From contig NZ_BMBS01000015.1 in the NCBI RefSeq assembly GCF_014634805.1, forward strand, positions 1 to 43,261: a stretch of DNA of 43,261 nucleotides, read 5' to 3'. This DNA is from Leuconostoc falkenbergense. Lineage in GTDB: Bacteria; Bacillota; Bacilli; Lactobacillales; Lactobacillaceae. Position numbers and translations under genes: made by a program. Below the pieces are notes generated by a model, which ran no database searches, was not told where the DNA came from, and worked only from the letters and a program-made list of their open reading frames with translations. Shown in pieces: positions 1-43,261 of this stretch (position 1 is the first letter of the stretch; every line of letters begins with the position of its first letter).

Positions 1-1
1 T

Positions 2-74
2 TGTTTTAGACAATTACCATTAAAGGCGCTGCGGCTTTTTTATTCAAGTGTTCGGTTTAATTTTACAATCTACC
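2..74 (-). mobile_element. IS end, left contig border (probably IS30-like)
   Basis: Positions 2-74 are the exact reverse complement of 43189-43261 (73 bp, mismatch beginning at 75). Read from inside the contig outward, the element begins GGTAGATTGTAAAATT and contains an imperfect GC-rich hairpin near a T-run, like a terminator close to an IS end. The GTAGATT start resembles IS30-family ends; this assignment is from memory. No transposase is in the window, so only the terminus is seen. The border lies inside the reading frame of a surface-protein gene. Confidence 0.75.
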
Positions 75-406
75 TTATTATCAGTTGTTTTAGTCAGATT
101 GTCTGCAACATCATCTGTTTTCTTTCCAGATTCATTGGTTTGATTATTTTCTGATTCTTCCGCAGCAGATGTGGCTACAATATCGTTAGATGATTCCTCT
201 TTTGTAGTATTTTTAGCAGAACTACTATCCACTATTTTATTAGCAGTTGAAACATTAGTATCATCAGCAGAAGCTACTGAGTGGTTCATCAGAATTGAAC
301 CACCAAACAAGCTGATTATTGAAGCACCCGAAACGAGCCATAGTTTTCCTGCCTTGTACATCTTGAATCTTTTACTATTTTCCTGATTGTCATAATTTAA
401 TTTCAT
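44..406 (-). pseudogene. KxYKxGKxW signal-peptide surface protein, cut by IS
   Basis: N-terminal fragment of a secreted surface protein. Residues 15-23 read KMYKAGKLW, the KxYKxGKxW motif found in long signal peptides of glucansucrases and serine-rich adhesins of lactic acid bacteria. A hydrophobic segment and a VASAD-type cleavage site follow at about residues 46-49, then a Ser/Thr/Asn/Glu-rich linker typical of these proteins. A good Shine-Dalgarno (GGGAGAG) precedes the ATG at 406. Host coding ends at about 75; the last residues (VDCKIKPNT then stop) are read from the IS end. The missing part could be a GH70 dextransucrase or an adhesin; the fragment does not decide. It is transcribed divergently from the TetR-like gene. 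Confidence 0.8.
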
Positions 407-581
407 AAATTCTCTCCCTCTCTATCTATTACTACGCTCACTATTATCTACCCATAATATTTATTTTCGGTCATCAATTCTTCAATAGATTGATAGACAA
501 TTATTCACAAATACTTGATATTGTTGACTTGAGTATAGTAACGTTTTTTATTAATACATTTAATTTCAAAGGAAATGAATC

Positions 582-1178
582 ATGAATCGTAATTTAAAAG
601 TTATGCAGACAAAACGAAAAATTTTTTTAGCAATCATTACCTTGTCACGTGATACCCCAATTAACAAAATTAAAAATACTGATATAGCAAACATGACTGA
701 TCTGAATCGCGCCACCATTAAAAAATATATCCAGCCTGATGCAACACCTGATGCCTTTTTTGAAGAATTTCAAAAGGAATTACTTGAGAGAGTCCACTTA
801 GCTTATCAGATTGGTCCAGAGAAATGGTATGATCCCAACATTTATTCACATTCTCAAATGCTCAACCAATTACGCGTTCTGTTTGATTTTCAAAACGAAC
901 TACGTCAGTTGTTTATATACTGCGGCCATACAGCTGCCTATTTCTTTCACCAGCTAAAATTAGGACTGCAGAGTCGGGACTTCACAATTTATCGTATTGA
1001 ACAGCAATCCGAACATGTTCCTGGACTATCATATATTTCAGAGCGACAAGCAGTCTTCTTCAAAAACGAACTATTCGCTTTAATCTGCACTTGGATTACA
1101 AGCGAGAATCCAGAAACACCCGAGGAATTTATCAAAGTTATTGAAAACTTGTGGGCTAATCAGATGATTTGGCCATAA
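582..1178 (+). CDS. TetR/AcrR-like transcriptional regulator
   Basis: A 198-residue protein with the size and layout of TetR-family repressors. An N-terminal helix-turn-helix region at about residues 24-48 (TPINKIKNTDIANMTDLNRA, then TIKKYI) is followed by an all-helical C-terminal half without recognisable ligand residues. AAAGGAAATGAATC precedes the ATG, giving a usable ribosome binding site. It stands alone, diverging from the interrupted surface-protein gene across 175 bp, so that gene is a possible target; this is inference from position only. Transcription ends at the bidirectional hairpin at 1201-1235. The family call rests on architecture, and the effector is unknown. Confidence 0.65.
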   Translation: MNRNLKVMQTKRKIFLAIITLSRDTPINKIKNTDIANMTDLNRATIKKYIQPDATPDAFFEEFQKELLERVHLAYQIGPEKWYDPNIYSHSQMLNQLRVLFDFQNELRQLFIYCGHTAAYFFHQLKLGLQSRDFTIYRIEQQSEHVPGLSYISERQAVFFKNELFALICTWITSENPETPEEFIKVIENLWANQMIWP

Positions 1179-1200
1179 TAAAGTGAAGTATTTTGGTCGC

Positions 1201-1235
1201 AAAAAAATAACTTGTGAGTCCACAAGTTATTTTTT
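1201..1235. terminator. Bidirectional intrinsic terminator
   Basis: A near-perfect hairpin: ATAACTTGTG, loop AGTC, CACAAGTTAT, flanked by an A-run on the left and a T-run on the right. It sits between convergent genes, the TetR-like gene (+) and the beta-lactamase-like gene (-), and can serve both. Confidence 0.85.
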
Positions 1236-2039
1236 CTAAAACAAAATCATTTCTTCCCACAAAACATGACTTATATTGTTAAACAACGCCAGTCGCTGAA
1301 ATCTGTGACTGGCGCTTGTTTTTGTTAACAGCGCAACATCTAATTGGTGATCATCAAATACAATACTCATAATATCATGATTAACTGTCGCCCCTTCACC
1401 GGTCTTATTGAAAATGGTGAATTCTTGAAATGGCGCTGATGTGTTTTCAATAAACGTCCCCGGCAACTTATATTGCGATTGCTGACGCGTCAATAAATAG
1501 TTGGTAACCGAATGTTCCAGAACATTTTTTAACATTGATAAACTATCAGCGGCCGTTGTTTCGTTATCTAACTTGGTTTGTGCCATGAATTGGCGACGCA
1601 AGTGAGTGTTTGTATAACGTGAGCTCGCAAAGTGATTGATTTCTGCCATACCAAAATAACGTATCAACGCATTTGCTGCCCAATTATCTGAAATCGTCAA
1701 CATTAGCGCTTGCAATTTCGCCACCGTGACAGTCTGATTATTGCCCGACAATACGTCTAAAATACCTGCTCCAAAATGCGTTAGCTTTCGTTTCGTCCAC
1801 CAAATATCATCCTCAGCCAACCCAAAATCTGAATTAATTAGCGACACTTTGTTGGCTAAGACTTCTGGCTTTTCAGTCATAATATAATCTGAAATCAGTA
1901 ACTTTATTATACTGGCTGATGGAAAAGATAAATTTGGCCGCAACGACAACAAAACACTGCCATCAAGTGACAAAACAATTGCAGTCTGACCTTCAAAATC
2001 CGACAGCAATTGTTCAATTTTTTGTATCTTAAATGACAT
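1236..2039 (-). CDS. Class A beta-lactamase-like serine hydrolase
   Basis: Serine hydrolase of the penicillin-binding/class A beta-lactamase fold. All three active-site motifs are visible (numbered from ATG 2039): S43-I-I-K46, S117-D-N119 and K212-T-G214. A NETTAAD stretch lies where the omega-loop glutamate is expected. There is no signal peptide, so unlike secreted beta-lactamases it should be cytoplasmic. The ATG at 2039 follows GAGGAG at good spacing; the upstream in-frame TTG at 2057 lies before that site and is not preferred. The gene overlaps the end of the epimerase gene by 11 bp and is last in the muropeptide-recycling operon. Hydrolysis of a cell-wall peptide derivative is more likely than antibiotic resistance; the substrate is unknown. 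Confidence 0.8.
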   Translation of the reverse strand: MSFKIQKIEQLLSDFEGQTAIVLSLDGSVLLSLRPNLSFPSASIIKLLISDYIMTEKPEVLANKVSLINSDFGLAEDDIWWTKRKLTHFGAGILDVLSGNNQTVTVAKLQALMLTISDNWAANALIRYFGMAEINHFASSRYTNTHLRRQFMAQTKLDNETTAADSLSMLKNVLEHSVTNYLLTRQQSQYKLPGTFIENTSAPFQEFTIFNKTGEGATVNHDIMSIVFDDHQLDVALLTKTSASHRFQRLALFNNISHVLWEEMILF

Positions 2040-3129
2040 CAAAACTCCTCTGCGCAATACCCAGTCCTGACCGATTTGAAGGTATCAATTGCGTTTGATC
2101 AAGCCGCAAGCCATCAGAAACAAGGTCATAGTCAAACATAAACGGTGCGTCTAAGTCAACGTATTTGACAGTTTTATTTGTGTTAGCTAAAGCGACAGCA
2201 AATGCAATACTGATTTTTGATTCAATCATACAACCAATCATAGCTTGTCCGTTAAAATCATTAACAGTTTGGAATATCTTTTGCGCTTCAGTAATACTGC
2301 CTGCTTTTTCCAGCTTAACATTAATCAAACGGACAGCGGTTTCGTGCATATATTGAAACGCTTGGTGATGATTAAAGACACTTTCATCCAGCATGATCGG
2401 TATCTTAGACTTGACAACTAGCGCTTTAAGCTGGTGTTCAAAGCCGACTTTCAATGGCTGCTCAATAAAATCAATTGGCAATTCTTTAGTAAGTGCCATT
2501 TCAATAAACTGCATTGTTTGTGCAACTGTCCAAGCCTGATTCGCATCAATTCGAAAATGTATTTTTTGATATCGATGATTTAATTGTGCAATTTTATCAA
2601 TTTCATTCACAATAGTATCGCCACCAACCTTAATTTTTAAAGCTGAGAAACCTCGGCTGACAATACCATCAGCGTCTTGTAACATCTGATTTTTTTGGCT
2701 AATACTCAATGTGTAATCGGTCACTACCGGTTGACTCGTGCCACCTAAATACTCAGCAATCGGTAAGTCTGCAATACGAGCAAAAATGTCATAGACGGCT
2801 TCACTGACTGCCACACGTGCTGCAGAATTAAACACAATTAAACCATGAACAAATTCATCAACTTCTGCCGGTGTTTGAAAAGTTTGATTAACAATGGCTG
2901 GTTTTACAATGTCATTGATGACCGCCACAATACTTGTCAAAGTATCGCCAGTTACTTTCAGTGATGGCACCGCTTCACCATAACCTGTAAAAATAATGCC
3001 GGTCTCCGTTTTCGCTGACACTGCAATCACGATACCTCCTGCATTATCCTGCCGATGCAAATTAGTCACAAATGGCCGTTTTAACTTAACAGTGTATTTT
3101 TTTAATTTAATGTCGCTAACAATAATCAT
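2029..3129 (-). CDS. L-Ala-D/L-Glu (dipeptide) epimerase, enolase superfamily
   Basis: Member of the muconate-lactonizing/dipeptide epimerase branch of the enolase superfamily, 366 residues, the usual length. Catalytic features are present: K165-x-K167 (ALKIKVGG), metal ligands D195 (FRIDANQAW), E223 (FIEQPL) and D248 (MLDESVF), and the opposite lysine K272 (NVKLEKAG). Known family members interconvert L-Ala-D-Glu and L-Ala-L-Glu so that murein peptides can be cut by ordinary dipeptidases. Its ATG overlaps the pepV stop codon (ATGA), indicating translational coupling. Position after pepV and two carboxypeptidases fits murein peptide salvage. Substrate specificity within the family varies, so the exact dipeptide is inferred. 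Confidence 0.85.
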   Translation of the reverse strand: MIIVSDIKLKKYTVKLKRPFVTNLHRQDNAGGIVIAVSAKTETGIIFTGYGEAVPSLKVTGDTLTSIVAVINDIVKPAIVNQTFQTPAEVDEFVHGLIVFNSAARVAVSEAVYDIFARIADLPIAEYLGGTSQPVVTDYTLSISQKNQMLQDADGIVSRGFSALKIKVGGDTIVNEIDKIAQLNHRYQKIHFRIDANQAWTVAQTMQFIEMALTKELPIDFIEQPLKVGFEHQLKALVVKSKIPIMLDESVFNHHQAFQYMHETAVRLINVKLEKAGSITEAQKIFQTVNDFNGQAMIGCMIESKISIAFAVALANTNKTVKYVDLDAPFMFDYDLVSDGLRLDQTQLIPSNRSGLGIAQRSFDVI

Positions 3130-4556
3130 TTTATATTTCCCAATCGGTAGATACTTTCCACTAAAATAGCCATTGCTTTTGGATAATTTTCTAAATCATA
3201 TTTTTCATTTGCTTGATGAGCCGTTGTTGTTTGCCACGCAAATCGTGTGCCAAAAGCAGCACCACGCTTAATTAATCTACCGTAAGACGCACCAGTTGAA
3301 TAATGCAGCACTGTTGGCTGACCCATCACTGTTTCATAACTTGCCAACAAAGTTGCAATCACAGCATCATTTTTAGGCGTCAAATGTGGTAACAATTCAT
3401 CCTTTTTGACTGTCACGCTACTATGCAAGGCTTTGACACTTCGTTGAATAATGGCAAGCATTTGTTTTTCAGTAATACCAATTGGATATCTGATATTGAT
3501 ACTAAAGTAACCATCCCCGCCACTGACAAATTTCTGTAATCCATAATTCACGACCAACGGTCCCATTTCAGCTTGATTAAAGGCCAAACCCATTTTTTTG
3601 CCGAAATAATCTAAATGTGCTGTACGACCTAAAATTTGTAAAAAAGCAGCGGCTTCACCAGTAAAGTCAAATTGCGTCAGAAAATTAGCCAAATAAGTCC
3701 CAGCATTTAAACCAGCATCAGGTGTTGAGCCATGCGCTTGTTTCCCTATCATTTTAATTTCAAGGCCATTACTTAGCGTTTGGACAGTAGCTTTCAGGCC
3801 AACATCAGCATTTCGCTTCAAAAAATAGTCCAGTTTTTCGGTTACAATAGGCTCATCAATTCCAGTTATTGTAGCAACAGCCAAGCCGGGTACGACGTTG
3901 CCAGCAACTCCGGCGTCAAATTTTAATAATGTTACATTATCTTGACCTTGTTTTGTATCTGAAAATGACACCATAAAGTTGGCAATACCTGCTTCAGCAT
4001 TTTCCACAATAAATTCACCATCAGGGGAAAAACCGATGTCAGGCACCCCCTCTTTTTGGAAATAATAAGGCATATCTGACCAATCATTCTCTTCATCGGT
4101 GCCAATGATTAATCTTATTTTATTTTTAACAGCAAGCTGTTGATCAGCAATCAGTTTGATGGCGTAGTAACTCAGCATTGTCGAGGCCTTCATATCATCA
4201 ACACCACGACCAGTCAGAAAATGTCCCTGTTGTTCTGGTTCAAATGGTGATGACGTCCAGCCATCTCCCACCGGAACAACATCGACATGAACAAGAATAC
4301 CAACGGTTTCTGACGCTGCCTCTGGACCATATTCAATATACCCAACACGATCCGCAACACATCCAAAGCGCAAACCATCACGTGCAGCAAAACTCAGCAT
4401 TTGATTCAGTGCTTGTTTGACTGCAACACCATACGGATGAGTTTTGTCACTTGTTTGTGTGCTTTTCACTGATGGAATTTTAACTAACGTTTTGAGATCT
4501 TTTAGCCATTGCTCGTAATAGTTTGGCACCATTTTTTGCCAAGAAGATTCGCTCAT
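3126..4556 (-). CDS. pepV: PepV-type dipeptidase (M20 family)
   Basis: Cytoplasmic zinc dipeptidase that removes N-terminal residues from a broad range of dipeptides. At 476 residues it matches lactobacillal PepV (about 470). M20 motifs are visible: HVDVVPVGDGW (first metal His and Asp), GRGVDDMK (bridging Asp) and GTDEENDWSD (general base Glu and metal ligand), with SPDGE and a C-terminal region rich in His. No signal peptide. The ATG at 4556 follows GAGG at 6 nt. It lies 19 bp after the L,D-carboxypeptidase-like gene and overlaps the epimerase start. In this operon it probably cuts epimerised Ala-Glu or other murein-derived dipeptides. Confidence 0.9.
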   Translation of the reverse strand: MSESSWQKMVPNYYEQWLKDLKTLVKIPSVKSTQTSDKTHPYGVAVKQALNQMLSFAARDGLRFGCVADRVGYIEYGPEAASETVGILVHVDVVPVGDGWTSSPFEPEQQGHFLTGRGVDDMKASTMLSYYAIKLIADQQLAVKNKIRLIIGTDEENDWSDMPYYFQKEGVPDIGFSPDGEFIVENAEAGIANFMVSFSDTKQGQDNVTLLKFDAGVAGNVVPGLAVATITGIDEPIVTEKLDYFLKRNADVGLKATVQTLSNGLEIKMIGKQAHGSTPDAGLNAGTYLANFLTQFDFTGEAAAFLQILGRTAHLDYFGKKMGLAFNQAEMGPLVVNYGLQKFVSGGDGYFSINIRYPIGITEKQMLAIIQRSVKALHSSVTVKKDELLPHLTPKNDAVIATLLASYETVMGQPTVLHYSTGASYGRLIKRGAAFGTRFAWQTTTAHQANEKYDLENYPKAMAILVESIYRLGNIK

Positions 4557-4575
4557 CTTAAACCTCTACTCCATT

Positions 4576-5226
4576 TCATCGCTGATCATTATACTGAGTC
4601 CGAAACCACAAATGTGATTTTGAATTAGTTGTTAAGCGTTCGATATACTCCTCTAGTGATAACCCATTTTTTGTCATGTAAGCGGCATTTTCTTGACCAA
4701 CAAATCTAAAGTGCCACGGTTCATAATTAATACCCGTCCAGTTTACTTTTGCCTTGGGGTATCGCAAAATGAAACCATAGTCAACAGCGTGATTTATCAG
4801 CCACTGTTGTGAAATAAGCTGATCAACATCATCATACAAATCCTGTCTGTCATTTAAAAACGCTGTGTCTATTATGTCAACAGCTAAACCAGTATGATGT
4901 TCACTTGAACCAGGCAGTTGTGAATAAGCTAACGTCATGTTTTGTGCCTGTTCAAGTGAATAACCGGCATTGCGGTGACGCTGGACAGATTGATCAAATA
5001 GGCTTTTTTGATACGCAATCGAGCGATAACCAGAGACTAATGTAAAACGAAACCCATTTTTCTCTGCTTCGGAAAACAAACTAGATAAACTATCTACAAT
5101 ACTAGTATTAATCGTTTCTTTCCCAATTAAGAACCGTTCAAACGCTAGTTCTTCTTGAATAGGATGTTGCTGATTAACAACAAGCAAATTAGGATTGTCT
5201 AAAGCACCGCTATTTGGAAAATTCAT
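4576..5226 (-). CDS. VanY/LdcB-family zinc carboxypeptidase
   Basis: Peptidase M15B (VanY/LdcB) domain covering most of the 216 residues. Zinc motifs are SEHHTGLAVD (H110, D117) and EPWHFRF (E169, H172), with the family SGYRS motif at about 65-69. Family members remove terminal D-Ala or cut L-Lys-D-Ala in murein peptides. Most are secreted or lipid-anchored, but this one begins MNFPNSGALD with no signal peptide or membrane segment, suggesting action on imported peptides in the cytoplasm. GGGAGG precedes the ATG at 5226, which overlaps the D,D-carboxypeptidase gene by 17 bp. L,D versus D,D specificity cannot be read from sequence. Confidence 0.85.
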   Translation of the reverse strand: MNFPNSGALDNPNLLVVNQQHPIQEELAFERFLIGKETINTSIVDSLSSLFSEAEKNGFRFTLVSGYRSIAYQKSLFDQSVQRHRNAGYSLEQAQNMTLAYSQLPGSSEHHTGLAVDIIDTAFLNDRQDLYDDVDQLISQQWLINHAVDYGFILRYPKAKVNWTGINYEPWHFRFVGQENAAYMTKNGLSLEEYIERLTTNSKSHLWFRTQYNDQR

Positions 5227-6037
5227 TCGTTGTTGCCTCCCTTATGAGCCTTTCAGCTTCATCAAACTTGGCAAAATGATTAGCCCCATCAAAGCCTAAA
5301 AGCACCACAATATATCGTTTATGCTGATGTGTAATAACTGCAATAAGGTTCTGTTTCGCACGGTCAGTAAAACCAGTTTTCAACCCTGCCCAAGTCATAT
5401 CATGTGAGGGATTAGCAATTTTTGGATTACGATTTAACCAAATTTTATTTTCAATTACCATTTGCGCTTGTTGCGCTAATGATAAGATATCAGGAAAATT
5501 CAAAATAAGCTTCTTTGTCAATAATAACAACGCGTTGGCAGACATTTTTGTGACTTTTTTGTCGCTAACGTGCTGACTAATGAAAAAATCAGCAAGATCC
5601 TCATCATCTAGACCAGTTGGATTACTAATGTCGCCATCAATTTTCATCGCCGCCAATAATAATTGTGTTTGATGACGCCAATTTGACAAAGAACCAAATA
5701 AGGTCAGCATCAATTGAAGCGCTGGCTGATTTTCAGATATCAGCAAGGTCATGTTAAGTAAATCAATGACCTCATAACCCTGTGGTACAGTCATTGGAAT
5801 ATCTGCCAAATCAGGGTTAGAACCCACTGCAGCAACATTTGCTGTGACTGGTAGAACTGAATGATAATCGAGCTTACCTTGTTGAATCGCTGACATCGTT
5901 TGATAAATAATAATTAGTTTTGCTAAAGAGGCAGTTGGCCATTTTAGATTGTCATTCTTACTGGCAATGACTTTGTCATCAGTGATTGAAAATACAATAT
6001 AAGCTTGGGCCGAAGTCTCAATTGGTTCACTTATCAT
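5210..6037 (-). CDS. S11-type D-Ala-D-Ala carboxypeptidase homologue, cytoplasmic
   Basis: Penicillin-binding-type serine peptidase (DacA/S11 or class A beta-lactamase-related). Numbered from ATG 6037, motifs are S37-L-A-K40 (TASLAKL), S101-E-N103 (LISENQPA) and K220-T-G222 (LKTGFTD). It lacks both the N-terminal signal and the C-terminal membrane anchor of secreted DacA enzymes, so a cytoplasmic role on imported muropeptides is inferred. The ATG at 6037 overlaps the stop of the peptide-binding-protein gene; no strong Shine-Dalgarno is present and coupling is likely. Alternative starts at 6049 (ATG) and 6070 (GTG) exist. It is the first intact enzyme gene of the operon. Confidence 0.78.
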   Translation of the reverse strand: MISEPIETSAQAYIVFSITDDKVIASKNDNLKWPTASLAKLIIIYQTMSAIQQGKLDYHSVLPVTANVAAVGSNPDLADIPMTVPQGYEVIDLLNMTLLISENQPALQLMLTLFGSLSNWRHQTQLLLAAMKIDGDISNPTGLDDEDLADFFISQHVSDKKVTKMSANALLLLTKKLILNFPDILSLAQQAQMVIENKIWLNRNPKIANPSHDMTWAGLKTGFTDRAKQNLIAVITHQHKRYIVVLLGFDGANHFAKFDEAERLIREATTNEFSK

Positions 6038-7673
6038 GTTTGACAGCATTCTTATAAATTGTGCCGGCACCCGTTGTGAAGTATTGAATACCTGACACTT
6101 TTGGATTAGATAATTGTACTTGTTGACCCCAAATAACTGGGTTGACAGCTGAATCTTGGAACAAAATTTTCTCGCCTAATTGCTCATCCTTATCGCGTGC
6201 ACTTCCCTTTTGTGCATCGGTCGATAGTGCCTTTTTGATAGCGGCATCATAACTGGCATTTGACCACTTACCATCGTTATTTGGTGATGACGTTGTGAAC
6301 AAATTCAAGAAGGTTGTCGGTTCAGCGTAATCACCATACCAATTGACATAGATAATATCGAAGTTTTGGTCAGTTTGATCATTTAATCTCTGCTTGAATG
6401 GCACAAATTTTTCTGAAATCGTCAAACCGGATAATTTCTGCCATGAATCTTTCATAAAGTCTCCGACAAGCTTAGTTTGTGGCACATCTGCAGTCAGTTC
6501 CAATGTCAGATTTAGTTTGGTTAATCCTTCCTCTTTCATACCTTCTGCAAATAACTGCTTAGCTTTTTCAAGATCGTAGCTGTAATCCTGTTTGGCTGTT
6601 GATGCGAAATCCTTACCACTAGCCGTTTTTGATAGTCCGGCGGGTGTCATACCTGTGGGTACTTTACCAACACTGTTATAAATTGAGCTCAAGATTTCGG
6701 AACGATTTGTTGCTAAATTCAACGCTTGACGAATTTTCTGATTGTTCAAGCCTTTAACTTTACCCGTCTGATTGTACTCAAAATATGATGTTGCTGCCAA
6801 TGGAACAGCTTTGTAGTCTTTACGCTTACTATTAGCCGTTTGTAATTCAGTCGTACTCAAAACAGCCAAATCTAAGCTACCACGTTTGTATTCCTGAACA
6901 GCTGTTGCAGGATTTTTGATGACACTATAATTCACACCAGCGTTTTTGACGCTTTTGGCGTTGTAATAATTTTTATTCGGAATTAACTTAAACGACGTGT
7001 TCGTACCATTCCAGCCAACAAATTTATATGGTCCAGAATAAATTTGTTCACTTGATTTAGTACCAAGTTTCTAGCCTGCTTTCGTATTAAATGCCTCATT
7101 TTGTGGGTAAAAACTAGGGAATGACATGAGACTAGCAAATTGCGGCTGTGGCGAATCTAATGTCACAACGACTGTTGAAGCGTTTTTTGCAACGATTCCC
7201 AGTGAATTGACATCTTTATCTGTTCCGGCACTGATTGCATCCGCATTTTTAATGCCAGAATAAATATAAGCATACTGTGAGGCAGTTTTAGGATTAACCG
7301 TCCGACGCCAAGCATAAACGAAATCTTTTGCAGTCAATTTTGTACCATTCGACCATTTCAAGTTTTTACGTAAATGGAATGTCCATGTCAAACCATCTTT
7401 TGATGTGGTCCAGCTTTTTGCAAGACCTGCAACCGGTTTACCACTTGCACTTTTACTTAACAAGCCCTCTTGTGTATTTCCAGCAATCTCAAACGCATAA
7501 GTATCGGTCATTTTTGACAAATCCTGTGTTGTTAGATCAGTGCTAATATAGGTTTTGATCGTTGCATCGCTTGAACTACCACTGGTTCCCCACACACCGG
7601 CAACTCGCGTTCCTGCCGCAATGACCACAATAGCGCCGATGGTGCCAAAAATGATTGTATTCCGTTTTACCAT
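6027..7673 (-). pseudogene. OppA/DppA-like peptide-binding protein with internal amber stop
   Basis: Family 5 extracellular solute-binding protein, about 548 codons. An in-frame TAG at 7071-7073 (codon 201) splits it: GKPVAGLAKSW and the FVYAWRRTVNP signature lie before the stop, while IYSGPYKFVGWN and the remaining ligand-binding lobes follow in the same frame. Only one substitution is needed to restore the gene. The N-terminus is a hydrophobic segment (IIFGTIGAIVVIAAG) with no lipobox cysteine, so it looks like an uncleaved anchor. As the first gene before four cytoplasmic murein-peptide enzymes, it probably captured cell-wall peptides for an oligopeptide permease encoded elsewhere, by analogy with MppA. 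The stop may abolish uptake or reduce downstream expression by polarity. Confidence 0.85.
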
Positions 7674-7856
7674 ATATATTTCTTATCTCTCTGTTATTCT
7701 CTCATCAAAGCGTTATTAAGATAATTCTCTTTTTAAATTAGCACTTTTTCATTTGAATATAACTTTTTTAATTTGATACTAAATATAATAGCATACGGTC
7801 TTTTAAACATTTTTGAAAAACATCTATATTATAACTAGTTTTTTGTGCACAACGCA

Positions 7857-7890
7857 CAAAAAAACAGTCAATCACTATAATTGACTGTTT
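7857..7890 (-). terminator. Intrinsic terminator after the 2H phosphoesterase gene
   Basis: On the minus strand, AACAGTCAAT, loop TATAGTG, ATTGACTGTT, then a run of seven T. It lies about 20 bp beyond the stop at 7909. The rest of 7674-7856 is AT-rich and must contain the promoter of the peptide-recycling operon, but no convincing -35/-10 pair was identified there. Confidence 0.85.
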
Positions 7891-7908
7891 GTAAAATCCT
7901 AAAAACAT

Positions 7909-8430
7909 TCACACCAATTCAAATGAAGCCAAAATTTCAGAGTCATCATTAGCAAGAATATTTTCAATAGCAACATATTTGATCTTAGCTGTTATATGCC
8001 ATTGTAATTCATTTAGTGTCTCAACGAGTTGACGCGCTTCACTGGGTTGTAAGGATTGTCCTATTGTAACGTGTGGTTGATACGGTATATCACGACGGTA
8101 AAAAGGCTCAAAATTATCCAGTTCATAAAGCTTGTCGTGTATCATTTTGATTATGTCTGCGCCTTGCGCAACGGATAACCAAACGTAGCCGTTATCCGTG
8201 TCGCCTCCAACACAATTCAGTGTTAGAGTGAACAACTCAAGACGTTTCACAACAGATTGCACCGCATCACAAATACTCGTATCCGAGGCATTACTTTTGA
8301 AAGGAAACACAAGCGATACATGAGGTCGAATATGTGTATATAAGCTATCATTTTTTTGTCGAATCGACTGAATGGTTGCTTGATCAACTGAATTAAAGTC
8401 TGGAAAAATCAAAACGGACCGATATTTCAT
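7909..8430 (-). CDS. 2H phosphoesterase superfamily protein (LigT/2'-5' RNA ligase-like)
   Basis: A 173-residue protein with the two histidine signatures of the 2H superfamily: HVSL near residue 38 (RPHVSLVFPF) and HVTI near 123 (QPHVTIGQ). Family members act as cyclic phosphodiesterases or RNA 2',3'-cyclic-phosphate processing enzymes; the substrate here is unknown. AAAGGAG lies five bases before the ATG at 8430, so this start is preferred over the in-frame GTG at 8436, which would abut the ribosome site. It follows the broken Nudix gene by 37 bp and may share its transcript. A terminator follows at 7857-7890. Confidence 0.8.
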   Translation of the reverse strand: MKYRSVLIFPDFNSVDQATIQSIRQKNDSLYTHIRPHVSLVFPFKSNASDTSICDAVQSVVKRLELFTLTLNCVGGDTDNGYVWLSVAQGADIIKMIHDKLYELDNFEPFYRRDIPYQPHVTIGQSLQPSEARQLVETLNELQWHITAKIKYVAIENILANDDSEILASFELV

Positions 8431-8467
8431 CGCCACTCCTTTTATTATTGCATATCAAATAAACAGA

Positions 8468-8962
8468 TTAATCACCATTTTCACGTAACCATGGTCGATC
8501 ACTAACTTCATTTTCAGTGATAATCCGATGCAGAGTTTGTTGCGCTTGCGGCACAAACATTTTTGGTTCCGGATGAATAGGTACAAATTGCAAATCCAAT
8601 GTCTCTGTACCATCTTTTTGCAAAAATCCCCCAGCCTGTTCAACTTCAAAACCAATACCAATAGTCTCTTGTGCATCACCCCAAGAATTTTTGTCCGTCA
8701 CATTTGTGGCGATACCCAATACTCTGGTTACGCTAACGTCAATATTCGTTTCTTCTTTAAATTCCCGTACAACCGCTTGCATTGGAGAATCGCCATATTC
8801 AAGATACCCCCCAGGAAATCCCCAGCCAGCGTCTGAATCCCAACGTTTTTCTAACAAAATAGCATCGTGAGTGTCATTCTATAAAACTCCAAACGCAGAA
8901 ACAAAAATCATGCCCTCATGACCAACTTTCTCCCGCATTCGCGCAATATAATTCTTATTCAT
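8468..8962 (-). pseudogene. Nudix hydrolase gene with internal amber stop
   Basis: The full frame from ATG 8962 (AAGGGG ribosome site) reads MNKNYIARMREKVG, then an in-frame TAG at codon 28 (8879-8881), then NDTHDAILLEKRWDSD and the rest of a Nudix domain. The Nudix box is GYLEYGDSPM and then REFKEETNI, with Asp in place of the first Glu. The lost residue lies just before the first core beta-strand, so restart downstream would probably damage the fold, although a TTG at 8857 could in principle initiate. Intact homologues hydrolyse nucleoside diphosphate derivatives; specificity is unknown. One substitution would restore the gene. Confidence 0.8.
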
Positions 8963-9083
8963 GATGTAACCCCTTAATCAAAATTTTGTGCAACAAATCA
9001 CTTTTCATTATAGCACTACGACGTATTAATTATGAAAATAATGATATTCGGTGATCACAAAAAAATCTGGGTCAAATTTCGCT

Positions 9084-9733
9084 TTATTTGGATTGCGCAG
9101 TAGTGAAGCTGTCCCATTTTTCTGGCAATAATGTCATTTGCCAGAAACGTAATTCTTCTGCACTACTATACATAAATTGTTGCAACAACAAATCCATATC
9201 AAGTTCATCTTGATGTTTAGTCACTAAGTCATCTAATAATTGAATCATCTCGTGAACGTAACCTTGAAATGTCTCATCAGCGTACGAATTAACAAAATCA
9301 ATATAAATTTGTTGCTTGCCTTTTAAGTAATCCTTTCTTGCTAACATTTCTTGGAAAATTTCTAGATATAACCAGGGGCATGGTGCATGTGGCAAGTATA
9401 GTGATAAGTTGTTGGTAAAATTTCAGCCTGTTGAATCTCGTCATCAGTCATATTAAGACCTTGATATATCCCATTTTGCTGGTCAACATCATAAGCTGTA
9501 ATTGCCTGAATGCCTGATTTTAAAGCATCAATAACTTGTGAATCCTGACTTGTCGCCAAAATTTTATCATAAATTGCTAAATAATTTTTGACATAGTAAT
9601 TATCCTGTATCAAATATGCCTTAAAGGCAGACAAAGGTAACGTCCCATCTTCAATGCCCTTAATAAAGGGGTGATTCTTGCTTGACAGCCAAAGTGAAGC
9701 TGACTTTTCGTGTGCTAATTCGCTAAATTTCAT
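9084..9733 (-). pseudogene. tenA: TenA thiaminase II, internal deletion and frameshift
   Basis: TenA salvages thiamine breakdown products by hydrolysing aminomethyl-pyrimidine compounds. The first part (MKFSELAHEKSASLW, with QDNYY carrying the substrate-binding Asp) is intact to YHYTCHM near 9385. The frame then changes to PCPWLYLEIF, which carries the family's catalytic Cys region. Compared with the remembered B. subtilis TenA, about 11-16 residues (SGNFAEILAAL-like) are missing between the halves, so this is a deletion not divisible by three rather than a single-base slip. GGAG before the ATG at 9733 fixes the start. Transcription is controlled by the TPP riboswitch and terminator just upstream, which are intact. 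Confidence 0.88.
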
Positions 9734-9764
9734 GATATTCTCCATTCTTTTTTATAAAATATCT

Positions 9765-9796
9765 AAAAACCCCAGCTCACTGAAATTGAGCTGGGG
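9765..9796 (-). terminator. Riboswitch expression-platform terminator of tenA
   Basis: Minus-strand hairpin with arms CCCCAGCTCA and TGAGCTGGGG followed by TTTTT. It stands between the TPP aptamer and the tenA start, as expected for ligand-induced premature termination. Confidence 0.92.
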
Positions 9797-9849
9797 TCGC
9801 CAAAAAGCATCGTAAAATACAACATCATGATATTGATGTGGCTAATATA

Positions 9850-9923
9850 ATATCTTCCTGCGTCAGTCTTAACTGCTTCAGGTTCAATGGGTATGATCTC
9901 AGCTCAAGGCACCCCAGATATCT
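9850..9923 (-). ncRNA. TPP (THI-box) riboswitch aptamer
   Basis: On the minus strand the THI-box core elements occur in order: GGGGTGCC, CTGAGATCATACCC, GAACCTGA and GCAGGAAG. The ends ATATCT and AGATAT can pair as P1. The aptamer precedes a strong terminator (9765-9796) and tenA, so thiamine pyrophosphate should switch off transcription. The controlled gene is broken in this sequence. The remainder of the 309-bp gap, 9940-10054, holds no gene or clear element. Confidence 0.95.
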
Positions 9924-9933
9924 TACATAAAAA

Positions 9934-9939
9934 ATTATA
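9934..9939 (-). promoter_or_regulatory. Extended -10 promoter for the TPP riboswitch-tenA unit
   Basis: Minus strand TGTTATAAT gives a perfect TATAAT with an upstream TGn extension, about 11 bp before the aptamer's P1 helix. The -35 position (ACTGTT region) is weak, as is common with extended -10 promoters. Confidence 0.7.
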
Positions 9940-10054
9940 ACACACGTATTCATTAAAACAGTAATAAATTTTAATGATATGCAATTGATTCATCAGCTAA
10001 AGGCGAAAATGTGTCATACAAGCCAAGTTATTGGATTCTTTTCACAAAACCCTT

Positions 10055-11482
10055 TTAAAAATTATCCTTACTTTGCTCATACACCGCGATTGCTCTTAAT
10101 CGCGCAGCTTTATGATCCACAATTGGCTGAGGGTAATCATCATTTAATTTCACACCATAAGCTTTTTGTTCCGCATCAGTTAACTGATTAGGCTGATGTA
10201 TTTTTTTGCTTTTGATAGATTTCAATTCCGGAACATATTGCGTGATAAACGTGCCATTAGGATCAAATTTTTCTGACTGTATTGTCGGATTAAATACTCT
10301 AAAATATGGCACACTATCTGTACCTGTCGACGCAGCCCACTGCCAACCACCAATATTACTTGCTGGATCATAATCAACTAATTTTTCTCGAAAATACTTC
10401 TCACCCCACCGCCAATCAATTAATAGATCTTTGGTTAAAAAAGAAGCAACAACCATTCTCAAACGGTTGTGCATCCAACCCGTTTCATTTAGCTGACGCA
10501 TGGCAGCATCGACAATTGGAAAACCAGTGCGCCCTGTCCGCCATGCTTTAAAATGATCCTCATTATTTTGCCAAACAACGTTTTGAAATGATGTTTTGAT
10601 TGCCTTTTCTTGCTGATCTGGATACATAGCATAAATCATATTGTAGTAATCACGCCAACACAGCTCTTTGATGAAGGTCGTACGACCGTCACTTTCCGGT
10701 TCCTGCCTGACAGCACCATAAATTGTCCGAATTGAAATTTCACCGGTCCTTAAATATCGTGATAAATGGCTGGTGGCATCAAGGCTGGGTATATCACGAT
10801 TTTTATCATAGTCAGCGAGTTTATGTGACACAAAGTCGATCAAAACTTGTTTGGCAACCGACTCTCCAATTTGATTTTCGTAAGCATAACTGTCACATGG
10901 ACGGATTAGCTTTTTAAGCTCAGCTGTTGCGTCATTGTTTGGCAGCACCAGTTGCTTTTTGACAATTTCCGAATGCCTTAGATCATAATTTGGTGATTTT
11001 TTAGGTCGTTGTATCCATTGCTTAAAGTATGGTGTGAACACCTTATATCCAGTACCATCTTGTTTTTTAATATCGAACGCACTGTGCAATGTAAAATCTA
11101 AAAAAGGATGCGGCGTTACCTGCAACTCATCACGACAATATTTTGCAATTGCTTGATCTCGTTTTCTACCATAACCCCGTTCATCAAAATCAAAATACAA
11201 ATCTTGCCACTCCGGCAGCTCTTTTTTTAATGCTGTAAACACAGTGGTGACATTTCCTGAGAAAATATGCAAGCTGATTTTTTTTTCTTTTAAAACTGAT
11301 TTAAAATGAGACACACTGGCAAAAAAAGCACTTTGATTGACACTGCCATTCGCTACGATTTGGTTCGGGTCAATAATAAACACTAAAGCAAGATGATCAC
11401 TATTGGCAACAGCAGCTGACAAAGCTGTATTATCTGCTAATCTTAAATCTCTTCTAAACCACATCACACTTGTCTTAGTCAC
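10055..11482 (-). CDS. phrB: Deoxyribodipyrimidine photolyase
   Basis: Class I cyclobutane pyrimidine dimer photolyase, 475 residues, normal length. The N-terminal antenna-binding Rossmann domain starts VMWFRRDLRLADNTAL. The C-terminal FAD domain has ELCWRDYYNMI, TGFPIVDAAMRQL, GWMHNRLRMVVASFL, and the characteristic DPASNIGGWQWAASTGTD. The GTG at 11482 follows GAGGGG at 7 nt; the in-frame GTG at 11497 lies before that site and is not preferred. It follows a DUF2316 gene by 22 bp, apparently one transcript from the promoter at 11900-11928. Confidence 0.93.
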   Translation of the reverse strand: MTKTSVMWFRRDLRLADNTALSAAVANSDHLALVFIIDPNQIVANGSVNQSAFFASVSHFKSVLKEKKISLHIFSGNVTTVFTALKKELPEWQDLYFDFDERGYGRKRDQAIAKYCRDELQVTPHPFLDFTLHSAFDIKKQDGTGYKVFTPYFKQWIQRPKKSPNYDLRHSEIVKKQLVLPNNDATAELKKLIRPCDSYAYENQIGESVAKQVLIDFVSHKLADYDKNRDIPSLDATSHLSRYLRTGEISIRTIYGAVRQEPESDGRTTFIKELCWRDYYNMIYAMYPDQQEKAIKTSFQNVVWQNNEDHFKAWRTGRTGFPIVDAAMRQLNETGWMHNRLRMVVASFLTKDLLIDWRWGEKYFREKLVDYDPASNIGGWQWAASTGTDSVPYFRVFNPTIQSEKFDPNGTFITQYVPELKSIKSKKIHQPNQLTDAEQKAYGVKLNDDYPQPIVDHKAARLRAIAVYEQSKDNF

Positions 11483-11504
11483 AAAAATACCCCTCACATT
11501 TAAA

Positions 11505-11807
11505 TTATTTTGACAGTTGTCGCTTGTAAATTTTTCTGGTACTCAAAAACCAATAATTACGAAAATCACCCACTAATTTTGAATATGGATAACCCGTTAG
11601 TCCTTGTTGAAATAATTGTTCCGACAAATACTCTTTCAAAATCCAAGGATCTTCAGGTGCAACGTGATCCAATTCTAATATCTGATTGATTTTTGAAACA
11701 GAAGTGTTTAACGCGGCTGCCACATCCTCAATTGCTAAATGGCTCATTTTGAGATTTTCCTTGAGTTCCTTACTTGTATTGAAACGCTCAGTAGAATTTA
11801 GAGACAT
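11505..11807 (-). CDS. DUF2316 family protein with helix-turn-helix
   Basis: A 100-residue protein matching my recollection of DUF2316: an N-terminal helix-turn-helix-like stretch (MSHLAIEDVAAALNTSVSKI) and the end motif GDFRNYWFLSTRKIY. The start ATG at 11807 follows a strong GGGGGGAG; an upstream in-frame start would include that site. It precedes phrB in an apparent two-gene operon, a pairing that hints at a regulatory or stress role, but no function is established. Confidence 0.75.
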   Translation of the reverse strand: MSLNSTERFNTSKELKENLKMSHLAIEDVAAALNTSVSKINQILELDHVAPEDPWILKEYLSEQLFQQGLTGYPYSKLVGDFRNYWFLSTRKIYKRQLSK

Positions 11808-11899
11808 GTCACTCCCCCCTTTCATTGTTCAGTTCACGATGTTAATAAAGCAATTATTGATTGTTATACCAACACAATTATGATTTATGTAATACAACG

Positions 11900-11928
11900 A
11901 GTATAATGCTTTCACACTTTTACGTAAA
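11900..11928 (-). promoter_or_regulatory. Sigma-A-type promoter for DUF2316-phrB
   Basis: Minus strand TTTACG (11923-11928), 17-bp spacer, TATACT (11900-11905), about 90 bp upstream of the DUF2316 start. The -10 is good and the -35 moderate. Confidence 0.6.
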
Positions 11929-11956
11929 GAAATTTGATTTTAACTGCAAAGCACAC

Positions 11957-11982
11957 AACAAAACGCCAATATTTGGCGCCTT
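11957..11982 (-). terminator. Weak intrinsic terminator after DUF3021 gene
   Basis: Minus strand CGCCAA, loop ATA, TTGGCG (extended by a flanking GG), then TTTTG. It follows the stop at 11991 by about 10 bp. The T-run is short, so termination may be partial. Confidence 0.6.
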
Positions 11983-11990
11983 TCTAATGA

Positions 11991-12395
11991 TTAATCTGAA
12001 CGTTTATGAAATTTAGCAATGGATTCATTAACGCGTTCAACTTTCAAATGCAAATTGATTTTGATAATTATCCAAACCGCAATATAGATTGTCAAAAAAC
12101 TCAACCAAAAGGTGGGCTCATACAAAACTTCATGTAGCCCCAAAGTTAACGACGCAGCACCTAAAGTTATCATTAGCGTACCTATAAAATGTAGTATGAG
12201 AGCGACAAGATATGAAAATCGTTCAATGTCAAAAATCATTGATAAAATACCAATTAAGCCGCTCATCACTAGTACAATTAACGTGTTGATAGGATCAACA
12301 TGTGTTTGTTCAGAAAAAAAGATAATACAAATCATGTAAATGAACGACCCATAGCCAAACCCATGAATCACGTGACGCAAAATTTCTTTGATCAT
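11991..12395 (-). CDS. DUF3021 four-helix membrane protein, probable LytTR partner
   Basis: About 134 residues with four hydrophobic helices (roughly 13-31, 39-60, 67-87, 98-117) and a basic cytoplasmic tail (KVERVNESIAKFHKR), the DUF3021 pattern. The ATG at 12395 follows GAGGAG. It lies next to the LytTR regulator gene, overlapping the reading region only if an earlier start is used. In streptococcal LytTR regulatory systems (HdrRM, BrsRM) a membrane protein inhibits the LytTR activator; by analogy this protein may restrain the LytTR protein. That is inference from pairing, not sequence identity. Confidence 0.75.
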   Translation of the reverse strand: MIKEILRHVIHGFGYGSFIYMICIIFFSEQTHVDPINTLIVLVMSGLIGILSMIFDIERFSYLVALILHFIGTLMITLGAASLTLGLHEVLYEPTFWLSFLTIYIAVWIIIKINLHLKVERVNESIAKFHKRSD

Positions 12396-12405
12396 TTCTA
12401 TCTCC

Positions 12406-12861
12406 TCAAACCGACAAACGAGCAATCAAGTCTTTTACATATCGCCGACTGACCACAGATTGATTATCCTGAGTTAAGTGCGCGGTCATATTGCCTGCAA
12501 AACTCTCCGATAGGCTTTGTAAATGATTAATATTGATGACAGCGTGTTTGGATATTTGAACGAAGTGTTGATTTTTAAGGCGTTGACAAAAATGAACCAA
12601 CCTTTCTTTCGTACATACTAGTCGCTCTGTTGTATAAATTAATAATTCATCATCAACAACGTCAAGCAAAATAATTGTCTCAACCTTCAAAACGATTATC
12701 TCATCTTCCGCCTTAACCGTCACAAGATTGGCAGTCTCTGACTGATATTGACGAATGTAAGCCATCAAACGTTGCGTTTCTAAGCTATTTTCTTTTGCTC
12801 GGACGATTACCATTGGCTGCTCATCAGGAACTTCTGTGCTGATTTGAAAGACAATTTTCAT
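12406..12861 (-). CDS. LytTR-domain DNA-binding regulator without receiver
   Basis: A 151-residue protein ending in a LytTR DNA-binding domain (about residues 45-148: VKAEDEIIVLKVETIILLDV, TTERLVCTKERL, FVQISKHAVININHL, SVVSRRYVKDL). No phosphorylatable receiver domain is present, so it is not a classical response regulator. The remaining N-terminal part is short and unassigned. AAGGCAAAT precedes the ATG. It sits directly between an ABC transporter and a DUF3021 membrane protein. A direct repeat with the LytTR 21-bp period lies before the ATPase gene (14667-14696), pointing to self-regulation of the whole operon. Confidence 0.88.
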   Translation of the reverse strand: MKIVFQISTEVPDEQPMVIVRAKENSLETQRLMAYIRQYQSETANLVTVKAEDEIIVLKVETIILLDVVDDELLIYTTERLVCTKERLVHFCQRLKNQHFVQISKHAVININHLQSLSESFAGNMTAHLTQDNQSVVSRRYVKDLIARLSV

Positions 12862-12882
12862 ATTTGCCTTAACCTCGTTTGT

Positions 12883-13749
12883 TTAATTAAGTAAGTTTTG
12901 TCTTTGTTTTTGTGTAATAAAGCTTGGTATCAAAACAATTAAAAATGTAATCAGAATCAGTGCACCGACAATGCTATAAGTCTGTACTAAACTCAACAGT
13001 GATGACCATTTGATTTGAATGCCCATTAAACGATTAAAATATCGGATAGCATTAGTCTGTTGAAACGTATCTTTGATCGTATCGTTCATCAACACTTGGC
13101 GATACAGCGAGGCAATATAAGAACCCGGTGTCATTTTCATAATTGTTTGTGCAAAAGTTGGTAGTGATCCAATTGGAATGTAAGTACCAACTAAAAATCC
13201 TGACGCAGTACCAATAATGGTTGCCAGTTTTCCAAAACTATCGACTGTTTGAAAACGACTGGCTAATATAGCATTAACTAACGTTGCCAATATAGCGCTC
13301 AACACCATTATACCTAATGTCGGCACAACTTGTGATATTTGAAACGATATTTTATCAGTTACCACAAAATATAACCCCATGACAACTAACATGACTAATT
13401 GCATGATAAAACCAATAAAAGTAGCGCTTATCAAATAGCCAAAATGAATTGACAATGGGCCAGCATCGGTTAAAGACAAGTCTTCCAGCACATGTTGTTC
13501 TTTATCTTTTACCATTTGTGATAGTGCCGTTAAAGTCGTTGTAATACCTGTAATGGCAAGTGTTCCGCTTATTAACCAAGTATCTAACAATTGATTTTTA
13601 TGACTAATGCCCGCCCAATTAGATGAAATCCCTTTTTTTAGAAAGACTAGATAGAGAACAAAGGAAATGAGTGCACCAAGAAGTGAAAAAATTACCCCGC
13701 TACGATTTCTAAAATACAACATCATGTTACGTTTTACCATAGCCAACAT
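12883..13749 (-). CDS. ABC-2 type transporter permease
   Basis: A 288-residue integral membrane protein with six hydrophobic segments and the ABC-2 layout: a short N-terminal cytoplasmic stretch (MLAMVKRNMMLYFRNRSG), a large loop after TM1, and a hydrophobic C-terminal helix. It resembles drug/bacteriocin export permeases of the DrrB/YhgE kind. The ATG at 13749 lies 1 bp after the ATPase stop with GGAG upstream. Its ATPase partner is broken in this sequence, so the exporter should not work as read. Substrate unknown. Confidence 0.8.
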   Translation of the reverse strand: MLAMVKRNMMLYFRNRSGVIFSLLGALISFVLYLVFLKKGISSNWAGISHKNQLLDTWLISGTLAITGITTTLTALSQMVKDKEQHVLEDLSLTDAGPLSIHFGYLISATFIGFIMQLVMLVVMGLYFVVTDKISFQISQVVPTLGIMVLSAILATLVNAILASRFQTVDSFGKLATIIGTASGFLVGTYIPIGSLPTFAQTIMKMTPGSYIASLYRQVLMNDTIKDTFQQTNAIRYFNRLMGIQIKWSSLLSLVQTYSIVGALILITFLIVLIPSFITQKQRQNLLN

Positions 13750-13750
13750 A

Positions 13751-14606
13751 TTAACGCATCTCCTTTCCAGTTAATGTCACAAACGCATCATCCATCGTAC
13801 CTAAACGATATTCAAAATTGACTGATGTTGTGTGATTAGCGAAATTGCCTCTGTGATACTGGCAGTTTTGATAAGTAACTCATGTTCGTTCATCACTTGG
13901 CTAACCATATCTGGTGATAATGTTTCATTCAACTGTTTTGCATTTGGACAAAATAATGTTAATTGATTGCTGGCATAGCGCTGCTTGATCTCATCAGCAG
14001 AACCGCTGGCAATAATTTGTCCATGATCAACAATATAGACCTGTTGAGCATGATCTGCCTCGTCCAAATAATGCGTTGTCAGTACAATTGTCAACTGACG
14101 ATTCTGCTGCAAGTCATACAGTAATTGCAAAATGCTAGTCTTGTCTGAATGTCAAGACCAGTTGTTGGTTCATCTAAAAACAAAATATCTGGACTATTTA
14201 ACAGTGCTCGAGCAATATCAACACGTCTTTTTTGACCGCCTGACAGTGTCCCGTATAATTGACCGGAAAACTGAGTCAATCCCAAATCGTGAATCAAAAT
14301 GTCAACTTGCTTCAAACCGACATTTCGATACTGTTTGGCCCGAATCATCAAATTCTCTTTTACAGTCAGCTGATCATCAAGCACACTATTTTGAAAAACA
14401 ACACCTATCGTCGTATTTGGTGCATATATTATGTCACCCGAGCTAGGCTTGCGAATACCGGTCAACATCCTCATTGTAGTTGATTTTCCCGCACCATTTG
14501 GCCCTAGGACAGCTGTTAAACTCCCTTTTTCAATATTCATGTTAATGCCATCAACAGCGATATGATTACCATATTTTTGTGTTAAGTTAATTGTTTTCAA
14601 TATCAT
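13751..14606 (-). pseudogene. ABC exporter ATPase with two one-base deletions
   Basis: Nucleotide-binding subunit of an ABC-2 exporter. Walker A GPNGAGKST, signature LSGGQKRR, Walker B DILFLDEPTTGLD and switch His (VLTTHYLDEAD) are all present but in different frames. After DIQTRLA (about 14136) one base is missing next to TTTT; restoring it joins ILQLLYDLQQNRQLTIV. A second missing base near 13822 (T4 in place of T5) separates the end, which would otherwise continue FEYRLGTMDDAFVTLTGKEM to a TAA at 13751. Both lesions adjoin T-runs, so sequencing error is possible. First gene of the operon with permease, LytTR and DUF3021. Confidence 0.88.
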
Positions 14607-14627
14607 GACTTAACCTCCTCAACAATG

Positions 14628-14633
14628 AGTATA
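14628..14633 (-). promoter_or_regulatory. -10 element of the ABC/LytTR operon
   Basis: Minus strand TATACT with no recognisable -35 at 17 bp (ATCAAT there), about 22 bp before the ATPase ATG. A weak -35 with a direct repeat just upstream is typical of an activator-dependent promoter. Confidence 0.55.
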
Positions 14634-14666
14634 ACAAAGTACGATTCAACATTGATTCAAATTCTG

Positions 14667-14696
14667 CCAACCGGTTGAATTCGTTTGGTAAGCGGT
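14667..14696 (-). promoter_or_regulatory. Candidate LytTR binding site (direct repeats, 21-bp period)
   Basis: Minus strand ACCGCTTAC (14688-14696), 12-bp spacer, ACCGGTTGG (14667-14675). LytTR regulators typically bind 9-bp direct repeats spaced by about 12 bp, i.e. a 21-bp period, just upstream of a poor -35. Both halves share ACCGnTT. Position and spacing fit control by the LytTR protein of the same operon; binding is inferred. Confidence 0.55.
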
Positions 14697-14731
14697 AAAA
14701 ATTAATAAAAATAATTTAGCTATTTAAACAT

Positions 14732-14782
14732 AAAAAAACCAATAACTTTCTAAACATTAGTTTGCTGAAGTTATCGGTTTTA
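14732..14782 (-). terminator. Intrinsic terminator of the DUF4352-like gene
   Basis: Minus strand AAAACCGATAACTT pairs with AAGTTATTGGTTTT across a roughly 16-nt loop, ending in seven T. It lies about 20 bp after the stop at 14803. Confidence 0.8.
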
Positions 14783-14802
14783 ATTTATCTATTAGTATTT
14801 GT

Positions 14803-15513
14803 CTATTTAAATGTTATTGTGCCACCGGGTGCAAAATCATCTGAATCTGTTCCAGGCGTGACGCCAGTATGATCAACAACAACTCGCAAGTTTTGCAAAT
14901 TAAAATTTTTATTACTGGTCAAAATTTCGATAGAAGACTTAATGCTGGTATGTGGCTCTATTTTACCAAGATAATTGTCAAATTCGTAAGCACCAAATGT
15001 GCCAGAACTAGAATAGGTCATATTATTGCCATCAATTACTTTTAAATAATCTCCGCCATTTGTAGAACTAGTATCAATTTCTCTATTTGTCATATTGTTT
15101 ATTGTATAAAAAAGCGAGACGCGATAATATTCTTTGGGAAGTTCATTTTTATTAATATTCTCTTCCGCGTCCGTGTAGTCATTAGTATCTCTTTTATCCG
15201 TTTTTTTAATAACCACTTTGGTAATACTTAGGTCAACGCCATTAACAGAACCCTTATATTGTAGTGGTTTGTTAAGTACCATGCTTTTATCTTTTGCTTG
15301 ACTAGATTTTGTCGCGCTGCTTTTTTCAGAAGTGTTATCTTTAGTTTTTGTATCACTAGGAATGAGTGCAAAAATAATAACTAAAATCAATGATCCAAAA
15401 GAAAACAGTAACCACTTTTTTAAATGTTGTTTACGTTGCACAATTGCCAAAACTAAAAACACGACAAAAGTTAGCAAAAACAGTAATACTGCAGCTCCTA
15501 AAATAGTTTCCAT
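14803..15513 (-). CDS. Membrane-anchored protein with extracellular DUF4352-like domain
   Basis: A 236-residue protein with two N-terminal hydrophobic helices (about 5-25 and 34-51), a Ser/Thr/Lys-rich linker (DTKTKDNTSEKSSATKSSQ) and a C-terminal beta-rich domain starting near residue 83 (YKGSVNGVDLSITKVVIKK). Features such as YYRVSLFYTINNMTNREID and a final GTITFK resemble DUF4352/telomeric-repeat-like immunoprotective folds, an assignment from pattern only. It stands alone with its own terminator. No function is known; a surface-exposed role is likely. Confidence 0.6.
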   Translation of the reverse strand: METILGAAVLLFLLTFVVFLVLAIVQRKQHLKKWLLFSFGSLILVIIFALIPSDTKTKDNTSEKSSATKSSQAKDKSMVLNKPLQYKGSVNGVDLSITKVVIKKTDKRDTNDYTDAEENINKNELPKEYYRVSLFYTINNMTNREIDTSSTNGGDYLKVIDGNNMTYSSSGTFGAYEFDNYLGKIEPHTSIKSSIEILTSNKNFNLQNLRVVVDHTGVTPGTDSDDFAPGGTITFK

Positions 15514-15674
15514 TCTATCCCCTCAACTTTCTCATTTTCAAACAAAGTAAAGTATACCACCAATATTAATATAAAAGAAATGTAATATTAGTTTCTTTAA
15601 CATTGACTTCTTTTTGAGGTTATTTGAAAACAATTTAAAAAATCGCATTTTCCACAGTTATTTAATCTCTACAA

Positions 15675-15706
15675 CAAAAAATAGTTGTCCCATCACAAGG
15701 ACAACC
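15675..15706 (-). terminator. Intrinsic terminator of the mannose-family PTS operon
   Basis: Minus strand GGTTGTCC, loop TTGTGAT, GGGACAAC, then TATTTTTT. It follows the small membrane protein stop at 15718. The rest of the gap 15514-15674 shows no gene. Confidence 0.85.
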
Positions 15707-15717
15707 ATTTTCATTTC

Positions 15718-16002
15718 TTACTTTTGATGGCCGTAATACTGTATGACCTTGGCCAAATTTTGTTTGCCGCGGTAGATAGCGTAACCAACTGTGAAGACTG
15801 CCACAACATTCAAAATACCAAGAACAACACCAGTGCCAAACAACCACCAGTTATGCTTGACAAAGAAGTACATCATCAAAATGCTTATCCCAACTAGCAT
15901 TGAGAAAAATGACTGCCAGCGTGATAGATTATTGAGCATTGTCTTTTGATAAGACACTTCTTTTTGATAGTTTTCATTATAATCTTGTGTGCTCATCTTC
16001 AT
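15718..16002 (-). CDS. Small two-helix membrane protein in PTS operon
   Basis: About 94 residues with two hydrophobic helices (about 31-47 and 53-74), a charged N-terminus and a basic tail. It lies 17 bp after the IID gene and before the operon terminator, so it is cotranscribed with the PTS. The usual accessory in this place is DUF956 (ManO), which this does not resemble. The ATG at 16002 follows AAAGGCG; a second ATG two codons later is possible. Function unknown. Confidence 0.65.
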   Translation of the reverse strand: MKMSTQDYNENYQKEVSYQKTMLNNLSRWQSFFSMLVGISILMMYFFVKHNWWLFGTGVVLGILNVVAVFTVGYAIYRGKQNLAKVIQYYGHQK

Positions 16003-16019
16003 GAAACGCCTTTCTTTTA

Positions 16020-16862
16020 TTAATAGCTTAGTCCTGGGTTGAAGAATCCAAGGAGTACACCAATCAAAGCAACGACTACCAAAATCAACATCACCTTGAT
16101 GGGTGAGATATTCTTTTTAGCCATTAACCACCAGCACGCCACAATAAACAGCGCCGTCAACAAACCGGGATAAACAGAGTCCAACTTATCCTGAAGGACA
16201 AGGTAGGCCTTGCCAGATGAATTTGTTAATTTAAATGACGTTTTGACCGTAACCCAAGTTGCGGCAACACCACCAACGACCATGCCACCAACAGTAGCGA
16301 TTGCACGTCGAATAGCTTTTCCTTGCGCACCAACTAAAATACCAACAGCTTTATCACCTAGTTCATATCCTTTAAAGTAGGCAAAACGCATACCAAAGTA
16401 TCCTAGCAAGTTCCATACAATAATATAGAAGATGGCACCCAATGGCGATCCACCATCAGACATACCCAAAGCAATACCTAGAATAACTGGAATCAGTGTG
16501 CCGACCACCAAAGAATCACCAATACCAGCAATTGGTCCCATTAATCCGGCACGAAGTCCGTTAATTGTTGTATCATCCACATTACCATGGTTTGCACGTG
16601 CTTCTTCCAAACTTGCTGTCACACCAACAATCACTGTACCCAACTGTGGTTCTGTATTGAAGAACGCTGTATAGGTCTTCATCGCTTTTTCTTGATCTTC
16701 TTTGTTATCGTACAATTCTTCAACAATTGGTAACATTGAAGTCAAATAACCAAAGGTTTGCATATGCTCTTGTGAAAACACTGTGAGATGACCGTAAAAC
16801 CAGTGATGGAATGACTTATTTAATGTCTTACGAGAAATTGTCTTTTTTTCTGTGTTATCCAT
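16020..16862 (-). CDS. Mannose-family PTS component IID
   Basis: Membrane component IID of a mannose/fructose/sorbose-family phosphotransferase, 280 residues from ATG 16862. The N-terminal part has SFHHWFYGHLTVFSQEHMQT and GYLTSMLPIVEELY. GLRAGLMGPIAGIGDSLVVG is the family signature, and several helices occupy the C-terminal half. The ATG at 16862 follows the IIC stop by one base, with GAGG inside the IIC tail as ribosome site; earlier in-frame starts would extend into IIC. Together with IIC it forms the sugar channel. The sugar cannot be told from sequence. Confidence 0.92.
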   Translation of the reverse strand: MDNTEKKTISRKTLNKSFHHWFYGHLTVFSQEHMQTFGYLTSMLPIVEELYDNKEDQEKAMKTYTAFFNTEPQLGTVIVGVTASLEEARANHGNVDDTTINGLRAGLMGPIAGIGDSLVVGTLIPVILGIALGMSDGGSPLGAIFYIIVWNLLGYFGMRFAYFKGYELGDKAVGILVGAQGKAIRRAIATVGGMVVGGVAATWVTVKTSFKLTNSSGKAYLVLQDKLDSVYPGLLTALFIVACWWLMAKKNISPIKVMLILVVVALIGVLLGFFNPGLSY

Positions 16863-16863
16863 T

Positions 16864-17733
16864 TTAAATATCCTCGTCTTCCTCATCATCATCGATGGTC
16901 GATGTTGTCCCTGACGGAACCGCTTGTCGATTAGTACTGATAGCCATGTCCAACTTGTAGAAAATCATTGCGAAAATCAACGAAACAACTGTGACTGAGA
17001 CTAAATTCAAATGCAATGAAGCAGCAAAAGTAAAGCCAACAAAGAACGGAATAAAATCAAGTGGGCTATCAACAATTTGCTTTAACAAGATTGCAATTCC
17101 CACACAAGGTAGTAGTGCACCAACAGTGAATAACGTTTTCATTGGAATGCCGTCCATTGGTAGTGCTGTTTTAAGCGCAGTAACGGCACTTGATCCAAAA
17201 TGTGTCATCAATAGTGTTGGAATGAATGAAAAGATAAAGTGAGAAATCCAAGGATAACCCCAATCCACCGCATAAAGCTTTTTGAAATCACCCTTTTCAA
17301 CTGCTCGCCAACCAATATGCTGCCAAACCAAGTTCATTGTTGCTGTACCGTAGAACAAAACAGTTCCAACAGTTCCAACAGTTCCAACCAATGTACCCAT
17401 CGACTTGGCTAAATCAGCCGCGTTTGTCGAAGTAGCCGCCAAACCTTGCGAGTGAATTGCCACCATTGCCAGTGGAATACCAATATACGAGACCGCTCGC
17501 AAATCAGCAGACACCGTACCACCCGGTGTCACCAAAGCGATATATACTAATTGCATTGCCACACCTGCGGCGATACCAGTTTTCAAGTCACCTAACACAA
17601 GTCCACAGACTAAACCACCTACTAAAGGACGACCTAATGTATAGTTTCCGATAGTTGAGCCAGCCATACCAGGCATTGACGATAAACTAGCGAAAATGCC
17701 CAGAATACTTGCTTGTATCCAACTAATTGTCAT
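16864..17733 (-). CDS. Mannose-family PTS component IIC
   Basis: Membrane component IIC, 289 residues, with a typical start (SWIQASILGIFASLSSMPG) and glycine-rich helices. The C-terminus is strikingly acidic (STIDDDEEDEDI), echoed by the acidic tail of IIA in the same operon. Positions 17360-17388 hold a 9-bp unit repeated three times, encoding GTVGTVGTV in a helix; it stays in frame but is slippage-prone. GGAGTTAGGAAT precedes the ATG. The gene lies 24 bp after IIB. Confidence 0.92.
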   Translation of the reverse strand: MTISWIQASILGIFASLSSMPGMAGSTIGNYTLGRPLVGGLVCGLVLGDLKTGIAAGVAMQLVYIALVTPGGTVSADLRAVSYIGIPLAMVAIHSQGLAATSTNAADLAKSMGTLVGTVGTVGTVLFYGTATMNLVWQHIGWRAVEKGDFKKLYAVDWGYPWISHFIFSFIPTLLMTHFGSSAVTALKTALPMDGIPMKTLFTVGALLPCVGIAILLKQIVDSPLDFIPFFVGFTFAASLHLNLVSVTVVSLIFAMIFYKLDMAISTNRQAVPSGTTSTIDDDEEDEDI

Positions 17734-17757
17734 ATTCCTAACTCCTTTGATGTTAGT

Positions 17758-18253
17758 TTACAAATTGAATTTCCCTTTGAAATCGTTCCAGTAACCGATT
17801 GACACATCGGGCAAAAGCTGGAATTTGACTTGGTAACCCTGTGTCTGAATGGCATCAAGTGCCTTAGCTTCAGCGGGTGTAATCGACTGATTATTTCCTA
17901 GTTTAACGGCGTCAGGTCTATCGTTGGCTGGCCCGACAATCACCTTATCGACACTACTTGGCACAAAACCATAATCTACCGAAAATTGTTTTCATATCTT
18001 GAGGTGTTTTTGTAATCAAGAAATATCGGCGGTCTGAGTCAAGCACTTGCTGTGCTTTTTCCTTAAAATGTGCCAATGTCCAAACAAACGTCTTCTTTTC
18101 AGAGGCACTTTTGAAGGCATCCTTCAAGACTGGGTTATTTGCTGCAGCGTCGTTAACGGCAATCAAACCATCACAAGGATATTCTTTAGCCCAACGTGTC
18201 ACTGTTTGACCATGAATAATGCGGTCATCAATTCTTACAAATGAAATACTCAT
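17758..18253 (-). pseudogene. Mannose-family PTS component IIB, frameshifted
   Basis: Cytoplasmic phosphocarrier IIB, about 165 codons, family-normal length when the halves are joined. The phospho-acceptor histidine H14 is in RIDDRIIHGQTVTRW. Reading is correct to DMKTIF near 17980, then shifts; the correct continuation, VDYGFVPSSVDKVIVGPAND, follows in another frame to the stop at 17758. A 2-base loss (TTCTCGG to TTCGG is a natural guess) restores IFSVDYG. Loss of the second half removes much of the domain, so sugar phosphorylation by this PTS should fail unless another IIB substitutes. Confidence 0.88.
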
Positions 18254-18267
18254 AATTGTTCTTCCTT

Positions 18268-18696
18268 TCAAATTTCATCATCGTCATCATCTGCTGATAA
18301 CTCAAATTTTTTTACAGCTGTGGTAGCTTCAGTCAAGACAGCTTGTGTCAAATTATCTGGATCAAGGCTGTCTTTTAAGATGGCTGCATTTAACGCCATC
18401 GGGAAATTCATGCCGCCAAGAATCGTTGTCTTTGACAATTGACCACTTTGGTGAATAATGTTGATTGCAGTTGTTAAAGGACTCCCGCCAATAATATCGC
18501 CAAGTACGATCAAATTTGCGTCAGGCTCCAATTCTGATAAAAGTGCTTTAAACCGCTCTTCAAATTTTGCCGTGTCTTCACCAGAATGCATCCCCACTGC
18601 CTTCACCGTTTTTATTTCATCGCCAATAAACATACTAAGAGCATCTTTCAAGCCCTCCGAAAATCGACCATGACTCACCAAAATGAGATAATTCAT
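18268..18696 (-). CDS. Mannose-family PTS component IIA
   Basis: Cytoplasmic phosphocarrier IIA, 142 residues from ATG 18696. The phospho-accepting H9 lies in YLILVSHGRFSEG, and GDIIGGSPLTTA and GGMNFPMALNA are family motifs. The ATG at 18696 follows AGGAG; the longer in-frame extension to 18783 runs through the cre site and is rejected. The protein ends in an acidic run (SADDDDDEI). IIA is separate from IIB, as in levan/sorbose-type systems rather than the fused ManL type. First gene of the operon. Confidence 0.9.
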   Translation of the reverse strand: MNYLILVSHGRFSEGLKDALSMFIGDEIKTVKAVGMHSGEDTAKFEERFKALLSELEPDANLIVLGDIIGGSPLTTAINIIHQSGQLSKTTILGGMNFPMALNAAILKDSLDPDNLTQAVLTEATTAVKKFELSADDDDDEI

Positions 18697-18768
18697 TCTC
18701 TTTCTCCTAACTTTCATGAACACAATGAAATCATGTTTCGACATCATATCATTTTTTACAGGGTTAAA

Positions 18769-18782
18769 TGTAAGCGCTTCCA
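18769..18782 (-). promoter_or_regulatory. cre site (CcpA operator) before the PTS operon
   Basis: Minus strand TGGAAGCGCTTACA matches the catabolite-responsive-element consensus TGnnAnCGnnnnCA at every fixed position. It lies about 73 bp before the IIA start and downstream of a likely -10 (TATTAT), so carbon catabolite repression by CcpA is expected. Confidence 0.85.
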
Positions 18783-18977
18783 TAACCTAAATAATATCTT
18801 ACTCTTGCACACTAAAAAATACAATACAAAATTACAAAAGTTATCATTTTAAATAATACAATCCTGTTACTAGACCATTTTTGAATTTTTTTCTTTTTCA
18901 CATACAACATCTTTACCTATTCTTTGCAGTGCTTTTAATTCAGTGGTTTACCATTATCTTAATAATAAATATTTCAG

Positions 18978-20597
18978 ATGAAGATTATGATCACAACACG
19001 TTTTTCCAAAATTTCAGCAACTGTTGCTGGATTAGTGGCAGCCATTTTTGTTGGTGTCGCCAATGTAAGCGCAGACAATAAAACTGAATATAATGTGCCA
19101 ATTTCTACCATTCACCCCATTCAAGCGGCAGTTGGTAAAGCCCAAATTGCTTCGAAAATATCAACTTACGTTGAAAATGGTGCCTTAACTAAAAATTATT
19201 ACAATGATTTTAATGATGATAATGGTTATACCAATGGCCTTTACTCATTGAATGGTGTTTCCCAGACAGACAAAACGACCTATAAAACTAATAGTATTCA
19301 ATCAGTTATTCCAGATGCGCAATTAACCAACGACAGTACAGCAAAAGTACCAGTTATCAAAGGCCCGGGTGGCACTTTGTACGCAACTGATGGTCATCAT
19401 GGCTCAACCACATACGAATTTATCAAACAACAGTACAATTTAGGGTTTGATACCATCAACGTGGAAGTAATTGCAGATTACAGTTCACTTTCTATGGCAG
19501 ATTTTTATAAAAAATTAATCGCCAACAATCAAGTGTTGCCTATGGCATTCAATGTCAAAACTGGTGAGTATCAGTCATTTAGCCTTGATCGACTACCAAC
19601 GCATATGTATGCTAATGAATTTGTTAACGACCCATTTCGAAGCCTTGCCTACTTTTGGCGGAAAAGTGCTATTGACAAAGATAACGTCACCGCAAACTTT
19701 GCTGAATTTTATTTAGGCATGTTTTTGACAAGTACTGGCGAATTTAAAGGCTTGTCATTTGAATCCCAAGACTATTATCTCACTGCTTTTAACAAAGGAA
19801 ATGCTATTTTGCAAAAGCTGATTAATGGTGACACCACCTACACTGCACTATTCAACAAAGTGCTCACCATACCATATGGTGTGACACCATCAATGCTTGG
19901 CATTCAATCAATTTTTGACGACACAAAAATAGCGGCACAACGCCAAAAACTAACCGATGCCCTTACTTTTTTAACCAATACACCAGCATTAGCTACTTCA
20001 AATACAACATTATTTGATCTCAATACAGAACAACTGACAAAACAAGTTGCCACTTTCAAAGCACTATCGGCTTCAGACTACACAAAAGACAGTTATCAGA
20101 AGGTCAATGATTTGATAACAAAAGCAAATGAACTCATATCTAACAATGGATCACAAACAGATTTAGATAATTTAACGTCACAAATTGAGCAAGCATTGCG
20201 CAACTTGGTCAAAGTACCAACAACTGAAATATTAGATACAACACAATTTGAGCAACAAGTAAGCCGCTTCAACAAATTAACAGCCACACAATACGATTCA
20301 ACCCACTATCAAAGCATCAAAAATGCAATCGCAGAAATACAAGCCTTGATTACAAACCATGGTACACAAAATGAGTTAAATACCAAAGTTGAATCACTAC
20401 AAGCAAAAATTGACGCACTAAAACCCGTATCATCAGTCAAAACAGCAACCAATACGTCACCAAAACATAATCACAAGCAACACCTTGAATTGCCAAGAAC
20501 TATGGTTAAACAACCAATTATCATCAGTCCTGTCATGATAGTCTTGGTATTGATGGCAAGTGTTAGTTTTAGCTATAAACGTTTTAAATTATTTTAA
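18978..20597 (+). CDS. Secreted ParB-like (ParBc_2) protein with FIVAR repeats
   Basis: A 539-residue exported protein. The signal peptide spans about residues 1-32 (VGVANVSA-D). The central domain carries VPVIKGPGGTLYATDGHHGSTT, the ParB/Srx-like nuclease signature with DGHH at 138-141. Two FIVAR-type helical repeats follow (about 344-405 and 417-480), each with a KLT/SATxYD..YQ core and a loop with NxGxQxxL. The C-terminus is LPRTM, a hydrophobic helix and KRFKLF: a sortase-like tail with the Gly of LPXTG replaced. No strong Shine-Dalgarno is seen before ATG 18978 or the ATG at 18987. Known ParB acts on DNA inside cells, so an exported version with wall-type repeats is unusual; the substrate is unknown. 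Confidence 0.75.
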   Translation: MKIMITTRFSKISATVAGLVAAIFVGVANVSADNKTEYNVPISTIHPIQAAVGKAQIASKISTYVENGALTKNYYNDFNDDNGYTNGLYSLNGVSQTDKTTYKTNSIQSVIPDAQLTNDSTAKVPVIKGPGGTLYATDGHHGSTTYEFIKQQYNLGFDTINVEVIADYSSLSMADFYKKLIANNQVLPMAFNVKTGEYQSFSLDRLPTHMYANEFVNDPFRSLAYFWRKSAIDKDNVTANFAEFYLGMFLTSTGEFKGLSFESQDYYLTAFNKGNAILQKLINGDTTYTALFNKVLTIPYGVTPSMLGIQSIFDDTKIAAQRQKLTDALTFLTNTPALATSNTTLFDLNTEQLTKQVATFKALSASDYTKDSYQKVNDLITKANELISNNGSQTDLDNLTSQIEQALRNLVKVPTTEILDTTQFEQQVSRFNKLTATQYDSTHYQSIKNAIAEIQALITNHGTQNELNTKVESLQAKIDALKPVSSVKTATNTSPKHNHKQHLELPRTMVKQPIIISPVMIVLVLMASVSFSYKRFKLF

Positions 20598-20603
20598 TAA
20601 CCA

Positions 20604-20637
20604 CAAAAAAAGAGTAAAATAATTTACTCTTTTTTAT
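20604..20637. terminator. Bidirectional intrinsic terminator
   Basis: AAAAAGAGTAAA, loop ATAA, TTTACTCTTTTTT: a near-perfect hairpin with A-run and T-run flanks between the ParB-like gene (+) and the AI-2E-family gene (-). Confidence 0.88.
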
Positions 20638-20643
20638 GTTATA

Positions 20644-21639
20644 TTAATTATTAAATTTTTGAATTCTGAAGAAATCAAGCAAGAATGTCAGAATTGGTAA
20701 ACCAATCACCAGTCCCCATACACCAAACATTTTTTCCATAATAATCAAGTTCAGCAATATGACTAAAATCGGCATATGTGTACGGTGTGACATGAAATGT
20801 GGATGTAAGAAATATGATTCAAAAAAGTGAATACAAGCAATCGCAACCAAAATAATAATAACTGTATTCCAATCTCCAATAATGAACGCTGTAATAGTCA
20901 ATGGAATCAAAGAAATAATGACACCGAACACTGGTATCAAACCCAAAATGAAAATCATGACGGTAAAGCCTAACAAGTATGGAAACTGTAAAAATGCCAA
21001 CACAACCATCATAATGGCTGTGTTAATCAAACAGATCATCAATTGTACTTCAAACAACTTTCCCAATATGATTATAAAACGGTGAACAATAATATAAAAC
21101 TCACCAAAGAATTTTTTATAAGGACTGTGCAAAAAATTCATTGACCATAACCGCAGTTGCGGATATGTCATACTAAAAATAAAACTAAATAGTAAGGCTA
21201 AAATCAATTCATACAGGACATGACCAACTTGATTGAGCTGTGTCAAACCTTGTGAAATCAACTGACTAGTATTTACTGAAGCAATATATTGATGAAAATT
21301 CTTATATATCGTTTCTAAAAACGAATTCGAATGCCAGTTAAGATTAGTTGCCAACTTGACCATACTATCAAATTGATGAATCACTGTGTTAGCGCCTCGA
21401 TCAATAGCAAACGCTATCACCCCAATAAAGACAACATAAACCAGTGCTATTGACAAAGATCGTGATAACTTTAGAAAATGAGAAACGCGTTTTCCAGCGT
21501 TCATTGCTAAATAAGCAAAAATTATCGTCAACAAGAGTAATGTCATAAACTGTTTCAAACAAGCAATCAACAAAATGATGACAAAAAGAACAAAGTACCG
21601 ATACAACGGGCGCTTTTTTAGTGATGTTAATAAATCCAT
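20644..21639 (-). CDS. AI-2E family transporter (PerM-type)
   Basis: A 331-residue polytopic membrane protein of the AI-2E exporter/PerM family. Several paired helices surround a central soluble stretch (about 115-150). FLQFPYLLGFTVMIFILGLI, IPVFGVIISLIPLTITAFI and a C-terminal MFGVWGLVIGLPILTFLLD fit the family. Members export autoinducer-2 or act as sodium/proton antiporters; the name does not prove quorum signalling. The ATG at 21639 follows GGGGGA; the in-frame TTG at 21651 lies at that site. Confidence 0.82.
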   Translation of the reverse strand: MDLLTSLKKRPLYRYFVLFVIILLIACLKQFMTLLLLTIIFAYLAMNAGKRVSHFLKLSRSLSIALVYVVFIGVIAFAIDRGANTVIHQFDSMVKLATNLNWHSNSFLETIYKNFHQYIASVNTSQLISQGLTQLNQVGHVLYELILALLFSFIFSMTYPQLRLWSMNFLHSPYKKFFGEFYIIVHRFIIILGKLFEVQLMICLINTAIMMVVLAFLQFPYLLGFTVMIFILGLIPVFGVIISLIPLTITAFIIGDWNTVIIILVAIACIHFFESYFLHPHFMSHRTHMPILVILLNLIIMEKMFGVWGLVIGLPILTFLLDFFRIQKFNN

Positions 21640-21743
21640 GAAATCCCCCAATTAATATATATGAATCTATTATATATGAAATATTGCTGTTTTATAACTG
21701 TTTTTTTAATTTTTCCCTATTTAACACAAAGGATAGTCTGATA

Positions 21744-22226
21744 TTAATTTTTTTCCTGCTCTTTTTGCTGATTTTTTAACATTTCAGATTGCATGTGCAA
21801 CGATTGGCGTAACAACTCATTCGTCGCCTCTTGTGCTTTGCGTAATTGCTTCGTTTCTTCCAATTGCGCATTGTAACCAAAGGCTTCTGACGCTTCCTTC
21901 ACTAAGAATTTGTTCACTAATTTAACAAAGAAAAATACACAGGCAGCAATCGCACATAATGTCAAAACGTTTTCAAAAACTGCCCGCAATGGATTCAGGA
22001 CTAAGTAGATATCGGCGGTATGTTGCTTGGACACCAATATAACTGAACAAAAGTAAAAGATATTTGAAGCAAGACTAATGATACTCTTAATCAAATCTGT
22101 TAAGCTACCACCGACGATAACACCAATTGATAGTTGAATAATGGCAGGTGATGTAATAAATTTTCGAAATTGATCCGCTTGTTCCGTTGCAAGATTATCT
22201 TTAATTTTGATTCTAATTTTACCCAT
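21744..22226 (-). CDS. Divergent MscL-like mechanosensitive channel protein
   Basis: A 160-residue protein resembling MscL: an amphipathic N-terminus (KDNLATEQADQFRKFITS), TM1 with the glycine pattern IIQLSIGVIVGGSLTDLIKS, a shortened loop, TM2 (ENVLTLCAIAACVFFFVKL) and the NKFLVKE junction. Beyond TM2 lies an unusually long helical, Gln/Glu/Lys-rich tail of about 45 residues (LEETKQLRKAQEATNELLRQ). MscL proteins release solutes on hypo-osmotic shock. The similarity is by eye and the pore-lining residues are not all conserved. Confidence 0.6.
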   Translation of the reverse strand: MGKIRIKIKDNLATEQADQFRKFITSPAIIQLSIGVIVGGSLTDLIKSIISLASNIFYFCSVILVSKQHTADIYLVLNPLRAVFENVLTLCAIAACVFFFVKLVNKFLVKEASEAFGYNAQLEETKQLRKAQEATNELLRQSLHMQSEMLKNQQKEQEKN

Positions 22227-22315
22227 GACATCCCCTTAAACGTTTTGAGTTAACATTTTTTCATTACTAATTGCTATTATTCCATGATATCTTGCTTTTT
22301 TCAACTGCCTTAATC

Positions 22316-22343
22316 AACAAAAAACGTTACTCTCGTAACGTCA
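22316..22343 (-). terminator. Intrinsic terminator of the zinc transporter operon
   Basis: Minus strand ACGTTAC, loop GAGA, GTAACGT, then a run of T. It follows the permease stop at 22366 by about 25 bp. Confidence 0.88.
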
Positions 22344-22365
22344 TTTAATATCAAGTTTCTATTTT

Positions 22366-23154
22366 TCAAGATATCTTGGCAATCATCAAACTGACACCAT
22401 AAATCACACCCTCAATGACGGTGATAAAGAAACTTACTGGCCAATTTGTGATGTAACTTAAATACAGTCCCATCCATGTACCAAACAGTGCAAAAATAAG
22501 GGATAACCCAATCATACTATGCACTGAAGTGGTTAAAAATTTAGCCGATGAAGCTGGAATTGTTAACAACGAAAAGATTAACAGAGAGCCAACAATTTGC
22601 GCCGTGACACTGACCGTACAGGCAACTAACATCAAAAAAATGAGGGAAATCCAAACCGCATATTTTGAATTATAGCCAGACCCAGCTGGATCGAAAGTAA
22701 TGTATTTCAACTTGCGAAATAGCAAAACTGAAATAACACCTATAATCGCAATTAATATTAACAACTCAGTTAGATTGTCACGACTAATACCAACAATACT
22801 GCCAAATAGAATGCTCGTCGCATAGCTTGATTGTTTATCAGACAATGATAGAAATAAAACACCTAGCCCTATAAAAATTGCCGAAAAAACACTAACCGAA
22901 GATTCACGCTGACTGATTTTTCGCCCCGCTAAGGAAACAAAAACTGAACTTGTCATCGTAAAAATTAGCATACCAGTTATTGGTGAAAGCCCGGCAAAGA
23001 TAGCAAAGCTCGCCCCTGAAAAACTAATCTCGGATAAAGTATGTGTATAAAAAGCAGTTTTACGGGCAACGACAAACACGCCCATCACCGCACAAATCAG
23101 ACTGATAAAGAAACTAGCAATAAAAGCATATTGCATGAAAGCATATTCAAACAT
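22366..23154 (-). CDS. Zinc-type ABC transporter permease (ABC-3 family)
   Basis: Permease of the ZnuB/AdcB (ABC-3) family, about 262 residues with eight or nine helices. Family features include ARKTAFYTHTLSEISFSGAS near residue 30 and the C-terminal SLLIFSLLTIPASSAK. The ATG at 23154 overlaps the ATPase stop with AAAGG at suitable spacing; an in-frame TTG two codons earlier is less likely. The operon is controlled by the palindrome-bearing promoter at 24886-24914. Confidence 0.88.
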   Translation of the reverse strand: MFEYAFMQYAFIASFFISLICAVMGVFVVARKTAFYTHTLSEISFSGASFAIFAGLSPITGMLIFTMTSSVFVSLAGRKISQRESSVSVFSAIFIGLGVLFLSLSDKQSSYATSILFGSIVGISRDNLTELLILIAIIGVISVLLFRKLKYITFDPAGSGYNSKYAVWISLIFLMLVACTVSVTAQIVGSLLIFSLLTIPASSAKFLTTSVHSMIGLSLIFALFGTWMGLYLSYITNWPVSFFITVIEGVIYGVSLMIAKIS

Positions 23155-23830
23155 TGGCAATTCCTTTCTCTAATTCTGCTTTTCTGATGACACCCTTGTG
23201 GTTTTGAATATGCAGTTCAACGTCAGCAAACATGGCAACAAGCTCTGGATCATGCGTGATAAAAACCACTCCTATATCTGCACTGACGCTTATTTCTTTA
23301 ATTAAACGTAACAACTCAATTCGTGAATCACGGTCTAAATTAGAAGTGCTTTCATCCAAAATCAATAACTGAGGTTCTGCCATCAAAGCCTGAGCAAGGT
23401 ACGCACGTTGTTTCTCACCACCAGATGTTTTGCCCATTGGTTGTTTCAAAATTTGGTTTAAATTCGTCCATTCAGCCACTTGGGCACGTAATGCTTTTTC
23501 AGAACGTGACAACCAAGGACTTAAGCGATGTGTCAAGTTCAGTGTCATAAAATTTTCAACACTCAGCGGATAAGCATCATCAATCTCTCTAAATTGTGGA
23601 ATAACTTGAATGGCATCAAATGAAACACTAAAATCAACGTGTTTCGATATCTTTTTAACTTGTTTTGATTCCCCCAGCAAAGTATTTAGCAAAGTGGTTT
23701 TCCCGACGCCATTATCCCCAGTGATACATAATATTTCACCAGTGAACACCTCAAAAGACAATGATTTAATCAATGTTTTATTGGGTACACTAACGTCTAA
23801 ATTTTTAACACTTAAAATTTTTTCAACCAT
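23147..23830 (-). CDS. Zinc-type ABC transporter ATP-binding protein
   Basis: Nucleotide-binding subunit, 227 residues: Walker A GDNGVGKTTL, signature TSGGEKQR, Walker B LLILDESTSNLD, switch His VFITHDP. The pattern and the ABC-3 permease partner place it in the ZnuC/AdcC/MntB group. The start at 23830 follows the binding-protein stop by four bases, and its end overlaps the permease start, so the three genes form one transcript. Confidence 0.9.
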   Translation of the reverse strand: MVEKILSVKNLDVSVPNKTLIKSLSFEVFTGEILCITGDNGVGKTTLLNTLLGESKQVKKISKHVDFSVSFDAIQVIPQFREIDDAYPLSVENFMTLNLTHRLSPWLSRSEKALRAQVAEWTNLNQILKQPMGKTSGGEKQRAYLAQALMAEPQLLILDESTSNLDRDSRIELLRLIKEISVSADIGVVFITHDPELVAMFADVELHIQNHKGVIRKAELEKGIANV

Positions 23831-23834
23831 TTGC

Positions 23835-24741
23835 CTATTTTTCTGATTTTTGAATGTCTGCCAATTGCTGATATTGGGCTAACATCCATTGACTATAAGT
23901 CTTCCCTTTGGGCATTGTCTCAGTTACTTTTAACACTGGTACAGAATATTGCTTTGCCAATTTAACTAATTCTGTGACCGTCTTGTCGCTTGCTTGGGTA
24001 TTTTGAACAAAAAAGGTAATTCGACGATTTTTGATATCATCTTGCATCGCTTTAATATCCTTCGGTGATGGATCTGTGCCATCTTCGACTGACTTAGCAA
24101 AATGAGTATTATTTTCGGTATAGCCTAGTTCTGCAAGTGCATAATCGAAAACAGGTTCGCTCACATCAACTTTTTTATTATCTGAATTAGCTTTTAATGC
24201 ATCAATTTTTGTTGTAATTGGTTTGAGTGAGGAGATGTACTTTTTGGCATTTGCTTTGAATTGCGCCTCATGTTTTGGATCAATTTTGGCGAACTTATTT
24301 GACAGATAAGTCACTAATTTTGGCATTGTTTGACTTTGATACCATAAGTGCGGATTATCGCCATTTTTTTTTGTTTAAGACATCTTCACCAACGCGAACG
24401 GAAGTGATTTTGTCATTTTTTGCTAACTTTGCCATCCATGAATCATAACCAATGCCATTGTAAACAACAAAATCAGCATTGGCAACTTCTTTTGCTACTT
24501 TGGCGCTTGGTTCATAATCATGAGGATCCACGTTGGGATTTGTAATGACTGATGTTACTGAACCATATTTGCCCAGTACTGCTTTGGCAGCTTCACCGTA
24601 AAAATCAACTGAAGAAACAACTTTTATTTTGTCATCTTGATGACTACTTTTTGCCTGCTTTGTCTGTTGACCCCACACAATGACAAGGATTACTGCCAAA
24701 ATGGCAACAATAATTGCGCCAATGGTAACACGTCGTTTCAT
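23835..24741 (-). pseudogene. ZnuA/AdcA-like metal-binding protein, +1 in A-run
   Basis: Cluster A-1 solute-binding protein, about 300 codons. The metal site region DPHDYEPSAK (first His), NPHLWYQ (second His) and SEPVFDYALAELGY are present. In the sense strand a run of nine A at 24364-24372 shifts the frame after DVLNKK; with eight A the protein reads straight through NGDNPHLWYQ. The N-terminus (MKRRVTIGAIIVAILAVILV) is an uncleaved-looking anchor with no lipobox Cys. The change may be a sequencing error, a real mutation or reversible slippage. Zinc is favoured over manganese because of the neighbouring Zur-like regulator, but the Glu-containing third site is compatible with Mn. Confidence 0.88.
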
Positions 24742-24885
24742 TATTTTTTACCCATCTTTCAAAATATTCTATTGTCTACAAATTTTACATTTCCGCATTA
24801 GCAGAACGATTATATGTTAATATTTCAAGCAACAACCATTCTCCGGACAAACGATTGATTGTTCAAAAATACTAGCACGTTTACA

Positions 24886-24914
24886 ATTATAGTAATGATT
24901 ACTATTTAAGTCAA
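24886..24914 (-). promoter_or_regulatory. Consensus promoter of the zinc transporter operon
   Basis: Minus strand TTGACT (24909-24914), 17-bp spacer, perfect TATAAT (24886-24891), about 145 bp upstream of the binding-protein ATG. The Fur-type palindrome at 24890-24904 occupies the spacer and the edge of the -10, and the larger palindrome at 24913-24939 abuts the -35, so repressor binding would block RNA polymerase. Confidence 0.88.
24890..24904. promoter_or_regulatory. Fur/Zur-type operator, proximal box
   Basis: TAGTAAT-G-ATTACTA, a perfect 7-1-7 inverted repeat as used by Fur-family repressors (Zur and PerR boxes have the same architecture). It lies in the spacer of the transporter promoter. 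Its centre is 29 bp from the distal box, so the boxes lie on roughly similar helix faces. Confidence 0.82.
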
Positions 24915-24939
24915 TAAAAAGTAATCATTACTTTTTATT
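24913..24939. promoter_or_regulatory. Fur/Zur-type operator, distal box (27-bp perfect palindrome)
   Basis: A perfect 27-bp palindrome centred on C24926, with the core AAAGTAAT-C-ATTACTTT. It shares the AGTAATnATTACT core with the proximal box. It is followed by T-rich sequence, but the separate zur terminator lies further upstream, so an operator is the better reading. Confidence 0.8.
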
Positions 24940-24946
24940 TTGGGCA

Positions 24947-24976
24947 CAAAAAAAACAACTACACTGTGGTAGCTGC
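24947..24976 (-). terminator. Intrinsic terminator of the Fur-family regulator gene
   Basis: Minus strand CAGCTAC, loop CACAGT, GTAGTTG (one G-T pair), then a run of T. It directly follows the stop of the regulator gene at 24980. Confidence 0.78.
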
Positions 24977-24979
24977 CTT

Positions 24980-25435
24980 TTAATGGTTATTTTTCTCACG
25001 TTCCTGTTGGCAAATGTCACACAATCCAAATATCTCCAATTTGACGTTTAAGACCAAAAATTGTTGCAATTGAGACTGTAATTGCGGGGATAATGTCGAA
25101 TCTATCTTAATCACACGATGACAATTTTGACAAAAGAAGTGACCATGACGTGGTGACACAAAGTCACATTGATACTTAACCTTTAACTGACCATTTTCAG
25201 ATCGTTGCTCAATAATACCAAGATCCGTGAATTCTTTGATGTTGCGATATGTCGTCGTATGGCTGGCATTTGGGTAAATGCTTTGCATATAATCATCAAC
25301 CTCTGTCACTGACACATAACGATTTTCAAAATCAGACAAAAATTTCAACAAATCTTTGCGTTGCTTCGTTGTCCGCAAGTCACTTTTTTCCAGTATTGCT
25401 AAGCCCTTATCATATTGTGCTATGTTATCAGCCAT
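24980..25435 (-). CDS. zur: Fur-family metal regulator, probably Zur
   Basis: A 151-residue Fur-family repressor. The N-terminal winged helix (about 15-85) has KQRKDLLKFL and the recognition region ASHTTTYRNIKEFTDLGIIE. The C-terminal dimerisation domain has HGHFFCQNC and CDIC, the two CxxC pairs of the structural zinc site. It lies upstream of, and on the same strand as, the zinc-type ABC transporter with a terminator between. The intergenic region has two Fur-type boxes, so zinc-dependent repression of the transporter is inferred; Fur or PerR identity cannot be fully excluded. GAGG precedes the ATG. Confidence 0.85.
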   Translation of the reverse strand: MADNIAQYDKGLAILEKSDLRTTKQRKDLLKFLSDFENRYVSVTEVDDYMQSIYPNASHTTTYRNIKEFTDLGIIEQRSENGQLKVKYQCDFVSPRHGHFFCQNCHRVIKIDSTLSPQLQSQLQQFLVLNVKLEIFGLCDICQQEREKNNH

Positions 25436-25542
25436 CTACTTTAAACCTCTATCGACATGTCACTTAATCATTACATAAGCTATTATGCTTCAAAAAACGA
25501 AAATAGTCCAATTCTTTTGCTTAGTGTCTATCTGTTAGATAA

Positions 25543-27127
25543 TTAATTTTTCATTGTTTGCGTTGGCACATCTTTTTGGAGCCATTTTAATTTGGACCGT
25601 AACATTGCCATTGTATCAGGTAACACTAGTGCAGCCATTAACCAAAAAACTGGCAGTCCTTGAATTAAATAACGGGAACGGCCACCTTCAAATATCAAGA
25701 GATACATGAATAAACCAACAATAGACAGTCTTAATATTTGAGTCAATTTATTTTTGCTACGCCAGCCTAATGCAATCATAGACAGTAATAAAATCCAAAC
25801 AACTTGAGCAATATATCGAAAATCAGATAAATACTTTCCCTCCGTATAAACAAAATCTTCAAATAGTCGCGTCAATCCTGCTCCAGTAGGCTTAGCAGTC
25901 ATAAAGTTTCCCTCAATTAGCCATGCAAAAGTGCCATCTGAAGAGTTCCTATTTTGTTTAGAAATAAGAAACTTAATATAACCAAAAAAAACCTCGCTTT
26001 TTCAATCTTGCAATAAGATGTTTTTTTGAGTAGTCAACCATTGCTTTTTGACTGGGCTGCCTACCCATTGCCAATGCGTCTTTAGCATTATAGCCCCCAT
26101 TTCCACTAACACCCATATTAATAAAATGAATTGCTGGCACAGTGCGATGTGGTGTAATTTCAATCACTTGTTGTGACTCTATTTGATGATTAACATAAGC
26201 ATAACTCGTAACGACACCCACACATAGCAATAGTGCTATCATAATACTTTTAAGTTTTTGCCACTGAACGTCAATTCCCACTGAATTTCTAAAAAGATAA
26301 AGAAATTCAACCGCCACAATAGCTATGATAGGCACAATAGCCGATGGCTTTATAAAATAAATTGCCGTTAGGAAAAAGCCATTTCCCAACGTGGCGAATA
26401 AACGCCACACTAACTTAAAATTAGACTTTTGTGCGATGACATATGTCAAGATTAATCCAGAAACCAAGGGCATGACAACGACATCCGAGTATGGTACTAA
26501 AATCATAGGAAATACCAAAATCCAAATAGCATGCATGTATATGGTGGCGATTACTTTCTGACGATCAATTAAAGCTATTGTCAAAATATTTAGTAAAACT
26601 GCAACATCAAGGAAAATGACATTAACAATATCAAATAATAGCCAAGATGTACTATTTGCAAATACGGCAATTTGATGTTGCAATAACAACAAAGCCAAGT
26701 TGTTGGTGTACATACTAAAGTATGCTTTCAATTCATTACTATGATCAGGCAGGAGACCTTCGTGTATGGCACCCGGATCGAATCCGATACTTGGATGCGT
26801 ATGCAACACCAATATCACTTGAATCAGTATGACTAGAGATAATATAATTGGTGCAACGATACTGCCTTTATCTTTAAACAGCCATAACATCGATAATCGG
26901 AATTTTTTAAACACAAAGAAAGCTGACGCAATACCAACCATCAACAATAAAAATACAATGGTCACCCACGTTGTGCCTTCACCCAATGTTTGGGGTGTTA
27001 ATGTGTCACCAAGCGTTAAATTTGGCGACATCAAAGCAAAATATAGAGAAATAAAAATAAAAAAGTAAAATAGATAATCAATCAGATGATTCCCAAATTT
27101 AAAAAATGCCAATTTAAATTTTGTCAA
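25543..27127 (-). pseudogene. Large exosortase-associated membrane protein, +1 in T-run
   Basis: Polytopic membrane protein of about 527 codons with roughly a dozen helices and an extracytoplasmic HTHPSIGFDPGAIHEG loop, resembling GT-C-like glycosyltransferase architecture. I recall a family described as an XrtG-cluster integral membrane protein (TIGR03766) with this layout. The frame breaks in a run of eight T at about 25984-25991; with seven T it reads RGFFGYIKFLIS and continues through SSDGTFAWLIEGNF into the C-terminal helices to 25543. The TTG start at 27127 follows AAAGG. It is the last gene of the XrtG operon; a role in transferring or flipping a sugar-linked precursor is inferred only. 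Confidence 0.78.
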
Positions 27128-27144
27128 TGTTTAAGCCTTTCTGC

Positions 27145-27524
27145 TCAATCAGCAAGAGAAATTGAATAGAATCGTTTTGCCGATTCACCCAAATCTAATT
27201 GCACTAATTGAAAATGAATGACATCTAGTGCAGCTGTTAATTCATCAAACAACACATCAGCGAAATTTTCTAATGTCGGATTAATTGTTCTAAACGGTGC
27301 TATATCATTTAGCGTTTGCCCCGCAATTTCTGTAAATAATTTTGGACTAGTAACTCAATATCTTCAAATTTAACAACTTCAGATGTTGACGTAACAGGTG
27401 GTATGATATTTAGCACTACTTCCCAAGTGTGAGGATGTATCGTCCCTTGCCCATCAGCCCAACGAATGGCGTGGCTCGCGTTAATAAAGGTGCGTAATTT
27501 ATATTGAGATATTTTTTTAATCAT
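27145..27524 (-). pseudogene. 6-pyruvoyl-tetrahydropterin synthase-like protein, frameshifted
   Basis: PTPS/QueD-fold protein of the kind found in XrtG clusters (TIGR03112, as remembered). The N-terminal half (FINASHAIRWADGQGTIHPH, then TWEVVL) carries two of the usual zinc-histidine positions (ASHA and HPHTWE). The frame is lost near 27341: TATTTACAGAA should read TATTTAACAGAA, restoring LTEIAGQTLNDIAPF. Then INPTLENFADVLFDEL, the family's conserved segment, follows in another frame to the stop at 27145. The ATG at 27524 overlaps the glycosyltransferase stop (ATGATTAA), indicating coupling. Its function in this cluster is not known; QueD activity is not implied. Confidence 0.82.
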
Positions 27525-28863
27525 CTGTTTTACTTTTCTTAAACCGAGATAAGTCATCCAAAATGATTTGTTTAATGACTTTCAGTTCATTTTTAAAATT
27601 ATTTGTGCGCCACGTTGCAGAGTTTGTAATCATGTTGATGATACCAATGAATCTAATGATTGATACAATCATGTTATAGAGCGGTAACGTTAAGACAACC
27701 CACCATTTTCGTTTAAGATACTTTTTTTCTTCTTTGAAATCAGTCAACATTCTGTTTACTTGCCAATAAATTAAAATCGAAAATAGCACATAAAGTAAAT
27801 ACATTAACACAAAGGACGCCAAAATTAGAACAGCTGAATAACCATAAAACACTAAGACAAATAAACCAATCGTCCATATCAAACGAGGAAACAGGAACGT
27901 ATGATCAACCATTAAACGACTCACCATGAAGTTCTTGAAGAAATTGCCGATGTGCATATCTTTTGCCAAAAAGTCTGACGAAACGTCAACCTGTCCACGT
28001 TGCCACCTTTGTCGCTGCGTGTAAAGTTCTGAAACGCCATCAATGGGTTCAACATAGAAAATCGCGTTGTAACAAAAACCGACCTTTTTTCCTAATCGCT
28101 CACGAATTTGAAACGTCATATCCGTATCTTCGCCAACTGTATCGACGTTATACATATAGGTGCTGACTAATGTTTCACGTTTAAAAGCAGAGAAAGCCCC
28201 TGACATTGTAAATAGCTGATTCTTAGCTGATTCCATGCTTCGACCAAACATACATGCCTGTAAATATTCGAAGTACTCATTAACTCTTAAAACCCGTGCC
28301 TGCCACTTTTTTGTATCCTGAATCATTTTCTTATTAGTCAAAACGGCGCCAGCAGCAGCATCGATATCTGGATTATTTTCAAAATATAGCACTAAATTAC
28401 GTAATGCATCAGGCTGTAAGATACCATCTGTGTCAAGATTAATGACATACTGACCAATGCTATTATAAATTGCGGAATTCAACGCTTTCGCTTTCCCTTG
28501 ATCAGCGTCAATCCATTGCAAAAGTGCGTTGGGAAAAGCAACTTGTGCACGACCAAATTCACGAAAACTATTATCTTGGCTATTGTTATTTACAATCGTC
28601 ATTTGTATCAAATCTTTTGGATAAGTTGTATTCACAATTGACTCAATGCACTCAAATAATGTTTTTTCCGAATTGTAGACGGGTAAAATAATAGAAATCA
28701 TCGGTAATTTTTGCGGTATGGATAAAGGTTGATTCAATATTTTACTGTAATTGGTCCGAAAAGAATGCCAAAGTGTCGGAATAATTTCAAACAGTATTGG
28801 AATTAACAGCCAACTTGCCCAAAAGCCCAACTGATGAATTAATTGATTAATAAATGTATTCAT
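27517..28863 (-). CDS. XrtG-associated family 2 glycosyltransferase
   Basis: Processive-type membrane GT2 enzyme, 448 residues. One N-terminal helix (about 13-31) is followed by a GT-A domain: MISIILPVYNSEKTLFECI near 55, DQGKAKALN, LDTD (143-146), GED (244-246) and QRQRW (283-287). These are the D, DxD, TED-like and Q(Q/R)xRW motifs of BcsA-type synthases. Three or four C-terminal helices follow. The protein has no PilZ domain. Its ATG overlaps the xrtG stop (ATGA) with GGGAG upstream. It probably makes a polysaccharide or glycolipid for this exosortase system; the sugar is unknown. Confidence 0.9.
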   Translation of the reverse strand: MNTFINQLIHQLGFWASWLLIPILFEIIPTLWHSFRTNYSKILNQPLSIPQKLPMISIILPVYNSEKTLFECIESIVNTTYPKDLIQMTIVNNNSQDNSFREFGRAQVAFPNALLQWIDADQGKAKALNSAIYNSIGQYVINLDTDGILQPDALRNLVLYFENNPDIDAAAGAVLTNKKMIQDTKKWQARVLRVNEYFEYLQACMFGRSMESAKNQLFTMSGAFSAFKRETLVSTYMYNVDTVGEDTDMTFQIRERLGKKVGFCYNAIFYVEPIDGVSELYTQRQRWQRGQVDVSSDFLAKDMHIGNFFKNFMVSRLMVDHTFLFPRLIWTIGLFVLVFYGYSAVLILASFVLMYLLYVLFSILIYWQVNRMLTDFKEEKKYLKRKWWVVLTLPLYNMIVSIIRFIGIINMITNSATWRTNNFKNELKVIKQIILDDLSRFKKSKTDD

Positions 28864-29450
28864 GTTGTCTCCCGATTTTGCGATGCCACTTGGATTAATT
28901 GCCCACGAGTGAAAATTGTAAAGTAAAAAGTCAACATTAGTACGTAAAATAAGAGTCTTCCCAAAATGGAGTGAGCTAGAAAGAAACTATCACTGCCAAA
29001 AAGATGGAGACTTGTGGCCACAAAAGTTAATCGCACAATGTTTGCAGCAAAGATAAAAGCGACACCAGTCAATGCAAGCCACAATCTTTGTTGCACTTTA
29101 AACACTGGATAAAACGAAATGAGACTCACAAAAGCTGCTGTTTCAACAATACCAGAACATTCGTAGTCAACATTCATCAAAATAATTCGTTCATGATATA
29201 GCACTTGAATCACATGACCCAAAGGTAATGTACTAAAAATGCCAAAAAAGTCGCCAACTAAACCAACACCCCATGTCATAATAGTTGAAAATAGCCAAAT
29301 AGCATATGGTTTGCTCCATAATACTAAAACAATAAATAAACCTAAACTCCCCATCAAAAAATAAAATGCATCTAGTTTAGCACGCTTAAAAACTGACAGG
29401 CTATATATCCAAAGGAGCACTACTATTAAAATGATTGTTTTCATCAACAT
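28860..29450 (-). CDS. xrtG: Exosortase family protein XrtG
   Basis: Multi-helix membrane transpeptidase-like protein of the Gram-positive exosortase group (TIGR03110). From ATG 29450 the catalytic triad is visible: Cys98 (VDYECSGIVETAAF), Arg140 (FAANIVRLTFVAT) and His160 (FLAHSILGR), each next to membrane helices. Exosortases are predicted to cut and process C-terminal PEP-CTERM-like anchors, analogous to sortase; XrtG recognises the Firmicu-CTERM anchor. The candidate substrate is the preceding gene. The GTG at 29459 overlaps that gene's stop; ATG 29450 has GGGTG at better spacing. It is followed directly by the GT2 gene. Confidence 0.92.
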   Translation of the reverse strand: MLMKTIILIVVLLWIYSLSVFKRAKLDAFYFLMGSLGLFIVLVLWSKPYAIWLFSTIMTWGVGLVGDFFGIFSTLPLGHVIQVLYHERIILMNVDYECSGIVETAAFVSLISFYPVFKVQQRLWLALTGVAFIFAANIVRLTFVATSLHLFGSDSFFLAHSILGRLLFYVLMLTFYFTIFTRGQLIQVASQNRETT

Positions 29451-29451
29451 T

Positions 29452-30225
29452 TTATGCACCCGTATTTTTTTCTTTTGTTTGACGCTTTAGTCGCAATCGG
29501 TATCCAAAAAAGGCAATGAGAAGACCTAGAAACGCAATAATCCAAGGCCCAGATGAAGCGCCCACATACGTGATTGAAGCTTTTCCCTTAAAATATTGAC
29601 CATCTTTACCTTCAAAATCATCATACTCACCACTCGATGTGAGTGAAATTTCTGAATTTTCGGGAATTGTAACCGCTAAATCTTTGCGACTAATTCGAAA
29701 TTCATAGACATATTTAAACTTAGATTCATCACCTTTAACAGTTTCTACGTCAACATAGCCACCTTGCGTATCATGCACTAAATGCTGCCAATCACCAAAA
29801 GCTTGTGAAACATCAACAGAAAAAGCGTGTCCCTCACCATTAGTTACTGTGCCATTGCCGAGCTGAATTTGATAGGGTTTGCCATCAATAAATATATAAT
29901 ACTGTTGATGAAAATTGGCATACTTGTCTAATGTACTGAAATGATTTGACATGTCAGCATTTAAGTCATACCAGCTGTCAATATAAACGTAAATATAGTC
30001 CTCATCGTATGAAAGTTTGATATCACGTTGAAAATCAGTTTGAGTGCCGTTAATATCAGCTGGTTGGCTGGAATTCAACTGAGTCCCCGGTACGTTATCC
30101 CAGTCATTAAAATTGCCATCAATCTGAATACTGCTGGAATCAGCCGATACCCTTTCGACTAAATGAGTTGAGACAAAGAGTAGAGATATCACTAATACTA
30201 ATATGGTAAACATTGTTTTCTTCAT
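29452..30225 (-). CDS. Firmicu-CTERM anchored protein, probable XrtG substrate
   Basis: A 257-residue exported protein: signal peptide (about 1-29), then an extracellular domain opening IDGNFNDWD (35-43), which resembles CBM9/DOMON-type carbohydrate-binding domains. The end matches the Firmicu-CTERM sorting tail: GASSGPW (222-228), a hydrophobic stretch (IIAFLGLLIAFFGY) and a basic tail (RLRLKRQTKEK). GASSGP probably marks the XrtG recognition or cleavage region. GAGGAT precedes the ATG. It is the only CTERM protein in the window and lies immediately before xrtG, the expected dedicated-substrate arrangement. Confidence 0.88.
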   Translation of the reverse strand: MKKTMFTILVLVISLLFVSTHLVERVSADSSSIQIDGNFNDWDNVPGTQLNSSQPADINGTQTDFQRDIKLSYDEDYIYVYIDSWYDLNADMSNHFSTLDKYANFHQQYYIFIDGKPYQIQLGNGTVTNGEGHAFSVDVSQAFGDWQHLVHDTQGGYVDVETVKGDESKFKYVYEFRISRKDLAVTIPENSEISLTSSGEYDDFEGKDGQYFKGKASITYVGASSGPWIIAFLGLLIAFFGYRLRLKRQTKEKNTGA

Positions 30226-30306
30226 GTTTGCTATAATCCTCGCTATTGTATAATCCCCATCGTCATGATTGATGGCTTCCTAAGCTGTCGTTGCACTAAT
30301 ATTTAT

Positions 30307-31479
30307 TTAACGGTTCACGATGACGCCGTCCACAGTAACTGCATTTTTGGCAAAATATAGATAAGACTCGGCGCGATTGTAAAACATTTCCTTGGTTTTA
30401 TCTTTTTCATGCCACTCGGCAACGCCAATTGAGATTGTGACGCCAAAAGTGCCTTTATCAGTATTCACAGAGAGCTCATTGACGGCCTTTAAAATATTTA
30501 AAGACATTTTCTGTGCCTCAGCATAATCTGTATTTTCTAGAATAATGCCAAACTCTTCGCCGCCAATTCGAAATAGCTCCGCACCTTTGTAGTTAACAAT
30601 ATTTTCCCTGATAGCGTGTGATACCTCTTTTAAAACAGCATCACCTATTAAATGCCCATAAGTATCATTAACCAGCTTAAAATTATCTATATCCAATATG
30701 ATAAACGCTAGTTGAATTGTTTTATTTTTTGCCGCTTTAAACGATTGGTCAAAACTTTTTTCAAAGGCGGTACGGCTACTCAATTGCGTCAAAAAATCAG
30801 TATTAATACGTTCAATCAAAGCTTCATATTGTATACGACCGACGCTATTAACCAAATGAATGCAGGTCATATAAACAATCAACTTACAAATCAGAGCAAT
30901 AAACAGGAGCACATCAAGTTCTTGACTAGGTAAAATCAATAACCCCCACGACGTAGCAAATACAATCATTGCAATTACAAATAATAATTTGTTTTCAATA
31001 ATTGCCACTGAATATTTTTGAATAACAAAGGCAGAAACAGCGATGACTAGCAAACCTATTACAGCTATTGCAAGGCTAAGTGGCGTGATATCATGAATAC
31101 CTCTATTAAAATTGAAGTTAATAAAAAATATGGTTGCAACCAAGGTTAAAATGTAAACTTGACCCCGTTCATTTAGCATTAATAGAAAATAAAACCACAA
31201 CAAAACTTGTAAATTACATTCGGTCAACCATTGTGTATAACTATCAATCGAAAGCAAATAACTTTGCAACATAAATATGCTAAACAGCGGTACAAAAGAG
31301 CGAATGAAGTGTAGGAAATTTTCGTATTTTTTTGTCTGAAATGCTGATGCCATAGCATTTAAAATCATGCAGCACAGTGAAATAATGCCGACGACAATAA
31401 AAAAAGAAAAAACACTAGTTAAGTTAAAAAGGCCAAAGAATATGCTAAAAAATTCTGAAATGATCGTCATTTTGATCAC
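30307..31479 (-). CDS. Membrane GGDEF diguanylate cyclase
   Basis: About eight transmembrane helices in the first 210 residues, then a GGDEF domain. From GTG 31479: LDIDNFKLVNDTYGH near 263-275 (substrate/metal site) and GGEEF at 306-310, an active variant. No RxxD product-inhibition site is found in the expected place (YKGAELFRI before GGEEF). GTG 31479 follows GAGAGG; earlier starts to 31524 lie further inside the EAL gene. The gene overlaps the EAL gene end by 35 bp. It should make c-di-GMP near the membrane. It is followed after 81 bp by the CTERM protein gene with no terminator seen. Confidence 0.9.
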   Translation of the reverse strand: MIKMTIISEFFSIFFGLFNLTSVFSFFIVVGIISLCCMILNAMASAFQTKKYENFLHFIRSFVPLFSIFMLQSYLLSIDSYTQWLTECNLQVLLWFYFLLMLNERGQVYILTLVATIFFINFNFNRGIHDITPLSLAIAVIGLLVIAVSAFVIQKYSVAIIENKLLFVIAMIVFATSWGLLILPSQELDVLLFIALICKLIVYMTCIHLVNSVGRIQYEALIERINTDFLTQLSSRTAFEKSFDQSFKAAKNKTIQLAFIILDIDNFKLVNDTYGHLIGDAVLKEVSHAIRENIVNYKGAELFRIGGEEFGIILENTDYAEAQKMSLNILKAVNELSVNTDKGTFGVTISIGVAEWHEKDKTKEMFYNRAESYLYFAKNAVTVDGVIVNR

Positions 31480-32221
31480 GCTTATTCCTCTCAACATGTT
31501 TTTTACAATCAGTCGGACAAGCATTGGTTTTAAACAAAAATCCCTGTTGCAAGCTTACGCCCAATGTTTGTAAGTTGTCAGAAACACTCTCCGTCTCAAC
31601 CCCTTCAACAACTAAATCCATGTCATGCCTACCAACAATCGACTGTAACAAATGAATTTGCAGCACAATCTCGTCTGGTGTCATCATTTTCTCAAGATGA
31701 CGATAAGAAATCTTGAGACGATCAAGATATTGAATCGTAATTTCAAGATTGCCTAATGAATTATTACCTGTTGTTAAATCATCCAATGCTAGTCGATAAC
31801 CCAATTTTTTTAAGCGTTTAAACGCCAAAACATTAATCGTTTCACCATACTGACCATAACGTCTTAACGTTGGAATTTCAGTGATTTCTAAAATTAAGCG
31901 AGACCGATTTTCTTGTGAAATATTCTTCATAATTTCAAAAGTCGTTTCGTATTCAATTTCTTGTTGATCAAGGTTCAACGAAAAATGTATTTCTGGATTA
32001 TCAACTAAAATACGGTTCACTTCCTGCACAATATGCTTCAAAAATTTGGCATGGATTGTTTCCGATTTTGTCATCCACGCATACTCATCTTTGGGAAAAC
32101 CTGAGACTATATTATTACGTAAAAGTAATTCAAATTCTATTATCTGTTCATTTTTTAAATGTCGAATTGGTTGTCCTACGAAGTAAAAATTTTTAATTGC
32201 ATCAGTTATAATAGTATTCAA
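31445..32221 (-). CDS. EAL-domain c-di-GMP phosphodiesterase
   Basis: Stand-alone EAL domain, 258 residues, no membrane segment. Catalytic residues are present: E31-L-L-L-R (EAL loop), N83 (FSLNLD), E112 (ILEITE), D147-D148 (ALDDLTTG), K170 (RLKIS), E206 (VVEGVET) and Q225-Q226 (LQQGF). It should therefore hydrolyse c-di-GMP to pGpG. The start is a TTG at 32221, with AAAGGAG about 10 nt upstream. It is the first gene of the run leading to xrtG and overlaps the GGDEF gene, so both enzymes are made together. No clear promoter was found in 32222-32363. Confidence 0.9.
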   Translation of the reverse strand: MNTIITDAIKNFYFVGQPIRHLKNEQIIEFELLLRNNIVSGFPKDEYAWMTKSETIHAKFLKHIVQEVNRILVDNPEIHFSLNLDQQEIEYETTFEIMKNISQENRSRLILEITEIPTLRRYGQYGETINVLAFKRLKKLGYRLALDDLTTGNNSLGNLEITIQYLDRLKISYRHLEKMMTPDEIVLQIHLLQSIVGRHDMDLVVEGVETESVSDNLQTLGVSLQQGFLFKTNACPTDCKKHVERNKRDQNDDHFRIF

Positions 32222-32363
32222 AACACTATCGCTCCTTTAATTTCAAATATTTATGTCAATTAAAAATCTTTACTATTTTAACGAAGAACATTATATTTAA
32301 ATTTATGTAATAATATCTTAATTTTATCACACCTTTTATACTTTAATAAGTCCTATTATGTAG

Positions 32364-32397
32364 ACAAAAAACGCTAACCTATTCGGCTAGCATTTTC
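32364..32397 (-). terminator. Intrinsic terminator of an aldo/keto reductase gene
   Basis: Minus strand GCTAGCC, loop GAATA, GGTTAGC, followed by TTTTTT. It lies just after the stop at 32408 and upstream of the EAL gene. Confidence 0.85.
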
Positions 32398-32407
32398 GTT
32401 TTGACTA

Positions 32408-33325
32408 TTAAATACCACTAAATACACGATCAATCGTCTGATAGTCATCATCTGACAAGTCAACTTTTAACGTGGCAGCATTGTCGGCCACTTGTTGCGG
32501 TTGTCTTGCACCAGGAATCACAACCGCAATATCAGGATTTTTGATATACCACGCCAAAACAGTCTGGGCAACAGTAGCTTGATGACTACTAGCAATCTGT
32601 TTGACCACATCTATTCCAGTCATGATCTTATGAAATTGATCTGCTGAAAACTGCTTAAACTTGCTACTATCTTCTGGCTGATACTTACCCGTAAGTAATC
32701 CTGAGGCTAATGGAAAGTATGGCACAAATTGAATGTTATTTTCCTTTAGGTAGGGCCACAGCTTGGTTTCAGCTTCACGATCACCTAAGTTGTAATGATC
32801 TTCTACAAAATCAACGCCACCATCTTTATTGGCTTCTTTAATTTGTTCTAAACTAAAATTAGAAACACCGACAGCCTTGATTTTGCCAGCTTGTTTTAGC
32901 TTAGTTAAAGCGTCTACGGCTTCATCTTTAGGCGTATCGTCATCCGGAAAATGGATATAAAACAAATCAATATAATCTGTTTTGAGACGTGTCAAAGCAT
33001 CATCAACAGCTTGTGTTAAAAAAGCTGGCGTGTTATTAATTTTTAAATCGTGATTAGGATCTTGCGCTGCTTTAGTCGCAATTTTAAAGTTTTCACGCGG
33101 ATAATTTTGTAAAACATCCCCAATGATTTCTTCGGATCGACCCAATCCGTACATAAATGCCGTATCAATCATTTGAATATTTGAATCTAATGCTTCTTTT
33201 ACAAGGTCATAACCATCTTGATCACGAAGGCCGTCAAACAAATTGTGTCCACCGACTTTATTTGTGCCAATCCCTAACTTTGCAGCCTTATGATTTAGTT
33301 GATTTACAACGTCTTTATCTATCAC
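32408..33325 (-). CDS. Aldo/keto reductase
   Basis: NADPH-dependent aldo/keto reductase, 305 residues, TIM-barrel layout. The catalytic tetrad is recognisable: Asp and Tyr in IDTAFMYGLGRSEE, Lys in FKIATKAA and His in LFYIHFPDDD. GVSNFSLEQI and the C-terminal VIPGARQPQQVADNA, which contacts the cofactor, fit the YhdN/Tas-like group. It starts at a GTG with AGGAGGAG upstream. Monocistronic with its own terminator. Physiological substrate unknown. Confidence 0.88.
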   Translation of the reverse strand: MIDKDVVNQLNHKAAKLGIGTNKVGGHNLFDGLRDQDGYDLVKEALDSNIQMIDTAFMYGLGRSEEIIGDVLQNYPRENFKIATKAAQDPNHDLKINNTPAFLTQAVDDALTRLKTDYIDLFYIHFPDDDTPKDEAVDALTKLKQAGKIKAVGVSNFSLEQIKEANKDGGVDFVEDHYNLGDREAETKLWPYLKENNIQFVPYFPLASGLLTGKYQPEDSSKFKQFSADQFHKIMTGIDVVKQIASSHQATVAQTVLAWYIKNPDIAVVIPGARQPQQVADNAATLKVDLSDDDYQTIDRVFSGI

Positions 33326-33425
33326 TTGCGTCTCCTCCTACTTACTATTTATAACTATAATTATAAACCCTAAGCAGATAGCAACCAAGTGATTTGTTTG
33401 CAAATGACACTGCTGTTTTTCACCA

Positions 33426-33455
33426 CAAAAAAAGCACACGCTACTGTGTGCTCCA
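33426..33455 (-). terminator. Intrinsic terminator of the alcohol dehydrogenase gene
   Basis: Minus strand AGCACAC, loop AGTAGC, GTGTGCT, then a run of T, directly after the stop at 33468. Confidence 0.88.
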
Positions 33456-33467
33456 AAATATACTAAA

Positions 33468-34517
33468 TTATGCTTGATTCAAATCAATTAAAATTTTAGC
33501 TTGTGACTTATCACGTGTCAACGCTTCAAAACCATCATTAACAATGTTATCCAATTCAATGGTATCAGTGATAACTGGCTGAACATCAATTTGACCGCTA
33601 CTTACCAAATCAACCGTTTGTTGGAACGTTTCCTTAGAATAAGCAATCGTTGTGGTCAACTTGACACCAGCGTTCATCATTTGCATTGGATCAAAGCTAA
33701 TTGGCTTAGCAAAAATTGAAACAATAACAACACTACCACGTGGACGTGTCGCGTCAATTGCTTGTTCAAACGTTGGTTGTACACCAGCAACTTCAAATGA
33801 TACATCGGCACCACCTGGAATAATGTCTTTGATCGCAGCAATTGCGTCTGGCACTTGGCTAGGATTAATAACGTCTGTTGCGCCCATTTCCAATGCCTTC
33901 TTCAAACGAACTTCTGACAAGTCCACCGCAACAATTTTAGTTGCGCCAGCAGCTTTTGCAGCCGCAGCAACCAAAACACCAATTGGTCCAGCACCGAAAA
34001 TAACAACCTTTTCGCCAAATCGCAAATCACCTTCTTTAACGGCTTGAACCGCAACAGCAGTTGGTTCAATTGTTGCAGCTAATTTCAATGAAAAGTCTTC
34101 TGGAAGATGATAAAGATTCTCTTCTGGGACATTGACAAACGAAGTGAAGCCACCATCTGTGCTCAAACCAATGAAGCTATAGCCATCATAAACATCAAGA
34201 TTATCAGGTGAAATTCCCTTAGTCACTGTTGGATTAATCGAAACATGATCACCAACTTTAAACTTGGTAACATCAGCACCAACTTTTTCAATCACACCAG
34301 AAAATTCATGTCCCATTGTTAATGGTGCTTGTCCACCAGTTAAAGTGTCTGGTGCATCAACTGGAATAAAGACGGGTCCTTCCAAATATTCATGTAAGTC
34401 ACTGCCGCAAATTCCGGCATACGCTACACGTACAACAACTTCGTCGGACTTTGCTGGCTTTAACGCAACATCCTCGACTCTAACATCTTTCACACCATGC
34501 CATACAGCTGCTTTCAT
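33468..34517 (-). CDS. Zinc-type 2,3-butanediol/alcohol dehydrogenase family
   Basis: Medium-chain dehydrogenase, 349 residues. Catalytic zinc ligands are in AGICGSDLHEYLEGP (Cys) and TMGHEFSGVIEKVG (His, Glu), and the NAD-binding loop is VIFGAGPIGVLVAAAAKA. CGSDLHEYLEGP with the insert after it is typical of butanediol dehydrogenases. The structural-zinc lobe normally holds four Cys; here INPTVTKGISPDNLDVYDGY has none, so that metal is absent. It probably interconverts acetoin/diacetyl and butanediol or a related polyol with NADH. It diverges from a plus-strand aldo/keto reductase with a Rex-like operator between. Confidence 0.85.
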   Translation of the reverse strand: MKAAVWHGVKDVRVEDVALKPAKSDEVVVRVAYAGICGSDLHEYLEGPVFIPVDAPDTLTGGQAPLTMGHEFSGVIEKVGADVTKFKVGDHVSINPTVTKGISPDNLDVYDGYSFIGLSTDGGFTSFVNVPEENLYHLPEDFSLKLAATIEPTAVAVQAVKEGDLRFGEKVVIFGAGPIGVLVAAAAKAAGATKIVAVDLSEVRLKKALEMGATDVINPSQVPDAIAAIKDIIPGGADVSFEVAGVQPTFEQAIDATRPRGSVVIVSIFAKPISFDPMQMMNAGVKLTTTIAYSKETFQQTVDLVSSGQIDVQPVITDTIELDNIVNDGFEALTRDKSQAKILIDLNQA

Positions 34518-34660
34518 TATTATGTCTCCTTTGATGACAGTAAGTTTTTAAAGACTATATGTCTTTAGTAATATTATAACGCTTATTTTATTTCTTTGTG
34601 TAAAAAATCACCTGAAAATAATGATTAAATTCAACCATCATTTGATTTTATCAACCATGT

Positions 34661-34678
34661 TTGTAAGATATTTTACAA
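34661..34678. promoter_or_regulatory. Rex-like operator between divergent redox genes
   Basis: TTGTAA-GATATT-TTACAA, an 18-bp inverted repeat resembling the Rex operator TTGTGA-N6-TCACAA at most positions. It lies in the 227-bp gap between the alcohol dehydrogenase (-) and aldo/keto reductase (+), about 10 bp before a weak TTGCAT/TAATGT promoter pair for the latter. Rex senses NADH/NAD balance, fitting these genes; one half-site base differs in each arm, so this is tentative. Confidence 0.45.
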
Positions 34679-34750
34679 GCAATATTTTTGCATCGGCCGT
34701 ATTTATCGTTTAATGTAAGTGTTATCAATTAAGAAAGAAGGAAAATGAAA

Positions 34751-35584
34751 ATGTCATTTTATGAATTAAGTGACGGACAGCAATTGCCAGCAGTTGGTTT
34801 TGGTACCTATAAACTCGACGGTATCACAGGTGCTCATGCTATCACTTCAGCAATTAAAGCTGGTTATCGTTTATTAGACACTGCTTTCAACTATCAAAAC
34901 GAGGGCACTGTGGGACAAGCAATCAAGACTTCCCATGTCTCACGTGATGAACTGATTGTCACTTCAAAATTGCCGGGTAAATATTATAGTGATCAGCAGG
35001 CATCAATTGATTTGATTCAAGAATCCTTATTTCGTTCCAAATTAGATTACTTTGATTTGTACTTGCTTCATTGGCCAAATCCGATTGATGATCATTATGT
35101 TGAAGCATGGGATACGCTAATTCAAGCACAGAAGTTTGGATTAGTAAAATCAATCGGTGTCTGCAATTTCTTACCTGAACACCTAGAACGACTACAAACA
35201 GAAACGGGCCATTTACCGGTAGTCAATCAAATCGAATTACATCCCTTCTTTAATCAAGCAGAAATGCGTGCGTATAATTCTGAACACAATATCTTAACTG
35301 AAGCTTGGAGTCCCCTAGGCCGAGCAAGCGATTTATTGACTAACCCAACCCTAGTTGATATCGCTAAAAAATATCACAAAAATGTTGGTCAATTGATTTT
35401 GAAATGGGAAGTATCGCTTGGTGTTCTCCCTATTCCAAAAGCCACTCACTTTGCCCGTCAAGTTAGCAACTTGGATATTTTTGATTTTGACATCACAAAG
35501 GACGACATGGCACGTATTAACGCACTGTCAAAACCTGATGGTCGAACCAATAACCAAGACCCTGCCGTTTATCAAGAATTCTAA
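34751..35584 (+). CDS. Aldo/keto reductase, 2,5-diketo-gluconate reductase-like
   Basis: AKR5-type aldo/keto reductase, 277 residues from ATG 34751. The tetrad is visible in LLDTAFNYQNEGTVG (Asp, Tyr), LIVTSKLP (Lys) and YLLHWPNP (His), with GVCNFLPEHLE and a cofactor-binding IPKATHFARQVSNL. The ATG at 34751 is 9 nt after AGAAGG; ATG 34745 is only 3 nt away and less suitable. It is the only plus-strand gene between about 20.6 kb and the end and is transcribed convergently with the aldehyde dehydrogenase. Substrate unknown. Confidence 0.88.
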   Translation: MSFYELSDGQQLPAVGFGTYKLDGITGAHAITSAIKAGYRLLDTAFNYQNEGTVGQAIKTSHVSRDELIVTSKLPGKYYSDQQASIDLIQESLFRSKLDYFDLYLLHWPNPIDDHYVEAWDTLIQAQKFGLVKSIGVCNFLPEHLERLQTETGHLPVVNQIELHPFFNQAEMRAYNSEHNILTEAWSPLGRASDLLTNPTLVDIAKKYHKNVGQLILKWEVSLGVLPIPKATHFARQVSNLDIFDFDITKDDMARINALSKPDGRTNNQDPAVYQEF

Positions 35585-35586
35585 AA

Positions 35587-35629
35587 AAAAGCTTTTAATC
35601 TCTTCAATAATAAGAGATTAAAAGCTTTT
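35587..35629. terminator. Strong bidirectional terminator
   Basis: An 18-bp perfect stem (AAAAGCTTTTAATCTCTT and its complement) around a 7-nt loop, flanked by A-run and T-rich sequence. It separates convergent genes. Confidence 0.92.
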
Positions 35630-35643
35630 CTTTTGATCAGATT

Positions 35644-37050
35644 TTAAACGAATCCACCAAATACATCATCCAAATCAATTGGTTCATGCTTCGTAACAAT
35701 TGTTTCTTTGTTGACGAATGTTTCAATACCAAAGCGACCCAATTCACGACCGTAGCCGGAATTTTTAACACCGCCGAATGGCAATTCGGGTAATGTACCA
35801 CCAAAGCTGTTGGCAAAGACTGCACCAGTTTCTAGGCGTGATGCCACTTCAGTTGCATGTTCAGCCGAACCACCAAACACAACGCCACTCAAGCCATAGT
35901 GGGAATCGTTGGCTAAAGCAATTGCTTCTTCTTCATCCTTGACTTTGTAAACTTGTCCAACTGGACCAAAGAATTCTTGATAAAATGCTGGGTTTTCCTT
36001 AGTGATGTTGGTCAAAATAACTGGCTCGAATTGTGCAGCTGGCAAGTTCTGTTCAACACTACCAAACGCAAGTGTTGCGCCAGCATCGACTGCCGCTTTA
36101 ACCTGTTTTGTCAGATTCTGCTTAGCTTTTGAAGTACTTAGTGGTGCCAAAGTGGTATCTGAATCCATTGGATCACCAATTTTTGCTTCAGAAAAGGCTT
36201 CTTTAAGCATGTCTAACAGTGCATCATAGTTCTTTTCTGTCACGATAAAGCGCTTTGATGACGTGCAGACTTGACCAGCATTATACAAACGTGCACCACC
36301 AATAATTTTCTTAATTTCTGAAAGGTCAGCGTCTTCCAAAACAATAAATGGATCACTGCCGCCGAGTTCAAGAGAACTCTGCTTCATGTTCTTACCAGCT
36401 TCTGCGGCAATAAGTTGTCCAGCGCGCTCTGATCCTGTCAACGCCACACCTTGAACACGATCGTCTGCAATAATATTATTAACTTGATCATAGTCAACGT
36501 AAAGATTAGTGAAGGCACCGTCTGGTACACCTGCTTCGCTAACAACTTTTTCAAAAGCACCAGCTGCCATTGGTGTGTTACTAGCATGCTTCAATAACAT
36601 TGGATTGCCGGCCATGAAGTTAGGGGCAAAGACACGCATAATTTGATAGTATGGGAAGTTCCAAGGCTCAACTGTCATCAAGACACCTGTTGGTCTTGAG
36701 ATTGTTTGGGCTGGTCCGATTGATGATTCAATTGGCTTTGGTTTCAAAAATTCCGCTGCATTTTTGGCATAATAACGTGCAATTGATACACAAATAGCAA
36801 CCTCGCCTTGCGCTTCTACGAAACGTTTTCCCATTTCAAGGGTCAAGACTTTGGCTAACTCATCTGTTTGTGCTTCCATCACGTCAGCCACTTTATTCAA
36901 CGCTGCGGCACGACTTTCAACAGGATCATTACGCCATTTTTTATACAGTGCATGACCCTTTGCAATTGCTTTTTCGACATAGGCATCATCATGATTGTCA
37001 TATGTTTTAATCACTTCATCTGTAAATGGATTAATTGTTTGATAGCTCAT
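35644..37050 (-). CDS. NAD(P)-dependent aldehyde/succinate-semialdehyde dehydrogenase
   Basis: Aldehyde dehydrogenase superfamily, 468 residues. The catalytic Cys262 is in NAGQVCTSSKRF, the general base Glu228 in LELGGSDPF, and the oxyanion Asn131 in EPWNFPYY. The start (YQTINPFTDEVIKTY) and the NSFGG...ELPFGGVKNSGYGRELG end are typical of the succinate-semialdehyde dehydrogenase group (GabD/Sad). AAAGG precedes the ATG. It converts an aldehyde to an acid with NAD(P); the true substrate is not fixed by sequence. Confidence 0.88.
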   Translation of the reverse strand: MSYQTINPFTDEVIKTYDNHDDAYVEKAIAKGHALYKKWRNDPVESRAAALNKVADVMEAQTDELAKVLTLEMGKRFVEAQGEVAICVSIARYYAKNAAEFLKPKPIESSIGPAQTISRPTGVLMTVEPWNFPYYQIMRVFAPNFMAGNPMLLKHASNTPMAAGAFEKVVSEAGVPDGAFTNLYVDYDQVNNIIADDRVQGVALTGSERAGQLIAAEAGKNMKQSSLELGGSDPFIVLEDADLSEIKKIIGGARLYNAGQVCTSSKRFIVTEKNYDALLDMLKEAFSEAKIGDPMDSDTTLAPLSTSKAKQNLTKQVKAAVDAGATLAFGSVEQNLPAAQFEPVILTNITKENPAFYQEFFGPVGQVYKVKDEEEAIALANDSHYGLSGVVFGGSAEHATEVASRLETGAVFANSFGGTLPELPFGGVKNSGYGRELGRFGIETFVNKETIVTKHEPIDLDDVFGGFV

Positions 37051-37177
37051 TTTATTCGACCTTTCGTTTGATACAGAGTGAGTATAACTAACAACATCAT
37101 TACTATAACACCGTTCAAATTATTACAAAAGTATTTAACTTGTGATTTTATATGCAAATAATATGTAATATTATTCA

Positions 37178-37209
37178 CAAAAAAGCATGATCATCAATTG
37201 ATCATGCTG
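37178..37209 (-). terminator. Intrinsic terminator of the esterase gene
   Basis: Minus strand AGCATGATCA, short loop, TGATCATGCT, then a run of T. It overlaps the esterase stop region at 37211. Confidence 0.88.
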
Positions 37210-37210
37210 A

Positions 37211-38215
37211 CTATTCAACACTGGCTATATAAGCTAGCGTTTGCTGATAACACTTTTTGGCTGCTTTAGTTTGATAATTAAATTGATATTCATGTGTGAT
37301 GGACTTACTGGTATGATTAAAAAATTGGCTCGTCACTAACACGCCTAATTGTTGTAATTTTTTTTCAAACGCCAAGCCTTGGTCTTGAAAAGAATAAGCA
37401 TTACCATCTGTGATATAGGTTGGTGGAAATTCAGTTGTGACATGATCAACTAAAGAAGCTTGCTTTAGCTCAACTGACTTTTGCCATTGGCGTGTTCCTA
37501 ATTCACTCCAAGCAACTGAATGAACGAACCATTTTAATATTAATGAATCACTTTTTTGATCTAATACTTGCTTGAGATTAACTGGGCCACAATATGAAAT
37601 CGCGCCTTTAACGGCATCTTTTGGGATAGCTGTTTGAAACTTCATACTTTTGGCGTAGCTTTTATTCGTTGCCAATGCTGCATATTGCAGGGCAATTTGT
37701 GCACCGGCCGAGTCACCGCCAACAATTATTTGGGATGTATTCAAATTTGATTGACTTTTTAGATAATTTATTGCGTCATTTAACTGATATAGTTGGCTTG
37801 GATAAGTCGCAGTGGGCGCCAACTGATAGTTAATTGCAATGACTGTTAATTTGGCGTCAGCAGCTATTTTTGTGGCAAATTCCTTCATGCCACTTTTGTC
37901 ACCACCCACATACCCACCACCGTGAACCCAGACAAGTGTTGCTTTAGATTTTGTTACATCTTTTGGTTGATAAATATCTAAAGTGTTTTTTTGATAATGA
38001 GACGGATAAACGACATTACCGGTCACCGTGACATTTTTAGAAGCCGACTTAAAAGCACTTTTATCCGTAATCGTTACTGGCCCGTCAAACATACGTTTAA
38101 TCAAATATGCACTTGGTCTTGGAGACAAACTAAATGCTAACAAAGTTGTCAATATTATGACTAATAAGGAAACAACCAACCAGAAAAGCCACCTTCTAAT
38201 TCTTCGCCACATCAA
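37211..38215 (-). CDS. Membrane-anchored alpha/beta hydrolase (HSL-type esterase)
   Basis: A 334-residue hydrolase with an N-terminal membrane anchor (about 10-29, after the basic RRIRR). HGGGYVGG (98-105) is the oxyanion-hole motif and VGGDSAGAQ holds the nucleophile Ser169 of the hormone-sensitive-lipase group. Acid and histidine candidates lie in ITDGNAYSF and SITHEYQF near the C-terminus. It probably hydrolyses acyl esters outside the cytoplasmic membrane. No operon partner; downstream is its own terminator. Confidence 0.85.
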   Translation of the reverse strand: MMWRRIRRWLFWLVVSLLVIILTTLLAFSLSPRPSAYLIKRMFDGPVTITDKSAFKSASKNVTVTGNVVYPSHYQKNTLDIYQPKDVTKSKATLVWVHGGGYVGGDKSGMKEFATKIAADAKLTVIAINYQLAPTATYPSQLYQLNDAINYLKSQSNLNTSQIIVGGDSAGAQIALQYAALATNKSYAKSMKFQTAIPKDAVKGAISYCGPVNLKQVLDQKSDSLILKWFVHSVAWSELGTRQWQKSVELKQASLVDHVTTEFPPTYITDGNAYSFQDQGLAFEKKLQQLGVLVTSQFFNHTSKSITHEYQFNYQTKAAKKCYQQTLAYIASVE

Positions 38216-38282
38216 CCATCACCTACTCATATTTCGCTCTTTTGAATTACTATGACTTTTATCATATCATGTGTATGAACAC

Positions 38283-38312
38283 AAAAAAACCAAACCCGTT
38301 AGGATTTGGAAA
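38283..38312 (-). terminator. Intrinsic terminator of the queT-SDR transcript
   Basis: Minus strand CCAAATCC, loop TAAC, GGGTTTGG (one internal mismatch), then a run of seven T, after the SDR stop at 38342. Confidence 0.85.
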
Positions 38313-38341
38313 GGTTTAATGACTACAACATAATTTATCTA

Positions 38342-39076
38342 TTAATGTCCTAAACTCCAACCACCATCAATTGGCACTACTGCGCCATTGATATAGTCAG
38401 CTTGTGAACTGGTTAAAAATAAAGTTAGATCAGCTACTTCTTGTGGTATCGCCCAACGTTTTGCAGGTGTTTGTTCAGCCACTTGTTTAGCCATTGTGCC
38501 ATCTCCGGCAAAGTCCGCTGCATTCATCGGCGTATTGATAGCTCCCGGAGCAATCGCGTTAATGTGAATACCCTTTTGAGCATAGTCAAATGCCAGTTGT
38601 TTGGTATAACCAATAATCGCGTGTTTGCTTGTTGTATAGGCAGCACCACCTCCACCCGCGGAAAATCCTGCGATGGAAGCCATATTCACAATGTGCCCAC
38701 CACCTCTTGCAATCATACCGGGCAACACTGCATTAGTTGTAATAAACATAGGCGTAACATTCACGTCTAGAACATGTTGCCAATTCTCAAAATCCGTTTC
38801 CAAACTAGGTTGATAATTGTCTAAAATACCAGCCGTATTGATTAAAATATCAATACTTTCCTTATCTGTAATAGTGGTTAGTAAATCAATTAGCTCGTCA
38901 TGGTGACTGATATCGAGTTGATAAGTAACTAGCCTTTCATGCTGTACGTCTATGAGCTGTTCATCGATTGCAATAACACGAGCACCGTTTGTTAAATAAC
39001 TCATCATCTGAGAAAAACCGATGCCAGAAGCGGCACCGGTAATCAAAATATTCTTATTTGTATATGTCTTTGTCAT
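38342..39076 (-). CDS. Short-chain dehydrogenase/reductase
   Basis: Classical SDR, 244 residues: cofactor motif TGAASGIG (13-20), NTAG (80-83), catalytic Ser134 (NMASIAG), Tyr147 and Lys151 (YTTSK). AIAPGAINTPM and the PIDGGWSLGH end follow the FabG-like pattern. Its ATG overlaps the queT stop (TAATG), so it is cotranslated with queT and comes under the preQ1 riboswitch if that acts on the shared transcript. The link between queuosine precursor uptake and an SDR is unexplained. Substrate unknown. Confidence 0.88.
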   Translation of the reverse strand: MTKTYTNKNILITGAASGIGFSQMMSYLTNGARVIAIDEQLIDVQHERLVTYQLDISHHDELIDLLTTITDKESIDILINTAGILDNYQPSLETDFENWQHVLDVNVTPMFITTNAVLPGMIARGGGHIVNMASIAGFSAGGGGAAYTTSKHAIIGYTKQLAFDYAQKGIHINAIAPGAINTPMNAADFAGDGTMAKQVAEQTPAKRWAIPQEVADLTLFLTSSQADYINGAVVPIDGGWSLGH

Positions 39077-39633
39077 TATTTACTCAAATCAACTATTTTA
39101 CTAAGTGAAAAAATAATAATGCCACCCACAATTAATGAAACAAGTTCACCGGGTACTACGCTAATGTAATACGCCAACCATTGTGCAAAGATTCCGCCTT
39201 TTGCACCAGAGGCAAAGGCACCACTTGCGCCAATGCTGAAAGCAAACGTAAATTCCGCAGCCAAAATAGCCATGCCGATAGTTGACACCACAGCAGAACT
39301 AATAATAATTTTTACAATCGCACTTTTTACTTTTTTTGTTAATAAATAAGTAATAGCCGTCATAATAACAGTCCCTAAAGTGCCAAATACCCAATCAATC
39401 CACCCTAAAGGTGAAACCAAATTAGCGATTAATACACCTGATCCAAGCGCTAGTACATAACGTTTGTTCCAAGCTGATAAATGATTCAGCCCTTCGGACA
39501 GGCGTAACTGAACTGGACCAAATCCTATTGGTGCAACAACGATAGTAATCGCTGCATACAAAGCAGCGACAATTGCTACCATAGTAATGTTGCGCGTACG
39601 GCTTGATTCTGAAACTGTCATAGATTTTTGCAT
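39076..39633 (-). CDS. queT: Queuosine precursor transporter QueT
   Basis: Integral membrane protein of the COG4708/QueT family, 185 residues. Helices are near 14-34, 55-75, 82-102, 108-128 and 152-178, with the family stretch PIGFGPVQLRLSEGLNHLSA. It is an S component of an ECF transporter that imports preQ0/preQ1. The ATG at 39633 follows AGGAG, which itself forms the 3' end of the preQ1-I riboswitch, so translation is expected to fall when preQ1 is abundant. Followed by an overlapping SDR gene. Confidence 0.93.
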   Translation of the reverse strand: MQKSMTVSESSRTRNITMVAIVAALYAAITIVVAPIGFGPVQLRLSEGLNHLSAWNKRYVLALGSGVLIANLVSPLGWIDWVFGTLGTVIMTAITYLLTKKVKSAIVKIIISSAVVSTIGMAILAAEFTFAFSIGASGAFASGAKGGIFAQWLAYYISVVPGELVSLIVGGIIIFSLSKIVDLSK

Positions 39634-39642
39634 TGATAAATT

Positions 39643-39680
39643 CTCCTAGTTTTGATGAGCGGGATGGTAGATGAACCGCT
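39643..39680 (-). ncRNA. preQ1-I riboswitch
   Basis: Minus strand GCGG-TTC-ATCTACCATC-CCGC-TCATC-AAAACTAGGAG. This matches the class I preQ1 aptamer: a short P1 stem, the conserved loop TTC...CTACxxxC and the A-rich tail AAAACTA that folds back as a pseudoknot. The tail overlaps the AGGAG ribosome site of queT, so a translational off-switch is expected. Context (queT directly downstream) confirms it. Confidence 0.92.
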
Positions 39681-39693
39681 GTTTTCATTGTCA

Positions 39694-39718
39694 CGTTGAT
39701 TCCTATGCTTTATCAACG
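39694..39718 (-). other. Hairpin between rpoD and the preQ1 riboswitch
   Basis: CGTTGAT and ATCAACG form a 7-bp stem around an 11-nt loop. No T-run follows, so it is not a clear terminator. It may be a weak rpoD 3' end or processing site; no separate queT promoter was identified, so read-through from rpoD is possible. Confidence 0.4.
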
Positions 39719-39735
39719 ATCATTGAGTGTCTTGA

Positions 39736-41034
39736 TTAATTCGTACTTTCATCCATAAAATCTTTAAGTTGCTTTGAACGGCTTGGGTGACGCAACTTTC
39801 TCAAAGCTTTAGCCTCGATTTGGCGAATACGTTCACGTGTTACACCAAATACACGACCTACTTCTTCCAACGTGCGCGTACGTCCATCTTCCAAGCCAAA
39901 GCGCAAACGCAACACGTTTTCTTCTCTATCAGTTAATGTGTCCAAAACTGACTCCAACTGTTCACGCAACATTTCGTAGGCAGCTGAATCAGCAGGTGAA
40001 ACGGCTTCATTGTCCTCAATGAAGTCGCCCAAATGTGAATCATCCTCTTCACCAATAGGTGTTTCAAGTGAAACAGGTTCTTGCGCGATTTTTAAAATTT
40101 CACGAACTTTGTCGGCCGTCAAATCCATTTCGGCACCAATTTCTTCCGGTAGTGGTTCACGTCCAAGATCTTGCAATAATTGACGCTGAATACGAATCAA
40201 TTTATTAATTGTTTCGACCATGTGAACTGGAATACGAATTGTACGTGCCTGATCAGCGATAGCGCGTGTAATAGCCTGACGAATCCACCATGTGGCATAA
40301 GTTGAAAATTTGAAACCCTTGGTGTAATCAAATTTGTCAACGGCTTTCATCAGACCCATATTACCTTCTTGAATTAAATCCAAGAATTGCATGCCACGAC
40401 CGACATACCGCTTAGCAATCGACACAACCAAACGCAAGTTAGCTTCGGCTAATTCTTGCTTGGCTTCAACATCGCCATTTTCAATTCGCTTGGCGATTTC
40501 TATTTCTTCGTCGCCTTTCAAGAGGTTAACACGACCGATTTCCTTGAGGTACATGCGAACAGGGTCATTGATTTTGATTCCGGCTGGTGTTTCTTCTGCT
40601 TCGGCTAACTCCTCTGCTGAGGGCTTATTTTGTTTGGCTTTCAACACTTCTGGTGCTGGGTCACCATTGTCATCAACAATTGCAATGCCCGCATCTTCAA
40701 CCTTTTCCATCAAACGTTCGATGTTTTCTTCATCTAAGTTGAATGGCTCTGCCAAGCGTTTTGACAAATAAGCATAAGTAATTGACTTAGCAGTCTTAAA
40801 CTCAGCAATCAATGCCTTTGTGGCTTTATCATATTCTGGATTTTTAAGTGGACCAGATTTTTTGGCTGACTTTGGCTTTGACGCTTTGCCCGCTGCTGCA
40901 GCTTGTTCAGGTGTCTTACCTTGTGCTAAAGCCAATAATTCAGCTTTCTTAGCGCGACTATTGTAAGCGATATTGTTCTCATCTAGGTATGCTTTGATAT
41001 CTAAAATCTTGCTTGCACTTGAAACAGTTGTCAT
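39736..41034 (-). CDS. rpoD: RNA polymerase primary sigma factor
   Basis: Sigma-A/70 factor, 432 residues. A basic N-terminal region 1.1 ([16 protein letters not shown]) is followed by [17 protein letters not shown] (region 1.2), region 2 with [19 protein letters not shown] and [12 protein letters not shown], region 3 ([20 protein letters not shown]), and region 4.2 with the helix-turn-helix [19 protein letters not shown]. It is short, as in other low-GC bacteria. AAAAAGGAG precedes the ATG. It lies 34 bp after dnaG, the usual dnaG-rpoD macromolecular synthesis pair. Confidence 0.97.
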
Positions 41035-41068
41035 GCTTAACTCCTTTTTACACTAAACGTGCGTTCCA

Positions 41069-42931
41069 TTACTGTTGTTGCTTCTTAATGTTAATCAATT
41101 CGGTTGTCAATTGTACTAGCTTCGTGTCATCACGTTGTTGCTTTGCAACGGTAATTTGTCGTTGCAATTCGTCAATTCTCGACATTTTTGGGGCATCATT
41201 GATGATTAAACGTAAATAATCGCTAACCGCTTCGTCTTTAACTTCCAAATCACCAAACAAACGATCTATGGCCATTATTTTTTGGTTCAGCTCTGGCTTT
41301 TGCAAAAAATCCATAAATTCTGCAATGTCGAAACTGCCAATATGATCTCGCTGATAAACTTCAGCTAACATCATTAATAACTGATAATCTGAATGAACAA
41401 ATGCAAAACCGGCAGTAGACTTAACCCGACGCATCACTTGCGGATCTTTAATCATTGCCATAATTAAGGCACGCTCAGCCAACTCTACCTTGGAAACCGT
41501 GTTTTTAAACTGTGGGTTAGCCTCATAAAGTTGATCATAATAATTATCTTGTGGCGGCTCGCCATAAAAATCATCCCTAGTCGTCAAACGCTGTGATTGC
41601 ACTTGTGACTGATTTGATTTCTGCTGAAGTGTTTGTGCCAATTGCGCTTGCAACGCTTCTTTAGAAGTCCCGAACTCTTTAGAAATTCGAGTTAACTGCA
41701 GATCTTGCTCTACTGGCGTAGCGCGACCCAGTATTATCATCACTTCTTTTAAAAATTGCAAATATTGTGATTGATTACTCAAATTTTTATCACGTTTAGC
41801 ATCATCAACCAAAAATTCAATCGGCGTTTGGATACTTTGCGTCAAAGATTGTGCTAACTGGGGTAACCCTAATTTAATCCGCACTTCATCTGGATCAAGA
41901 TTATCAGGTAAATGCACCACGCCAATTTCAAGTGATTTAGTGTTGTTCGTAATCAACTCAATCGACCGTCGTGCAGCTGTCTGTCCGGCATCATCACCAT
42001 CATAAACCAGCAAAATTCGTTTGGCAATTTTTGCTAATTGGTGGACATGATCGCTTGTTAGCGCAGTTCCCATAGTCGCTACACCAACTTTTTGATCAGC
42101 CATGTCAGCTGAAATAACGTCCATGAAACCTTCAAATATCATCGCTGTGCCAGTCTGTCTGATGACATTTTTCGCACGATCAAAATTATATAAGATTCGC
42201 CCTTTCATAAAAAAAGGACTCTCAGGACTATTCATATATTTAATTGAATTGTCTTTATCCAGCGCACGACCAGAAAATCCAACCACTTGACCGCGCTCAG
42301 TTTTAATTGGCCAGACAATTCGACCAGCAAAGCGGTCACGCTGTTCTCCGGCACTATTGGTGAGGAATAATTCTGAGGCTGATAATAGCGCTGGCGATAG
42401 ATTCTGATTTTTTGCGTAACTCAACAACAAATTATCGTCAGGTACAAAGCCTATACCAAATGTTTTAATAATATCATCTGTCAGATGACGTTTGTCGTGA
42501 AGATACTGAAGTGCGGCTTCTCCTGAGGTCGTATTAAGCAACGTGTGCTGATATAATCTCTGTGCATCATTGTGCAATTGATAAATTGCTTGAGTCGTCG
42601 CATCTACTTGGTGCGTGGCCGTCGCTGAAATACTACTGTCAATCGGCATGTCAACACTCTCAGCCAAAAACAGGATAGCCTCTGGATAAGATAGCCCTTC
42701 TTTCTCCATAATAAAGGAAAAAACTGAACCCGAGCGACCGCAAGAAAAACAATTAAAAACTTGTTTGTTTTCCTCAACAAAAAGTGATGGATGCTTGTCT
42801 TCGTGGAATGGACACGAACCATTCCATTGACGTCCTTTTTTGACGAGCGGCGTGTACTGACCAATAACATCAACAATATTTACTTTCGACCGTACTTCAT
42901 CAATGAATGATTGCGGAATTTTACTCGCCAT
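41069..42931 (-). CDS. dnaG: DNA primase
   Basis: Replicative primase, 620 residues from ATG 42931. The N-terminal CHC2 zinc finger has CPFHEDKHPS and FNCFSCGRSG (C40, H43, C61, C64). The TOPRIM core follows with EGFMDVISA and LVYDGDDAGQTAA, then a C-terminal helicase-binding domain. AAAGGGG precedes ATG 42931; an in-frame GTG two codons earlier is less well placed. A consensus promoter lies upstream with a GC-rich hairpin in the leader. Confidence 0.96.
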   Translation of the reverse strand: MASKIPQSFIDEVRSKVNIVDVIGQYTPLVKKGRQWNGSCPFHEDKHPSLFVEENKQVFNCFSCGRSGSVFSFIMEKEGLSYPEAILFLAESVDMPIDSSISATATHQVDATTQAIYQLHNDAQRLYQHTLLNTTSGEAALQYLHDKRHLTDDIIKTFGIGFVPDDNLLLSYAKNQNLSPALLSASELFLTNSAGEQRDRFAGRIVWPIKTERGQVVGFSGRALDKDNSIKYMNSPESPFFMKGRILYNFDRAKNVIRQTGTAMIFEGFMDVISADMADQKVGVATMGTALTSDHVHQLAKIAKRILLVYDGDDAGQTAARRSIELITNNTKSLEIGVVHLPDNLDPDEVRIKLGLPQLAQSLTQSIQTPIEFLVDDAKRDKNLSNQSQYLQFLKEVMIILGRATPVEQDLQLTRISKEFGTSKEALQAQLAQTLQQKSNQSQVQSQRLTTRDDFYGEPPQDNYYDQLYEANPQFKNTVSKVELAERALIMAMIKDPQVMRRVKSTAGFAFVHSDYQLLMMLAEVYQRDHIGSFDIAEFMDFLQKPELNQKIMAIDRLFGDLEVKDEAVSDYLRLIINDAPKMSRIDELQRQITVAKQQRDDTKLVQLTTELINIKKQQQ

Positions 42932-42956
42932 GCACACCCCTTTCCAAATAATAAAA

Positions 42957-42980
42957 GTCGCAAACGACGTCGTTCGCGAC
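42957..42980 (-). promoter_or_regulatory. GC-rich leader hairpin before dnaG, attenuator-like
   Basis: Minus strand GTCGCGAACGAC followed by GTCGTTTGCGAC: a nearly perfect 12-bp stem with one mismatch, then TTTTATTATTT. It is within the transcribed leader, between the promoter at 42999-43027 and the dnaG ribosome site, so it can act as a terminator/attenuator or translation-affecting structure. Confidence 0.7.
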
Positions 42981-42998
42981 CTAATCTTCGTATCTAAA

Positions 42999-43027
42999 AT
43001 TATACGTTCAATATTTTAATTTGTCAA
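42999..43027 (-). promoter_or_regulatory. Consensus sigma-A promoter for dnaG-rpoD
   Basis: Minus strand TTGACA (43022-43027), 17-bp spacer, TATAAT (42999-43004): perfect -35 and -10 hexamers with ideal spacing, about 70 bp before the dnaG ATG. Confidence 0.92.
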
Positions 43028-43111
43028 GCCCTTTTATTTTTATTAAATCGCTTTATAGCAACGTTTTAGCCATATCAGAATTTTAAATTTATGATATTAT
43101 GTTAACTTAGC

Positions 43112-43158
43112 GAGCAATGGCAGATGTCAACCCCAAGCCGAACGATTGTCCCTTGCTC
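43112..43158. other. Unassigned structured 47-bp island
   Basis: In otherwise AT-rich sequence, GAGCAA at 43112-43117 pairs with TTGCTC at 43153-43158, extended by GG/CC after one mismatch, around a GC-richer loop (CAACCCCAAGCCGAACG). It is not a tRNA (too short) and matches no RNA family I recognise. A TATTAT at 43095-43100 could be a plus-strand -10, without a good -35. The remainder of 43028-43188 shows nothing clear. Confidence 0.3.
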
Positions 43159-43188
43159 CATAAAATATTCTTGACATAAAATCAATAT

Positions 43189-43261
43189 GGTAGATTGTAA
43201 AATTAAACCGAACACTTGAATAAAAAAGCCGCAGCGCCTTTAATGGTAATTGTCTAAAACA
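43189..43261 (+). mobile_element. IS end, right contig border (probably IS30-like)
   Basis: The exact reverse complement of 2-74. The element runs outward from GGTAGATTGT at 43189 and is cut by the contig end. It follows about 160 bp of non-coding sequence upstream of dnaG. Same terminus as at the left border, so the two flanking IS copies are in opposite orientation, each presenting the same end to the window. Confidence 0.75.

Follow-up and report, generated by a model that had tools for sequence, protein, structure and literature searches.

An EAL/GGDEF enzyme pair at an XrtG exosortase cluster of Leuconostoc falkenbergense suggests c-di-GMP control of a surface polymer

All genes of the cluster described here lie on the minus strand at 25543..32221 of the window, i.e. 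the whole stretch of 43,261 nucleotides of Leuconostoc falkenbergense DNA that was analysed, just where a sequence-only reading had placed them. The cluster comprises five open genes and two broken ones, which encode a PTPS-like protein and a TIGR03766 protein:

31445..32221, minus strand: EAL-domain phosphodiesterase, 258 aa (PF00563, 85.7 bits, 4e-24, cut-off 31.3)
30307..31524, minus strand: GGDEF diguanylate cyclase, at most 405 aa (PF00990, 126.6 bits, 9.9e-37, cut-off 23.8)
29452..30225, minus strand: Firmicu-CTERM surface protein (TIGR04145, 87.7 bits, cut-off 50)
28860..29459, minus strand: exosortase XrtG (TIGR03110, 186.5 bits, cut-off 102.75)
27517..28863, minus strand: XrtG-associated processive GT2 (TIGR03111, 575.8 bits, cut-off 363.95)
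27309..27557, minus strand: PTPS-like (T-fold) protein, piece 1 (TIGR03112, 51.4 bits, cut-off 69.35)
27160..27342, minus strand: PTPS-like protein, piece 2, in another frame (TIGR03112 positions 52-112, 45.2 bits)
25973..27127, minus strand: TIGR03766 membrane glycosyltransferase (GT-C-like), N-terminal piece (profile 1-369, 430.8 bits, cut-off 500)
25543..25902, minus strand: TIGR03766 protein, C-terminal piece (profile 401-495, 136.4 bits, cut-off 500)

All five families of the XrtG/Firmicu-CTERM system (TIGR03110, TIGR04145, TIGR03111, TIGR03112 and TIGR03766) are thus represented; the window differs from that system in the EAL and GGDEF genes added in front and in its broken PTPS-like and TIGR03766 genes. 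The proposal of seven same-strand genes stands for five of them, whose families score above cut-off, whereas a frame break in each of the PTPS-like and TIGR03766 genes keeps these two below it. Measured between open reading frame limits with the longest start taken, the EAL and GGDEF genes overlap by 80 nt, followed by an 81 nt gap to the CTERM gene and by overlaps of 8 nt (CTERM/XrtG), 4 nt (XrtG/GT2) and 41 nt (GT2/PTPS), in agreement with the overlaps and short gaps described earlier. The ATG listed for the cyclase gene may be too far upstream, by some tens of bases. Between positions 25400 and 32600 we found five terminator-like sites, compared to 3.8 (sd 2.5) in shuffled sequence. None lies at the junctions from EAL to GT2, so that the earlier statement that no terminator was seen holds for this part, but a minus-strand candidate at 27186-27169 separates the PTPS-like and TIGR03766 genes. 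The gene spacing is compatible with a single transcript running from the EAL to the GT-C-like gene.

In profile searches of the genome, the EAL and GGDEF proteins are the sole matches to PF00563 and PF00990. The EAL protein, which has no hydrophobic segment above threshold, retains all nine residues checked (E31, N83, E112, D147, D148, K170, E206, E209 and Q226), which we take to be catalytic, and hence looks like an active phosphodiesterase. Its closest PDB sequence is 3kzp, presumably a Listeria protein. The cyclase has a hydrophobic N-terminal half and carries the GG[DE]EF signature as GGEEF; the RxxD inhibitory site is absent.

The XrtG and Firmicu-CTERM assignments, on which the sequence-only reading had made its case depend, are confirmed by profile scores well above cut-off. 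XrtG contains Cys101, Arg143 and His163, presumably the catalytic triad, in columns conserved in 90/91 (C), 91/91 (R) and 90/91 (H) rows. The CTERM protein shows a signal peptide-like N end with an IDGNFNDW motif nearby, and at its C end a hydrophobic segment followed by a basic tail. Neither a Pfam search with 34 members (alignment A3, 34 of the 44 listed CTERM rows) nor a PDB profile search related its domain convincingly to known carbohydrate-binding families. In the GT2, which is 448 aa long, the DxD, GED and QRQRW motifs fall in invariant columns (alignment A1, 16 sequences), and no PilZ match was obtained in a Pfam profile search. The order CTERM-XrtG-GT2-PTPS-GTC recurs in 38 of 79 named loci, and in 26 of 47 loci of a second, overlapping XrtG set.

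To place the enzyme pair in a wider context, we used a sample of 251 Lactobacillaceae genomes, 46 with and 205 without an XrtG system. A clear GGDEF match (E <= 1e-10) is present in 44/46 XrtG genomes, compared to 65/205 of those without XrtG (genus-stratified exact p ~4e-9), and EAL behaves alike (44/46 versus 64/205; p ~2e-8). Eleven genomes with weak GGDEF matches (E 1e-7 to 5e-4), among them G038, an XrtG-less member of genus g38, were excluded from the main GGDEF count; once these are restored, the figures are 44/46 and 76/205 (stratified p 3e-8). Removal of any single genus leaves p <= 2e-6, and removal of both g1 and g38 leaves p 2e-4. Two genomes, Oenococcus oeni (G145) and L. selangorensis (G010), possess XrtG and neither enzyme. 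PilZ likewise shows a weak co-occurrence with XrtG (stratified p 0.037), and a general biofilm habit may therefore contribute to the association.

Physical linkage points in the same direction. A GGDEF gene lies within 10 kb of XrtG in 7/46 genomes from 5/15 genera, with 1.2 expected (p 1.2e-4, relatedness ignored); in the remaining 39/46 there is none within this distance, some of the stretches stopping at contig ends. EAL or GGDEF genes occur within the stretch in 18/80 named loci. One or both are found inside XrtG operons of Enterococcus gallinarum, Ligilactobacillus, Limosilactobacillus, a Streptococcaceae bin and others, in differing orders. Hereby, the open reading frames overlap or nearly touch in E. 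gallinarum (GTC[-1]EAL[-82]GGDEF[+44]CTERM), and similar junctions are seen in the Streptococcaceae bin (EAL[-59]CTERM), in L. saerimneri (GGDEF[-4]CTERM and PTPS[-4]EAL) and in S. similis (GTC piece[-26]fused GGDEF-EAL). Co-occurrence together with repeated linkage speaks against the EAL and GGDEF genes being chance neighbours of XrtG, the outcome that the sequence-only reading had named as fatal to its proposal.

Within Leuconostoc, five members of the sample bear XrtG, and in each of them GGDEF and EAL give a single match apiece, the pair lying away from the cluster in four (G054, G183, G202 and G219). In L. miyukkimchii a GGDEF gene is located behind the cluster, with no EAL gene in the stretch. 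A seven-gene operon conserved in Leuconostoc can thus be dismissed. Phylogenetic trees place neither the window GGDEF (AU p 4e-6) nor the window EAL (AU p 0.013) with other Leuconostoc, both with long-branch warnings; the GGDEF test, preceded by removal of six rows, used a Leuconostoc group chosen after an earlier tree, and the group for EAL was set ahead of the EAL tree, at a point when the outcome for GGDEF had already been obtained. The window GT2 groups with those of L. citreum and L. miyukkimchii (59/90 rows). The pair and the cluster therefore differ in history, yet they co-occur.

Sequence comparison establishes which families are present, their catalytic residues, the operon-like spacing of the genes, the co-occurrence and the recurrent linkage. 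We consider it fairly probable that the seven genes form one functional module, in which c-di-GMP activates the GT2 and CTERM proteins cleaved by XrtG are processed jointly with the resulting polymer. In this model, the c-di-GMP level would be set by the membrane-bound diguanylate cyclase, which would escape product inhibition, and by the cytosolic EAL phosphodiesterase. The messenger would then activate the processive TIGR03111 glycosyltransferase, probably post-translationally, and this enzyme would synthesise and export a surface polymer. The TIGR03766 protein might add or transfer sugars on the outer side, while XrtG would cleave at the C-terminal signal of the CTERM protein and hand the product on, either to the polymer or to the wall. 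The activating role of c-di-GMP, the polymer and its link to the CTERM protein are parts of the model that we infer. Of the earlier proposal that a second messenger controls a CTERM-linked envelope polymer, the non-random association of pair and cluster is thus borne out; the control itself is inferential, since most XrtG genomes (39/46) lack a GGDEF gene within 10 kb, the pair of G054 and G183 lies by a PilZ-bearing GT2, and two species have no such enzymes.

The same observations would suit a general c-di-GMP module with a target elsewhere, whose proximity to XrtG is a by-product of a shared biofilm habit. In the sister genomes G054 and G183 the pair indeed adjoins a cellulose-synthase-like, BcsA-like GT2 with a PilZ domain, far from XrtG; the rarity of close linkage and the 65/205 GGDEF-bearing genomes without XrtG fit this reading as well. 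On the other hand, the enzymes are embedded in XrtG operons of several lineages, and 30/46 XrtG genomes have GGDEF without PilZ. The window genome gave no PilZ match in a profile search that was positive in 5/14 controls. Its matches to the BcsA of G054 and G183 are two weak, partial GT2 hits, none of them full-length; neither PilZ nor BcsA was thus found as a c-di-GMP target there. We therefore regard a general module as unlikely. Far less probable still is that the EAL protein acts as a degenerate receptor rather than an enzyme, as does PdeB of L. acidophilus, a c-di-GMP-binding protein whose gene belongs to the gts glycosyltransferase operon according to the available text of PMC6123363. 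In an alignment of 16 EAL rows, six of them not near XrtG, the nine residues are intact in the window protein and, counting it, in 9/10 rows near an XrtG cluster; such a role is conceivable for Pediococcus cellicola, where N and T replace D148 and E206 in the EAL protein encoded behind the XrtG cluster.

A more serious contender, to which we give somewhat less than even chances, is that the locus is decaying, with the PTPS-like and TIGR03766 genes being pseudogenes, the module non-functional in this strain and the EAL/GGDEF pair a remnant. There are two frame breaks within the cluster, and TIGR03766 is also split in O. oeni (L136/L147), L. nangangensis (L116/L150) and a few others. The PTPS-like frame shift is located near a GGGG run; in the 251-genome search the two open-frame pieces reached 49.8 and 45.2 bits and neither passed the TIGR03112 cut-off, which homologues in 42/251 genomes do. 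The TIGR03766 break falls in a T8 run, so that a base-count error is possible, and one further frame break, in znuA, falls at A9; indels introduced by sequencing or assembly would be expected at such places. Moreover, the EAL, GGDEF, CTERM, XrtG and GT2 genes are open with the checked key residues present. Decay in this strain would be compatible with the functional module holding for relatives.

With regard to the receptor, the c-di-GMP-I riboswitch search gave no match in the genome and likewise none in any control, and an Rfam scan of the window returned a TPP riboswitch as its only match. Either the PTPS-fold protein or the GT2 complex as such could serve as the receptor. TIGR03112 shows the PTPS T-fold with its three zinc-type His; alignment A2 comprises 47 of the 85 TIGR03112 rows. 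Compared to PTPS/QueD enzymes, the Asp-His pair, which we take to be catalytic, is missing in 47/47: Asp occurs in the Asp column in 0/47 rows, and the His column holds His in 0/47 and Asp in 8/47. An Arg lies four residues past the anchor acid in 45/47. Retention of the zinc-type His and of the purine/pterin-anchoring acid, loss of the catalytic pair and gain of the Arg would suit a T-fold pseudoenzyme that switches on the XrtG-linked GT2. That TIGR03112 represents such a new class of c-di-GMP receptor is a speculative idea, and probably wrong; if true, c-di-GMP would drive polymer synthesis and exosortase-dependent display in lactobacilli and other Firmicutes.

Among known systems, the BcsA-type synthase of G054 and G183 is likewise a processive GT2 beside an EAL-GGDEF pair, but the window GT2, with its 448 aa, gives no PilZ match. 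The receptor of the Listeria Pss system is PssE; we know of no exosortase in that system, and the window genome contains no second GGDEF match. Pss exopolysaccharide itself, according to the available text of PMC4125290, is a c-di-GMP-induced polymer of a low-GC Gram-positive. In L. acidophilus, a dgcA-pdeA operon lies beside the BcsA-like GT2 (gts) operon, and exopolysaccharide rises on DgcA overexpression (He et al. 2018, PMC6123363, available text). The window shares with L. acidophilus the location of cyclase and phosphodiesterase genes beside a GT2; the same text describes no exosortase or CTERM protein, and the gts receptor is a degenerate EAL, whereas the window EAL appears active.

XrtG systems are widespread among lactobacilli, with 46/251 Lactobacillaceae genomes bearing one, and our literature search found no function for them; the L. 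plantarum system is listed among cell-wall genes over-expressed in interferon-activating strains (2026, PMC12854382, available text). A c-di-GMP link would provide a handle, in that raising or lowering the messenger could switch the machine on, as well as a target for the c-di-GMP enzymes of lactobacilli without a PilZ match (30 of the 46), and it would put forward a possible receptor fold not described before. The earlier remark that lactic acid bacteria have only sparse c-di-GMP signalling should be qualified, as clear GGDEF matches occur in 109/251 and EAL in 108/251 Lactobacillaceae genomes, with GGDEF in 5/11 Leuconostoc of the sample.

Comparative genomics gives good support to a coupling between c-di-GMP enzymes and XrtG in the Leuconostoc falkenbergense cluster and its relatives. 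The sequence-only reading had described seven same-strand genes, and NCBIfam and Pfam place all seven in the families named there:

32221 down to 25543, minus strand: EAL, GGDEF, Firmicu-CTERM, XrtG, GT2, PTPS-like and TIGR03766 (GTC) genes, in this order

Five genes are open, and the PTPS-like and TIGR03766 genes each lie in two pieces, with frame breaks adjoining four G and inside a run of eight T, respectively. A znuA-like gene at 23835-24741 is also divided into two ORFs; it is interrupted at a run of nine A, a hint that the assembly of the window (contig C15 of a host genome of 94 contigs and 1.96 Mb in total) contains indel errors. Since all three break sites suit sequencing indels, decay of the locus is not established. 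The junctions from EAL to GT2 are overlaps or gaps of at most 81 bases. The PTPS and TIGR03766 genes are separated by a single terminator-like hairpin, with 3.8 such sites expected by chance over the region examined (25400-32600). The flanking genes are ordinary: one flank encodes a zinc ABC importer and a Fur-family regulator, the opposite flank an aldo/keto reductase. Elsewhere in the window, a TPP riboswitch scores above the gathering score at 9838-9926 (minus strand).

The host genome contains one GGDEF and one EAL match, both in the cluster, which thus holds the entire detected c-di-GMP enzyme set of the cell. The EAL protein keeps all nine catalytic residues checked and shows no above-threshold hydrophobic segment. 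In the GGDEF protein, the N-terminal half is hydrophobic, and a GGEEF site is present without an RxxD site. XrtG residues Cys101, Arg143 and His163 are each kept in at least 90 of 91 aligned rows. The GT2 carries DxD, GED and QRQRW motifs, the hallmarks of a processive synthase. No PilZ match was found in the host genome, nor a full-length match to the BcsA of the sister genomes G054 and G183.

Among 251 Lactobacillaceae genomes, XrtG is present in 46, TIGR03112 in 47, EAL in 108, PilZ in 25 and GGDEF in 120, 109 of these with a clear match (E <= 1e-10). Clear GGDEF matches occur in 44/46 genomes with XrtG versus 65/205 without, and EAL in 44/46 versus 64/205. Within genera, the exact p values for association with XrtG are 4e-9 for GGDEF (3e-8 once the 11 genomes with weak matches are restored), 2e-8 for EAL and 0.037 for PilZ. 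The GGDEF and EAL associations persist when any single genus is removed. In Leuconostoc, all five genomes with XrtG and none of the six without it contain GGDEF; in genus g38 the counts are 7/7 and 0/3 (1/3 if a weak match is counted). The pair is missing from two XrtG genomes, L. selangorensis (G010) and O. oeni (G145), the latter with a split TIGR03766 gene. Genome G019 was scored XrtG-negative, yet a contig end (L245:4130-10739) reads GT2-PTPS-GTC-EAL-GGDEF-GGDEF-EAL, with four consecutive c-di-GMP enzyme genes behind GTC, and the co-occurrence count is therefore conservative there. A sample of 295 genomes from across the order yielded 11 in which XrtG exceeded the cut-off, ten of them Lactobacillaceae and the eleventh from outside the family.

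In the GT2 tree, the window GT2 clusters with L. citreum and L. miyukkimchii (loci L097 and L145) and the other three Leuconostoc loci (L091, L093, L095) with a Streptococcaceae bin, which suggests that the two XrtG cluster lineages of the genus were acquired separately. The window GGDEF and EAL proteins cluster with E. gallinarum and genome G086, apart from other Leuconostoc; grouping them with the latter gives AU p values of 4e-6 for GGDEF, a group picked after an earlier tree, and 0.013 for EAL, both weakened by long branches. In G054 and G183, the pair adjoins a PilZ-bearing BcsA-like GT2. Given these different groupings and neighbours, pairs of differing origin accompany XrtG within one genus, a pattern more in keeping with a functional need than with joint inheritance.

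Physical linkage recurs across lineages. In 7/46 genomes, from 5/15 genera, XrtG has a GGDEF gene no more than 10 kb away, where random placement expects 1.2 genomes (p = 1.2e-4, kinship ignored). EAL or GGDEF is found in the stretch at 27 of 127 XrtG loci (two overlapping sets, duplicates included) and at 18 loci of the 80-locus named set, in L169, L207 and L216 only at > 7 kb. In E. gallinarum, the single-strand order XrtG-GT2-PTPS-GTC-EAL-GGDEF-CTERM, whose ORFs touch or overlap except for one 44-base and one 6-base gap, is a circular permutation of the window order. A Streptococcaceae bin shows GGDEF-EAL-CTERM-XrtG-GT2-PTPS-GTC, and L. saerimneri GGDEF-CTERM-CTERM-GTC-XrtG-GT2-PTPS-EAL, its GGDEF gene perhaps comprising two ORFs. 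A Firmicutes-type cluster, EAL-GGDEF-XrtG-GT2-PTPS-GTC-CTERM, is also present on contig L197, which was assigned to the archaeon Candidatus Methanovirga, probably through a binning error.

The coupling, whose mechanism we infer, appears to be undescribed within the searchable open-licence literature: in PMC, judged by titles and abstract openings, no paper tying XrtG to c-di-GMP was found. According to the accessible parts of these sources, the L. acidophilus operon of He et al. 2018 (PMC6123363) differs from that of the window, PMC8951740 lists one XrtG-associated GT2, and PMC12854382 describes the L. plantarum XrtG system as over-expressed, with 'cyclic di-GMP' in one reference title only.

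Several loci show further arrangements. In Secundilactobacillus similis (L167:13428), one 616-aa ORF directly behind the XrtG cluster fuses GGDEF and EAL, and the pattern GG[DE]EF was not matched in it. In the EAL protein behind the Pediococcus cellicola cluster (L126:5462-6304, the same as L172:13446), N and T replace two catalytic residues, and this protein may act as a receptor instead of an enzyme. In genome G201 (L243:8184-10228), a PTPS-like gene away from XrtG adjoins a GGDEF gene. A single 947-aa ORF (L217:9986-12829) joins a TIGR03111-type GT2 to a following sulfatase-family domain, perhaps a polymer-modifying fusion. Finally, in clostridial XrtG clusters (L221:374-3421 and L218:4918-7992) a membrane protein of about 1000 aa combines a PTPS-like domain with PF10131, in addition to a separate PTPS-like gene.
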